Assembly: GCA_009780955.1 (NCBI GenBank)
Contig: WQZB01000014.1
Location: 1-64,000, forward strand
DNA: 64,000 nt
DNA from: Polyangiaceae bacterium
Lineage (GTDB): Bacteria > Myxococcota_A > Polyangia > Polyangiales > Polyangiaceae
Direction of reading: 5' to 3'
Each line of letters begins with the position of its first letter. The first letter of the stretch is position 1. The position numbers were made by a program, and so were the translations under genes. The notes beneath the pieces are model-generated. The model saw nothing but the letters and a program-made list of their open reading frames with translations, had not been told where the DNA came from and did not search any database. This document shows positions 1 to 64,000 of this stretch, piece by piece.

Positions 1-125
1 AGCACGAGCCCGGGGGAAGGAAGACACGGCGAAGCCGTGGCGGATGGGGCCCCTCCACGTGCGCAGGCACCGCAGGGCCCAACGAAGGCATCGCGGCGCG
101 CAGCAGGCTGGTAAACATGCTCTAA
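1..125. repeat. Long-hairpin repeat family, copy A (5' part truncated by window edge), directly upstream of serS
   Basis: cgtgcgcaggcaccgcag..cccaacgaag..atcgcggcgcgcagcaggctggtaaacatgctct closely matches 54636-54703 and more loosely 13350-13404. Confidence 0.6.
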
Positions 126-132
126 GGCGCCC

Positions 133-1416
133 ATGCTCGACATTGCATACATCCGCCAGAATCAGGACATTGTCCGCGCCGCTATCAAGAACAAGCGCGT
201 CGAACTCGACCTCGACACGCTGCTTGCTGCCGACAAAGAGCGGCGCGAAATCATCTCAAAACTCGAATTGAAGCGCGCGCGCAAAAACGAAGTCGCGCAG
301 CTCATTCCGAAGGCAAGCAAAGAAGCGCGCGCAGAGCTCATCGACGAAGGCAAGGCCGTCAAAACGGAACTCGAACAACTCGAGCCTTCTCTCGCGGAGG
401 CGCAGAAAAAATTCGATGGCCTCATGCTGCGCGTACCGAGCATTCCGCGCCCAGAAGTACCCATCGGCGTTGGCGAGGAAGACAACGTCGAAGTCCGCAG
501 AGTGGGAACACCCCGCGCGTTCGACTTCATACCAAGAGATCACGTTGAACTCATGACCATGCATCGAATGGTCAATTGGGATGGGCCACGCAAGTACGCC
601 GGTGGCCGTTCGTACGCGCTCATGGGCAAAGGGGCGCTGCTCGAGCTGGCGGTTACGCGCCTTGCCATCGACTTGCTCGTGGCTCGGGGTCTTACGCTCG
701 TTGCGCCGCCTGTCATGGTCAAAGAGCGCGCCATGGTCGGTACAGGCTTTTTCCCGCTCGGCATCGAAGAGGCCTACGCCATCGCGGCCGACGAGCTTTT
801 TCTTGTCGGCACGAGCGAAGTTCCACTCGTATCGTTGCACCGCGACGAAACGATGGACGCCGCGCTATTGCCCATCCGCTACGCCGGCGTGTCGAATTGC
901 TTTCGCCGCGAGGCTGGCGCGTACGGCAAAGACACCAAGGGTCTTTACCGCGTGCACCAGTTTACGAAGGTCGAGCAAGTTATTTTCTGCTTGCCCGACG
1001 AAGCCATCGCGGAAAAAGAGCACTATCAGCTTCTTGCCAACGCCGAGGCAATCCTTGAAAAGCTCGAGATCCCTTATCGCGTGGCCATTGCATGCACCGG
1101 CGAAATTGGTCTTGGGCAAACGCGCAAACACGAGGTCGAATCGTGGATGCCCGGCCGCGCCGATGGCAAGGGCGCTTACAACGAAACGCACTCGTGTTCG
1201 ACGCTTGGCGATTTTCAGGCACGCCGCTCGAACATTCGGGTGCGAATGGCAGACGGATCCCTAGCCTACCCGTACACGCTAAACAACACCGCCGTGGCAA
1301 GCCCACGCATTCTCATTCCGTTGCTCGAGAACCATCAGAATGCCGATGGCTCCATCACGCTGCCAAAGGCGCTTGTACCCTACATGAATGGCATCGAAAT
1401 CTTGCGCCCCGCTTGA
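133..1416 (+). CDS. serS: Seryl-tRNA synthetase
   Basis: 427 aa; MLDIAYIRQNQDIVRAAIKNK N-terminal arm, class II aaRS motifs (FRREAGAYGKDTKGLYRVHQF). Confidence 0.97.
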   Translation: MLDIAYIRQNQDIVRAAIKNKRVELDLDTLLAADKERREIISKLELKRARKNEVAQLIPKASKEARAELIDEGKAVKTELEQLEPSLAEAQKKFDGLMLRVPSIPRPEVPIGVGEEDNVEVRRVGTPRAFDFIPRDHVELMTMHRMVNWDGPRKYAGGRSYALMGKGALLELAVTRLAIDLLVARGLTLVAPPVMVKERAMVGTGFFPLGIEEAYAIAADELFLVGTSEVPLVSLHRDETMDAALLPIRYAGVSNCFRREAGAYGKDTKGLYRVHQFTKVEQVIFCLPDEAIAEKEHYQLLANAEAILEKLEIPYRVAIACTGEIGLGQTRKHEVESWMPGRADGKGAYNETHSCSTLGDFQARRSNIRVRMADGSLAYPYTLNNTAVASPRILIPLLENHQNADGSITLPKALVPYMNGIEILRPA

Positions 1417-1452
1417 CCGCGCCGCTAGAGATCAGTATTTCCAGGGTTGCCT

Positions 1453-1524
1453 GGTGCGGTCGCCAAGTGGTTAGGCTCCGGTTTGCAAAACCGGCACACG
1501 TGGGTTCGAATCCCATCCGCACCT
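1453..1524 (+). tRNA. tRNA-Cys (GCA)
   Basis: Acceptor GGTGCGG/CCGCACC, anticodon loop tttGCAaaa, T-loop GGTTCGAATCCC, discriminator T. Confidence 0.93.
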
Positions 1525-1550
1525 CTGTTAGCCCATCCGCACCTCTGTTA
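1512..1550 (+). repeat. Tandem duplication of the tRNA-Cys 3' end
   Basis: cccatccgcacctctgtta at 1512-1530 and again at 1532-1550. Confidence 0.9.
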
Positions 1551-1562
1551 CACTGCGACACC

Positions 1563-2708
1563 ATGTTGCTAAACAGGACACGGTTCGTTGCGCGTGCGGC
1601 CTTCATCCTTGGTGCGTCGCTTTTGGTGTTTGGCTGCGACGAGAAAGGAAAGCAAGGCAAACAAGAAAAGCAGGCACCTGCTGAACAGGGTCCAGCGGCA
1701 TCCTCGGCACCGTCGATGCACGACGAGTCGGTGCAACCGAAGATGGCCGCATTCGATCGCGCGCGGCTCAGCGTTTTCGCGCCGCTTCCCGTGAAAATGC
1801 TCTCGGCGTCAGGTGCCCTTTCTGACGACGAAGTAGCGCTCGGCAAAAAGCTCTATTTTGATCCACGTTTGTCGAAAAACCAAGACATCTCATGCAACAC
1901 GTGTCACCCCTTGAACGCCTACGGCGTGCAAAATTCGCCAACGAGCGCGGGCCACAAGGGACAGCTCGGTGGGCGCAACTCGCCAACGGTGTACAACGCT
2001 GCGCTGAATAGCGCGCAGTTCTGGGACGGGCGCGCGAAAGATGTGGAAGAGCAGGCGCTCGGGCCGATTCTGAATCCCGTCGAAATGGCAATGAAGGACG
2101 AAGGCGCTGTTCTCGCCGTCCTTCGCTCGATTCCCGATTACGTGGCTGAATTCAAAAAAGCATTCCCCGCCGATCAAGAGCCCATGTCTTATGCCAACGT
2201 TGGGAAAGCGATTGGCGCATTCGAGCGAACGCTTACGACCCCATCACGCTGGGACAAATATTTGGCCGGTGACAGCAATGCTTTGACAAGCGAAGAACGC
2301 GCTGGGCTTACCAAGTTTCTCGACACGGGGTGTAACGCTTGCCACTCTGGTGCGAACGTTGGCGGACAGGCCTTTCAAAAGCTAGGGCTAGCCATTGCGT
2401 GGCCGACGGAACTCAAAGACAATGGGCGTTTCGATATTACGAAAGATCCAGCCGATAAACACGTTTTCAGAGTACCGTCGCTTCGCAACATAGAAAAAAC
2501 CGCTCCGTATTTCCATGATGGTTCGATTGCATCGCTCGAACAAGCCGTCACGATGATGGCCAAATACCAGCTCGGCAAAGATCTTTCGTCCGCAGACGTT
2601 GCCAGCATCGTAACGTTCTTGAAAAGTCTCACCGGCGAGCTACCGAAAATCGACCCGCCTACGCTCCCCAAAAGCACCGCAAAAACGCCAAAGCCCGACC
2701 CGAACTAA
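1563..2708 (+). CDS. Di-heme cytochrome c peroxidase family lipoprotein (paralog 1)
   Basis: Lipoprotein signal (LLVFGC), two CxxCH motifs (CNTCH, CNACH), VPSLRNIEKTAPYFHDG. Confidence 0.93.
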   Translation: MLLNRTRFVARAAFILGASLLVFGCDEKGKQGKQEKQAPAEQGPAASSAPSMHDESVQPKMAAFDRARLSVFAPLPVKMLSASGALSDDEVALGKKLYFDPRLSKNQDISCNTCHPLNAYGVQNSPTSAGHKGQLGGRNSPTVYNAALNSAQFWDGRAKDVEEQALGPILNPVEMAMKDEGAVLAVLRSIPDYVAEFKKAFPADQEPMSYANVGKAIGAFERTLTTPSRWDKYLAGDSNALTSEERAGLTKFLDTGCNACHSGANVGGQAFQKLGLAIAWPTELKDNGRFDITKDPADKHVFRVPSLRNIEKTAPYFHDGSIASLEQAVTMMAKYQLGKDLSSADVASIVTFLKSLTGELPKIDPPTLPKSTAKTPKPDPN

Positions 2709-5020
2709 GGGGCGCAGCGAGCCATAAGCCTCATGGTTGCATCGCGACGTCCGCCTGAGGCACGACGGAATGGATCGGTAGGCGACTCGATTTGATCGCG
2801 CACCCGTTCGACGAGAGCGCGATCAGCCAAGGCGCACGCGACATTGGCACATTGGCGCAAAGCTTCGCGCTCTATTCGTGCGGTCGGAAGCTCCGGCAGG
2901 TTGCGGCGCTCGCAAACACTTCCCAGCACGCGCGCTCCCTCTTCGTACAAGCCGCGACCCACGAGGTTTCGACCCATGAGATACGAGGCGAGCGCCGACG
3001 GCTTTTTGGCGTTCCACGCACCAAGCTCGATGCCGCCAAGAAAGATGTCGGGGCCGTGCTTATCGCTACCGAGCAAGAGTGCAAGGGTGGCTTGGCGCGC
3101 GTCGCTCGTGCGTGCGCCGAATGCTTTTACCTCGATGGTTCGCGCTGCATCTTCGTCGAGCGAATGCGCCGCGATTTCTTCGTAGCGCTCCGCTGCACGA
3201 TCGAAATTCCCATCGATGAAGTCGGCGTCGGCAAGCGTTTCCTTGGCGCGGTCTTGCCACACGCGCGGTACATTGTCGTCGCTCGCGAGCCGCAGGAGCT
3301 CGGCTTGCCCAACGGCGCGGTTGCCATGACGTCGCTCGATCATGGCGAGATCTCGTTGCGAGGCGAAGTCGCCTGCGTCTTTCGCAAGCACTTGCCGGTA
3401 GTAGCGCATGGCGTCGTCGAAGCGTTGCGAGTCGCGGCACACGTTGGCGTCGTGGCGCAGCGCATCGACGACATGAGGGCATTTGCGCCCGAAAATGCCA
3501 GGGCGAGAAAACCTTGCTTTGGCGAAGCTCTTGGCCTCGGCGGGCAGCGGCACCTCTTCGAGCGACGCGCGAAAGGCTTCAGCGAGCGATGCCCAATTTT
3601 TCCCGGTGAGTTCGGCAATGTCGCCTCCCGCGTACCATGCACGCACTTTGTCGACGCCGAACGCGGTTGCGAGCCACTGTACGAATGCGCCTGCCACGGT
3701 GTAGCTCTTGTCCGACGAGTCGCCGAGAAAACCGAGCGAGAACGTTCTGTCGAGCGGTGGGAGCAACCCCAGCTCGGACATGGCACGCGCCCACTCTGCG
3801 CTTGTGAGATCGTCGTCGTCGGGCGAAGCAAAAACTGCAACGCCTTCGATGAGCCCCGGATTCGGTAGCAAGCCGCCAAAGCCTCCTGCGATGCGGAAAG
3901 GTCCACGGCCAAAACTTGCTGCTACGACATGCGCGAGCTCGTGACCAAGCGCCGGATGCGGATAACCACCAAGCTGCAAGTAGACCTCGCCACGCCACGG
4001 CTTGGCGATGAACGTGTGGGCGGCGCCCATGAGGCGCTTTTTGTCGGCTGCGTCGCGGAAAAAGAAGGCGCGAACGCGCGTAGGCCCTTGGGCGCCGAGC
4101 CGCTTTTCGACGGCCACGATTTGTTCGTCGCAGTCTTTGACGAGAAGCCTTGCGTCGATTTCGCGCGTTGTCTTTGGATAAATGACGTCGCATCGCTTGC
4201 CGTGCTTTTCCGCGCCGAGATCTTCGGCGATCGACGTCGCAGTGCTGAAGTGACCGAGCTTCGTTCCAAAGAAAACGAGGCTCGCGCTCGCCATGGCCGC
4301 CACAAGGGCAAGGATGCCTCGCACACGCGCCGATGGAGTGTGCAAGTCAACGAGCAGACCGAAACGCACATCGTTTTTGCGCTCGAGGAGCGACAGTGCG
4401 AGAGCAAGAGCCGTTACCGTTGCAAGCGTTCCGGCCCGGTAAGACAAGATGGTCGTGCCCTGGTCGATGACCGTGTCGTAAAGCGCGCCGCTGAAGTAAC
4501 CAACGAAAGGGTCGAAAGCAAAAATCATGGGCGACGTGTAAAATCGATAAATACTCACCGCGATAGCCGACAAGGGCCCGGCCAGAGCAAGCGCCACGGC
4601 CGCAAAGGTTCGTACGCGAGTTCGCACGACACGCCCCGACGCGGCCGCCGCAACGAGCTCGCCGGCCACGGCACCCCACGCGCCGCCCATAATGGCGCCC
4701 GCGGCCGGGTTCATCGCGAAGTAAATGAGAGCACCCCAAAGCTCGCAAATTCCAACGCGTGCAGCATGCAACAATGCCGTGACGAGCGAGATGGCGGCGA
4801 AGGCAAGACCTAGTGCGACTCCACGACCGAGCGATGTCACCGGCCGGCGCGTTACGCCGGCGCGCGCAGCGTCGACGGCCGTGACAACGGCTACCGCCGA
4901 CGGAACGAGCATGCCTGTTGCCAGCGAATGCTCGTAGCCTGGACCACCAAAGAGCGGCACGAACCCGATGGCGCCCATGGCGACCGCAACAGCGAGCGCG
5001 CCAAGAAGATACGGTCGCAC
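2705..5020 (-). CDS. Multi-pass membrane protein with periplasmic HExxH (gluzincin-like) and TPR-like region
   Basis: GTG start at 5020 overlapping the lon stop; N-terminal hydrophobic segments; ALGHELAHVVAASFG. Confidence 0.75.
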   Translation of the reverse strand: MRPYLLGALAVAVAMGAIGFVPLFGGPGYEHSLATGMLVPSAVAVVTAVDAARAGVTRRPVTSLGRGVALGLAFAAISLVTALLHAARVGICELWGALIYFAMNPAAGAIMGGAWGAVAGELVAAAASGRVVRTRVRTFAAVALALAGPLSAIAVSIYRFYTSPMIFAFDPFVGYFSGALYDTVIDQGTTILSYRAGTLATVTALALALSLLERKNDVRFGLLVDLHTPSARVRGILALVAAMASASLVFFGTKLGHFSTATSIAEDLGAEKHGKRCDVIYPKTTREIDARLLVKDCDEQIVAVEKRLGAQGPTRVRAFFFRDAADKKRLMGAAHTFIAKPWRGEVYLQLGGYPHPALGHELAHVVAASFGRGPFRIAGGFGGLLPNPGLIEGVAVFASPDDDDLTSAEWARAMSELGLLPPLDRTFSLGFLGDSSDKSYTVAGAFVQWLATAFGVDKVRAWYAGGDIAELTGKNWASLAEAFRASLEEVPLPAEAKSFAKARFSRPGIFGRKCPHVVDALRHDANVCRDSQRFDDAMRYYRQVLAKDAGDFASQRDLAMIERRHGNRAVGQAELLRLASDDNVPRVWQDRAKETLADADFIDGNFDRAAERYEEIAAHSLDEDAARTIEVKAFGARTSDARQATLALLLGSDKHGPDIFLGGIELGAWNAKKPSALASYLMGRNLVGRGLYEEGARVLGSVCERRNLPELPTARIEREALRQCANVACALADRALVERVRDQIESPTDPFRRASGGRRDATMRLMARCAP

Positions 5021-5021
5021 G

Positions 5022-7430
5022 TCAGACGGCCGGCGGCGGCGGCGCCTCGAGCACGATCGGCAACACCTCGTCGACGCGCTTGATGAGGTGTACACGCATG
5101 TTCTCGAGCACGTCTTTCGGGACGTCTTCGAGATCTTTCTCGTTGCGGCTTGGAAGAAGGACTTCTTTGATGCCCGCACGGTGTGCTGCCAAGAGCTTTT
5201 CTTTGATGCCGCCCACCGGAAGCACGGCGCCACGCAGCGAAATTTCGCCGGTCATCGCGACGTCTTTGCGGACCGAGCACGACAAGAGGAGGGATGCCAC
5301 GGCCGAATACATGGTGACTCCTGCCGATGGGCCGTCTTTCGGCGTGCCGCCTTTCGGAACGTGCAGGTGAAGATCGATGGTTTTCAAGAATTCGGGATCG
5401 AGACCGAGCTGGGTCGCGTGGCTGCGCACGAACGACATGGCTGCAACCGCCGACTCTTTCATAACGACCTTCAGGTTGCCGGTGATGACAATCTCACCGT
5501 GGCCAGGCATTTGCGATGCTTCGATGAATAGGATGTCACCACCCGACGGCGTCCACGCAAGCCCTGTGGCAACGCCCGGCGCGCTCGAGCGCTCGGCAAG
5601 TTCTGGCGTGTAACGCGGAGGACCGAGAACGATCTGCGCAAACTCGGAATTGCATGTAAGGCGCACATTTTCGCCTTCGGCAAGCCGCATGGCCACGTGC
5701 CGGCACACCGAGCCGATCTCGCGGTCGAGCCCGCGCACGCCTGCCTCTCGCGTGTAACTTTCGATGATGGTTTCGAAGCCGGAATCTTCGAACGTGAGCC
5801 GGTCGCTCGTGAGACCGTGCGACGCGAGGCTTTTGGGCGCCAAAAAATCGCGTGCAATCGACTTTTTCTCGGCGCGCGTGTAGCCCGGCACTTCGATGGT
5901 TTCGAGGCGATCCCAAAGCGGCGCCGGAATCGTGTCGGCGTTGTTCGCGGTCGCAAGGAATGTCACCTGCGACAGATCGAAGGGCGTATCGATGTAATGA
6001 TCTTGAAACGTATTATTTTGTGCGGGGTCGAGCACCTCGAGCAAGGCGGACGACGGATCGCCCATCATGTCGACACCAAGCTTGTCGATTTCGTCGAGGA
6101 CGAAGACCGGATTTTTCACTCCGACTTTCTTCATGCCCTGGATGATGCGCCCGGGAAGTGCGCCTACGTAGGTGCGGCGGTGCCCGCGAATTTCGGCCTC
6201 GTCGCGAACGCCACCGAGCGCAATGCGGTGGTAGCGACGCCCCATGGATCGCGCGATGGACTGACCAAGCGATGTTTTTCCGACACCGGGCGGACCAATG
6301 AAGCAAAGAATGGGGCCCTTCTTGTCGGCGCGTAGCTTGCGCACCGCGATGTACTCCACAATGCGCTTTTTGACTTTCTCGAGACCGAAGTGATCTTCGT
6401 CGAGGCATCGGCGAACGTCGGCCGGCTCGAGCCTGTCGGTGGTGACTTTGCCCCACGGCAAGTCGGCAAGCCACTCGATGTAGGTACGCGTAACGTTGTA
6501 TTCGGCCGACTGCTGCTGCATTCCGGAAAGCCGCGAAAGCTGCTTTTTCGCAATTTTCATGGCCTCTTCTGGCAGCATGCTTTCGCGAATGCGATCGCGA
6601 AGAGCGTCCACGCTGTCGTCGTCCGTTTCACCGAGCTCTTCGCGGATGCTTTTCATTTGCTGACGCAAAATGAGCTCGCGTTGGTTTTTGCCTTCGCCAA
6701 CGACCATGCTCGAAATTTCTTCTTTGACGCGAGCCAGCTCTTGCTCCTTTTCGTGTTTGGCACGAAGCGCATCGAGGTGCTTGTTGACGAGATCGAGCAC
6801 GCGCAGCGCGCGCTCTTTCACGTTGACGGTGTGGAGCACCGTTTGCTTGTCGACGACGTCCACCCCTTCAAGGGCGAGGTTCGAGGCAATCAGATCGGCA
6901 AGTGCCCCCGTTTCGCGAACGGTATCAAGAATGCCTTTCATTTCCTTTTCTAGCCACGGCGCTATTTTGACGAGTTCGCGCGTGTTGTCGCGCAGGCGTA
7001 CGCCAATGGCATCGAGTTCGGCATTGCGCTCGAGATCTTCGGAGATGCGCCGAACCTTCGCTCGCAGGTACGGTTCGAAGCCAACCTTGCTTGCAAGGTG
7101 CACGCGCGACAAGCAATGGAACACAACCGAGTAATTCGACGGCGCGAGGCGAACGACTTTCACCATGCGCGCCACGGTGCCAATGTCGTAGAGGTCTTCG
7201 ATGTCGGGATCATCCACCGTCGCGTCGCGCTGGCTCACGACGCCAACAACCCCGCGATTTTGCTGGAGCAAATCTTCAATGAGGCGAATGCTACGCGCAC
7301 GGCCAACATTCACGGGCACCACGCTTGCGGGAAAAACGACGTTGTTGCGTAGCGGTAAAATGGGCAAAATCTCAAGATCGGAGCCGCGCGTGTCTTGGGT
7401 CACGACATACCTCGATGGGTTCGCCTTCAC
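5022..7430 (-). CDS. lon: ATP-dependent Lon protease
   Basis: LON N domain ([19 protein letters not shown]), Walker [16 protein letters not shown], proteolytic site DGPSAGVTM; start position inferred. Confidence 0.97.
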
Positions 7431-7544
7431 GGTACCTCGGTTGGTTCGATCGGCGCGGAGAAAACTAGCTCGTTTCCGGTGGCTTGGATGCGTCTCTGCC
7501 GCGTGGTAAGGCAGAAGAACTTCGCTGGTGCACCCCTGATTGCC

Positions 7545-8216
7545 ATGTTCCGTAGGGCCACATCGCTTGCAGTTGTTTTGGCGGCTTGTGCCGCGTGTGG
7601 TGGTTCGAATGTACAAGATCCCGCGGGGGTGCTTCGGGCTTACGCGCATGCACTCGAAGAGGGCCGCGCCGACGACGCGTACCGATTGTTGAGCGACGAA
7701 GCTCGCCGCGGCACATCGGCCGAGGCCTTCCGGCGCATGGTCAAAGACAACCCGGGCGAGGTGCAAGAAATTGCCAAGGCACTATTGCGCCCAACGGCCG
7801 CACCTCAAATTACGGCTACGATCACCACAAGCATCACAGGTACTGCGCAAGAGCTTCCGCTCGTTCTCGAGAATGGAAAATGGAAGGTGGAAGGGGCGGC
7901 CATCGATCTTTATGCGCAAGACACACCACGCCATGCCATTTTGGGGTTCGTGCGTGCCGTCGAACGAAAGCGCTATGACGTTGCGATGAAGTACGTGCCC
8001 GATGCCCACAAGGAAGGCCTTGACGCACAAAAATTGAAAAGTGCGTGGGAAGGACACGACAAGGAAGAAATCGAACAGGTCATTGCCGGCATCAAGCAAG
8101 CCTTGCCAACAACGTCACCCGAAGAAGTCGGCAATCATGCGTCAATGGCCTACGGCACCGGCACAATTCAACTCGTCCGCGAGCGCGGGCTCTGGAAAAT
8201 TGAGGATTTCAACTAG
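7545..8216 (+). CDS. Hypothetical lipoprotein
   Basis: [20 protein letters not shown] lipobox; otherwise no recognised family. Confidence 0.7.
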
Positions 8217-8254
8217 GGCCTCCGGACCGAGGCAACGAGAGCGTGGAGACCATC

Positions 8255-8968
8255 ATGCGAAAAGAATTCATGCTCACTGTCGTTCTTAGTGCTTTTGCGC
8301 TGGGGTGCACCATCGAGATGAGGCGACCAAGGTCGGCCTACCCTCCCCCGCCTCCCCGCCCGGCACCGCAAAGCACCATCCAGCCTGAACCCACTACGCC
8401 GGCGCCTACTACGCCCACGACTAGAATTGGGCGTACGCACCGCTACGGATCCACGTCCACCTCACCTGTGACGCTCCCGACCATGACGGGCACGAACGTT
8501 TTCGGCTCCTCGTATGACGATCCGAACGGCTACGCGGGTACCTTGTATGCCATTCCGGAAGGCACAACGAAACTGCCTGATTTGAATGCGCTAACACCGA
8601 TTGGAAGGCTCTACGCGTCCACGCTGAATGTTCGGCCAAGGCCGATGTCAGGCGGCTTTCCAGGCATTGCTCCCTACCGCAACGAATACTTCGCAATTCG
8701 TTGGGAAGCGCCGCTCGTCGTCAACAACGAGGGCGATTACACATTCCGCGTCGCCTCCGAAAAAGGCTCAGTCGTGCGCATCGACGATATGGTCATCGTC
8801 GACAACGATGGCAATCACCCCTATGCCGAACGAAGCGGCCCGGTGCATCTCATCAAAACCACCCACGTCATCACGATTGATTATTTTCAGACCACCGGCA
8901 ACGTTGCGTTGCAACTCTTTTGCAAGCGCCATGGCGAAGCGGAAATGATTTGTCCGACGCGTCTGTAG
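8255..8968 (+). CDS. Lipoprotein with PA14-like domain
   Basis: Signal peptide and lipobox (SAFALGC); YTFRVASEKGSVVRIDDMVIVDNDG resembles PA14. Confidence 0.65.
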   Translation: MRKEFMLTVVLSAFALGCTIEMRRPRSAYPPPPPRPAPQSTIQPEPTTPAPTTPTTRIGRTHRYGSTSTSPVTLPTMTGTNVFGSSYDDPNGYAGTLYAIPEGTTKLPDLNALTPIGRLYASTLNVRPRPMSGGFPGIAPYRNEYFAIRWEAPLVVNNEGDYTFRVASEKGSVVRIDDMVIVDNDGNHPYAERSGPVHLIKTTHVITIDYFQTTGNVALQLFCKRHGEAEMICPTRL

Positions 8969-8981
8969 ATGCGGTCTAGCG

Positions 8982-9071
8982 AGGGGCACCCACGAGGGGT
9001 GCCCCTACAACCAAAAAACGCATATCCGTAGGGGCACCCCTTGTGGGTGCCCTATATGGGTACGCCCCTAC
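8982..9071. repeat. GTAGGGGC-type palindromic repeat array 1
   Basis: aggggcaccc-acga-ggggtgcccct; gtaggggc...gcccctac; spacer aaacgcatatcc shared with 27948-27957. Confidence 0.85.
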
Positions 9072-9089
9072 GAAATATGCGTTAGTAAC

Positions 9090-9671
9090 CTAACATTCGT
9101 GGTGGGAACAGCGATGCCACCAGCCGCGCCGACCTTGCGCAAGGAGCTTGGCAAGATTCGTACGCTGCTCCTTGTCGAGCACAGAGTGAACACGCCGGAG
9201 CATCGCTTCAAAGGCGTTTTTCATCTGCGAAGATGCTTCTGCCGCTTTTGCCTGCGCCTCGCCCATGGCGCCGTCGTCGAACACGTCGCCTTCGATCGCA
9301 CGTGCCGCGGCTTGTCTCGACGACTCGAACAATGACTTTGCTTCGCCCACGTGCTTGTCGAATTCGTCGAGTATAACCTCGATGTCCTTCTCCTGCGCAG
9401 GCGTTGCATCGAGCTTGAAGAGCAATGCCCGCAGCCAGAAACGGCGCGCGAACCGACTTCCCCACCTTCCCTCGGCATGGTGTGAGTGGCAGCCGCATGA
9501 CTCGCCGTCGCCGTGTTTTTCGCACGTGCATGACTCGCCGTGCGCTTCGTGCGGCCCACAGCCGCAATGCGCATGATGGCGGAACATGTGACGCCGGCAC
9601 GCAAGCATACCCGCCACCACCACGGCCCCTGCCACCATCATCGTTGCAACTGGAATCGAACAATGTGCCAT
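9090..9671 (-). CDS. CpxP/ZraP-like periplasmic protein with Cys/His-rich N-terminal segment
   Basis: N-terminal TM, HHAHCGCGPHEAHGESCTCEKHGDGESCGCHSHH, then helical LTPEQ-like region (ATPAQEKDIEVILDEF). Confidence 0.6.
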   Translation of the reverse strand: MAHCSIPVATMMVAGAVVVAGMLACRRHMFRHHAHCGCGPHEAHGESCTCEKHGDGESCGCHSHHAEGRWGSRFARRFWLRALLFKLDATPAQEKDIEVILDEFDKHVGEAKSLFESSRQAAARAIEGDVFDDGAMGEAQAKAAEASSQMKNAFEAMLRRVHSVLDKEQRTNLAKLLAQGRRGWWHRCSHHEC

Positions 9672-9785
9672 CGAATTGTCTCCTTTTTGCTATCCGCGGC
9701 GAAAAGATAACAACGACGATGGCGGCGGTCGCGGCTCCGATGCGTAAAGATCCGTGAACCGATGCCGCTCTCGATTGGACGCGAT

Positions 9786-10517
9786 TTAACCCATGGCGTT
9801 GACATCGGCGATGGCCTTGTCCAAGAGCTCCACCAAGGCTGCGTGCGCTAGAATTGGCGCTTCGCGCGCGGCAGAAAGCGCCTGTACGTCAACGCCGTAA
9901 ACTTCGCCAGTCTTTGCCAGCACGCTTGCGAAGTCAGGAGGGCACGCAATGCCCTTGAGCGATAACAACGCCAAAAGAGCCGCGCGGATCTGGCGGACTT
10001 TGCGACCCACCGCGCCGCCGATGGCTTCACGCGCACCGAGTGCGTCGGTTACCGCGCGCCGGAGCCAGAATTGCGCCTCGCGCAGCTCTTGCTCGATGCG
10101 CAGCCGGCGGTGTGTGTCATGCACCTCAATATTCGCAAAATGGTCGCGGCCCGAAAGCAGGATATGCCGCTGTTTGATTTCGTCGTAAAAAAGGGGAAAC
10201 GCGTCCGCCGCGCCACGAATTTCGCCTTCGGTAATCATGATGACTTCAAGGTTTGCGTCGTAGCGGGCGCGCTGCAAAGGCTCGCCCATGGCTTCGAGCT
10301 TGTCGAACGGCGCTTCGGTAAGAATCACCAGAGCGTCGACGTTGCTTTGCCCGGGGCGGTATTCGCCGCGCGCAACGCTTCCGTGAAGGATTACGCCAAC
10401 AAGGCTCGTGCCGAAAATTTTTTCAAGCGACTCGTTGAAGGCGTAAAGATGCTCGCGAATGTGAACCGGCAGTACATCGAGCGCAACCTGCGTGTCGCAT
10501 GGATTCTCCAGGGTCAT
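9786..10517 (-). CDS. Nucleotidyltransferase-fold protein (MNT/kanamycin-NTase-like)
   Basis: GVILHGSVARGEYRPGQSNVDALVIL. Confidence 0.75.
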   Translation of the reverse strand: MTLENPCDTQVALDVLPVHIREHLYAFNESLEKIFGTSLVGVILHGSVARGEYRPGQSNVDALVILTEAPFDKLEAMGEPLQRARYDANLEVIMITEGEIRGAADAFPLFYDEIKQRHILLSGRDHFANIEVHDTHRRLRIEQELREAQFWLRRAVTDALGAREAIGGAVGRKVRQIRAALLALLSLKGIACPPDFASVLAKTGEVYGVDVQALSAAREAPILAHAALVELLDKAIADVNAMG

Positions 10518-10540
10518 GAATGGAGCCTCAACGAATTTCT

Positions 10541-10630
10541 GACCGCTTTCAAGTTGGCGCGAGGTCGAGGCGGCGGCGAGGACCGGACCGGAGCCGCCAA
10601 CGAAGAGATCGCGTCAAATCGAAAGCGGTC
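10541..10630. repeat. Palindromic element family P, copy P1
   Basis: Arms gaccgctttcaagttggcgcga / tcgcgtcaaatcgaaagcggtc; reverse complement aligns closely with 33801-33922. Confidence 0.85.
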
Positions 10631-11336
10631 TGGGTTGCGTGATTTCGGGCGGCCGTACATAGACCGGCTCGAGCCGATCGACATCTTGCGAGCCACGCCT
10701 TTGCGAGGCGCGCGCAACGCCCAAAGCATGCGGCAAGGCAAAGAGCCCTTGCGAAAGTCGAAGTATGGTTGCAACCTGCAAGGAATCGATCGTGAGCTTG
10801 TCCGAAGCTTCACCGAGCAAGACCACATGCTTGGTTAGCCCGCCCACGTTGCCGATGACATTAGTGTGCCATGCAATAAAATCGGAGGGAGGCAAGCACA
10901 CCGCCTCGGACAGCGCGCAAAGCTCGCCCGACGACGGCGCGAAGAACGTTTGCACGAAAACCTCGCCGCGGATGGCGTCCATCGCGGGCACGAGCACGAA
11001 GTTTTGGGGCCGATCGAGCGCTTCCCAGCCAAGCGTCGCCATGGCCTCGAGCGAACCAATGCCAACGAGCGCGGCACCGGTGCCCATGACAATTCCTTTC
11101 ACGGTGGCTACCGCAACGCGAACGCCGGTGAACGAGCCAGGCCCAATGCCCACGGCCCAGCGCTCGACATCGCGTGGTGACCACGACGCGGCAAAAAAGC
11201 TATCGTTTATCATTGGCAAAAGCGATTCGCCGTGCGCGTTCGACACGCGGCGCTCGAGCGACGCTACCACCGTATTGCCCTCGCAAAGAACCACGGAGCC
11301 GAGGTTCGTGGATGTATCAATGGAGCAAGTTTTCAT
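10614..11336 (-). CDS. tsaB: tRNA threonylcarbamoyladenosine biosynthesis protein TsaB
   Basis: IDTSTNLGSVVL, VGIGPGSFTGVRVAVATVKGI. Confidence 0.92.
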   Translation of the reverse strand: MKTCSIDTSTNLGSVVLCEGNTVVASLERRVSNAHGESLLPMINDSFFAASWSPRDVERWAVGIGPGSFTGVRVAVATVKGIVMGTGAALVGIGSLEAMATLGWEALDRPQNFVLVPAMDAIRGEVFVQTFFAPSSGELCALSEAVCLPPSDFIAWHTNVIGNVGGLTKHVVLLGEASDKLTIDSLQVATILRLSQGLFALPHALGVARASQRRGSQDVDRLEPVYVRPPEITQPRPLSI

Positions 11337-11369
11337 GCCGGCAGTTGCGTTGCAATCACGTTAATTGGG

Positions 11370-12557
11370 TTAGAGTTGAGCGAAGCGGCCGCTTCGGAAC
11401 ACCGCTTCAAGGAGCTTGTCGACGCGATTCGTGAGTTCGGCCGCGCGCGGATCCTGCATGGCGCCGAGCGCACTTTTGATTTCGTTCAGGGCCTTGAGCT
11501 GGCTGAAAAGCTGCACGTCGGACAAGCCGCCGCCGCCGGTGAGCACTTGCCGAATGCGGTCGATTTCGCCCGCAAGCGCCTCGATGCCAACCCCCGTGGC
11601 GCCGACGCGAATCGCATTCGGGTGATCGCGGTAATGCGCCTCGAGCACGGGCGACACGATCGAATCGAGAATGGCCGCCTGGTCCACATTGTTCCATATG
11701 TGCTTGAGGACGAAAAAATCGCCACTATCGGGCCGGGGCCGCCCGTCGAGAAATGCGCTTGCAGCAAAAAGCTTGAGCAACTTGACCACGCGACGGTCTG
11801 ATACGCTTACGCCCTCGGCGCGAATTTGGAAAATAAGACCCTTATATTGGCTAAAGAAATCTTCCGTAAATTGCATTCGCTGAGCGAATGCGCGATGCAG
11901 CCCTTGCACCTCGCGCGCCGACGCGAGCGGCTGCTCCGGCACGTCGGAAAGTGCCATGATTTCCTGCTGCACGCCTTTGATGAGAAGGTCTTGAAAGTGG
12001 TAGGCGTCGAGGTTGTCGGACCTTATGCGAAGAAGAAAACGGTCGAAAATGGCAGTTAGCGTTTCGTCGGTCGGCACTTCGTTCGACGCACCAAAACATG
12101 ACAAAAGCGGACACCGCATCACCACGCCGCCCGACATGAACTTTCGCTCGTTCAAAAGCGTGAGAAGAGCATTGAGAATCGCCGAATTGGACTTGAAAAC
12201 TTCGTCAAGAAATACGATTTCGGCCGTTGGAAGCATGTTTTCAACGCGGCGCTCGTATTTGCCCTCGCGAAAGGCGCGAATGTCGACAGGGCCAAAAAGC
12301 TCGTTCGGCTCGGTGAAGCGCGTGAGCAAATACTCGAAGTATTGTGCTTGAACAAGGCGAGCAAACATACGAATAAGGGCGCTTTTCGCGGTGCCTGGCG
12401 GGCCGATGAGAACGGCATGCTCACCCGCAACCACGGCAATGAGCAAAAGGCGAATCGTTTCGTCTCTACCGAGAAAGCGCGACTCGAGCACGCGCGCGAT
12501 CTGACCAAGACGGGTAGGCAGGGCGGCAGCAGTGCTTTCGGTCGACGTCGTGGACAT
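11370..12557 (-). CDS. MoxR/RavA-type AAA+ ATPase
   Basis: IGPPGTAKSALIRM, VFLDEVFKSNSAILNALLTLLNER. Confidence 0.9.
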   Translation of the reverse strand: MSTTSTESTAAALPTRLGQIARVLESRFLGRDETIRLLLIAVVAGEHAVLIGPPGTAKSALIRMFARLVQAQYFEYLLTRFTEPNELFGPVDIRAFREGKYERRVENMLPTAEIVFLDEVFKSNSAILNALLTLLNERKFMSGGVVMRCPLLSCFGASNEVPTDETLTAIFDRFLLRIRSDNLDAYHFQDLLIKGVQQEIMALSDVPEQPLASAREVQGLHRAFAQRMQFTEDFFSQYKGLIFQIRAEGVSVSDRRVVKLLKLFAASAFLDGRPRPDSGDFFVLKHIWNNVDQAAILDSIVSPVLEAHYRDHPNAIRVGATGVGIEALAGEIDRIRQVLTGGGGLSDVQLFSQLKALNEIKSALGAMQDPRAAELTNRVDKLLEAVFRSGRFAQL

Positions 12558-12597
12558 AGGCGCGCATTAAGCTACCAGGAATCGAAGTGGTCCTGGG

Positions 12598-12627
12598 CAG
12601 GGCGCTGAAGACTTTTTCAGCACCCTG
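12598..12627. terminator. Hairpin, possible transcription terminator
   Basis: cagggcgctgaa-gactt-tttcagcaccctg stem. Confidence 0.45.
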
Positions 12628-12676
12628 CTTGACGCTTGACGCGCTCACGCAGTGCACGCACGATGGAATCGCCGAA

Positions 12677-12759
12677 GGCCCCTTGGCGGAACGGTATACG
12701 CAGGCGACTTAAAATCTCCGGCTCGAAAGAGCGTCCCGGTTCGAGTCCGGGAGGGGCTA
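12677..12759 (+). tRNA. tRNA-Leu (TAA)
   Basis: Class II tRNA: acceptor GGCCCCT/AGGGGCT, ctTAAaa anticodon loop, variable arm ggctcgaaagagc, T-arm cccggttcgagtccggg, discriminator A. Confidence 0.88.
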
Positions 12760-13230
12760 CTTCTTTTGGGCTGCGAGGAATGCCTCTTGCGCGGCCGCCA
12801 TCTCCTCTTTCGTCATGTCTTTGACGTGCGTGGCGATCGTCCACTTCTGGCCGAACGGATCGGTCACTTGGGCCATGCGATCACCCCAGAACATGTCCGC
12901 TGGCTGCATGCTTGGTGTTGCGCCCGCATTTACTGCCCGCTCGAACGCCGCGTCGGTGTCGGGAACATACAGCCACATGCTCGACGTGGTTGGGCCTGCG
13001 CCCATTTCAGGGATCGCGTCGTTGACGAAAAGCATGGCGTTGCCAACGCGAAGCGCTGCGTGCCACACCTTCTGTCCGCTCGGATCGAGAGCGACTTCAA
13101 GCTCCTTGGCGTCGAAGGCCTCGACGTAAAACGCGATTGCCTTGGCGGCACCGTTGAGCGACAGCATCGGGGTAAGCGTTGTGAAGCCAAACGGGACGGG
13201 TTTTGCGGACATTATGGTTTCCTTTCGCAA
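12757..13230 (-). CDS. VOC family (glyoxalase/PhnB-like) protein
   Basis: TPMLSLNGAAKAIAFYVEAFDAKE, WGDRMAQVTDPFGQKWTIATHVKD. Confidence 0.9.
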   Translation of the reverse strand: MRKETIMSAKPVPFGFTTLTPMLSLNGAAKAIAFYVEAFDAKELEVALDPSGQKVWHAALRVGNAMLFVNDAIPEMGAGPTTSSMWLYVPDTDAAFERAVNAGATPSMQPADMFWGDRMAQVTDPFGQKWTIATHVKDMTKEEMAAAQEAFLAAQKK

Positions 13231-13279
13231 CGCGCGCGCTGTACTCAGATTTCCAGTGAGTGTCTAGTGTGTAGAACGT

Positions 13280-13410
13280 GGCTGCAAACCGTCGCGAGCG
13301 ACACGAGGTCGAGGCTTTTTCCGAGGAGCGCGCGGAGCGTACTTGAAGTACGTGAGCACGTACCGCAGGAAAAACGAAGAGATCGTGGCGCGCAGCAGGT
13401 TTGCACTCGC
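13280..13410. repeat. Long-hairpin repeat family, copy B
   Basis: gcaaacc(13284-13290)/ggtttgc(13398-13404); ctttttcc/ggaaaaa; cgtacttgaagtacg; shares cgtcgcgagcga and cgcgcagcagg with copy C. Confidence 0.75.
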
Positions 13411-13627
13411 GGCCTAATGCCGTATCGAGTAACATGTGTGCTGCAAGCTCAAACGCACCGCGGGGCCTTACCAATTCGTACGCTGGTGCACCTGGGTACC
13501 TAGAAAAAACATCGTAAAACCGCCCCTTAGCACCAGACTGCGACCGCAACCATGCGGCACGAATGGAGAAGACGCGAACCCTGTGTTATGCGTTTTTTCG
13601 CCATCCACTCTTGGGAGGATTACTCGA

Positions 13628-14941
13628 ATGAATCGAAAGACGCTTGTTGGTGCACTCATCGCTCTTGTCGGCACGGTCCCACTCCTTGCGAATTGCGGTG
13701 CAGCAGGAGGACTCAGTGACGTAGCCGGGAAGGCGGGCGGCATCGCCCCGGGGTTGGGCGGTAAATGCCCCGATCTGACAAAACCCGAAGCAATTCTCGC
13801 GTTCGACTTCGCGAGCAACTTCAAAGTTAGCGCAGCAGGGGGCGCAAAGCTCAAGTCAGCAACAGCAGCGGCTGTCGAACTGAAAGGTTTTGCTGACCAG
13901 ATCAACGCCGATCTCGTAATGGCCTGCGGCGGCATCGCGAAAGACCTTGGCGCAGGCGGTGAATTCAAAGACGGCAAGGCCGCTTGCGACGCTGCCCTCC
14001 GAGCCATCAACGACACAAAGGTAAAAATGGGCGCCAGTGCCAGGCTCGCTGCGGTTATCGACCCGCCAAAGTGCGCAGCCGATATGCATGCTTATGCCGG
14101 TTGCGCGGCGCAGTGTGATCCGAACATTTCGGCTGGCTCGGCGAAGGTCGATTGCGAGCCGGGCAAGCTTTCGGGCCGATGCGACGCAAGCTGCGAAGGG
14201 TCGTGCGACGTCGAGGCAGGCGCAAAGTGCGACGGCACGTGTTCGGGCAGCTGCGACGCCGAAGTCAAAGGCACCTGCTCGGGCACCTGCAACGGCAAGT
14301 GCGACGGCAAAGCCGCAAAGGGCGCATGCGCAGGCACATGCGAAGGCAAGTGCGAAGGCAACGTTCAAGGCACCTGCAAGGGCAAGTGCGGTGGTGAGTG
14401 CAAGGCGAAGGCATCGGCCAAGTGCGAAGGCACTTGCACCGGCAAGTGCAGCGCCGAGTTCAAAGAGCCGAAGTGCACCGGCGAAATTACGCCCCCGCAT
14501 ATGAGTGTAGACTGCAAGGCACAATGCGATACCGAAGTGTCGGCAAAGCTTGTGTGCACCCCGGCGCGCGTTGGTATCACGGCAACCGGCGTGGTCGACC
14601 AGCGAGCATTCGAGGCGCTGAAGATGACACTCGAGAAGAACCTTCCGGTCGTTGTCAAGGTGGCCGTTGGTATGGGCAAACGCGCTCCCAAGGTAGCGAA
14701 GGACGCGCATGCGGTCATTAAAGGAACCATGTCGGCATTCGGCGAAATCGCGGGCTCGGCTGGCGGCAACGCGGCGATGACAACGGCGCACTTGACCGCG
14801 TGTCTCGGCGACACATTCAAGGGCGCGGTCACTGCAGCAGCCGGCATCGAAGCCAACGTGAGCGTATCGGTCAACGTGCAGGCAAGCGCCACTGGTAGTG
14901 CGAGCGGCGGCGCCAAGGGAGGGACGGCATCGAAGCTCTAA
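13628..14941 (+). CDS. Lipoprotein with Cys-rich C-x3-C-x3-C tandem repeats
   Basis: Lipobox VPLLANC; about six repeats of CxGTCxGKCxxxxxxx. Confidence 0.85.
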   Translation: MNRKTLVGALIALVGTVPLLANCGAAGGLSDVAGKAGGIAPGLGGKCPDLTKPEAILAFDFASNFKVSAAGGAKLKSATAAAVELKGFADQINADLVMACGGIAKDLGAGGEFKDGKAACDAALRAINDTKVKMGASARLAAVIDPPKCAADMHAYAGCAAQCDPNISAGSAKVDCEPGKLSGRCDASCEGSCDVEAGAKCDGTCSGSCDAEVKGTCSGTCNGKCDGKAAKGACAGTCEGKCEGNVQGTCKGKCGGECKAKASAKCEGTCTGKCSAEFKEPKCTGEITPPHMSVDCKAQCDTEVSAKLVCTPARVGITATGVVDQRAFEALKMTLEKNLPVVVKVAVGMGKRAPKVAKDAHAVIKGTMSAFGEIAGSAGGNAAMTTAHLTACLGDTFKGAVTAAAGIEANVSVSVNVQASATGSASGGAKGGTASKL

Positions 14942-14959
14942 ACCGTCTGCAAGCGGTTT
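14940..14959 (+). terminator. Short hairpin after stop codon
   Basis: aaaccg tctgcaag cggttt immediately after the TAA at 14939-14941. Confidence 0.4.
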
Positions 14960-14986
14960 GAGCACGTAAACGTCGCGTTACGCGTT

Positions 14987-15119
14987 GTAGGGGCGCAGCA
15001 TGCTGCGCCCCTACGGCGTTTTGTTGGTTGTAGGGGCGCGATTCATCGCGCCCTCGGGAAATGCCCCGGTCGAGCGTCATAATCCGCCTGGGGTTGGGCG
15101 CCATAAATGGCGCCCCTAC
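14987..15119. repeat. GTAGGGGC-type palindromic repeat array 2
   Basis: Perfect 28-bp palindrome GTAGGGGCGCAGCATGCTGCGCCCCTAC at 14987-15014; gtaggggcgcgattcatcgcgccc; gggcgccataaatggcgcccctac. Confidence 0.92.
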
Positions 15120-15967
15120 GGCGTTCTCGAATCTAGGGCACGCGCCATGGCTGCAAACTGATCGACGCTCAACGTTTCGCCGCGCGCATCGAGTGATATG
15201 CCCGACCGCATAGCCGCGTGCGCTATGGCTTCGGCGCTGGCGACGCCGCTCCATGCATTGCGCAATTTTTTGCGACGCATGCAAAATGCACTCTTCACGA
15301 GCGCGCGGAATGTCGGGGTCTCATCGGCGCGCCGTGGACGGAGCGGCGTGAACATGACGACGGCACTTGTCACATCGGGCGGCGGATAAAAGCAGCCGGG
15401 CGAAACGTTGTAGAGTTTTTCCACGCGGAAGGCTGCCTGCGTAAAAACGGACAGTGCGCCGTAGATCTTCGAACCCGGCTTGGCTGCGAGCCGATCGGCG
15501 ACTTCGAGTTGCACCATAAACACGACGCGCTCGACATCGTCAGCGTAGCGGACCGCGCGCTCGATGAGGCTGCCTGTGATTTGGTACGGGAGGTTGCCGC
15601 AAAGCACACGCGGTGAGCTGGCTTCGAAGGGGCCAAGCCGTGCGCGTGTGTCTTGCACCTGTGCGTCGCCTTCGACAACCTGCAACACGCCTTGCGCAAT
15701 GAACGCCTCGAGCTCCCGCGCAAGAACGTGGATGAGATCGCGATCGCGCTCTATCGCAACGACCGACTTGGCGCGCAAGGCAAGAGCCGTCGTGAGAACA
15801 CCAAGGCCTGCGCCAAGTTCAAGTACGCGCGCCTTGCCAATTTCCATATCGGAAACGCACGCGCGAGCAATAAAATCAACGATTGTCGTTCGATTGAGGA
15901 AGTGTTGGCCAAAGCTTTTCTTCGGCACAAGACCTGCGCGGTCAAGAATGGATCGAGCGGCTTTCAC
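15116..15967 (-). CDS. rsmA: 16S rRNA (adenine1518/1519-N6)-dimethyltransferase
   Basis: KKSFGQHFLN, VLELGAGLGVLTTAL, LCGNLPYQITG. Confidence 0.95.
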   Translation of the reverse strand: MKAARSILDRAGLVPKKSFGQHFLNRTTIVDFIARACVSDMEIGKARVLELGAGLGVLTTALALRAKSVVAIERDRDLIHVLARELEAFIAQGVLQVVEGDAQVQDTRARLGPFEASSPRVLCGNLPYQITGSLIERAVRYADDVERVVFMVQLEVADRLAAKPGSKIYGALSVFTQAAFRVEKLYNVSPGCFYPPPDVTSAVVMFTPLRPRRADETPTFRALVKSAFCMRRKKLRNAWSGVASAEAIAHAAMRSGISLDARGETLSVDQFAAMARALDSRTP

Positions 15968-17580
15968 GGTGCAGGTGGTACAGACGGTTCGGGTGCGTCG
16001 GGTGGAGCCAGGCGTATCGAAGGCTTCGAAAGCACGGTTGGGCGAACCACAACGCCAACGCTCCGGAGCCTTTGTTCGGCTCGAGCCCTCGCGGCTTTCA
16101 CGCGCAAGCGCACGGCCCCTCGCAAAGCACTGTCAAAACTGGCGCTGCCTTTTTGGCCTTCGAGGCTTGGTTCGAAAATGGGCATCGTCCAACGCAGCGC
16201 AACGTGCGCACGACGTAGCTTGCGAAGCGCGAGATCGATGCGGCTGCCCTCGCCCGGCAACGGCGCCCACACATGCACAACGCTAGAAAGCATTTTTTTC
16301 TCTCGGGCGATTTTCTCGAGAATGTCACAAAGCATACCTTCGGATTTGTCGCGCTCGCCACTGGTGCGTGGCGGCACCTCGATCCCAAACGATGCGAGGT
16401 ACTGGCGCAATTGCGTATCGCGCGGGCTTGTTGCGAGGGGTACGCGCGCGGCAAAAGGTGCTCGCGATCGCATGATTTCGGCTCGCGCCGACAGAGCATC
16501 GAGGTTATGGCGCGGCATGTCCGACAGACCGCGCGGATCGAGAGGGCGAAGGTGTTCGACGACGCGCGCGGCAATTCCCAATTCGTCGAGCTCGCAGCGA
16601 TCTGCATCGACCATGCTTGCCGAGCTCGCCAGCGCGGAGGCTATGCGCGCAGCTTGAAGCGGCCCTGCCCCTGGCACGAGCCACGTTCCCATGCGCGACG
16701 CAAGGATGACGAGCCCCACCCGATCTCCCTTCGTGAGGTGCCGCCGAGCGAAGCCAGAAAGATCGTCCACCGCGATGTCGAGCGGCGCCGAGCCCGGCTG
16801 GCCAGCCCACAACTCGACGGACGCGTCGAGCACCAGCCACACGACGTCGCGCTCTTCGCGCTCCATCTCGCGCACGAGAAGCTGGCCTCGCCGCGCGCTT
16901 GCCTTCCACGCGATGCGCTTGAAGGCATCGCCCGGAGCACGCTCACGCAACTCGTGAAGATGCTCTCCGTCGCCCGCGAGCGGAGCCGGCGATCCTAGTT
17001 CTGCACCTCGCCGAGCGCGCCCACCGCGTGCAGTATGCAACATTGCGGTGAGCGGACCTGGCATCACCTCGATGCCGCGTGGGTTTGCGAACATCAGTGG
17101 CACTTCGTAAAGACCTTCGCCGCCGAGCGGCGTGCCGCGCACCTCGAGGGCAATGCCGTGAATGCCCCAGTGCCCAACGCGCTTTGGTCGGACGCGCATG
17201 ACGAAGCGGACCGCGGACGCGCGAGGCAGGTCGATCGACGGAGGATCGATTGTACATTCGAGCGTGCTTGCGGCCACGGCGCGCAGATTGACGCCGCGTA
17301 TGTCGCCTGGGCCGCGGTTTCGGAGTTCGGCTTCGAGCACGACTTCGGCGTTGCGCGCCGCAGTGACGACGAGCGCTCGGCTCGACCAAACCATCTCAAA
17401 CCCTGAATTACGGATGCGCGTTACCGCCACCAGAGCGAGCGCTCGCCCAAGCGTTACGGCAATCAGCATGGCGCCGCCGAATGCGACCGCAGGCGCAATT
17501 TTCATCGCAATACCCGCCACCACGAGCACCAAGCCGGCGCCGGCAACATGAAACGTAGAGCGTGTCGGATGAAGCTGCAT
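15964..17580 (-). CDS. DUF58 domain-containing protein
   Basis: GEHLHELRERAPGDAFKRIAWKASARRGQLLVREME signature. Confidence 0.88.
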   Translation of the reverse strand: MQLHPTRSTFHVAGAGLVLVVAGIAMKIAPAVAFGGAMLIAVTLGRALALVAVTRIRNSGFEMVWSSRALVVTAARNAEVVLEAELRNRGPGDIRGVNLRAVAASTLECTIDPPSIDLPRASAVRFVMRVRPKRVGHWGIHGIALEVRGTPLGGEGLYEVPLMFANPRGIEVMPGPLTAMLHTARGGRARRGAELGSPAPLAGDGEHLHELRERAPGDAFKRIAWKASARRGQLLVREMEREERDVVWLVLDASVELWAGQPGSAPLDIAVDDLSGFARRHLTKGDRVGLVILASRMGTWLVPGAGPLQAARIASALASSASMVDADRCELDELGIAARVVEHLRPLDPRGLSDMPRHNLDALSARAEIMRSRAPFAARVPLATSPRDTQLRQYLASFGIEVPPRTSGERDKSEGMLCDILEKIAREKKMLSSVVHVWAPLPGEGSRIDLALRKLRRAHVALRWTMPIFEPSLEGQKGSASFDSALRGAVRLRVKAARARAEQRLRSVGVVVRPTVLSKPSIRLAPPDAPEPSVPPAP

Positions 17581-17584
17581 CCTC

Positions 17585-18598
17585 TTACACAGTGCGGATG
17601 CCGCGTCTGTAACTTACCTTCGCGATCGCTTCTTGTACGATCTGCTCGCCTGCACGCGCGTCGGCTTCGATGTCGGCGAGGAGCACGAGCCTGTGCGCGA
17701 GCACCGCAACGCCGACGGCTCGAAGATCTTCGGGAACGACGAATGCGCGACCATCGAGCACGGCGTGGGCCTTGGCGGCTTGAACGAGGCCCAGCGTTGC
17801 GCGAGGGCTTGCGCCAAGGGCAACGCGCGGATGCGTTCGCGTGAACGTCGTGAGCGCAACGGCGTAGTCGCAAAGGTCGTCGTCGATATGCACGCGCGAG
17901 GCGATTGCCTGAATCGTGGCAACGTCTTGCACATTGAGCCGAGCGCGCGCTAGAGGCGGCTCGGTTCCATGCATGCGGAGCATGAGCGCTTCGTCGCGCG
18001 CGTTGGGATAGCCCATTGTCACGCGTACGAGGAAACGGTCGATTTGCGCTTCCGGAAGCGGGTACGTTCCTTCGAGATCGATTGGATTTTGCGTGGCGAG
18101 CACAAGGAACGGAAGCGGAAGCTCGAATCGGTCGCCTTCGATTGTGACCTGACGTTCTTGCATTGCCTCGAGCAGCGCCGATTGCGTTTTTGCCGGAGCG
18201 CGATTGATCTCGTCGGCAAGCACGACGTTCGCGAAGATGGGCCCTGCGCGAAGGCTGAACGTGCCATCGCGCGGCGAAAGAACGTAGGTGCCCGTGATGT
18301 CGGCCGGCAGCAGATCGGGCGTGAATTGGATACGTCGCGACGAGCAGCCGAGCGACACGGCAAACGCCTTGACAAGTGTGGTTTTTGCGACGCCTGGCAC
18401 GCCCTCAAGCAGCACATGGCCGCGGGCGAGGAGCGCCACCATCATGGTGTCCATCGCATGTGCTCCGCCTACGTAAACACGCGCGACTTCGTGGCGGAGC
18501 CCGTCGATACGCTCTTTGACCGCTGTAACCTCGTGGTTCGCACGCTCGTCAGCCCCGCCGTTCGCGATGGGCGGCGCGTTCGCGATGGGCGCGGTCAC
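17585..18598 (-). CDS. MoxR family AAA+ ATPase
   Basis: LEGVPGVAKTTLVKAFA, VVLADEINRAPAKTQSALLEAMQERQVTIEG; GTG start at 18598 overlaps the upstream stop. Confidence 0.93.
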   Translation of the reverse strand: MTAPIANAPPIANGGADERANHEVTAVKERIDGLRHEVARVYVGGAHAMDTMMVALLARGHVLLEGVPGVAKTTLVKAFAVSLGCSSRRIQFTPDLLPADITGTYVLSPRDGTFSLRAGPIFANVVLADEINRAPAKTQSALLEAMQERQVTIEGDRFELPLPFLVLATQNPIDLEGTYPLPEAQIDRFLVRVTMGYPNARDEALMLRMHGTEPPLARARLNVQDVATIQAIASRVHIDDDLCDYAVALTTFTRTHPRVALGASPRATLGLVQAAKAHAVLDGRAFVVPEDLRAVGVAVLAHRLVLLADIEADARAGEQIVQEAIAKVSYRRGIRTV

Positions 18599-19989
18599 GC
18601 CGATTCCTCGGCACGATCGGTGGCGCGCTCGATTCGCCGTGCGAGCTGTTCGATCGTTTTCGCGATGGAGACAACCTCGCTGTCGTGGACCCTTTGCAGT
18701 AGTCGTCCGCTGTTCTCCATCGTTGTCTCGAGTTTGGACATTCGTAGCAGAAGTTTTTGCAGCATGTGGAGCCCTTCGACGTCGAGCAATTGCGCCCGGC
18801 GCACGTGCGCGATGAGCTCCTCGGAGCGCGGGATCTGAGTCAGGCCGAGCCTCGTTGTGAGGTGTTCTTCGAGCGCGCTCCTGAGTTCGAGAACTGCAAG
18901 TACTCGCTTCGTCTGCGGTGCGGCGATAACGGCGGCGTGACCCGCAACGCCTCCTTGCAGGGCAGCCGGAGTGGGACGGACGAAGCGAGGCACGACGGGC
19001 TTGTGGAGCCTGCCTGCACGCAAAACCACCCACGCAGCGAGCACAAGCCCGAGAGCGATGGCCGAGGCGTAGGCAACTGCGTTCGAAGCGCCGTCTCGAC
19101 GTGCGGTTTCCAGCGCTTCGCCGAGTGTGGTCACAATTGCCTTGAATGTGCCTTCTTCCGCGCCGAATGCGCCTTTCTGATCGAACGCGCCCGACAAGAC
19201 AAAAAGCTTACCTCCACGCTTTCCCCACGTATCTTGGTCAACGGCGTAATGGATGACTCCGCGCGCGAACGACTTGTTGCCGGCGTAGCGGAGCATCGAG
19301 TTCATGACGATGGATGGATCGCCAACGGCTAGCAGGCGTCCTTGCCCAACGAGGCCGGCAACTGCAATGGCGACATCACCGTTGCCCTGACCCGCGCGAT
19401 CTGCGCGAATTGCAAGCACGGGTGAAAGAGAAGGATGAGCAAGACCTGTTGGGTGATTCGTGACAACGCGCGTGATGTCGGTCACGACCGGGTGCGTGCT
19501 TGCCGGCTCGGCAATGGCAAATTGCGGGTTATGGCGAAGTTTTTCTACAGGACTTGCCGGGCTTGCAATCCGCTCGATGCCGAAGTGTTTCAAGAGCGCG
19601 TCTCCGCGGCCGAAGTCGTCGAGCAAGACAACGCGACCGCCGGCGCGCATAAACTTGGAAAGATCGTCAGCTGGCAGCGCCTGGGCCGGGAAAAGAATGA
19701 CGAGACCGTCGTCTGGTGACAGCTCGTGCAAGTCGAGGTGTGTCGCCACAACGACGCGCTCGGCGCCGAGCTCAGCGCGTGCAAGGTGCACGAATTCGGC
19801 GCAGCCCTCCCAGTCATCGCTCGTGAGGTCAAAGGGAGCCGCCCGCGCTGGTCGTGCGAGAAGAGCCCACAAGAGAACAAGTGTGACCATCACCGAGGTG
19901 CGCCGTAAAAGCCATGGAAGCCGTAAAAAACTGAGAACTGCCGTCGCTGCCCGGTACTTGACCGGCCTACCCTGGTTGCTAGCTTCCAT
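18595..19989 (-). CDS. DUF4350-like membrane protein in MoxR/DUF58 operon
   Basis: DDLSKFMRAGGRVVLLDDFGRGDALLKHFGI; hydrophobic segments; operon position. Confidence 0.75.
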   Translation of the reverse strand: MEASNQGRPVKYRAATAVLSFLRLPWLLRRTSVMVTLVLLWALLARPARAAPFDLTSDDWEGCAEFVHLARAELGAERVVVATHLDLHELSPDDGLVILFPAQALPADDLSKFMRAGGRVVLLDDFGRGDALLKHFGIERIASPASPVEKLRHNPQFAIAEPASTHPVVTDITRVVTNHPTGLAHPSLSPVLAIRADRAGQGNGDVAIAVAGLVGQGRLLAVGDPSIVMNSMLRYAGNKSFARGVIHYAVDQDTWGKRGGKLFVLSGAFDQKGAFGAEEGTFKAIVTTLGEALETARRDGASNAVAYASAIALGLVLAAWVVLRAGRLHKPVVPRFVRPTPAALQGGVAGHAAVIAAPQTKRVLAVLELRSALEEHLTTRLGLTQIPRSEELIAHVRRAQLLDVEGLHMLQKLLLRMSKLETTMENSGRLLQRVHDSEVVSIAKTIEQLARRIERATDRAEESA

Positions 19990-20114
19990 AGGCGTTCCAC
20001 TTGTCCCATTGGCTTTTTTGAACCACTTGCTTCGTCTGCTCGCGTCCGAATTTGAGTCGCGCCCATGCGGGTGCGACCGAACGCGAATGCGAGTCGACCA
20101 GTCGGGAGGATAGA

Positions 20115-20282
20115 ATGCTCCCTCCATTCGTTATTGAGCAGATCCGCCGGCGCGAAGAAGAAGAAAGGCGGCGCGAGCGGCCGCAGCTCGAGCTTCCTGT
20201 TTCGCCTGCTCCAAAGCCTCGGCCAAAGCATCATGACGACTCTGAAGAAGAGCATCGCGGGGTTGTCATCGTCGAGCTCTGA
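20115..20282 (+). CDS. Small conserved-type charged protein
   Basis: MLPPFVIEQIRRREEEERRRERPQLELP; 55 aa, ATG at 20115. Confidence 0.6.
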   Translation: MLPPFVIEQIRRREEEERRRERPQLELPVSPAPKPRPKHHDDSEEEHRGVVIVEL

Positions 20283-20453
20283 GTCGACCCCTCGCTCGTC
20301 GTAGGGTCGAAACGAAGCGGTCGACTCCACTAGTGTCTGGGCGTCACGAGAATGAAACGCCCGGACACAAACCTGTGCGGTGGCGAAAGGTTCGTTCGAC
20401 CCCTCGCTTGGCGTAGGGTCGAAACGAACCGGTCGACTCCACTAGTGTCTGGG
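20283..20453. repeat. Two ~59-bp direct repeats about 112 bp apart
   Basis: tcgacccctcgct(cgt/tgg)cgtagggtcgaaacgaa(g/c)cggtcgactccactagtgtctggg at 20283-20341 and 20395-20453. Confidence 0.9.
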
Positions 20454-20471
20454 TACTAGGGTGCGCGCCGA

Positions 20472-22232
20472 ATGGGTCGCCGCGCGCTATTTATGCTCAC
20501 CGTCGGGCTCTTAGGAGGCGCGGCTTGCTATTCAACGGGCGACGGAACTCCCCCGCCACTCAACCAATTTTACTTTCCCGTGGGGCTGCAAGTCTCGGCG
20601 GGTGGCAGCGTTCTTTACGCCGTCAATTCCGACTTTGACCTCCAATATAGTGGCGGCACACTGCAATCGTACGATTTGCATATGATCCGGCGCGACGCGC
20701 TGCGCATCATCGCCGATCCAAACGATCCGAACGTGCCCATCATCGCGCGCGATCCGAACGCCGCCGCGGACTGCGCGGCCAATCCTCCGGTCACCAAGCC
20801 AGACGGCTCGGGCGAGCGTCAGCCGCTCGGGGAAACGTGCGCGCCTCCGGTCGACTCCGCCTTTTATTTTCGCGATTCGGCCGTCATCGGCGCGCTCGCC
20901 ACGGGGCTATTGCTCTCACCTCCGCCGAGCCAATTGATGCCATCCACCGGGGCATCGCCAGACGAGGTGCCCGCGGGCACACGCACTTTCGACCGGCTCT
21001 TTGCGCCCGTGCGCGGAACGGCGTCCATTGCGTGGGCCAACGTTGCACGCGACACCGCCGACGCCGTCGCACCTGAAGATCCATCGGCCGACTACGCGCC
21101 GTTCAAAATCCAATGCGGGCAAGACAGCGCACGTAGGTGCGACAGCGCACACAGCGCAGGGTCGAACGCCTATGAACCCGGCAACACGCGAAACCTCACG
21201 ATGCCCGGCGAACCATTCGGTGCGGCATTCAGCGATGACGGAACCGCGCTCGTCGTCACACATCAGTCCGACACGCTCACAAGTCTGGTGTCAACCGGTC
21301 TTTCGCGCACCGACGGCGACAACGTGCCCAATGCGTCATTGCAGTTCGTTCTCGACGGTGTTGCCATTGGCGGCATCGGCATCGCCGCCATTCCTCATGA
21401 TCGCGATGCGCTGCCGCAAGGCTCGGCAACATTTGCGCAGCCTGCCTTTCTTGAAACGAGCCGCTCGGTTGCCGAGGTCGATTTGCTGCGCCTTTATGCC
21501 GATGACGGCTCGAACATCAAGCGCCCCTTCCTCGACAAAGAGGCGGCATTCGCCATCACCCTTGGCACCACGATCGACTCGCGCGGCATCGCGATCGATC
21601 CAACCCCGCGCATGGCATGCAAGGCCAACGTTGCCCCAGCTGACCCCACTGCGAATCGTTCGCAGTCCGACGTCGACGCGGATGTTCTCGCGTGCGCGCG
21701 CAAGCCCGCACGCGTGTTCATCGCGAACCGCATACCAGCGTCGCTCCTCGTTGGTGAGGTCGGCGGTGCGAGCGACGACGGCGGATCGTACGATCCGGAC
21801 AAGCTCGTTTTGCACACATCGATTCCGCTTTCCACCGGATCTGCCGGTCCGTCAAATGTGTACCTCGCACCCATCGTCGATCGCGACGGATCGTTCGCGC
21901 TGCGTGTCTTCGTCATCTGCTACGACGCTTCAAAGTTGTTCATTCTCGATCCCGAGTCGCTCACGCTCGAAAATGTCGTTAGCGTTGGCACAGGTCCCTT
22001 TGCCATGGCGTTCGATCCGTTCTCGCTGAGCGACGTGGCAACTCACGAGCAAGTCCCTTTCGACCCGCGTGAGCCGAATACGGGCCTACGCAGCTATCGC
22101 TTCGCCTACGTTGCGAGCTTTACGAATTCCTACGTACAACTCATCGATCTCGACAACGCGCAGTCCGATCGCACAACGTTCGAAACTGTCGTCTTCACGC
22201 TCGGCCAGCCGACGAATCCGAAGGGCACGTGA
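20472..22232 (+). CDS. Hypothetical lipoprotein (beta-propeller-like)
   Basis: Signal with lipobox GGAAC; repeated YAVNSDFDLQ/VFVICYDASKLFILDPESLTLENVVSVGTGPFAMAFDPF pattern. Confidence 0.7.
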   Translation: MGRRALFMLTVGLLGGAACYSTGDGTPPPLNQFYFPVGLQVSAGGSVLYAVNSDFDLQYSGGTLQSYDLHMIRRDALRIIADPNDPNVPIIARDPNAAADCAANPPVTKPDGSGERQPLGETCAPPVDSAFYFRDSAVIGALATGLLLSPPPSQLMPSTGASPDEVPAGTRTFDRLFAPVRGTASIAWANVARDTADAVAPEDPSADYAPFKIQCGQDSARRCDSAHSAGSNAYEPGNTRNLTMPGEPFGAAFSDDGTALVVTHQSDTLTSLVSTGLSRTDGDNVPNASLQFVLDGVAIGGIGIAAIPHDRDALPQGSATFAQPAFLETSRSVAEVDLLRLYADDGSNIKRPFLDKEAAFAITLGTTIDSRGIAIDPTPRMACKANVAPADPTANRSQSDVDADVLACARKPARVFIANRIPASLLVGEVGGASDDGGSYDPDKLVLHTSIPLSTGSAGPSNVYLAPIVDRDGSFALRVFVICYDASKLFILDPESLTLENVVSVGTGPFAMAFDPFSLSDVATHEQVPFDPREPNTGLRSYRFAYVASFTNSYVQLIDLDNAQSDRTTFETVVFTLGQPTNPKGT

Positions 22233-25222
22233 TGTACGGCAAATTCTTTTTAGCGCGCAAACGTATTGCATTTGCGGCTGCCGTCGTTCTGGCTGCATGC
22301 TTCACGTTTTTCGCCTGCTCGCAAACGCCGACAAGTGTTCCGGTGCGTACGTTTGAGCGCGCGCAGCGGATGGATGTCGTGTGCCTGCAGCTCATCGATG
22401 CCAATGGCAATCGCCAAACGCCGGTGGCTCGCCCGGAATCCGACTGCGCGCCTGTCTCGCCAAACGTCAACGGCGATGATCTCCAAAACCAGCTTTTTGC
22501 GGTGGTCACGCAGTCGTCGACCGGCGAAGTTGGTGTCGTGAACTTGTCGGCAGGCGTTGTCGTCGACGAGAACCGGGCCATTCCGGGCATCAACTTCATT
22601 CCCGTTGGTCAGGTGCCAACCGACATCGCCGTTGCACCCGACGGGCAAATGGTGTTCGTCGCTGCCGCCGAGGTCAACAAGCCTGCCATTTATGGCGTTG
22701 CAAGCAGTCGCTTGCTTGGCGACACCCCCGGCTATCCACCCGATCCCAATGGCCCCGCGGATCTGCGTTCGTGGCCAGTTTGCGCGCTGCCGCAAAATCC
22801 GGGCGCACTTGCCATCGTGCCGCGCACGGCGACAAACGACGATACCGATTCGCCGCTCACGTACGAAATCGTAGCGGCATTGCCTGGTGATCGCCTGAAC
22901 TCTGCAAAGATTGTCACGATTGATCCGCGACCGTTTTTGCGCGGCGCAAACATCGTGACAGACGACAGTACGGAGGTCTTGCCACCCGGTGCTCTCGAGC
23001 CATGCCCCATCACATCGGCCATCGAGCTCGTAGGCCAAAGCGCTTTGCCTGCGACGTTCGCACCAGGCCCGGCGTGGCCAAACGGTGTACCATACATCGA
23101 CGGCGGTATCGATGCGTCGGTGCCGGACGACGCAGGGCCATGCACACCAACCAACGCACAAAGTGAGGGCGGTGCGCAGCCCTTGTCCGTCGGTTCGCTC
23201 GACGCGCCCAGGCCGGCTTCGATCGCCATCGTGGATCAAACACTGTACGTTGCCGACGATGCGGTGCCGCTCGTCCACGTGATCAACTTGTCAACGCAGG
23301 GCGCGCCCGAAGAAATGGCTCCACTCGTTGCAACGAGCATCGCGCAGCCGTCGCGCGCCGTGTCGCTCAGCGACGTGACCGTGAGCCCACCAACACGCGA
23401 CTACAAGCGCTTTTTGTACGCCGTCGACAAAGCCGATGGATCCATCGTCGTCTTTGACGTAACCGATCCCAATTCGACGGTTCGCACGCCTTTGACGCGT
23501 CCGAACCCAGAACTCAACCCTTTTGCACCGCCCGATCGGATCTCGTTCTCGTCGCCCGTGGTTGCCGTTGCCTTTGCGCGTCATGACTTTCCACTATCGC
23601 TCGTCAACGGCATCAACATGCCGAACGCGCGCTCGGGCCTTTTGTGCAACGCAAACCCGAACATCGATCCGAATAACCCTCAGGACTTTGGGTTCTATTT
23701 CCGAGCCGATCGCGGTGAGGCGCCAGCAACGCTCGGGCCGCTTCGTTTGCGTGGCATTTTTGCGTTTGCAACGCTCGCCAACGGTCAGGTCGTGATCATC
23801 GATGTCGACGACTGGGACGCGCCGTGCCGAAGACCGCAAGTGCTTGACGGGCAGCCACCCGCCGAGGCTCCTCAGCAACGGGTGCTTGCGTCGGTTCCAG
23901 GTGCGCTCGCCGCCGCGCAGATCCTCCCGAGCACGACGGACTTCGCCCCCTACGACGCGCAGTTCACGAACCCAGGAACAACGTCAGAAGAAGGCTTTTT
24001 CCCGCTCAGCGCGCCCCACCGCATCCGCTCGCAATACCTTATTAAAAACGACCCAACGAGCGGCAATCACTTGCCGTCGCTCCAGACCATGCCAACCGTG
24101 AGCAACAAGGGCATTCCCTTGCCGCAGGTTGGCTCGGGCGCTGGCTCAGAAAAAACGCCCGCGTTGTCGCTTCTTTTCTCGTACGATGTGCCTGAGGCGC
24201 ACATTGCCAATCAAGATTGGTATGTCACGTTTGAAGGCATCCTGCCCGGCTACGACGGAATCAGCGCGACGATATCCACGAACGATGGCTACGAGTCGCT
24301 CACCTTCGAAGCTCCGAGTGGTCAATTTTGCTCGAAAGGCGTCGAGGATTGGGATCAGGGTCGCGCGCGCGCGGCCGTTGTCAACGCAACCGTGCCAGCC
24401 GATCTCGTCAACGCGGATCTCGAGTGGCAAATGGCCGACTACGTTCAGGTGTACGACGATCTGCTTGCGAATGACGATCCGTACTGGGCTACCAACCAGT
24501 CATGTTGGGATCCGAGCCTGGTCACGCCCCAACAGCGATATGATTACTGCAATACAGCGTTCGGTCTCGCAAGCGACGAATTGGTTTCGCGCGATTTTCC
24601 GATTCTCGAGGCGTACGATGGCAAGTTCGTGGTTGGCCGCTTCTTCACGAATGTGGCTGGGGAGCAGCGGCGGGTAGTCTATAAAGATCCATCGAACGCG
24701 CCGTATCTCAAACAACTTCAGTGTTGCTTCCACAACCAGACGACGTTTCGTGTGCGCACCGGCGGCCAGTGGTCAACGGTCGGCAACGTGGTGGGCGGCA
24801 CAGTCGGGCTCGGCTTCTTGCACCACCAGGTCACGGGCGCCGATGGGCGCTGCGTAGCGTCGTGCGATCCACGACTGTCGCTCATGAACGGCCGCGCGCC
24901 GCCGGTTCCCGAGCTGAGCACCACGGTCACGCGCGATAGCCCGCTCGCCATGCGTAACCCGATGTTTTCCGTCGTGCTCGAAAACCCGCACGACAGGTCG
25001 ATCATCAATCGCGATACTGCCTACATGTTCACAACGAAAGAAGCGTTTTCGCCTTTGCTCATCAACATTGCCACAATCGACGGTACAACGAATTCGGTCA
25101 ACCCGCAGTCGATCCGGTACATCGAGAGCTTAGGTCAGATCGCGGTCGTCGACGCAGCATCGCAGGGACTTGTGCTAATCGATCTCGACAACGTGGTTGT
25201 TGCGCGCGACCCGTACTTCTGA
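22232..25222 (+). CDS. Large hypothetical lipoprotein, translationally coupled to preceding gene
   Basis: 996-997 aa, lipobox FTFFAC; WQVP-TDIAVAPDGQMVFVAAAEVNKPAIYGV repeats. Confidence 0.7.
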   Translation: MYGKFFLARKRIAFAAAVVLAACFTFFACSQTPTSVPVRTFERAQRMDVVCLQLIDANGNRQTPVARPESDCAPVSPNVNGDDLQNQLFAVVTQSSTGEVGVVNLSAGVVVDENRAIPGINFIPVGQVPTDIAVAPDGQMVFVAAAEVNKPAIYGVASSRLLGDTPGYPPDPNGPADLRSWPVCALPQNPGALAIVPRTATNDDTDSPLTYEIVAALPGDRLNSAKIVTIDPRPFLRGANIVTDDSTEVLPPGALEPCPITSAIELVGQSALPATFAPGPAWPNGVPYIDGGIDASVPDDAGPCTPTNAQSEGGAQPLSVGSLDAPRPASIAIVDQTLYVADDAVPLVHVINLSTQGAPEEMAPLVATSIAQPSRAVSLSDVTVSPPTRDYKRFLYAVDKADGSIVVFDVTDPNSTVRTPLTRPNPELNPFAPPDRISFSSPVVAVAFARHDFPLSLVNGINMPNARSGLLCNANPNIDPNNPQDFGFYFRADRGEAPATLGPLRLRGIFAFATLANGQVVIIDVDDWDAPCRRPQVLDGQPPAEAPQQRVLASVPGALAAAQILPSTTDFAPYDAQFTNPGTTSEEGFFPLSAPHRIRSQYLIKNDPTSGNHLPSLQTMPTVSNKGIPLPQVGSGAGSEKTPALSLLFSYDVPEAHIANQDWYVTFEGILPGYDGISATISTNDGYESLTFEAPSGQFCSKGVEDWDQGRARAAVVNATVPADLVNADLEWQMADYVQVYDDLLANDDPYWATNQSCWDPSLVTPQQRYDYCNTAFGLASDELVSRDFPILEAYDGKFVVGRFFTNVAGEQRRVVYKDPSNAPYLKQLQCCFHNQTTFRVRTGGQWSTVGNVVGGTVGLGFLHHQVTGADGRCVASCDPRLSLMNGRAPPVPELSTTVTRDSPLAMRNPMFSVVLENPHDRSIINRDTAYMFTTKEAFSPLLINIATIDGTTNSVNPQSIRYIESLGQIAVVDAASQGLVLIDLDNVVVARDPYF

Positions 25223-25236
25223 CACCAGATCGAGGT

Positions 25237-27895
<2,659 letters not shown>

Positions 27896-27900
<5 letters not shown>

Positions 27901-28044
27901 GGACGGCCGTTATGGGGCACCCACGAGGGGTGCCCCTACAACAAGAAACGCATATCCGTAGGGGCGTATGGCCATACGCCCGTACACGCAACCGCCAACA
28001 AAACGCTTATTCGTAGGGGCGACCCTTGTGGTCGCCCCTTCTAC
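27896..28044. repeat. GTAGGGGC-type palindromic repeat array 3
   Basis: ggggcacccacgaggggtgcccct; gtaggggcgtatggccatacgcccgtac (27958-27985); gtaggggcgacccttgtggtcgccccttctac (28013-28044). Confidence 0.92.
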
Positions 28045-28439
28045 GTGGAGTTTTTGACGTGCTCGGCATATGCCTTGTCGTCGAGAAGCTCTTTGGCGGC
28101 TCGAGACGAATCGCTCGACTCGATGACGATCATCCACGCCTTGCCGTAGCAGTCGTCGTTCACGAGCTCGGGGCTCGTGTCCAGGGCCTTGTTGATCTCG
28201 ACGACCTTGCCGGAAACGGGCGAAAGTAGATCGCTTAGCGTCTTGACGCTTTCGATCGTGCCAAACGCCTTGCCCTTGGCGAGTTCGTCTCCGACCTTCA
28301 CATCGATGCTGACGAGCGTGATGTCGCCGAGTTGCTCAACGGCGAATGCCGTGACGCCAATGGTGATATGTGCCCCCTCGACCCTCGCCCACTCGTGATC
28401 GGTTGAGTACTTGAGTCCTACCGGGATGTTGTCGCTCAT
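28041..28439 (-). CDS. gcvH: Glycine cleavage system H protein
   Basis: LKYSTDHEWARVEG; GTIESVKTLSDLLSPVSGKVVEIN lipoyl site. Confidence 0.96.
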   Translation of the reverse strand: MSDNIPVGLKYSTDHEWARVEGAHITIGVTAFAVEQLGDITLVSIDVKVGDELAKGKAFGTIESVKTLSDLLSPVSGKVVEINKALDTSPELVNDDCYGKAWMIVIESSDSSRAAKELLDDKAYAEHVKNST

Positions 28440-28496
28440 CGGTCTTTCCCTTTTTCGTCGATTTGTGCAATTAGCGAATGTGCAAATGATTGTATT

Positions 28497-29624
28497 TTAC
28501 ACTAACTTTTTGCGAACGTAGAATGGCGTTTTGACGACTTCGGCTTCGACGTTCTTGCCGCGGCAGTCGACGAAGAACTTCGTGCCTATCGCGGTCATGC
28601 CACTTGGCAGGTACCCAAGGCCAATGTTCTTGCCGACCGTTGGGCCAGGGCTGCCGCTCGTGCACACACCCACCTCGTGGCCGTCGAGATCGCGAAGCAC
28701 GTAGCCGTGACGCGCGATGCCTCGGCCTGTGACTTCGAAACCAACAAGCTTTCGAGCTTGCGGCGCGCCCCTTACCTGATTGGCCACCTGCGCGAGTGCA
28801 GCTTTGCCAACGAATCGTGGTTTGTTCATTTTTACAACCCAGCCGAGGCCTGCTTCGAAAGGATTGGTGGTTTCGTCGATGTCGTTGCCGTAGAGCGACA
28901 GGCGCGCTTCGAGGCGAAGCGTGTCGCGCGCGCCAAGACCTGCGGGCTTCATGCCGAGCGGTGTGCCGAGGAGCAAGAGTTGATCCCAAAGGGCGGGCGC
29001 ATCATCCCATGCGCAGAAAATTTCGACGCCGTCTTCGCCGGTGTAGCCGGTGCGTGCCACGGTGCATTTCACGTTGGCGACAACCGCGTCGCGAAAGTGA
29101 AAAGCTTTGAGATCTGCAAGTGTGCCGGCATCGCTACCGGCAAGCGCGAGAACTTCGAAAGCCTTTGGACCCTGCACGGCGACGAGCGACACTTCGTCAG
29201 AGCGATCTTCGAATGTGCAGCGGCCTTTCGCTGCCTGTTCGAAAACAGCCGCCATTTTGTTGCGGTTCGACGCGTTGCAGACAATGAGCCAGTGGTCGAA
29301 CCAAGAGCGGTACACGATGAGATCGTCGAGAATGGTGCCCTGCTCATTGCACGCGCAAGTGTACAAAGCCTGCCCGTCAACAAGGCTCGATGCGTTGTTC
29401 GTAATGACGTAGTCAACGACCTCGGCGGCGTGCTCGCCACAGAGTTCGAGCTCGCCCATGTGCGAGACATCGAACAGACCGCACGCGCGACGGACCGCGT
29501 GGTGCTCGTCGACCACACTTGTGTATTGCACAGGCATTTCGAAACCGGCAAAGTGCACCATGCGCGCTCCCGCTCTGATGTGGTTGTCGTAAAGCGAAGT
29601 CTTGCGAATCGGCGCAGTGGTCAT
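28497..29624 (-). CDS. gcvT: Aminomethyltransferase (glycine cleavage T protein)
   Basis: FAGFEMPVQYTSVVDEHHAVRRACGLFDVSHMGE. Confidence 0.96.
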   Translation of the reverse strand: MTTAPIRKTSLYDNHIRAGARMVHFAGFEMPVQYTSVVDEHHAVRRACGLFDVSHMGELELCGEHAAEVVDYVITNNASSLVDGQALYTCACNEQGTILDDLIVYRSWFDHWLIVCNASNRNKMAAVFEQAAKGRCTFEDRSDEVSLVAVQGPKAFEVLALAGSDAGTLADLKAFHFRDAVVANVKCTVARTGYTGEDGVEIFCAWDDAPALWDQLLLLGTPLGMKPAGLGARDTLRLEARLSLYGNDIDETTNPFEAGLGWVVKMNKPRFVGKAALAQVANQVRGAPQARKLVGFEVTGRGIARHGYVLRDLDGHEVGVCTSGSPGPTVGKNIGLGYLPSGMTAIGTKFFVDCRGKNVEAEVVKTPFYVRKKLV

Positions 29625-29714
29625 GAGCGTGCCCATAAAACGTAAAGCCTAACATTCTTTACCGAAAGTTCTTCCGGCAGTTTGCCTTCCGCTCGGGTAT
29701 GCTTGCAAATTGTC

Positions 29715-30668
29715 ATGGGAACACCCTGGGATCGCGCTGCAACTCGTTACCTCGATGAATGGGTTCCCCGTTTTGTGCCTTACCACCTCGACCTTGTTCG
29801 CGAACTGTCGCTCATGCAAGGCCAACGCGTGCTCGTTCCAATGGCTGGATCGGGTGCGGAAGTGCTCGCCATTGCTCGCGTGGTTGGCGACAAAGGCAAG
29901 GTCCGCGCAACCGACACAAGCGCCGAAATGATTCGCATCTGCAGAGAGCAGGTCGAAAAGGCCTACTTCAATCACGTCACGTGCGCGCAGGGCGAAGCCA
30001 CGGACGTGGGCGACGGCGGGTGGAATGCAATCGTGTGCGCATTTGGACTCTGGCGCTTTCCCAACTGCGTGACGATCCTCAATCACTGGCGCTCGGCCCT
30101 TGCAACGAACGGCAAAGTTGGTGTGCTCACCTGGGGGCCCATTGAAGACGGCGATCCATACAATCTGCTCACACGCGCTCTTACCGAGCTCGAGCCCGGC
30201 GTCTCCGAGAGCCGCCCGCGAATCAATCCATCCCGCGAATCAATGCACAGCATGTTCGAGGAGGCCGGGCTTTCGCTCGTACGGCTTACGGTTATTCGCC
30301 ATACCGTGAGCTTCACTTCGGCCGAGGCTTTCCTCTCGTCGCTTAGCGAGGGCAGCACATGGCGCAAAATCTCCGAAGAACTCGGCCCTCAGCGCATGGC
30401 CCGAGTTGCTGCGCGCTTTTTCGACCAAATCGGGGGCTTAACCGTACCGCTCACGTTCCAACCTGCGGCCACACTTGCCATTGCGGCACTTCCCGGCGCT
30501 GCGATTGATCTCGCTGTGCGTTCGAGTGTCAAGGCGCCGCCACTATCGAGTTCAAACGTTGTTGCTACGCGTGCGCCAAACGACCACGAGCAATGGCAAC
30601 AAAAAATTTCTCACGCCGAACGCGCCGAACCTCCGCCCAGTTCAGTAGCACCGAAAAAAAGGCATTAA
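29715..30668 (+). CDS. Class I SAM-dependent methyltransferase
   Basis: VLVPMAGSGAEVLAIARVVGDKGKVRATDTSAEMIRIC. Confidence 0.88.
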   Translation: MGTPWDRAATRYLDEWVPRFVPYHLDLVRELSLMQGQRVLVPMAGSGAEVLAIARVVGDKGKVRATDTSAEMIRICREQVEKAYFNHVTCAQGEATDVGDGGWNAIVCAFGLWRFPNCVTILNHWRSALATNGKVGVLTWGPIEDGDPYNLLTRALTELEPGVSESRPRINPSRESMHSMFEEAGLSLVRLTVIRHTVSFTSAEAFLSSLSEGSTWRKISEELGPQRMARVAARFFDQIGGLTVPLTFQPAATLAIAALPGAAIDLAVRSSVKAPPLSSSNVVATRAPNDHEQWQQKISHAERAEPPPSSVAPKKRH

Positions 30669-30853
30669 CATGACTGCAGGGACTTCGTCCCGCGCTGCGC
30701 GTTTCCGCTTCGCGGAAAGCAGTCATGTTAGACTTGTCTCAGGGGGCGCGGCGCCCCCTCTTGCCCACAAAAGCGGGCAATTCACCCCTCCGCGAAGTCG
30801 CTCCCGCGACTTCGTTAGCACTACTGCCGGGGAGTTCCCGGCAGTAGTGCTAA
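30666..30853 (+). repeat. 188-bp multi-hairpin element, copy 1 (upstream of metK)
   Basis: Outer stem taacatgactgc/gcagtcatgtta (30666-30677/30719-30730), inner hairpins, 17-bp terminal hairpin 30815-30853; matches 32108-32295. Confidence 0.9.
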
Positions 30854-30876
30854 ATACGCGCAAAGCGCTTTGCAGT

Positions 30877-30915
30877 TAGCGCGAAGTCGCGCTATGGCTT
30901 TTTCGAAATTTTTTA
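30877..30915 (+). promoter_or_regulatory. Hairpin plus T-rich tract in metK leader (attenuator-like)
   Basis: tagcgcga-ag-tcgcgcta followed by tggctttttcgaaatttttt; preceding palindrome gcaaagcgctttgc (30860-30873). Confidence 0.4.
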
Positions 30916-30926
30916 GGGAGTCGCGA

Positions 30927-32111
30927 ATGGCACGTTATCAATTTACGTCGGAATCCGTCACCGAAGGCCACCCGGACAAGCTTTGCGACGCGATCTCCGA
31001 TGCGATTCTCGACGCCATTTTAATGCAAGACACGAAGGCACGTGTTGCATGCGAGTCGCTCGCGAAAACCGGAATGATCGTTGTGGCCGGAGAGATCACG
31101 ACCACGGCTACGATTGACATTCCGACCATCGTTCGCAAAACCGTTCTCGACATCGGTTACAACTCCTCGGCCACCGGATTCGACGGCAGCACATGCGCCG
31201 TGCTTACGGCCGTCGAGAAGCAAAGCCCGGACATCTCGCAGGGTGTTACCGAGGGCGAAGGCCTGCACAAAGAACAAGGGGCTGGCGATCAGGGCCTGGT
31301 GTTCGGCTACGCAACCGACGAAACGCCAAGCCTCATGCCGGCGCCAATCGACTATGCCCACCAGCTCGCGCGCCAGCTCGCAGCGGTGCGCAAAAACGGC
31401 AACGTTAGTTTCCTCCGGCCGGACGGCAAAACCCAGGTGACGCTCGAGTACGAGGATGACGTTCCCGTTCGCGTCGACGCGATCGTCGTATCGACCCAGC
31501 ACGACGAGAACGTGAAGCACGCAGAGCTTCGCGAGGCCGTGATGGAGCTTGTCGTCAGCAAAATTGTCCCCCCAAATTTGGTAGATAAGAATACGAAGGT
31601 CCATGTCAACCCGACCGGTCGTTTCGTTGTTGGCGGTCCACAAGGCGACTGCGGACTCACGGGCCGGAAGATTATCGTCGATACGTACGGCGGCATGGGC
31701 CGTCATGGCGGCGGCGCTTTCAGCGGTAAAGACCCGTCCAAAGTCGACCGATCAGCGTGTTATTATGCACGCTATATTGCAAAGAACATAGTCTCCGCAG
31801 GCCTCGCGAAGCGCTGCGAATTGCAAATTGCCTACGCCATCGGTGTTGCCCGGCCCGTTGGGGTGCACGTGAGCACATTCGGCACAGGCAAAGTCGCCGA
31901 TGAAAAGCTCGAAAAGTACATTCTTGAGCACTTCGACATGCGCCCGAAAGCGCTTATCTCCGAGCTAGGCCTTCTTGCCCCGCAGTACCGTCCAACGGCG
32001 GCCTATGGGCACTTTGGCAGGAGCGAATTCGCGTGGGAGAAAACGAATCGTTCTGCCAAGCTTGCAGACGATCTCCTTGGCAAGATTGGTCGAATTGCCA
32101 ACGCGTCTTAG
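30927..32111 (+). CDS. metK: S-adenosylmethionine synthetase
   Basis: [57 protein letters not shown]. Confidence 0.98.
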
Positions 32112-32295
32112 CACTACTGCCGGAACTTCGTTCCGGGCTGGCGCGTTTCCGCTTCGCGGAAACCAGTAGTGTTCCCTTGTCTCAAGGGGGCGCGGAGCCC
32201 CCTCTTGCCCGCAAAGCGGGCAATTCACCCCTCCGCGAAGTCGCTCCCGCGACTTCGTTAGCACTACTGCCGAGAAATCCCGGCAGTAGTGCTAA
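32108..32295 (+). repeat. 188-bp multi-hairpin element, copy 2 (downstream of metK)
   Basis: Same length and hairpin order as 30666-30853; TTAGCACTACTGCCGG / CCGGCAGTAGTGCTAA at the two ends. Confidence 0.9.
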
Positions 32296-32768
32296 CCAGA
32301 TGCATCCATGTGGCTACGGTGATCGTCGCGATGCATCTCCGGGAACATCGCGTGATGCCGCTCGATCATGTAGTTGATGAGGGCGCGAAAGGCATCGCGC
32401 GCTTCGTTGCCGTCGACATCGTCGGGTAGCTCGTTGGGTAGCGTCGCGACCAGGTCATTGATCTGCTTTTCGCGCTCTTGTTCATCTCGCATGAGCGCAA
32501 AGTTCCAGCAGGCCGCGGCAAAGGTGGTCGCCGTTTCTACCTCTTTGTGGCTTTTTTTGTTGGCTGATTCCAGCAGTGGCGCAGCGAAATCGGCGAAATC
32601 GCGAACCCCCCCAACACCGGCAAACTCGCTCTCGTCGAACTCCTTGGCCTCCACAACGTCAATGCAACACTTCTTGTACTTCTTGCCGCTACCACAAGGA
32701 CACGGGGCGTTGCGTCCAACTTTGGCGCGCTCGCTACTGGCTCCGCTTTCCATGCTCTTGCCATACAC
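32292..32768 (-). CDS. SEC-C motif (zinc-binding) protein
   Basis: [20 protein letters not shown]. Confidence 0.85.
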
Positions 32769-32797
32769 GGTTCGGTGCTAGGTGCTAGCTAGAAATC

Positions 32798-34696
32798 GTG
32801 ATTCGATGCGCGCGATTCTTTGCTGTGTTCGGTGCTCTGTCGGTAGTCGCCTGCGTGAGCCAAGCACCGGCTCCGGCATTCGTCGCGGCACCGACTCCCG
32901 CGCCATCGACTTCGGCAAGCGCGGCACCTGCTCTGCCGCCGGCCATGGGCAGCGCGAAGCTTTCGGCACCACGGCCGCCGCAGGCTACGCGGCGGCCTGC
33001 TATTCATGAACAGTTCGGCGTGCCAGTGACCGACGACTACGAATGGCTCGAAGATGACAAGAATCCTGAAACGATAACGTTCGCGAACACCGAAAATTCC
33101 TACGCGCGCTCCGTTCTCGATGGGATGTCTGGCCGCGCAGGATTGCGCACGCGCATCGCGACAATAATCGACCGATCGGTTGACAAATCTAGCGAGCCGG
33201 AGTCGAAAGAGGTCTATCCGCGAGACGCGCTTGACGAACTACGAAAGAAGCTCCCGCAAGAGACCAAGGACGAGACTCTGTCGGTCGCGGTTTTCGGCGA
33301 CAATGACACGGTTTACGCCATTTCACACAAAGGCGCGCCACGCGGCAAAGTCGTTTCGTACGGGCTTTCTTCTGGGCGCCATTTCGACATGGTTCCTGAA
33401 AGCGATGGCGTTCTGACCGATCTCGTTGCAACCCGATCCGCGCTCTATCTTATCGAGGTTGCGTTCGGCTCATCGCGCATTCGAAGGCTACCACTTGGCA
33501 TCAAACCCGAGCCACTCGCGCGCGAAGTGCCCAAGCCCGAGCCATCCAAACCGTCCAAGAAAGCCCGAAATCGCTCGTCGCCTCGTACATCTCGGAAGAA
33601 CCCGGTGCCAAAGCCCGTGCGGCCTCTGGCAACCACGATTCCGTTGTTCGATCGTGGTGTGACCTTGGCCGAATTGCCAATTGTGCCCCTGGCAAGAGTT
33701 CTTGCCGCGGAAAAGAAAGATAACGATTTGCTCTTGCGGATCGAGACCTACCTCGAACCTCCAGCGTGGTATCGCTACATCGCTTCCGAGCATCGCCTCG
33801 AGCGCTTTCGATTTGACGCGATCTCTTCGTTGGCGGCTCCGGTGCGGTCCTCAAAGCCGAAGCAGGCTGTTCCGGTCCGCTCCTCGCCGACCGCCTCGAC
33901 CTCGCGTCAACTTGAAAGCGCTCTAATTCTTACTGCATATGACTCGCAGCCTCGCGCAGTGAGCGACACGGAAGTCGTGCGCGAAAAATGCACCTCGAAC
34001 GGTAGCACGAAGGTGTTCATGAACATCGTGCGCCGCAAAGGAGCGGTGCTCTCCGGCGCGTCCCCAACACTTCTCATTGAAAACAGCGATGGAATTCTAC
34101 CGAGCTTTCGCCCCTGGCATCGCGCATGGCTCGACGCTGGAGGCATCCTCGCGGAGCCGGACCTTCGCGGTGCAGGCAAGACCCATGAGAAGGTGGCCAA
34201 TGACTTTTTTGAATGCGCGAAAGCTCTAAGCTCGCGTGGGTTTACGAAGCCCGACAAGCTTGGGATTATGAGCCAATCGGCCAATAGCTTTTTGATGGGC
34301 GCCGCCATGGTTCAGCACCCCGAAATGTTTCGCGCCGTGGTTTCTGAAAATGGCAATTACGATAGCCTTGGCACCCGCGTAAAAAACGAGACTGAGTTTC
34401 GTACTCAGGTGGCATTCTCTCCCTATTACAATACCAAAAATGGCACCACGTACCCGGCCGTACTCTTGATGACGAGCGACGGCGAATCGCGTCAAATCGA
34501 AAACGGTCAAGCGCGCAAAATGGTCGCGCGACTGCGCGCGACCAACTCTGGATCTCGGCCAATTCTTCTTCGCGCAAGCGAGAGACAAGAAGTTGCCGCG
34601 AGTGACCGGCTCGAACGAGAGATCGATGCAACTGTCGATATGCTTGCATTCCTTTTCAACGAGCTGGGCATGCAGCTGCCTACGGCTACCCACTGA
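32798..34696 (+). CDS. S9A prolyl oligopeptidase-like lipoprotein, degenerate active site, containing palindromic repeat insertions
   Basis: GVPVTDDYEWLEDDKNPETITFANTENSYARSVLDG and PTLLIENSDG...LGIMSQSANSFLMGAAMVQHPEMFRAVVSE; GTG start at 32798. Confidence 0.85.
   Translation: MIRCARFFAVFGALSVVACVSQAPAPAFVAAPTPAPSTSASAAPALPPAMGSAKLSAPRPPQATRRPAIHEQFGVPVTDDYEWLEDDKNPETITFANTENSYARSVLDGMSGRAGLRTRIATIIDRSVDKSSEPESKEVYPRDALDELRKKLPQETKDETLSVAVFGDNDTVYAISHKGAPRGKVVSYGLSSGRHFDMVPESDGVLTDLVATRSALYLIEVAFGSSRIRRLPLGIKPEPLAREVPKPEPSKPSKKARNRSSPRTSRKNPVPKPVRPLATTIPLFDRGVTLAELPIVPLARVLAAEKKDNDLLLRIETYLEPPAWYRYIASEHRLERFRFDAISSLAAPVRSSKPKQAVPVRSSPTASTSRQLESALILTAYDSQPRAVSDTEVVREKCTSNGSTKVFMNIVRRKGAVLSGASPTLLIENSDGILPSFRPWHRAWLDAGGILAEPDLRGAGKTHEKVANDFFECAKALSSRGFTKPDKLGIMSQSANSFLMGAAMVQHPEMFRAVVSENGNYDSLGTRVKNETEFRTQVAFSPYYNTKNGTTYPAVLLMTSDGESRQIENGQARKMVARLRATNSGSRPILLRASERQEVAASDRLEREIDATVDMLAFLFNELGMQLPTATH
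33801..33922. repeat. Palindromic element family P, copy P2, inside the S9-like CDS
   Basis: agcgctttcgatttgacgcga ... tcgcgtcaacttgaaagcgct; encodes RFRFDAISSLAAPVRSSKPKQAVPVRSSPTASTSRQLESA. Confidence 0.9.
34485..34508. repeat. Partial family P arm (P5) inside the S9-like CDS
   Basis: atcgcgtcaaatcgaaaacggtca vs gatcgcgtcaaatcgaaagcggtc at 10607-10630. Confidence 0.55.
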
Positions 34697-35330
34697 CTAA
34701 AACGTGATCGTGTACGACAGATACGGGCCGCCCGAAACTTGACCGAAGCGAATGCGCTCGATCTCTTTGGCAGCGCGATACGTTCTTGGCGGTAGAAGAT
34801 ACGGTAAGAGCGAGCCGACGGCACCGGTGCCCATGGCGATGAAAACTCGCATGCTGCGCTCGGTGTCGGTCCACTCGGGTTTGACAGTGCCCAAGAAAAT
34901 GAAATCCATCGCGGGTGCCGTGGCGGTGGCAACCAGCGTGATCGCAGCGGCCATGGGCCATGCGGCGCGCACGGGACCTTCGGGTGGCGGGCCGTAGGCC
35001 CAGGTGGGGCTACACTTCGGCAATGACAAGTAGCCGCCGCCAAGAAAGCCGCCCCAGAAAAAGCCGATCATGCCCGGTCCAAGGAGCCGAACACCTGGTT
35101 GCCCTGATTGCTTGAGAATCGCGAGATTCAAATATTCGCTCACGCCGAGGCCAAGCGCGATGGCGCCGGTGTAGCGCCAGTCGAACTCTGCGGCCTGCGC
35201 GCATAGCTCAATTTCGCGCGACTGGCGCGGTCGGATATCCGTTGCAGCGTACACGTATGCCGGCGGCTCTTGCTGCGGAACAGCACTTGGCGGCGGTGCG
35301 GGCGAAGCGTCCACGGCCGCGCACTGTATC
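34697..35330 (-). CDS. Hypothetical membrane protein
   Basis: Hydrophobic segments (TGAIALGLGVSEYLNLAIL, GMIGFFWGGFLGGGYLSL); start codon uncertain. Confidence 0.55.
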
Positions 35331-35425
35331 AGGCCGCGGTCGGTGCAGGCCAGACCGCTTTCGATCTGTTGGAAAGCAGTCCAGCCTTGATGGCCGAACC
35401 CAAACGGGCTTTTGTAAGGATTCTC

Positions 35426-36856
35426 ATGAGTGTACTTTCCCACATTTTTCGCGAGTACGACATTCGAGGCGTTGCCGACCGAGATCTTTCGAACGATATC
35501 GCTGAACGTATCGGGCGCGGTTTCGGCACCATGCTCGCGGGCCTCGCGCGTAGCGATGGGACAACCCTGCGACTCGCGGTTGGGCGCGACTGTCGGCTGT
35601 CGAGCCCGCGCCTGTTCGAGGCGCTCGTGCGCGGCCTTACCAAGGCAGGCGTGACCGTGCTCGACATTGGTGTTGGGCCAACGCCCTTGCTCTACTTTGC
35701 CGTGCATCACTTGAACGCCGATGGCGGCATTCAAATCACCGGCAGTCACAACCCCGGCGGCGAAAACGGCTTCAAAATGATGAAGGGCAAGGCAAGCTTT
35801 TTCGGCCCCGACATTCAGAAGCTAAAAGACGTCATCGCAAGCGAGGCGTGGGGCGCCCCAGCAGCCGGCACCTTCGAGCCCGTGAACGTGCAAGATGCCT
35901 ATGTTGCGGCCATGAAAGAGCGCTTCGACTTTACGGGCGCATCGCTCCGCTTCGTTCTCGATGCAGGCAACGGCGCGGGCGGCCCGTTGGCGATCAAGGT
36001 GATGAGAGCGCTTGGTCTGTCGCCCGATCCACTCTTCTGCGAGATGGATGGAAACTTTCCAAACCATCACCCCGACCCTACTGTGCCCAAAAACCTGGAT
36101 CCGCTCATTGCGCGCGTGCGCGAAGTTGGCGCGCACGTGGGCCTCGCTTTCGACGGCGATGCCGACCGGCTCGGTGCCGTGGACGAGAGCGGCAACATTG
36201 TGTGGGGCGACAAATTGATGATTCTTTTCTCGCGCGCGCTGCTCGCCCGTCACCCGGGTGCGACGATCCTTGGCGAGGTGAAGTGCTCGCAAACGCTTTA
36301 CGACGACATTGCCAAGCACGGCGGGAAACCCATTGTGTGGAAAACTGGTCACTCGCTCATCAAAACAAAGATGAAAGAAACTGGCGCGCTACTCGCCGGA
36401 GAAATGAGCGGCCACCTCTTTTTTGCCGATCGCTATTTCGGTTACGACGATGCCACGTACGCGGCTTTGCGGTTGCTTGAAATCCTCGCGAAAGATCGCC
36501 GATCCATCGCCGACATGCTTGCCGACGTCCCCAAAACATTCACCACTCCCGAACTCCGCGTCGACTGCCCCGAAGACATAAAATTCCAAGTCGTTTCTGC
36601 TGTTACCAATCATTACAAAGCAAAAGGTTACGAAGTTTACGACATTGACGGCGCGCGGATTAAATTCCCCATGACTAGGACCCGTGCCAGCACCGAAGCG
36701 GGCAGCGCGCCAACGTGGGGATTGGTTCGCGCGTCGAACACTGGACCCATCTTGGTCATGCGCTTCGAGGCCGGAACTGCAAGCCACCTCGATGCGATCC
36801 AACGCGAGGTCGAGGGCGTTGTCGCCCAAGAGCGCGAAAAGCTCGCCGGCGGATGA
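35426..36856 (+). CDS. Phosphomannomutase/phosphoglucomutase
   Basis: HIFREYDIRGVADRDL, QITGSHNPGGENGFKMM, FDGDADRLGAVDESG. Confidence 0.95.
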   Translation: MSVLSHIFREYDIRGVADRDLSNDIAERIGRGFGTMLAGLARSDGTTLRLAVGRDCRLSSPRLFEALVRGLTKAGVTVLDIGVGPTPLLYFAVHHLNADGGIQITGSHNPGGENGFKMMKGKASFFGPDIQKLKDVIASEAWGAPAAGTFEPVNVQDAYVAAMKERFDFTGASLRFVLDAGNGAGGPLAIKVMRALGLSPDPLFCEMDGNFPNHHPDPTVPKNLDPLIARVREVGAHVGLAFDGDADRLGAVDESGNIVWGDKLMILFSRALLARHPGATILGEVKCSQTLYDDIAKHGGKPIVWKTGHSLIKTKMKETGALLAGEMSGHLFFADRYFGYDDATYAALRLLEILAKDRRSIADMLADVPKTFTTPELRVDCPEDIKFQVVSAVTNHYKAKGYEVYDIDGARIKFPMTRTRASTEAGSAPTWGLVRASNTGPILVMRFEAGTASHLDAIQREVEGVVAQEREKLAGG

Positions 36857-36862
36857 CCGCGG

Positions 36863-37753
36863 ATGACTTCCGCCGCGCAGCCGAAAACCGGGACGAAAGC
36901 ATGGACGATAGGCTCCCTTGTCCAATGGGCGACGGACGATTTTCGTGCACGATGCATTGAAAATCCGCGGCTCGACGCCGAGCTGCTCGTCGCCTTCGCA
37001 CTCGGCACAGATCGCATGCGCGTCATCCTCGACGCCGATCGGCCGCTCGACCCGAGCGAGCTTGCACGCCTTCGCGATCTCGTCGTGCGGCGACGGGATC
37101 GCGAGCCAATTGCCTACTTGCGCGGCGAGCGCGAGTTTTTCGGGCTTCGCTTTCGCGTCGACAAGCGCGTGCTCGTTCCGCGCCCCGACACCGAAACGCT
37201 CGTCGATGTTGGCCTCAGGCGAACTCTGCGCGTGTCGCTTTCGATGCGGCAGCTCGATCTTTGCACCGGCTCAGGCTGCGTTGCCATTGCCATGGCGCAC
37301 AAGCGCAGAACAGCCAAGGTTTTTGCGGTTGACGTGAGCCTCGATGCGCTCGAGGTCGCGCGGGCCAATGCGCAGCGCTTGGGCGTTTACAACGTTGCTT
37401 TCTTCGACGGCGATTTGTTCTCACCGGCGTTTCCATGGGCCTTCGATCTCATCACCGCGAACCCGCCGTACATCCCGACGGCGGAAATCGATTCGCTCAT
37501 GCCCGACGTCAAAAACTTCGAACCGCGCATTGCCCTCGACGGCGGAAGCGACGGCCTCGATGTGGTTCGGCGCATCGTCGCCGAGGCGCCAGCACACCTT
37601 GCTCGGGGAGGCGTGCTCGCTTTGGAAATCGGAGCAGGCCAAGCCCCCACGGTAACTCGGCTCTTTGCGGAACAAGGCTTTTGCGACATCGAAACAGCGC
37701 GTGACTTCGCCAAGATTGAGCGAGTCGTCAGTGCCATCTGGAAGGATGCATGA
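36863..37753 (+). CDS. prmC: Peptide chain release factor N5-glutamine methyltransferase
   Basis: RREPIAYLRGEREFFGL-type motif, LVPRPDTETLVD, ITANPPYIPT. Confidence 0.94.
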   Translation: MTSAAQPKTGTKAWTIGSLVQWATDDFRARCIENPRLDAELLVAFALGTDRMRVILDADRPLDPSELARLRDLVVRRRDREPIAYLRGEREFFGLRFRVDKRVLVPRPDTETLVDVGLRRTLRVSLSMRQLDLCTGSGCVAIAMAHKRRTAKVFAVDVSLDALEVARANAQRLGVYNVAFFDGDLFSPAFPWAFDLITANPPYIPTAEIDSLMPDVKNFEPRIALDGGSDGLDVVRRIVAEAPAHLARGGVLALEIGAGQAPTVTRLFAEQGFCDIETARDFAKIERVVSAIWKDA

Positions 37754-38943
37754 ATCGGCTCGCTCGCTCGGTCGTCGGGATGGGACTCGCGGCATCGCTC
37801 CTCATCGCGCATGCACCCGATTCGCAAGCGGATCAGCGCGAGGCAATACATGCATTTTACACTATGCCGATGCCTGGCGCAGACGGCTGGAGCCTGGCCG
37901 GGCAGAATGCCATTCGCGGAATCACGATTGGGCCCATTGAAAACGCCTACCATCCAGCCGTGGGTTACGGCAGCCCGGCGTACGAACGCACGTTGGGCGA
38001 GTGCGCTGCCATGGGCGCCACGTGGGTTGCCATCACGCCGTTCGGCCGCGTGGGCGATCTCGAAGGGCGCGGTGTCGACGTTACGTTCGAGACCCCTTTT
38101 GCGAAAAACAAGAAGGATGTCGCGCGCGCCATCGCAATGGCGCATGCGCGTGGCCTGCGTGTTTTTCTGGTGCCGCATCTTTGGGTCGAATCCGGGCAGT
38201 GGCGGGCAAAAATCGACCCGCCAACCGATGCTGCGTGGGATGCATGGGCAAGCAGCTATGGCGCATTTGTACGCGCGTGGGCTGCCGTTGCAGAAGCCTC
38301 GCACGCGGATCTTCTTTCCGCCGGCGTCGAACTTCGGTCGTGGGTCACAACCCCTCGCGCAAAGTCTTTTGCTGCAATCGTTCATGATTTGCGTGGCATC
38401 TACAAAGGACCCATCACATATTCTGCAAACTGGGACGATGTCGAAGACACAGTCATTCTTGGCGATCTCGACGTGATTGGAATCAACGCGTTTTACCCAC
38501 TCGCCGATCGCGACGGGGCAACTTTTGACCAGCTTCTCGCCGGCGGCAGGCGCGTGCGCGATCGTATTCGTAAGCTTGCTCAAATGTGGAACAAGCCAAT
38601 CTTGCTATCGGAAATCGGTTACACGTCGCGCCCGAATCCAGCGATTCGGCCGTGGGAGTGGCCGGATGCGATGACCAGCGTACACGTGGACGAAAAAGCC
38701 CAGGCAGAAGCCTATCGCGCGCTTTTGGCGCCGCTGCTCGATGAGCCAACGCTGATGGGCGCGTTTGTTTGGCGCGTATATGCCGATCCGGACGACGTTT
38801 CGCAAGAAGCTGAATGGGGGTTTTCACCGCGTGGCAAGCGCGCCGAGCTCGTTGTGCGCGATGCCTTCGCGGCATGGTGGGCGGGCGACGCAACGCGAAA
38901 ACACGGCTGGCCGGCGCGAGCCCTCGTGCCAGGGATTTATTGA
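37750..38943 (+). CDS. GH113-like TIM-barrel glycoside hydrolase
   Basis: ATWVAITPFGRVGDLEG, ITYSANWDDVEDTVILGDLDVIGINAFYPL, PILLSEIGYTSRP. Confidence 0.75.
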   Translation: MNRLARSVVGMGLAASLLIAHAPDSQADQREAIHAFYTMPMPGADGWSLAGQNAIRGITIGPIENAYHPAVGYGSPAYERTLGECAAMGATWVAITPFGRVGDLEGRGVDVTFETPFAKNKKDVARAIAMAHARGLRVFLVPHLWVESGQWRAKIDPPTDAAWDAWASSYGAFVRAWAAVAEASHADLLSAGVELRSWVTTPRAKSFAAIVHDLRGIYKGPITYSANWDDVEDTVILGDLDVIGINAFYPLADRDGATFDQLLAGGRRVRDRIRKLAQMWNKPILLSEIGYTSRPNPAIRPWEWPDAMTSVHVDEKAQAEAYRALLAPLLDEPTLMGAFVWRVYADPDDVSQEAEWGFSPRGKRAELVVRDAFAAWWAGDATRKHGWPARALVPGIY

Positions 38944-38966
38944 TATTGACGCGAATCGCTTCAAGA

Positions 38967-39569
38967 TCAACGCTTACGCCGCCAGAACTCCGGCAGCTCG
39001 TCGAGGCCCTCGAGCGGGTTACCCTTTTCGAGAACATTCTGCGGGCTCGACATCTGGCGCTTGTGAAGCTTCCAGTCCACCACGAGGCGGTCAACCAGGT
39101 ACCTTACATCGGGCTCTTCGTCCGATCGTAATTGCACCTCCCATGTCTTCGCGAATTCTGGGTCAACGTCGAAATACCTGACGGCGTCTCTTCGGGCTTC
39201 CTCCATCGCGGCATAGCGTTCAGGACGATCGACCCAGCTTCTTTTCTCCTCCGTCGCATCGGCGTGCGGCGCTTGCGGATCGGGATGCTCGTCAGCCCAC
39301 TTCTTTGCGGTTTTTCTGAGTCTGGTGACATCGCCGCCGAATTTTAAGTCAGCGATGATGGTCTCGAAATTACCCCCGATTCCTCGACCGTATTTGATGG
39401 CATTCTGGACCGAAGTTGAGTTGATTCGCAGCTGTTTGGCTGCATCGCGCATCGATATCATGCCTGGCTGCGGTCGCCCGCCTTGCGGGGCGTCCTTGTC
39501 AATGCTCAGCCATTTGGGAAGGTTCGCCTGAATGAACCGAGCGACATCTCTCGTAACCGACGACGGCAT
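38967..39569 (-). CDS. Hypothetical protein, HTH-like segment
   Basis: Uninterrupted 200-aa ORF; MRDAAKQLRINSTSVQNAIKYGRG looks like a helix-turn-helix. Confidence 0.5.
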   Translation of the reverse strand: MPSSVTRDVARFIQANLPKWLSIDKDAPQGGRPQPGMISMRDAAKQLRINSTSVQNAIKYGRGIGGNFETIIADLKFGGDVTRLRKTAKKWADEHPDPQAPHADATEEKRSWVDRPERYAAMEEARRDAVRYFDVDPEFAKTWEVQLRSDEEPDVRYLVDRLVVDWKLHKRQMSSPQNVLEKGNPLEGLDELPEFWRRKR

Positions 39570-39581
39570 GCATACTCCGCA

Positions 39582-40166
39582 CTAGCTCTGACAATTCATA
39601 ATGATCCTGGCTAGTTCCAAATGCGTGCCACAACGAGCGGCAGTTTGTATATAACCATAGTCTGTCGTGTCCTCGTAAACGCCTGTATATTTAAATGTGG
39701 TATCGAGGGCGCCGGGCTGGCCACGAACGAAGAGCGACAGATTCGCAGATACCGTGGGCGACGCGTCCGCCGCAATGCCGCGAATTGTCATGCTCGTAGG
39801 CCCTTGAGGAGCGGCCGAGTCAACAGTAATGGCAAGCTTCCCGGTGCTCGAGCCGGAGGGAATGGTGAGCGAATCCTCGTGAATGCTGCCGAGCTTAACT
39901 ACTACTTTGATTTGGATATCAGGTCCGGGGATTACGTTGCGCGTGATGGCAATGGGTATGGTGGCGGGTTGCCCTTGCCGAACATATACCGGGCCATCGG
40001 TTTGCACGAACGAGAACGTTGCACCGGGGTCAACGACCCCTCCGTCCAAGTCGCCATTGGTTTGATCCGACCCGGCGTCGGGTCCAGGAGCCTCGCCGAA
40101 CGGCGTGGCGCACGATGCAACGCACCCAACGGCAACGATCAATCCAGCAAAAGTAAAAATTTTCAT
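39582..40166 (-). pseudogene. Truncated lipoprotein, possible remnant of a delta-60 repeat protein
   Basis: Lipobox VASC; C-terminus GQPGALDTTFKYTGVY resembles the first delta-60 unit, then stops. Confidence 0.5.
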
Positions 40167-40293
40167 AAAAAGTCCCTTTCAGAATGGGGGTTAAAAATAA
40201 CGCTATTGTCTATGTCGACCGGTCGCGACGAAGGTTGCTTTGAAACATAAAAAAAAAATCAGGATGAGCTTTTTGCCGGATCAGGCTGCGTTG

Positions 40294-40340
40294 GACCGCT
40301 TTCAAGTTGAAGTTTATGCGCGTCAAATCGAAAGCGGGCT
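40294..40340. repeat. Palindromic element family P, miniature copy P3
   Basis: gaccgctttcaagttga agtttatg cgcgtcaaatcgaaagcgggct. Confidence 0.8.
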
Positions 40341-40509
40341 AGGACCTGGCCCAAATTTCGGACCGATCACCGCGACGAACGCGGAAATTCCGGCAAGGCG
40401 CGACGAGGAAGCCTGCTGGTGCAGATGAGTGACCGATGAGCAACGCAGCGCGCAACCAGGATTCGTGCTCGCGGGCAAGCTTCGCTATGGAGAAATTGAG
40501 GGACTGGCT

Positions 40510-41253
40510 CTACCCACCTTCGATGAGCTCGCAGATACGCGCATCCTTGCCTTCAAAGCTGCCTTCGTTCACCTGCGCTTCGCAGGTGCTGCCGCTGCTG
40601 CGGATTTGCTCGATAAACTCGATGACGACGGCGCTGGACCACTCGCGTACGCCATCAAAGCGAGCGCGAATGACGCCCTTTTTGTCGATGATCCACGTTT
40701 CGGGGAAAAGTTTCGTGCCGTACTTTTGGGCGGCAGATTTGCCTTCAGGATCCATGAGAATTGGAAATGGAGGATTTTCGCGCAAAGTCTCTATGGCGGC
40801 AATCATGGCTTCTTTTGCTGTCTCATCGGTAGATATCGTGAGCACGGCAACGTCACCCATGGGCTGCACAATACGCGCTAATTCGGCAATTTCGGGCATT
40901 TCTTCCATGCAAGGACCGCATGTGCGTGTCCAAAAGTTCAGCACGATGACTTTGCCTTTGTAGGCATTGAAGGGCACATCTTGGCCCGAAATGTCTTGAA
41001 GCTGAAAGCTTGGAGCCACGCGCTCATGGCCAGTGTAATTCGGCCTGAGCAGGCACGTGGCGCTGCATCGCCGCCGCGATTCGCCTTGCTTGGCAACGGC
41101 AACGAAGCTGTAAACGCCGATGGCAGCCATGGCAACATATGCGAACTCGGCCAATCGCACGATTCGCGATGGCTTGCGTTGCTCATTTTTTTTTCTTTTT
41201 TTTCCCTTTTCGTCGCTATCGCTATCGTCACTCACAGTGCTGGAGTTTCTCAT
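40510..41253 (-). CDS. Membrane-anchored TlpA/redoxin-like thiol-disulfide protein
   Basis: VIVLNFWTRTCGPCMEEMPEIAELA; KLFPETWIIDKKGVIRARFDG. Confidence 0.9.
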   Translation of the reverse strand: MRNSSTVSDDSDSDEKGKKRKKNEQRKPSRIVRLAEFAYVAMAAIGVYSFVAVAKQGESRRRCSATCLLRPNYTGHERVAPSFQLQDISGQDVPFNAYKGKVIVLNFWTRTCGPCMEEMPEIAELARIVQPMGDVAVLTISTDETAKEAMIAAIETLRENPPFPILMDPEGKSAAQKYGTKLFPETWIIDKKGVIRARFDGVREWSSAVVIEFIEQIRSSGSTCEAQVNEGSFEGKDARICELIEGG

Positions 41254-41291
41254 ACTATGATGATCAAAAGAAGATTATATCGTGCGCACCA

Positions 41292-42656
41292 ATGGCAGAC
41301 GGCACAAACCAGGGCGAAGCGGTGCTTGTTGCGGTGCACTTGCCCGATGCGAGCGACATCGAATTCACTTCCAGCCTCGAGGAGCTCGAGCGACTTGTTT
41401 CAACGCTTGGCTACCGCACGGTGGCCAAAGTCACTCAGGCCAAAGGCCAGCTCGACACCCGAGCGGTGCTCGGCGAAGGCAAGCTTCGCGAGCTTGGCGC
41501 GCTAACGGGTGGCAGCGGGCAGGTTGGGGACGCGGCGCCGAAGAAGAAAGACAAAGCACGCCTTCGCCGTCAGGGCGAAAACCACGATGACGATGAGCAC
41601 GATGTCGTCGATGAGAGCAGCTCACCGGGAAAAAGGGTCGGTCTCATTGCGGTGGATCATGATCTGACGCCCCGCCAAGCACGAAATCTCGAGCGCGCCA
41701 CGGGCGTGCAGGTGCTTGACCGCACTGGCGTCATCATCGAGATCTTCCATCGTCACGCAAAGAGCCGTGAGGCGCGGCTGCAAGTCGAAATCGCGCGGCT
41801 CAAATATGAGGTGCCGCGGTTGCGTGAGTCGCCTTCGGGCAAAGAAAGGCAGGCTGGCCGAGGTGCGGGCGAGGCTGCCATCGAACTCGATCGCCGCAAA
41901 GTCCGTGATCGCATCGCGGCGCTGAACGAGGAGCTTTCTGCTATTGCGCGCGAACACGACGTGCGGCGCGCGCATCGCCGAAATGCGCGTCGCGTTGCGC
42001 TCATAGGCTACACGAACGCCGGGAAATCGTCGCTCATGCGCGGGCTGACAGGCAGCCATGTTTACGTCGAAAACAAGCTCTTTGCGACGCTCGACACCAC
42101 GATACGTGCACTTTACCCGGAACAAAGCCCGCGCATTCTGGTAAGCGATACGGTGGGCTTCATCAGAAAGCTGCCGCACGATCTGGTGGCAAGCTTCAAG
42201 TCAACGCTGAGCGAGGCACTCGAAGCATCGCACTTATTGCATGTCGTGGATGCGTCGGACCCATCGTGGGAAGTGCAGCTTGCCGTCACGCGCGATGTGC
42301 TCGACGAGATTGGCGCGGGCGAAGTGCCTTGCACCCTTGTGATGAACAAAATTGACTGCCTCGACCCAGGAGATGTGGCTCGCCTTCGAGAACGCATGCA
42401 AAATGCATGGTTTGTTTCCGCCTGCAACCCGACCGACATCGCGCAACTTCGAACGAACATCATCGCGCTCTTCGAACGAAAGGCCGTCGAGACCGTGATC
42501 GTTGTGCCCTACGATCGCCAGGCCATTCTGAGCGAAATGCACCATTCTGGTCGCGTTCTGTGCGCAAGCTACGAAGAATGCGGCGTTGTTGTTAGCTACT
42601 TTGCCGACCCCGATACGATAACCCGATTCCGCTCACGCCTTGAACGCACACAGTAA
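41292..42656 (+). CDS. hflX: GTPase HflX
   Basis: RTGVIIEIFHRHAKSREARLQVEIARLKYE; GYTNAGKSSLMRGLTG; DTVGFIRKLPHDLVASFKSTL. Confidence 0.96.
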   Translation: MADGTNQGEAVLVAVHLPDASDIEFTSSLEELERLVSTLGYRTVAKVTQAKGQLDTRAVLGEGKLRELGALTGGSGQVGDAAPKKKDKARLRRQGENHDDDEHDVVDESSSPGKRVGLIAVDHDLTPRQARNLERATGVQVLDRTGVIIEIFHRHAKSREARLQVEIARLKYEVPRLRESPSGKERQAGRGAGEAAIELDRRKVRDRIAALNEELSAIAREHDVRRAHRRNARRVALIGYTNAGKSSLMRGLTGSHVYVENKLFATLDTTIRALYPEQSPRILVSDTVGFIRKLPHDLVASFKSTLSEALEASHLLHVVDASDPSWEVQLAVTRDVLDEIGAGEVPCTLVMNKIDCLDPGDVARLRERMQNAWFVSACNPTDIAQLRTNIIALFERKAVETVIVVPYDRQAILSEMHHSGRVLCASYEECGVVVSYFADPDTITRFRSRLERTQ

Positions 42657-42796
42657 TTTCAGATGCGGGAATCGACAGGACAAAGCGCCTCATGGCATAT
42701 CGTCGCATAAGACGGATTGTCGCATCGGATATTAAACTCGCGACGACCGTAACGGTTATTGAGGCAAAGAACACAAGAGTGCTAGCTTGCGCCGTC

Positions 42797-44032
42797 ATGA
42801 AACCCAATGACGTACGATTCGCACTACCCACACTCCTCCTCGGTGCATCGCTCGTGGGTGCATCACTCACGGCGCTGAGCTGCAGCGACAGCTCAGACGA
42901 CACCGGTTCGAACAACAACGACCTAAACAACGCTGACGCCAGCACATCCGACTCTGGCGACAACAATACGAATCCCGTTTCGATCGATCCCACAAGACTT
43001 CTTTCCTTTGCGCCGCTTCCTAAGGTGATGTGGCCGGCAGAGGGCGACAGCAACAACCGCCTTCTTTTCCAAAAGAAGGTGGACCTCGGCAAGCAGCTCT
43101 ATTTTGATACGCGTCTGTCAAAAAATAATGATATTTCGTGCAACTCGTGTCACCTTCTCGATCAATATGGTGTCGACGGTCAGCCAGTGAGCGACGGCAC
43201 TAACGCCGACAAGACGGCTACCCCACCACACGGCAATCGCAACGCGCCAACTGTGTACAATGCGGCACTGCATCTTTGGCAGTTTTGGGACGGCCGCGCG
43301 GAAGATGTGGAAGCGCAGGCACTCGGTCCGATTCTGAATCCCGTCGAAATGGGTATGAAAGACGAACAAGAAGTCCTCGCCGTCATTAACTCGATTGACG
43401 GATATGTCACCGAGTTCGCCGCGGCTTTTCCACCAGAAGATTTAAACGCAACAGGCAAAGATCCAAACGAGAACACAACCCCAGTTTCGTATATCAACAT
43501 TGGCAAAGCCATTGGCGCGTTCGAGCGAACACTCGTTACGCCTTCACGTTGGGACGCCTATCTCAATGGAGACAAGAACGCCCTGACGGCCGCCGAGCTC
43601 GCCGGCCTTGCCAAGTTCATGGAAGTTGGGTGCGACACTTGCCACAATGGTGTAGCCATGGGCGGGCGCGGCTTCGACTTGCTCGGCGAAACGAACGCGT
43701 GGCCTTGGCCGGGCCATCCTAACGCTGACGGATACGAAGAAATCGGGCGTGCCGACGTCACGAACGACGACGCTGACAAGTATGTCTTCAAAGTCCCGTC
43801 GCTTCGTAACGTGGAAAAAACGGGGCCATACTTCCACGATGGCTCGGTCACCACACTGGAAGAAGCCGTCAACAAAATGGCCTATTACCAACTCGGCAAA
43901 ACTCTTTCGAGCGACGACGTAGCAAGCATCGTGACATTCTTGAAGGCTCTTACTGGCGATCTCGATGACGCTACGATTACGAAGCCCACCCCCCTGCCGG
44001 GCAAAGACGACGGCGGAGGCACGACTCTATAA
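42797..44032 (+). CDS. Di-heme cytochrome c peroxidase family lipoprotein (paralog 2)
   Basis: CNSCH, CDTCH; strongly similar to 1563-2708 product. Confidence 0.93.
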   Translation: MKPNDVRFALPTLLLGASLVGASLTALSCSDSSDDTGSNNNDLNNADASTSDSGDNNTNPVSIDPTRLLSFAPLPKVMWPAEGDSNNRLLFQKKVDLGKQLYFDTRLSKNNDISCNSCHLLDQYGVDGQPVSDGTNADKTATPPHGNRNAPTVYNAALHLWQFWDGRAEDVEAQALGPILNPVEMGMKDEQEVLAVINSIDGYVTEFAAAFPPEDLNATGKDPNENTTPVSYINIGKAIGAFERTLVTPSRWDAYLNGDKNALTAAELAGLAKFMEVGCDTCHNGVAMGGRGFDLLGETNAWPWPGHPNADGYEEIGRADVTNDDADKYVFKVPSLRNVEKTGPYFHDGSVTTLEEAVNKMAYYQLGKTLSSDDVASIVTFLKALTGDLDDATITKPTPLPGKDDGGGTTL

Positions 44033-44082
44033 AGAACGCCAAAGCATGGGCTAGAACCGCTCTCTTTGACGCGGTATCTTCA

Positions 44083-44110
44083 GTAAGGGCGCAGCATGCT
44101 GCGCCCTTAC
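44083..44110. repeat. 28-bp perfect palindrome (variant GTAAGGGC repeat)
   Basis: GTAAGGGCGCAGCATGCTGCGCCCTTAC; same core as 14987-15014. Confidence 0.92.
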
Positions 44111-44171
44111 CTTATGTGTGACTTCAAGCGTTTACGCGAACTCGAGCCTGTCGCCGACACATGGTTGACTC

Positions 44172-44876
44172 GTGCTGCATATGCGCCATAATTACGCAGT
44201 CGATCTTTTGCATTCGACGCAACCAGAAGAAAAAATGGACGAATATGGCAGTATAACGGCTGGCAAAGGTACCGATGGCGAGGCAGGTACTACACTGGCG
44301 GATGCGGTTAATGGTCCGAATGCAAAGGGGCAAGCGGGCGGGGCTGGTTTTTCCGGTGCAGCAGCTGAAAAAGCAAACAAAGTGCCTGCGCAGGGCGGAA
44401 CAAACACATGCAGCGACGAAGCAGCAGGCGGGGCCGGCGCACTAGCGCCCTTCTATGCCAGCAGCGCCAACGGCTGTTATCCCCTAATACCCTTTCAGCC
44501 TGCCGTAGTAAAATCGGGCAACGCTGGCAAAAATGGTGACGATGGCGTTAGCGCTATTGGCACGGGTGTCTTCAATGCGAATGGATATGTGCCTGCCGAT
44601 GGGACCCCAGGAAAGAACGGTAGCCCCGGCTCTGGCGGAAGCGGCGCGGGCGGCCCAAGCATCGGCGTCGCTTACACGAGTGGCACGCCCAATTTTGCCA
44701 ACAGTGCCAAAGCGAAAGCTGGCACACCTGGCGCCGGCGTTGGTCAGGACTCGAAAACATTCGAAAGCATGACCTGGACGCTTCCAGCATCGGCCGCGGG
44801 TATGCGCAAGACATGTATTCGTTTTGAACGTACCGCTTTCGATTTGACGCGTTCGCGTTGGCCGTCGGCTCGTTGA
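44172..44876 (+). pseudogene. Fragment of Gly-rich (PGRS/collagen-like) protein
   Basis: GGSGAGGPSIGVAYTSG..AKAGTPGAGVGQ, no signal peptide, terminates inside a family P repeat arm. Confidence 0.5.
44832..44860. repeat. Partial family P arm (P4)
   Basis: accgctttcgatttgacgcgttcgcgttgg. Confidence 0.6.
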
Positions 44877-44949
44877 CGACTGCCCTTCCGCGTGAGGCTG
44901 CGGCGTGTGCTCCCCAGCACACGCACCTCCCGCCACATTGACTCGCAGA

Positions 44950-44971
44950 CTGCTGAAATCTTTTTCAGCAG
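44950..44971. terminator. Hairpin after AbiEii-like gene
   Basis: ctgctgaaa-tctt-tttcagcag. Confidence 0.5.
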
Positions 44972-44975
44972 TTGG

Positions 44976-45824
44976 TCATGGAGCGCCCACCTTGGCGAGA
45001 AGCCGAGCGACGAAGGCTACGACATCGGCTTGCAACTCGTCGTCCCGTCTCCCTGTCACGAAGACCGAGACACGCATGGGGCCAACGGCGTCGAGCTCGG
45101 AGAAGTCACGACGGAGGACCGCAAGCGCGCGCTTCGCTTCGAGATCGTCAAGCAGTGGATGCAGCTTGGCGGCAACGTCATCGACCCCGGCGCCGTAGTT
45201 CCGTACGACGTAGTAAAGGTCGTAGGCGTCTTTGTTCTCACCCCGGCTGTCGAAGGCAAGCGCCTTGAGTACAACGTACGCGCCCGCGCCGCACACCCAG
45301 ATCTCGCGCGTCGCCTTCTCGCCGAACAGCGTCTTGCCCTTGAGGGTGATCTGCTGATGGTCGCGGAACGCGCAGCGGAGCCCGGGCGCGATGATCGCGG
45401 CAAAGTCCGGCTCGATGTCTCGGAGCTTGCCGCCCTTGTCGCCCTCGCGCGAGGGCTGGATGAGAAAGTCCACCGTCACCGTCCCGCCGCTCGTGATCGC
45501 CCAACGTTGCCGGGTCGGGTTGCCGGCTTCGTTGGTGTCCATCTTGAAGCCCGCGTCGCGTAGACGCTCGGTGAGCTGGCGATAGCGGCCTTCGTTCAGC
45601 AGGGCGATCTGGAGCCCGACGTCGAGGTCCATGGTGCCAACATGCGGTGCGACGTCGTCTTGCAGGACCTTCTGGTCGATGAGGAGTGAGGGCACGAGCC
45701 CGCCGACGATGACCAGGTCGTCCATCATGTCACCGAGTTTGGTCGCGATGTAGAGACACGTCGCTCGCACGAGTTCGACATGCTCGCTCTTGTACTCGGA
45801 TGCGCGTTTGGGTCTCTCAGTCAT
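44976..45824 (-). CDS. AbiEii-like nucleotidyltransferase (type IV TA toxin candidate)
   Basis: DLVIVGGLVPSLL...GTMDLDVGLQIALL (GG..DxD NTase signature); overlaps the upstream HTH partner. Confidence 0.8.
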   Translation of the reverse strand: MTERPKRASEYKSEHVELVRATCLYIATKLGDMMDDLVIVGGLVPSLLIDQKVLQDDVAPHVGTMDLDVGLQIALLNEGRYRQLTERLRDAGFKMDTNEAGNPTRQRWAITSGGTVTVDFLIQPSREGDKGGKLRDIEPDFAAIIAPGLRCAFRDHQQITLKGKTLFGEKATREIWVCGAGAYVVLKALAFDSRGENKDAYDLYYVVRNYGAGVDDVAAKLHPLLDDLEAKRALAVLRRDFSELDAVGPMRVSVFVTGRRDDELQADVVAFVARLLAKVGAP

Positions 45825-46875
45825 CGTACCTCCACGAGGAAAACAGCTCTGCACGCAAGTGCTCGGCAGCTTCGGAGGCGCGCTCGGGATGGCCCTTCAA
45901 GTCCACGTAGGTCTGCACGGGGTGGACGCAGCGCACACCCTCGTGCACGACTGCACCATGGAACACGCCAACGTCGTTCGGGATCACGAGCCAGAGATTT
46001 GCACCGCGCGCCTCCTCCCGGAAACCGAGGCTCTCGCGCAATTCGTCCGACGGGAAGTCGGTCAAGAAGAACGTTGCGATTCGGAACGAGGCGAAGTGCG
46101 AGAACTGCCAGGCCGCCGAAAGCCCCGTGGCCGCGTGCTCGACGGAGGCTGCCGAGAGCGTGTCACTCACGAAGCGGGTCAGCGCGTCACCGGAGCGCGC
46201 TGCGACGTGCCCCTGAACGAGCATGTGGCGGTCGAATCGGTACTCGGCCTGCCACGCGCCCAACAGGAGCACCGGATCTTTCACACGCAGCGCGCCGCTC
46301 GACTCGCGAACGACGTAGCTGTCGGCCTCGAGGCGCGAGGCGATGCGGCTCACGAAGCCCTCCGACATGTCCGTCGCACGCGCGATTTCGCGTTGGGAGA
46401 GAGCCTGCTCTGGATGCATGAGGAGCCATCGGACGACGCGCGAGCTCTTGGGCGCAAAGATGCTCGTCGGACGCCCTGGGCTCCGGAACCGGTTCAGTTG
46501 GCCGTCAACGATGATGTGAAGCCCCGGCGCGATGATGTGCGCGTTGCCGCTCAAGTCGAACCACGAAACCCCCGCGCCCTTACACACCCGGCGCCCGGCC
46601 TCGGTCATGAACGGGACCACGAGCAACGGCGTCGCCTTTCTGCGCAACCGCCGAGCGGCCGCCGTGACGCGCTCGGCGTGAGTGACGAGTGGCCCAGCAG
46701 ACACCGTTCCCAAAACGTCGACCACGAGGGCGTGACGGCCGGCTTGGACGAGCAGATCGGCCTCGGGTGCGCCACCCTTGTCGACCTTGACTTCGCTCTT
46801 TGGCACATCGAGGAGCTCGGCGAGTGCGACCTGGACCCTTGCAGCAAGCTGCTTTTCCGATGGCCTAGCACCCAT
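45817..46875 (-). CDS. AbiEi-like HTH antitoxin candidate
   Basis: HPEQALSQREIARATDMSEGFVSRIASRLEADSYVVRE winged HTH; 8-bp overlap with NTase gene. Confidence 0.72.
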   Translation of the reverse strand: MGARPSEKQLAARVQVALAELLDVPKSEVKVDKGGAPEADLLVQAGRHALVVDVLGTVSAGPLVTHAERVTAAARRLRRKATPLLVVPFMTEAGRRVCKGAGVSWFDLSGNAHIIAPGLHIIVDGQLNRFRSPGRPTSIFAPKSSRVVRWLLMHPEQALSQREIARATDMSEGFVSRIASRLEADSYVVRESSGALRVKDPVLLLGAWQAEYRFDRHMLVQGHVAARSGDALTRFVSDTLSAASVEHAATGLSAAWQFSHFASFRIATFFLTDFPSDELRESLGFREEARGANLWLVIPNDVGVFHGAVVHEGVRCVHPVQTYVDLKGHPERASEAAEHLRAELFSSWRYDD

Positions 46876-46881
46876 GCTTCA

Positions 46882-48417
46882 CTAAATAGTCTGCCTTGAG
46901 TCATCGCTCAAGTCGACCATTTTAGTAAAGCCATATTGAACCCCATCGTCGATCCGCGAAAAAGCATTCTTGTAGGCTGCAAAATGACCGCCATGGCGCG
47001 CGGCATCGAGGATTGCATAACCCACTTCGGGGCCGCCCTGCGCAATCATCGATTCAACCCAAGCCCACTTGGCGCTTACCGAGCGCACATCAACGCGACC
47101 GCGAAGCCCACGGCGCAAGCGCTCGAGACGCTTTTCAACCACATTGATTCCCGCGAAAACCTCGGACGCCATGGGTGTGTTGCGCTTTGGGCAGAACGGC
47201 CCGACCCCCAGGGCAATAGGAACGATTTTCGATAGCTCCGTGACCAAGCGAATGCACTCGTCGATGTCGTCGTTCGTTTCGTCGGGCAGCCCAATCATCA
47301 AATAAAATTTGAGCCGACTCATATGGTATTTTTTGGCGAGCTCGGCGGCGCGAACAAGATGATTTTCTTTTGCTTTTCGCTCGAGCCGCTCGCGCATTCG
47401 TTCGCTTGGCCCGTCCATCGCGGTGGTGAGCGTACGGTAGCCGGCGCGCGCGAGCACGCCAACGAAATCGTCGTTCAAACGATCGGGCCGCAGCGACGAG
47501 AGCCCGACCTCACGTCCTTGGTCGGCGAGCTCGCTCACGATGCTTACGATGTTCGGATGATCGCTCACCGCTGCACCAACGAGCCCAACACGTCTGGCGT
47601 CCTTCGGGATCAGGCGAAGGATTGTTTCCTTTGGCACAAGGCGCATGCCGCCGCTCGCTGACCTTTGCATCACGCAGTAGGTGCAGCGGCGCGAGCAACC
47701 TCGTTCGGCTTCGATGAGAAACATGTTGCTCAAGACAGCGTGCGGCGTGCGAATGGCTGCCCACGCAGGAATCATTTCGCTTGGCACTTTGGCAATGGGC
47801 GGCACCAAAGGGTGATGTGCGGGGTGGTGCGCGGGCACGAAAACATGCGATACACGCGCGAGCGCTTGGAGTCGCTCGTCGTAGCGAGGAATGGATTCGA
47901 GAATACGAAGAACCTTAATCATGATTTCTTCGGCCTCGCCAATCACGATGGCATCGCAAAACGGAGCAAGCGGCAAAGGATTCGAAAAAGTGAGCGGACC
48001 GCCCGCAAGCACGAACGGATGGCGATCGCCACGACGCTGCTCGCGCAGCGCTGGAATGCCGGCAGCGTCGAGAAGCCGAACGAGCCGGCCGATCTCGAGT
48101 TCGTAGGCAACGCTCGCCGCAACGACAGCAAAAGCCTCGAGCGGCTTTCGCGACTCGTAACCAATTGGCCGTGCCTGCGCGCGCAAATCGCGTTCAGCCT
48201 CGTCGTCGAGCATGACGCGCTCGCAGGCAAATCCGGGACTCTCCATAATGGCGCGGTAGATGCGCTGATAGCCAAGCGAGCTCATCGCCACCGCATACGG
48301 CGATGGATAGATGAGTGCGACGGTGAATGGCGCCTGCTTGTCGATCCGCCCAACCTCGTCGGTCAGGCGGCGACGAATGCAGCCATCGCGATCGATACGA
48401 TCGAATTTTTTTTTCAC
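46882..48417 (-). CDS. B12-binding radical SAM protein
   Basis: PFTVALIYPSPYAVAMSSLGYQ; CSRRCTYCVMQ (CxxxCxxC). Confidence 0.9.
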   Translation of the reverse strand: MKKKFDRIDRDGCIRRRLTDEVGRIDKQAPFTVALIYPSPYAVAMSSLGYQRIYRAIMESPGFACERVMLDDEAERDLRAQARPIGYESRKPLEAFAVVAASVAYELEIGRLVRLLDAAGIPALREQRRGDRHPFVLAGGPLTFSNPLPLAPFCDAIVIGEAEEIMIKVLRILESIPRYDERLQALARVSHVFVPAHHPAHHPLVPPIAKVPSEMIPAWAAIRTPHAVLSNMFLIEAERGCSRRCTYCVMQRSASGGMRLVPKETILRLIPKDARRVGLVGAAVSDHPNIVSIVSELADQGREVGLSSLRPDRLNDDFVGVLARAGYRTLTTAMDGPSERMRERLERKAKENHLVRAAELAKKYHMSRLKFYLMIGLPDETNDDIDECIRLVTELSKIVPIALGVGPFCPKRNTPMASEVFAGINVVEKRLERLRRGLRGRVDVRSVSAKWAWVESMIAQGGPEVGYAILDAARHGGHFAAYKNAFSRIDDGVQYGFTKMVDLSDDSRQTI

Positions 48418-49928
48418 ATCTTCATCATTCCTGCTTCGACAAACCGTCGATGCCACCCAAGTGCCTCGGAAAGCAGGTGCGGCGTGTGCTCGCCATAGCT
48501 TCCTTTGCGGGCGCGTTCAAAATAGTCGGTGAGCAAAGGCCTGTAATCGGGGTGCGCGCATTCGGCGATGATTTTCCGCGCGCGCTCTTTGGGGCTAAGG
48601 CCACGCAAATCGGCCAGGCCTTGCTCGGTGACGATCACGGCCACGTCGTGCTCGGTGTGATCGACATGGCTTACCATTGGCACAATGCAGCTAATTTTGT
48701 TCCCCTTGGCCGTGCTTGGCGTTAGAAACATTGAAATATATGCATTGCGTGTGAAATCGCCCGAACCACCGATGCCATTTTGCATGCGACTGCCCATCAC
48801 GTGGGTGGAGTTGACATTCGCGTAGATGTCGGCCTCGATAAGGCCGTTCATGGCAATGCAGCCCAGGCGACGAATGATCTCTGGGTGGTTGGTGATTTCC
48901 AAGGGACGCAAAATGATTCGCTTACGATAGAAGTCGATGCGCTCGTGGAAACGGCGCATGGCCCGATCGCTCAACGCAAAGCCGGTGGCCGACGCCATCC
49001 GCAAAACCCCCGTGTCGAGCAAATCAAGAATGCCATCTTGAATGACCTCGGTGTAAGCCGCCAAGTTGCGATAATGGCTTTCGCCAAGACCTGCAAGCAC
49101 CGCATTGGCAATGTTGCCCACACCCGATTGCAGCGGAAGCAATTGCTTGGGAATTCGCCCCGACGCCGCTTCGCGGTCTAGAAAATCGAGCACGTGGGCT
49201 GCAATGCGTTTCGATGTTTCATCGGGCGCGGAGAGCGGCGAAGAGAAATCGGGTGCATCGGTTTCGACGATGGCAACGATTTTGTTCGAATCGCAACGGA
49301 ACGTGGCTTCGCCGATTCGGTCGTCGGGCGACACGAGCGGTATGGGCTTGCGATTCGGAGGCAACGCCATGCCGTAATAGATGTCGTGCATGCCGTGCAG
49401 AGCCATTGGCTGCCAATGGTTGACTTCCACAATGATCTTTTGCGCGTGGTCAATCCAGCTTTTGTTGTTGCCCACAGACGACGACGGAATGAGTTGCCCG
49501 TCGGGCAAAATGCCCGTAGCTTCCACCAGCGCCACGTCGATTGGTCCGTAGACGCCAGCCGAGGTCTGCTGGCCAACATGACTCAAATGCGGATCAACAT
49601 AATCGACATTACCCGCATTGATTTCATCTCGCAAAATTGGGTCAGATTGATACGGTAGCCGAAATTCAATACCCCCGGCGCGGGCAAGCGCGCCGTCGAT
49701 CTCGGGTGCGGTAGAAGCACCGGTGAGCACGCGAATGCGCAAACGCTCGCCCCTTGCGCGAGCCGCTGCCATGCGCTCGGCAAGGGCGAGCGGCACCACT
49801 TTGGGGTGACCGGTGCCGGTGAACCCACTCATGCCTACGGTCATGCCAGATTCGATAAAGGAAGCTGCCCGATCGGCGCTCATAATCCGATCGCGCAGAT
49901 GGCTTGCTTGGATGCGGCTCTCGTTCAT
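48414..49928 (-). CDS. Acetyl-CoA hydrolase/transferase (acetate:succinate CoA-transferase type)
   Basis: SGMTVGMSGFTGTGHPKVVPLALAERM; VTEQGLADLRGLSPKERAR. Confidence 0.92.
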   Translation of the reverse strand: MNESRIQASHLRDRIMSADRAASFIESGMTVGMSGFTGTGHPKVVPLALAERMAAARARGERLRIRVLTGASTAPEIDGALARAGGIEFRLPYQSDPILRDEINAGNVDYVDPHLSHVGQQTSAGVYGPIDVALVEATGILPDGQLIPSSSVGNNKSWIDHAQKIIVEVNHWQPMALHGMHDIYYGMALPPNRKPIPLVSPDDRIGEATFRCDSNKIVAIVETDAPDFSSPLSAPDETSKRIAAHVLDFLDREAASGRIPKQLLPLQSGVGNIANAVLAGLGESHYRNLAAYTEVIQDGILDLLDTGVLRMASATGFALSDRAMRRFHERIDFYRKRIILRPLEITNHPEIIRRLGCIAMNGLIEADIYANVNSTHVMGSRMQNGIGGSGDFTRNAYISMFLTPSTAKGNKISCIVPMVSHVDHTEHDVAVIVTEQGLADLRGLSPKERARKIIAECAHPDYRPLLTDYFERARKGSYGEHTPHLLSEALGWHRRFVEAGMMKM

Positions 49929-50035
49929 AGTGATGATGCCTCCGAAAAAGACGTGGTTGAAACTGGCTTTTTTTGCCGCCACGTGCGTGGCTCCGGCAGA
50001 GAGGTCATAGTGACATACCTTTGCCGACCTCCACC

Positions 50036-51850
50036 ATGGAACTTCGCCACGTCATTGCCTTGCTCGCGGCCATCGCTCCTATCGCGCTTGTCGCGTTTGC
50101 GCCGATCGCTGCATGCGCAAGCCACGATGCCGAGCTCGTTGGCGATACCACAAGCAGCGCGGGCCCCACCACGACGCCCGGCGATGGCAGCGCGAACGCC
50201 GGTCCGAGCCCGAGCGCGGACCAAGGCACTTGCACGGTTACCAAACCTGGCACGGCGGGTCTTGTTCTTCGGGGCCGTCTGCTTTTGCCCAATGCTGCTG
50301 CCGACGGCGAGCTACTCATCGATTCGAGCGGCATGATTGCGTGCGTTGGCACGAGTTGCACCGCGAACGCCGCAGCCCAGACGGCTACAGTTGTAAACTG
50401 CATCGATGCAGTGATCTCACCCGGTCTCATCAACCCGCACGACCACATCTCGTACGCAAACACGCCGCCGCAAGATCACGGCACCGAGCGTTACGAGCAC
50501 CGCAACGACTGGCGCAAAGGGCTTCGCGGGCACACGAAGATCAAAACGAAATTCACGGCGCCCGCAAACGTTGTGCGCGCCGCCGAGCTGCGCTTTCTGA
50601 TGAGCGGAACCACCTCGTCGGCAAGCGGCGGCAACGGTGGGGAGCGCGGGCTCCTTCGCAACCTCGATAGCACCGTTGCCCAGCTCGAAGGCTTGCCCAT
50701 GAAAGTCTGTGACTCGCAAACCTTTCCGCTCAAAGACAGCAGTGCGACCGTCGACAATTTTCCGCCACAAGCGTGCTCAGACTACTCGGCATCGCGCGAC
50801 ACCGCCGCAACCGTGGCCAAGTACGATGGCTATCTCCCGCACATTGCCGAAGGCGTTGACGACGCCGCGCACCTCGAGATGATGTGCCAAGACGACGAGG
50901 AGAACGACGCCGAGCACTTTCTGCTTGCAAAGCAAACCGCGGTTGTCCACGCGATTGGCGTTGGCGCGAACGACATCGCGAAATTTCGCGACACGCAAAC
51001 CACGCTCGTCTGGTCGCCGCGATCGAACATCAGCCTTTACGGCAACACCGCAGCCGTTGTCGAGTTCGACAACCTCGGCGTGCGAATTGCGCTCGGCACC
51101 GACTGGCTGCCATCGGGATCCATGAACATGCTGCGCGAGCTCAATTGCGCAAGTTGGTTGAACGAAAACTATTTCAATCATCACTTTTCGGACCGAGCTC
51201 TCTGGAAAATGGTCACGCAGAATGCGGCGATCGCCGTTGGCGGCCAAAGAGTCATTGGTATGCTCAAAGAAGGCTTTGCTGGCGACGTCGCCGTGTTCCG
51301 CGCCAGCGGACGAGCCGACTACCGCGCCATCATCGACGCAAGTCCTGAAGATGTCGTCCTTGTATTACGTGGCGGCACGGCGCTCTACGGCGACTCGTCG
51401 CTGTTCGGGTACCGTGGACTTTTCGCCGAGGCATGCGAAGACATCGACGTTTGCGGCATCGCCAAGAGAGCATGCGTCGAACAAGATACGGGCAGTACGC
51501 TAGCCGACATTCAGGCAGCCACCTTCGACATCTACCCGCTCTTTTTCTGCCGCGGAGAAGTGCCAACGATGGAACCCACGTGCGTGCCTTCACGCGGCGA
51601 AACGGCATCCGCACCAAGCGCTTCTGTGTACAATGCAATTACACCCGAGGATCAAGACGGCGATGGTGTGAAAGACATCGTCGACAACTGCAAAACCATC
51701 TTCAACCCAATCCGCCCACTCGATGGCGATGCGCAGCCCGACACAGATGGCGACGGCATTGGCGACGCGTGCGACAAGTGTCCGTTCGAGCCCGGCGAGT
51801 CATGCACCCCGCCAAGCACGGGCGATCTCGATGGCAACGGCTTTGATTAG
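50036..51850 (+). CDS. Secreted/lipoprotein amidohydrolase with C-terminal thrombospondin type 3-like Asp-rich repeats
   Basis: SPGLINPHDHISY metal motif; DQDGDGVKDIVDNC..DTDGDGIGDACDKC. Confidence 0.85.
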   Translation: MELRHVIALLAAIAPIALVAFAPIAACASHDAELVGDTTSSAGPTTTPGDGSANAGPSPSADQGTCTVTKPGTAGLVLRGRLLLPNAAADGELLIDSSGMIACVGTSCTANAAAQTATVVNCIDAVISPGLINPHDHISYANTPPQDHGTERYEHRNDWRKGLRGHTKIKTKFTAPANVVRAAELRFLMSGTTSSASGGNGGERGLLRNLDSTVAQLEGLPMKVCDSQTFPLKDSSATVDNFPPQACSDYSASRDTAATVAKYDGYLPHIAEGVDDAAHLEMMCQDDEENDAEHFLLAKQTAVVHAIGVGANDIAKFRDTQTTLVWSPRSNISLYGNTAAVVEFDNLGVRIALGTDWLPSGSMNMLRELNCASWLNENYFNHHFSDRALWKMVTQNAAIAVGGQRVIGMLKEGFAGDVAVFRASGRADYRAIIDASPEDVVLVLRGGTALYGDSSLFGYRGLFAEACEDIDVCGIAKRACVEQDTGSTLADIQAATFDIYPLFFCRGEVPTMEPTCVPSRGETASAPSASVYNAITPEDQDGDGVKDIVDNCKTIFNPIRPLDGDAQPDTDGDGIGDACDKCPFEPGESCTPPSTGDLDGNGFD

Positions 51851-51890
51851 CACGCCCCTTCTCGTGCATGCTAAAGGCGCCGGATCTGAA

Positions 51891-52850
51891 ATGCCCCCAG
51901 CTGTCGACCCTACCGACTCTCGCGCGCCGCTCGGCGCCGGCAACGCCGAACGCGCCATCGCCGCGCTCGAACTTGCGGCCGCGGCGGCTGAGGGAACGTG
52001 CGCGCAAACGCTTTCGTCCGTTTCGATACAAGACGTGCACGCGGCTCTCTACGAGCAAGCTAGAACCGTCCGCTCGAAGCTCGATCGCGTGGTGATGGGT
52101 GCAGATCCCGAGCTCGGTCTCGACGTGCTGCTCGACAGCGGCGTGCTTCGCGTTGTCTTCCCGGAAGTGTATGCCATGGTCGGCTTTGGCGACTGCGAAT
52201 GGCGCCATAAAGACGTGTGGAAGCACACCAAGCAAGTCGTCCGTCAAGCCGCGCCGCGGCTCGAAGTGCGTTGGGCATCGCTCTTTCACGACATCGGCAA
52301 AGTCAAAACGCGATCCATCAGCGCTGACGGCAAGGTCCACTTCCTCGGTCACGCCGAGGTGGGTGCGCGCATGTTCGAAAAGCTCGATCGTCGCCTTGGC
52401 ATGTTCTCCGTCGAGCCTGCGCTGCACCGCGCCGTGCACTTCCTCATTTTGCATCATTTGCGTGCGAACCAGTACGACCCAAACTGGACCGACAGCGCCG
52501 TCCGTCGCTTTGCGCGCGAGCTTGGCGAGCACTTGGGAGATCTGCTGTCGCTTGCACGCGCCGACATCACAACCAAGCGCCCCGAGAAAAGGAAGCATGG
52601 GCTCGATCAGATCGACGAACTTGCAAGGCGCATTTCTGCGCTCGCCGCACAAGACGCCAAACTGCCGCCCCTGCCTTCGGGCGTGGGCAACGAAGTCATG
52701 AAAGCGTTTGGCCTTGGGCCTTCGAAGCAGATTGGTGTCATCAAGAAAATGCTCGAAGCAGCCATCGACGCTGGCGAGATCGACGCGCGACTGCCTTCCG
52801 AAGAGTACGTTGCATTCATAGCGAAGGACCGCTCTCGCTTCGGCATTTAA
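51891..52850 (+). CDS. HD-domain protein resembling the C-terminal half of CCA-adding enzyme
   Basis: DVWKHTKQVVRQAAPRLEVRWASLFHDIGKVKTRS..HFLGHAEVGA. Confidence 0.82.
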   Translation: MPPAVDPTDSRAPLGAGNAERAIAALELAAAAAEGTCAQTLSSVSIQDVHAALYEQARTVRSKLDRVVMGADPELGLDVLLDSGVLRVVFPEVYAMVGFGDCEWRHKDVWKHTKQVVRQAAPRLEVRWASLFHDIGKVKTRSISADGKVHFLGHAEVGARMFEKLDRRLGMFSVEPALHRAVHFLILHHLRANQYDPNWTDSAVRRFARELGEHLGDLLSLARADITTKRPEKRKHGLDQIDELARRISALAAQDAKLPPLPSGVGNEVMKAFGLGPSKQIGVIKKMLEAAIDAGEIDARLPSEEYVAFIAKDRSRFGI

Positions 52851-52901
52851 GTGCAGCAAACTTGGCCGCCTGTGCGCGAACGGCGGAGGGTCAGGGCGCC
52901 A

Positions 52902-53936
52902 ATGACTTCGCCGCACATCATGTCCCGCCGCACGCTACTCACGGCTCTTGGTGGTCTCACGCTCATGTCGTTCGGACGCGTCGCCCGCGCCGACTCTTCT
53001 CCTTTGCCTCCTTCGCCATCTACGGCCGCGAGCAGCAAAGGTTCACGCATCGTACGTATGATTACGGACACGCGCGGCCTCACCGTCACGATGGATCTCG
53101 AACACGCGCCTTTTCCCGCGCCTGGCTCATGGTACCGCGACGCCACCGTGCATGCATTCATACCGCGCTACTACCGCGCGGTTGATGACGGCAGCGTTGG
53201 CGCCATCGTTCACTTCCACGGCCACAATTCCACCGCGGAGCGCGCGATGGTTGCCCATCAACTTCGCGAGCAGCTGTACGAAAGCAAACAGAACGCGGTG
53301 CTCATCGTGCCGGAACTCGCCACCTTGGCGAGTGACTCGTCGTGCGGAAAGCTCGAAGCGCCAGGCGGCTTTGGGCGAATGCTCCGCGATGCTTTGCGCA
53401 CACTCGACGTACCCGAGGTGCGCGCTCGGGCAGGTCGTTCGGCATTGCCGCACGGCGCGCGGCCTGGTCGCATTTGCCTATCCGCGCATTCTGGTGGTTA
53501 CCACGCCGCAGCATGTTCGCTGCGCAGCGACGGCGCGAATGTTCAAGAGGTTTACCTTTTCGATGCCCTGTACGCCGATGTCGACATCCTCAAAGCTTGG
53601 GTGATCGAAGGGCGCGGCAAGCCAATGGGAGCCCGCCACAAGCTTGTGTCGTACTACACAGAAGGCACGACAGAACACAACACACTTGCGCTTTTTTCCG
53701 ACCTCGAGAAAGCCGGAGTTGTATGCGCCAACGAGCTCGTCGAAGGAACTCTTTCGCGCGAAGAGCTCACACTCGCCGAAGCCGTAAGCATCAAAACGCA
53801 GCTATCCCACGGCGCCGTCACACGTGAAAATAACGGACTTCGCGATTGCCTCTATGCTTCTTCGCAGCGACGTAGGCTGAGGAGCTCTTGGTTCGACGCG
53901 AAGAAGGGCGCCCGCCCGCTCGAACGCCGCCGCTAG
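52902..53936 (+). CDS. Exported (Tat-like signal) hypothetical protein, alpha/beta hydrolase-like
   Basis: SRRTLLTALGGLTL signal; AIVHFHGHNST, LSAHSGGYHAA nucleophile-elbow-like. Confidence 0.6.
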   Translation: MTSPHIMSRRTLLTALGGLTLMSFGRVARADSSPLPPSPSTAASSKGSRIVRMITDTRGLTVTMDLEHAPFPAPGSWYRDATVHAFIPRYYRAVDDGSVGAIVHFHGHNSTAERAMVAHQLREQLYESKQNAVLIVPELATLASDSSCGKLEAPGGFGRMLRDALRTLDVPEVRARAGRSALPHGARPGRICLSAHSGGYHAAACSLRSDGANVQEVYLFDALYADVDILKAWVIEGRGKPMGARHKLVSYYTEGTTEHNTLALFSDLEKAGVVCANELVEGTLSREELTLAEAVSIKTQLSHGAVTRENNGLRDCLYASSQRRRLRSSWFDAKKGARPLERRR

Positions 53937-53943
53937 ACACGCA

Positions 53944-54082
53944 GAGGGCGCGATGAATCGCGCCCCTACAACAAAACAAGACACATTCGTAGGGGCGTAT
54001 GGCCATACGCCCCTATACACGCAACCGCCAACAAAACACATCAAAACGCACATCCGTAGGGGCGCCATTTATGGCGCCCTCA
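53944..54082. repeat. GTAGGGGC-type palindromic repeat array 4
   Basis: gagggcgcgatgaatcgcgcccctac; gtaggggcgtatggccatacgcccctat; gtaggggcgccatttatggcgccctcac. Confidence 0.92.
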
Positions 54083-54090
54083 CGCAACCC

Positions 54091-54513
54091 CTAAACACGA
54101 CGGCGTTTGGGGGGACGGCACCCATTATGCGGAACCGGCGTGACGTCGCGAATCAGCGTAACCTTGAAGCCCGCCGTTTGTAAGGCGCGCAGCGCGCTCT
54201 CGCGACCTGCGCCAGGACCTTTCACGAAGATCGCGATGGATCGCATGCCATGCTCCATCGCTCTGCGACCAGCTTCTTCCGCGGCAAGCTGCGCGGCAAA
54301 CGGCGTTGATTTGCGCGATCCTTTGAAGCCGCGCGAACCGGCACTCGACCACGCAACGGCATTGCCATTGATGTCGGTGATGGTGACAACGGTGTTGTTG
54401 AACGTCGACTGAATGTGGGCAATGCCCGTTGCGATGTTCTTTTTAACCTTCTTTTTGCCGGGCTTTGCCTTGCTCGTGGTTGTGCCCGCCGCAGCCGTTT
54501 TCGCAGTCGCCAT
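54091..54513 (-). CDS. rpsK: 30S ribosomal protein S11
   Basis: [34 protein letters not shown]. Confidence 0.98.
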
Positions 54514-54557
54514 GCTATCTCCGAATCTCAGTTCTCAAAAAAAATGTTGAAAGGCTC

Positions 54558-54702
54558 AGAGGATGTTTACCAACCGTCGCGAGCGAATCGAGGCTAGGGC
54601 GGAGCGCGAGGAGCCCGCGTAAGCGTACTTGTCGTACGTGCGCAGGCACCGCAGCGCCCAACCGAAGCTTCGATTCGCGCAGCAGGCTGGTAAACATCCT
54701 CT
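54558..54702. repeat. Long-hairpin repeat family, copy C, between rpsM and rpsK
   Basis: 15-bp outer stem agaggatgtttacca/tggtaaacatcctct; second stem gcgaatcgaggct/agcttcgattcgc (54583-54595/54666-54678). Confidence 0.9.
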
Positions 54703-55094
54703 CATGCTGGCTTACGCGACGCGCCGCCACCACCACGCGAAAGAATTCCCTTGCGTGGGCCTTTGCGCGTGCGAGCGTTCGTGTGTGTTCGCTGGCCGTT
54801 GACCGGCAAACCTTTACGGTGGCGAAGACCCCGGTAGCAACCAAGATCCATAAGGCGCTTGATGTTCATCTGCACTTCGCGGCGCAGATCGCCCTCAACG
54901 CGATATTCGGTTTCGAGAAGCTCGCGAATGCGCTTGATATCGGCTTCGGTGAGCTCTTCGGTTTTCTTATTTTCAGGAATGCTTGCCTTCTTGCAAATCT
55001 CTTTCGCAAGAGCACGACCAATACCGTAAAGGTATGGAAGCGAGAAGGCAATGTGCTTGTGGCGGGGGAGGTCGACGCCTGCAATACGAGCCAT
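54702..55094 (-). CDS. rpsM: 30S ribosomal protein S13
   Basis: [26 protein letters not shown]. Confidence 0.97.
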
Positions 55095-55118
55095 GATTCT
55101 TCCTTCGGCAGAGTAGCG

Positions 55119-55232
55119 TTAGCCTTGGCGCTGCTTGTGGCGTTGGTTATCACAAATGATGCGAACAACACCCTTGCGGCGGACCACCTTGCACTTGTCG
55201 CAGATTTTTTTGACGGACGGTCGAACCTTCAT
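55119..55232 (-). CDS. rpmJ: 50S ribosomal protein L36 (not in supplied ORF track)
   Basis: Own translation: [37 protein letters not shown]. Confidence 0.95.
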
Positions 55233-55327
55233 GACATGCTCCGTAAACCTTGTGAAGCGTGACTCGTGGACTTCGTAAGGGCAAAAATGGGGCTTTTATC
55301 TAGGCTAAATAGGGCTGCTTAATGGGG

Positions 55328-55570
55328 CTACTTGTGGCGGTAGGTAATGCGGCCGCGACTGGGATCGTAAGGGCTTACCTCGACAGTCACGCGATCGCCC
55401 GGGAGAATGCGAATGTAAAATTGCCTCATTCTTCCGCTGATTGTCGCGAGAACCACAAGGCCATTGTCGCATTTTACACGAAACATTGCATTCGGCAGCG
55501 CTTCTTGAACGGCACCGTCAAACTCGAGCTTATCGCCCTTTGGCTCTTTTCGCTCACGACGCTCGCTCAC
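55328..55570 (-). CDS. infA: Translation initiation factor IF-1
   Basis: [33 protein letters not shown]. Confidence 0.95.
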
Positions 55571-55636
55571 ACCCGGCCTTCTTTCTTCATCCTGCTTTCT
55601 CTAAGCCTCAGCCCCGTTTGCAACATGCGGTGACGC

Positions 55637-56263
55637 CTAATTTGCCGCTTGTACAACGGCGAGAACCCGGCGGGTGACTTCATCGACTTCGCCGACTCCA
55701 TCGACTCGCCTGAGAAGCCCTGCTTTTTCGTAGAAAGGCAACAAGTCTAAAGTCATTTTCTCATAAATGCTGATGCGGGTTCGAACGACGTTCTCGTGGT
55801 CATCGGCCCGGTGCTCCAAATCAGCATCGGGGGGCGGCGGGTTATACTTCAAGTGGTAAATCTGTCCAGTGCGTTTGTCGGTGCGGCGAAGCACAGCCCG
55901 CTCAATGAGCAAATCAGCCGGAACTTCGATCGCGACCACCACGTTGAGCTTATGCCCGCGCGCCACAAGAAGCTTGTCGAGCGCCTCGGCCTGGGGAACC
56001 GTTCGCGGAAAGCCATCGAGAAGAAACCCGTTTTTCGCGTCACCCAGCGAAGTGCGAGCACGGATCAAATCGATGACGGCTTCATCGGGCACGAGGCCTC
56101 CCTTCGACATTTTCTCGACGAGATCTTGGGGAAGCTTGCCCTTCGCCTTGGCCTCGCGAAGCATGTCACCGGTAGAAACCTGCACAATGTCCCATTTCTG
56201 ACAAATGAACTTGGCCTGGGTGCCCTTGCCGGCGCCCGGCGGCCCAACAAATACGAGCTTCAT
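55637..56263 (-). CDS. adk: Adenylate kinase
   Basis: [35 protein letters not shown]. Confidence 0.97.
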
Positions 56264-57600
56264 CCGATGTCCCTCCGTCCTCGAATGCGTGTCACGCGAC
56301 CACCGCCACCCGACAGGCCTTCGTAGTTGCGTGTAATGAGATGCGCCTCGATTTGCGCGACAGTATCGAGCGCAACGCCAACGACAATCATGATGGAAGT
56401 GCCGCCCCAGCGGAACGGCACCTTGAAGTACTCGCTGATGACTGTGGGCACAATACACACGGCAGCAACATAAAACGCACCACCGAGTGTGATGCGCGTC
56501 ATTACCTTGTCGATGTATTCGGCGGTTTGCTTGCCTTGCCGAATGCTCGGAATAAATGCCTGTTGCTTTTTTAGATTGTCGGCCACATCGACCGATTGGA
56601 ACGTAACTGCCGTGTAAAAAAAGCAGAAAAAGACAATGAGTAAAATGTAAAAGACATTGAAGAGCCAATCACCACGCTCGAGGCTCGACTGAAGCTGCGC
56701 CATGCCTGGAACATGCATACCGGCAAGCGTGGCCGGAAACATGAGCAGCGAGCTTGCGAAAATTGGCGGGATAGTGCCCGCCGTGTTCACTTTGAGAGGA
56801 AGATGCGCCGTTTGCCCACCGTATACGCGGCGGCCCACCGTGCGGCGTGCATAATAAATGGGAATTCTGCGTTGGCCACGCTCAAAGAACACAATGGTTG
56901 CAACGGTTACGACGACAATCGACGCGACCGCGAACAGGTTCAGCGGCTGAATGGAACCTTTATGCGTTTGAAAATAAGTCGAAACGCCGCCAGGAATGTC
57001 GGTCACAATGCCGGCGAAGATGATGAGCGAGATGCCGTTGCCGATGCCTCGCTCGGTAATTTGCTCGCCAACCCACATAATGAATGCGGTGCCTGTGGTG
57101 AGCGTGATCATCGTCAAAATGCGAAAGCCCCAACCCGTGTGCAGGACCACATCGCCCATGGCGCCGCCCCCCACATCGGAGTTGCTCATCCCCTCGATGT
57201 TCATCGCAATTGCGAAGCTTTGGAAGGACGAAAGCAGAATCGTGCCGTATCGTGTATATTGATTGATTTTCCGCGTGCCTTGCTCGCCTTCTTTGCGAAG
57301 CTCGTCGAGAGGCTTCCACACCATCGTGAGGAGCTGCAAAACAATGCTCGCACTCACGTACGGCATGATGCCGAGCGCGAAAATCGACAGATTCGACAGC
57401 GCGCCGCCGGAAAACATATTGAAAAATCCGAGCATACCTCCGGATTTGTTTACGACAGCACGCATGACGTTCCGGTCAACACCGGGAATCGTGACGAACG
57501 CGCCAATGCGATAAACGGCAAGCATGGCCAGCGTGAAAATGACACGGCGCCGAAGCTCGGGCACCTTGCCAATGTTCGAGAAGCCGGCCAGAAAGCTCAT
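56260..57600 (-). CDS. secY: Preprotein translocase subunit SecY
   Basis: [31 protein letters not shown]. Confidence 0.97.
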
Positions 57601-57613
57601 TGTGGGCGAGCTC

Positions 57614-58132
57614 TCATTGCGTTTGCTGCGCTTGCGACGGTTGCGGCGCTTGGACGGCGGCGTCGCCGTCGTCTTGCTGCGCTACGCCAATAGCGATAAT
57701 GGCCTTGCCGCCCGCCTTGATGATTTTCTCGTGCGCAGTCTTCGAGAAGGAATGCGCCGTCACCGTAAAGGCTTTCGTGACCTCACCACGACCAAGAATT
57801 TTGATGCGATCGAGCTTGCCTTTGATAATGCCGCGATTGCGCAACGCCGCCTCGTCGACCGTGGCACCGGCCTCGAATGCCTCGAGCTCGCTCACGTTCA
57901 CCTCGGCAACAACGGCCTTGAAAATGTTCGTGAAACCACGCTTCGGCAAACGACGCGCAAGCGGAGTTTGGCCACCTTCGAACCACGGCTTGAATGTGGC
58001 ACGGCGAGCGAACTGGCCTTTCTGACCGCGACCTGCGGTTTTGCCAAGACCCGAACCAACGCCGCGACCCTTGCGTGTTTTTTCGCGAGTTGCCCCTTTG
58101 GGCTTTGCGAGATTGCTCAGTGTGTCAGCCAT
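57614..58132 (-). CDS. rplO: 50S ribosomal protein L15
   Basis: [36 protein letters not shown]. Confidence 0.97.
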
Positions 58133-58316
58133 TGTCGACCTCTTCGACCGTCACAAGGTGCAAAACGCGTTTGATGGCGCCCCGAAACGATGGGGTGTTG
58201 TTGACAACGACGACTTTGCCAATGCGACCAAGCCCGAGCCCTTTAAGATTCTGGCGAAAGCGCTCATCGACGCCGATTGTGCTGCGAACTTGCTTGACAC
58301 GAAGCTTTGCTTTCAT
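58125..58316 (-). CDS. rpmD: 50S ribosomal protein L30
   Basis: [29 protein letters not shown]. Confidence 0.95.
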
Positions 58317-58873
58317 GACGCCGAGGCCTCGATAGGCTTTCTCGCAGCCGCTCGTCTCTTACCGCTACCGCCATCGACAACCAGTTCGGCAGTTTGCTTG
58401 CGGCGCTTGGTTGCTACTTGATCAAGGCTTTTTAGTTCACCAAGCGCTTGAAGCGTGGCTCGCACCACGTTATGGGGATTCGCGCTGCCAATGCACTTGG
58501 TAAGAATGTCGTGAATGCCGGCGCTCTCCACGACCGCGCGAACCGCGCCGCCCGCAATAACGCCCGTGCCCGCCGATGCGGGCCGCAAAAACACCCGCCC
58601 AGCACCAAAGTGACCGTGCACTTCGTGCGGAATGGTTGTGCCGTCGAGCGGCACCTTGAAAATATTCTTGCGCGCCTGGTCATTGCCCTTACGAATGGCC
58701 TCGGGCACTTCGTTCGCTTTGCCAAGCCCAACACCCACGTGTCCGCTTTCATCGCCAACGACAACGAGCGCCGCAAAGGAAAAGCGACGACCTCCCTTGA
58801 CGACTTTCGCGACGCGGTTGATGTGAATGATGCGCTCTTTGAGCTTGTCTTCGTCGATCTGCTCGATAGCCAT
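58313..58873 (-). CDS. rpsE: 30S ribosomal protein S5
   Basis: [31 protein letters not shown]. Confidence 0.97.
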
Positions 58874-58887
58874 TAGCTTTTCGCCTT

Positions 58888-59247
58888 TTAGAATTCGAGG
58901 CCGCCTTCGCGGGCACCGTCGGCGAGCGCCTTGATGCGCCCGTGGTACATGTAGCCATTGCGGTCGAAAACGACCTTCGTGACGCCTTTGGCTTTGAGAA
59001 GTTGAGCAATCGCGTTGCCAACCTTCTTGGCAGCGTCTGTTTTGTTTGCTTCGGCCACAAGGCCTTTGATGTCTTTCGCGAGGGTTGATGTGTGGGCCAC
59101 CGTGATGCCCCCCACATCGTCGATGACCTGCGCATAGATATGCGTGAGGCTGCGAAAAACGGTAAGACGTGGCCTGCTGGCCGTTCCGCTGACTTTGTTG
59201 CGGATGCGGAGCTTGCGACGCTCGCGACCTTTGATCTGCGCCGACAT
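58888..59247 (-). CDS. rplR: 50S ribosomal protein L18
   Basis: [47 protein letters not shown]. Confidence 0.96.
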
Positions 59248-59255
59248 GATGTTCC

Positions 59256-59852
59256 TTACTTTCCGCCCTTGGCCGCCTTACCGGCCTTCTCTTTAACCTT
59301 TTCGCCTTGATAGCGAACGCCCTTTCCACCATACGGTTCCGGTGGACGGAAGGCGCGAATTTTCGCGGCCGTTTGACCCATGGTTTCTTTGTTTGCGCCG
59401 CTGAGTACGATAAGCGTGCCTTTTGAATCGGCTGGTATTTCAACCTTGATACCAGCAGGAATTGGAAAGTTTATGGCGTGCGAAAAGCCAAGCGCCAGGT
59501 TCAAATTCGCGCCTTTGACTTCCGCGCGATAACCGGTGCCAACGAGCTGCAGTGTTTTCGTGTAGCCTGCTATCGTGCCGACGATCATGCCGTTGATGAG
59601 GGAGCGCGCAAGGCCCTGAAAGCGTGCGCCATCACGACCGCCAAGGGTGGGCACCACGGTAACCGAGGTGCCCGCAACTTGCACGTCGACGTGCGGACTG
59701 AGCGCATGCGACAGGTTCCCTTTAGGGCCTTTGACCTCGATCGTGCCATTCGCAACTGTCAGCGTAACGCCCTTTGGTAGCTCGATGGGGCGCTTACCAA
59801 CACGCGACTGACGAAGACCGGTCGGGGCAGTGGAAGATACTTGAGCGGTCAT
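59256..59852 (-). CDS. rplF: 50S ribosomal protein L6
   Basis: [30 protein letters not shown]. Confidence 0.97.
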
Positions 59853-59856
59853 TGGA

Positions 59857-60267
59857 TCACCAAACTTCGCAAAGGAGCTCGCCGCCCACGCGTTGCTCGC
59901 GGGCTTGGCGATCGGTCATGACACCGCGACTGGTCGAGAGAATGGAAATTCCCACACCACTTCGGACACGCGGAATGCGGTCGTGGCGAACGTAAACGCG
60001 CCGGCCGGGAGCCGAGATTCGGCGGAGCCCGTCGATAGCACTCGATTTGTCGCGGCCATACCGCATCACGAGCGTGAGCGTTTTTGGCCCCTGGCCCGCT
60101 TGGCCCGTTGGCCCCTCGCTCACACGAACGTCATCGAGAAAGCCCTCGGCTTTGAGTACCGTCGCAATGTGCTCTTTGACGAGCGAGTGGGGCATTTCCG
60201 CTCGGTCGTGACGCGCGAGCGCCGCGTTGCGGATGCGTGCAAGCATATCGGAAATGGGATCGGTCAT
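59857..60267 (-). CDS. rpsH: 30S ribosomal protein S8
   Basis: MTDPISDMLARIRNA; GISILSTSRGVMTDRQAREQRVGGELLCEVW. Confidence 0.97.
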   Translation of the reverse strand: MTDPISDMLARIRNAALARHDRAEMPHSLVKEHIATVLKAEGFLDDVRVSEGPTGQAGQGPKTLTLVMRYGRDKSSAIDGLRRISAPGRRVYVRHDRIPRVRSGVGISILSTSRGVMTDRQAREQRVGGELLCEVW

Positions 60268-60274
60268 CATGGGA

Positions 60275-60460
60275 TCACCAGCTCGCCTTGATCACGCCGG
60301 GAATTTCACCACGGAGTGAATAGAGACGAAGGCACACGCGACAGAGCTCGAACTTCCGGTAGTAGCCACGACCACGCCCACAAACTTTACAACGGTTACG
60401 GTGGCGCACGCGGAACTTTGGAGTGCGATTGAGCTTCGCAAATTGACAGGCTCGGGCCAT
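60275..60460 (-). CDS. rpsN: 30S ribosomal protein S14, zinc-binding type
   Basis: 61 aa; [23 protein letters not shown]. Confidence 0.96.
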
Positions 60461-60499
60461 CTTCTTCTTCCCTTATTCCTTTCAGGCCTTGATTCCTTC

Positions 60500-61147
60500 T
60501 CAGGCCTGCCGGAACGGCATCCCCAGATGCTGCAGGAGCGCACGCCCCTCTTCGTCGGTGTGTGCCGTCGTCACGAAAGAGATGTTCATTCCTTTGATGA
60601 CGTCGATGCGGTCGTAGTCGATCTCAGGGAAAATGATTTGCTCCTTGAGACCAAGCGAGTAGTTGCCCTTGCCGTCGAACGCCTTGCGAGAAACACCACG
60701 GAAGTCACGCGTACGTGGGAGCGCCAGCGAAACTAGGCGGTCGAAAAACTCCCACATGCGGCCTTTGCGAAGCGTGACCATTGCGCCAATCGGCAAGCCG
60801 GCGCGAAGCTTGAAGCTTGCAATCGCCTTGCGCGAACGCGTAATAATCGGCTTTTGACCCGTTAGAGCGCGGAGTTCGTCAACGGCAGAATCGACAATTT
60901 TTGGGTTCGTAACCGCTGCGCCCAGGCCCATGTTGATGACAATTTTTTCGAGGCGCGGCACCTGCATCGGGTTCTTGTACCCAAACTGCTTCGTGAGAAC
61001 GGCGGTGACATCTTTTGCATACTTGCCTGCAAGGCGCGGCGAGACAGCTTGCGTTGTCGACGCGCCAGAAGGCTTGAACCCTGCGGTGGCGCCGCCGCCC
61101 TCGCCTTTGCCCTTCTTTTGTTTCTTTTCCTTTTTCTCGTCAGCCAT
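60500..61147 (-). CDS. rplE: 50S ribosomal protein L5 with N-terminal extension
   Basis: [49 protein letters not shown]. Confidence 0.96.
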
Positions 61148-61163
61148 GGCTCATACTCCAGCC

Positions 61164-61559
61164 TTAAGACGCCGCATTGCGAGACGGCGACGGGATCTCT
61201 TCGCCGCTCTTGACGGCAATACGAACCTTCGTCGTCACCTGGTTTTCCTTAACGTTTTTTGGGACGTTTTCTGAGCCGTTTTTTGGGTTGGCTTCGATCT
61301 TCGTGCGCACGCGCGTTGCTTTGCCCGTTTTGGGATCAACGAGCATTACTTTGCAGGCAAACATTGCCTGCTCGCGTTCGACAATGCCGCCTTGTTGCAT
61401 GCGCTGGTTTGGTTTCGTGTGGCGCTTGACGAGATTCACGCCCTCGACAATCACCTTGTCGTCTTCGCGCAAAACACGTTTTACCGTACCAACTTTGCCT
61501 TTGTCCTTGCCCGAGATGACAATGACCTTGTCGCCCTTCTGAAGACGCGCGACGCTCAT
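61164..61559 (-). CDS. rplX: 50S ribosomal protein L24 with C-terminal extension
   Basis: [24 protein letters not shown]. Confidence 0.95.
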
Positions 61560-61927
61560 CACAGCACCTCCGGCGCGAGCGAAATAATTTTCATAAACTT
61601 CTTGGCGCGTAGCTCGCGAGCCACTGGCCCGAAAATGCGCGTGCCAACCGGCTCGAGCTGCGCGTTGATGAGAACGGCGCTGTTTTCGTCGAAGCGGATG
61701 GTGGTGCCATCGGAGCGAGGAGTGTCGGTTTTCACGCGAACGACAACGGCCTTCGCGGTGTCGCCCTTTTTGACCTTCGTGCCCGGAAGCGCCTCTTTGA
61801 TGGAGACAACGATTACATCACCGAGCCGTGCATAGCGACGACGTGACCCACCAAGCACCTTGATGCACTGGACACGCCTCGCGCCGGAATTGTCGGCGAC
61901 CTCCAGGACGGTTCGCATCTGGATCAT
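61559..61927 (-). CDS. rplN: 50S ribosomal protein L14
   Basis: [27 protein letters not shown]. Confidence 0.97.
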
Positions 61928-61934
61928 GGCAGTC

Positions 61935-62255
61935 TCATTCCTCCACAAACTTCTTGACGAGGCGCACAACAACGAAGCGCTTGTGGCGCGAGATCGGACG
62001 ATGCTCTTCTATCTCGACCTCGTCACCTACCTTGTATTGGTTGGTTTCGTCGTGAGCCTGATACCGCGTGCGCCTACGAATGTACTTGCCGTAGAGAGGG
62101 TCACGGTGAGCGGTGACACACTCAACGACCACGGTTTTGTTCATTTTGCCTTTTATGACCCTACCGATCATTTTGCGGCGAAAACCGTGCGCTTTGTGAC
62201 TGACTTGCGTTGCGCCTTCAAGTGCTGCGCTGGCATTGGATGCTTCTTGAGACAT
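61935..62255 (-). CDS. rpsQ: 30S ribosomal protein S17
   Basis: [39 protein letters not shown]. Confidence 0.96.
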
Positions 62256-62257
62256 GG

Positions 62258-62551
62258 TTATTTCGCCTCGCCTTCAACCGGCTGAACAACTGTCTGGGCA
62301 ACGGATTGGGCAACCGCCTGGGCAGCTACATGCGCGGCCGAATTGACCGCTTTGACGTCATGGGTCATCTCGTGCGCACGAAGCAAAGTTTTAACGCGAG
62401 CCAGATCTTTCTTGGCTTTTCTGATTGAGCTTGTGTCGTCGAGCCTATTGGTGAAGTTCTTGAAGCGGGCCGTGAAAATTTCTAAAGTCAAACTTTTTTC
62501 GAGCTCGTGAAGTTCCTCCACGCTGCGCTCGCGTAGATCTTTAGCCTTCAT
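62258..62551 (-). CDS. rpmC: 50S ribosomal protein L29 with C-terminal extension
   Basis: [21 protein letters not shown]. Confidence 0.94.
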
Positions 62552-63012
62552 GGCGTTTTTGTCTCCGTCTTCGCTGCTGCCTCCGAACCCGCCGCGACTC
62601 CGGCAACACCGCGGACGAGGAACTTGTAGCCTACAGGAAGTTTATGGCCAGCAAGGCGAAAAGCCTCGCGTGCCATTTTTTCGTCAATGCCGGCGATTTC
62701 GTACATGACGCGACCGGGCAGAACGTCGGCAGCCCATTCCTCGACGCCGCCCTTGCCGCCGCCCATTCGGACTTCGAGTGGCTTTTTTGTGACAGGGCGG
62801 TGCGGGAAAATGCGGATCCAGAGCTTGCCGGCGCGCTTGACGTGGCGGGTAATCGCCATACGGGCAGCCTCGATCTGGCGTGCGGTGATGCGGCCCGGCT
62901 CGATCGCTTGCATCGCGAAATCGCCAAAGGACACATCCGAGCCTCGCAGAGCGATTCCCTTGTTGTTGCCCTTCTGCATTTTGCGATATTTTGTTCTTTT
63001 GGGAGAGAGCAT
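62548..63012 (-). CDS. rplP: 50S ribosomal protein L16
   Basis: [44 protein letters not shown]. Confidence 0.97.
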
Positions 63013-63063
63013 GATTTTTCTCGAAAAATTGCTGCGATGCGCGCGGCCGTACCGTTCGTACTG

Positions 63064-63762
63064 TCAATTCCCGGTTTGCGGGCGACGCGTGCGGCGAGGA
63101 AGAACCTCGCCCTTGAAGACCCAGCACTTCACACCAATAATGCCGTATTTCGTGCGGGCTTCCGCCTGACCGAACTCGATGTCGGCGCGAAGCGTGTGCA
63201 GCGGAACGCGCCCCTCGCGGTACGTTTCGACGCGGCTCATTTCGCTGCCACCAAGGCGGCCCGAACAACGGATGCGAATGCCTTTTGCACCAAACTTCAT
63301 TGCTGTGGAAAGGGCCTTTTTCATTGCACGGCGAAAGGCCACACGACGCTCGAGTTGCATGGCAACATTTTCGGCCACGAGTTGCGCGGCGGTTTCGGCC
63401 TTCCGGATTTCTTGAACGTCGATGAAAATTTCGTTGTCGGTAAACGACTGCACGCCCGGGAAAAGGGTTTCGCCCTTTGCGGCTGTTTTTAGGTTGCCAA
63501 TTTTGAGCGTTTCAATGCCCTTGCCGCCCTTGCCGATAACCATGCCTGGGCGAGCCGTGAAAACGATAACTTTTGCCTTGTTTGCGGCGCGCTCAACCTC
63601 GATGGACGCGATGTTCGCGTTCATGAGATACTCTTTTGCCGCGCGCTTGATGCGCATGTCTTCGTGAAGCCACTTCGCGTAGCTTTTGTCCTCGAACCAC
63701 TTCGAGTTCCACGTTTTGATGACGCCGAGGCGGAAGCCTACTGGATGAACTTTCTGACCCAT
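63064..63762 (-). CDS. rpsC: 30S ribosomal protein S3
   Basis: [39 protein letters not shown]. Confidence 0.98.
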
Positions 63763-63811
63763 TTTCTCGTTTCCTTGCTTGCGTAGTGGCCCCACCAGGC
63801 TGCGCTTCGCG

Positions 63812-64000
63812 TCAAGTGTCTCGGGCGCCGAGGTGAACGGTGATGTGGCTCATACCCTTCTGAATGCGCGTTGCGCGCCCCATTGCCCGCGGGCGCCAGC
63901 GACGCATATGCTTATTTGGAGCCTTGTCGACGAACGCTGTTTCGACGAAGAGGGTATCAACATTCACGTTTGGACTGGTTGTGCGGGCATTCGCCACAGC
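63812..64000 (-). CDS. rplV: 50S ribosomal protein L22 (C-terminal part; runs off window)
   Basis: [44 protein letters not shown]. Confidence 0.92.

Follow-up and report, generated by a model that had tools for sequence, protein, structure and literature searches.

A palindromic element inserted in frame into an S9 peptidase-like gene belongs to a probably mobile repeat family of two related Polyangiaceae

The stretch of 64,000 nucleotides analysed here (the window), from the genome of a Polyangiaceae bacterium (G000), contains a 632-codon open reading frame related to S9 peptidases that stays open across a long palindrome, raising the question whether this segment is an original part of the protein or DNA that arrived later and, if so, by which route. 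Palindromes of 100-150 bp that lie in frame within unrelated genes and encode a conserved peptide are known as Rickettsia palindromic elements or RPEs (PMC10969869, PMC3767692), and the initial annotation had drawn an analogy between these and the window's segment, which it described as a 122-bp insertion. Our analysis supports an RPE-like in-frame insertion in an unrelated genome, given orthologs that lack the segment and a repeat family to which it belongs. Very probably, the segment is one copy of a non-autonomous mobile palindromic element present in two related Polyangiaceae, whose insertions into genes survive where they keep the reading frame. Both the arms and the in-frame position are confirmed, and the boundary given by orthologs corrects the length of the inserted unit to 126 bp, or 42 codons:

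33800..33925, + strand: palindromic element in sense orientation, 126 bp, in-frame ERFRFDAISSLAAPVRSSKPKQAVPVRSSPTASTSRQLESAL (family alignment, ortholog boundary, empty and filled RimI pair)
33801..33825, + strand: left hairpin arm, pairing with 33898-33922 (fold and covariation, helix 1)
33898..33922, + strand: right hairpin arm, pairing with 33801-33825 (fold and covariation, helix 1)

What the gene looks like without the insert is shown directly by thirteen S9 orthologs, taken from congeners and from elsewhere in the order. They read EHRL-VKTAMAKAPPADMSD or similar at this site, with RL joined immediately to VKTA, whereas in the window EHRL is followed by ERFRFDAISSLAAPVRSSKPKQAVPVRSSPTASTSRQLESAL (its first residue being ambiguous) and then by ILTAYDSQPRAVSD, leaving 42 codons between RL and ILTA. 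The sequence before insertion was probably CGC CTC ATT CTT ACT or a near equivalent, and the cut point is uncertain by as much as two or three bases.

The segment is a member of a large repeat family. Matches to an 18-nt arm pattern with at most 3 mismatches number 8 in the window against a chance expectation of 0.35, a count that no shuffle reached, and a 50-nt half-element pattern with at most 3 mismatches yields 97 matches in G000 and 0 for the reversed control. From a sample made up of 1.14 Mb of contiguous contigs and about 60 stretches, an HMM found 55 loci in the unselected 1.14 Mb, which extrapolates to about 200 copies per genome. The resemblance to 10541-10630 that had been pointed out before (60 nt at 92% and 33 nt at 94% complementarity in the inverted-repeat search) is therefore real and highly significant as part of this family of about 200 copies, but the supposed addition of about 30 bp in the S9 copy turned out to be a deletion of about 34 bp in the other one, whose core measures 84 bp compared with 117-118 bp in the family. 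Further copies in the window are as follows:

10541..10630, - strand: second copy, core of 84 bp with internal deletion (inverted-repeat search, family alignment, ORF reading)
40297..40336, + strand: minimal copy of two arms with almost no interior (arm-pattern search)
9766..9783, - strand: solo arm with 2 mismatches (arm-pattern search)
44834..44851, - strand: solo arm with 0 mismatches (arm-pattern search)

The copy at 10541-10630 lies outside gene interiors: it closes a TsaB-like gene on the minus strand at its 3' end by supplying the stop codon (...QPRPLSI*). Element ends read (TW)GACCGC...GCGGTCTAR, and two core classes dominate, one of 117 bp (67 copies, net 125 bp) and one of 118 bp (22 copies, net 126 bp), the 125-bp sister class thus being the commoner; variants carry a nested palindrome of about 49 bp or internal deletions, or consist of arms only. 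No Rfam family reached threshold for the element, and collections of viruses, phages and plasmids contained no copies beyond a single weak 30-bp plasmid match that we disregarded. Several contigs start or end in an element copy (C54:2, C65:2, C5:4 and the end of C45 in G000; the starts of C104 and C157 in the congener G010), indicating that the assemblies were broken by these repeats and that a few of the contexts may be incomplete.

Other repeats occur in the same stretch. Palindromes of a second family, whose ends are GTAG (e.g., GTAGGGGCGTATGGCCATACGCCC), are found at 8983-9046, 15024-15055, 27884-28031 and 53944-54074; they recall GTAG-tagged REPs, yet no Y1 transposase was found in G000, and repeats similar to them lie in the interior of the main-element copy at C7:53374 of this genome. 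Direct repeats of about 140 bp that are 91-94% identical (30697-30838 and 32141-32281) lie on either side of metK, which encodes SAM synthetase, with related sequence both at C8:43093 and fused to the N-terminus of a different ORF (L193). The segments 1839-2153 and 43085-43417 are paralogous at about 80% identity and share a cytochrome-c-peroxidase-like motif (LYFDPRLSKNQDISCNTCH), and 20284-20453 holds a repeat in two 58-bp copies, 95% identical and spaced 112 bp apart.

Among 38 genomes of the order, the family is confined to G000 and its congener G010, with five of the other 36 relatives showing one short match each of 26-46 bp. G010 matches the Polyangiaceae bacterium MAG Emb289P4bin34 from termite gut, where Emb289 denotes the humus-feeding termite Embiratermes neotenicus (PMC7024585). 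Both genomes are small, with 4.2 and 4.8 Mb compared to 6.6-11.9 Mb in congeners. Their aligned DNA is mostly around 70-80% identical while element copies reach up to 98%, suggesting that the elements are recent or mobile.

The element folds as one long hairpin (-68.3 kcal/mol, z = -6.8), and its pairing is borne out by covariation: standard pairs fill 98.8% of pair cells across 85 copies, and double-sided changes number 81 against 14.6 in shuffles, a signal abolished by sliding the pairing partner. Stem changes lead nearly always from one Watson-Crick pair to another, with hardly any one-sided G-U steps, and nearly every copy retains one stem mismatch (columns 15/114). The fixed mismatch and the near absence of one-sided G-U changes suggest that the hairpin acts as DNA, not RNA.

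Where do the copies sit relative to genes? The initial annotation had suggested a census of copies inside and between coding sequences, which we carried out; it places most of them between genes or at gene ends and a minority in frame within proteins in both genomes. In the unselected sample, 5 of 47 copies (ca. 11%) fall into the interior of a gene-like frame, compared to 74% of random positions, with genes called by a simple codon model of our own making instead of a standard caller; reading each of the five leaves at most three that are truly internal. Considering all copies, those at 3' gene edges outnumber those at 5' edges by 40:13, and those between convergent genes outnumber those between divergent ones by 20:2. 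The coding-potential class INFRAME overcounts internal copies by including the tsaB 3' end and N-terminal extensions, which we corrected by reading ORF by ORF.

This reading identified 15 internal copies whose two flanks both show coding signal within a single open frame; G000 contributes 8 of them and G010 the other 7. Three further hits that are non-genuine or minimal do not enter this count: an InfC-like gene in L141, C6:76134 and, at 40297, the arm pair of 40 bp. All 15 have a length divisible by three and phase 0, compared to 55 of 172 among copies overall, though we do not take the corresponding p-value of 8.6e-9 as proof because requiring coding flanks in one frame partly builds this result into the definition. 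Most are 126 bp long (about 42 aa), others 123, 141, 189 or 237 bp, and the peptides read DRFRFDAISS...SRQLESGL in sense and DRFQVDARSRR...SRQIESGL in antisense orientation. Outside this phase, the 126-bp consensus offers four more frames, of which three are interrupted by stop codons and the fourth meets the right-end TAR. Two in-frame copies of G010 (L129:170-350 and L161:429-657) carry an extra nested coding segment (GMRPDSNCTESTKWTEYSESDGAKRSEQ) with the frame kept.

The host proteins are diverse. In G000 they comprise the S9 homolog, an Eco57I-type methylase, MtnA, an MFS transporter, a glycosyltransferase, two unnamed proteins and, assigned by motifs, a UvrD/AddA-like helicase; in G010 they are LigD, RimI, a LuxE-like protein, a thioesterase, two membrane glycosyltransferase-like proteins and an ImuB-like protein, with assignments lacking a Pfam hit resting on inspection. 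Judged from sequence, the insertion sites in MtnA and LigD are loops or domain junctions. The LigD insert falls between the phosphoesterase and polymerase domains (two Pfam domains), and the MtnA site is contiguous in solved homologs, where residues 146 to 151 of the Thermotoga maritima protein (T. maritima 1t9k) correspond to 151 to 202 of the query. Matches to MtnA in relatives begin past the insert at residue 193-203, and the protein with insert keeps the motifs THCNAG and GADRI. RimI carries the insert in G010 but not in G000, a pair that fits the inserted unit GAC...GGTCTA with no duplicated bases.

For the S9 homolog of the window, the initial annotation was right to call the host gene peptidase-like, but alignment to orthologs reveals it as degenerate:

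32798..34696, + strand: host ORF of 632 aa, degenerate S9 (prolyl oligopeptidase) homolog (ORF; PF00326 E=1.1e-16, PF02897 E=1.7e-13; ortholog alignment)
32978..33175, + strand: Peptidase_S9_N remnant, with loss of about 200 aa of the propeller that come next in orthologs (Pfam, ortholog alignment)
34100..34669, + strand: Peptidase_S9 hydrolase domain with Ser kept and catalytic Asp and His not (Pfam, ortholog alignment)
34486..34508, + strand: solo element arm (TCGCGTCAAATCGAAAACGGTCA) that reads SRQIENG in the element's coding phase (arm pattern with 1 mismatch in 18; ortholog alignment)

The insert sits in the linker ahead of the hydrolase domain, and the solo arm is a second hit on the gene that occupies the place of the orthologs' catalytic-Asp loop (GANDPRVDP). 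Of the Ser-Asp-His triad, Ser is present and the Asp and His positions are altered relative to the 13 orthologs; the YGGF and WHxAG loops and the His motif (VGHGMG) are likewise gone. Throughout several indels the frame has stayed open, with large deletions and insertions keeping it. Judging from these residues and motifs, the gene product has lost its competence as an S9 peptidase, so the insertion at this locus may sit in a decaying gene; MtnA, LigD and RimI make a better case for tolerated insertions.

One might thus suspect that the S9 gene is a pseudogene whose frame is open by chance and whose insert has no meaning at the protein level there. We consider this a serious possibility falling somewhat short of even chances, restricted to the S9 locus and compatible with a mobile element. 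Besides the lost catalytic residues, loops and propeller part, the small size of both genomes speaks for it, as does the sister genome G010, where no S9 match scores above its element matches. Yet all 632 codons are open, a codon signature is seen to either side of the insert, the large indels keep the frame, and decay of this gene leaves the in-frame copies in MtnA, LigD, RimI and the MFS transporter, with their key motifs or domains intact, unexplained. The S9 insertion may be neutral, and the case for the phenomenon stands without this gene. That the segment is instead an ancestral or lineage-specific protein domain, palindromic by chance, is hardly credible: the recurrence of its peptide in many proteins would fit a domain, but most copies are non-coding, peptides are encoded in both orientations, a 125-bp class is unable to keep frame, and 13 of 13 aligned orthologs lack the segment, contrary to what an ancestral domain would predict.

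A mobile element remains the preferred reading, and the kind of mobility has to be considered. Terminal inverted repeats and a TA at the right end of 50 of 97 copies (left end, 18 of 97) are reminiscent of a classical MITE that derives from a DDE insertion sequence, targets TA or YTAR and has lost its duplication by decay. This is rather improbable given that left and right flanks of the 97 copies agree over 1-5 bp no more clearly than shuffles do, that the flanks of the RimI copy differ (left CCC, right CTA), and that neither DDE_3 (IS630-type) nor Transposase_20 (IS110) was present in G000 or G010. Reverse transcriptase (RVT_1) was likewise absent from both genomes. The DDE_Tnp_1 loci in both genomes lack element ends (GACCGCTTTC) and are not flanked by arms; one such fragment at a contig end has arms nearby, not around it. 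A REP/REPIN population mobilised by a RAYT (Y1) transposase is somewhat easier to envisage though still unlikely. Like REPINs, the family forms hairpins of inverted arm pairs in hundreds of copies with many solo arms, shows no duplication and has an extragenic bias (as in PMC3116915), and the fixed stem mismatch and scarce one-sided G-U changes would suit a DNA hairpin. In contrast, Y1_Tnp (PF01797) was absent from G000 at 98.7% completeness and its single copy in G010 has no arms nearby, the element ends are neither GTAG nor CGTC, and the arms pair with each other instead of each being palindromic.

Under the mobile-element reading that we favour, the element would insert as a unit GAC...GTCTA without detectable target-site duplication, its hairpin DNA most likely being the substrate of an enzyme supplied in trans. 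Selection would purge most insertions into genes, leaving those that are divisible by three in length and in a stop-free phase, in either orientation. With these two properties, a host protein would gain about 42 hydrophilic residues if the insert is translated, often at a loop, domain junction or terminus where they may be tolerated. For the S9 gene, this would mean an insertion into the linker and the downstream solo arm, with the frame staying open and peptidase competence being lost.

Which known system does this family resemble most? The palindromic elements of Rickettsia (RPE-1 to RPE-3 especially) and Wolbachia are likewise palindromic, in frame in unrelated genes and coding for a conserved peptide, and their hosts have reduced genomes as do G000 and G010. 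With 126 bp, the element falls into the RPE size range of 100-150 bp and forms a covarying hairpin, and it has 15 in-frame copies in unrelated genes, with insert-free homologs for S9, MtnA and RimI. Unlike RPEs, the family belongs to Myxococcota instead of Alphaproteobacteria, with the Polyangiaceae G000 and G010, not Rickettsiales, as the genomes in which it was found, comprises about 200 mostly extragenic copies, codes in both orientations with one fixed phase and includes a second, frame-breaking 125-bp class. The likeness is one of architecture only, and we do not classify the family, which sits in another phylum, as an RPE. It shares with REPINs and REPs the hairpins of inverted pairs, copy number, solo remnants, apparent lack of duplication and extragenic bias but differs in the absence of a RAYT from G000, of a GTAG/CGTC tag and of individually palindromic arms as well as in its intragenic coding copies. 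MITEs such as Correia/NEMIS and ERIC are similarly short, non-autonomous inverted repeats with many copies, some of them intragenic, but the family shows no target-site duplication and no related insertion sequence was found in the two genomes among the DDE_3, Transposase_20 and DDE_Tnp_1 families.

Our best reading, by analogy, is that this non-autonomous palindromic element would work like the Rickettsia palindromic elements, though in Myxococcota. A bolder view that we hold to be unlikely sees a second, independently evolved protein-coding palindrome system outside Rickettsiales, with the element kept open in one phase in both orientations, as mobile DNA adapted to persist within proteins, and supplying 42-residue segments to enzymes of a genome-reducing lineage or, more extreme, a hairpin that the ribosome bypasses, leaving the proteins as they were. 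Rickettsia and Wolbachia are the main sources of descriptions of palindromes inserted in frame into many proteins, and a similar process elsewhere in prokaryotes was called "conceivable" in a 2024 review (PMC10969869). With the filled and empty RimI genes of the sister pair and with MtnA and LigD retaining intact motifs, the cost, retention and function of such insertions are directly testable. An apparently unrelated family in Polyangiaceae would make the addition of protein segments by mobile DNA a recurrent route, again in lineages with small genomes.
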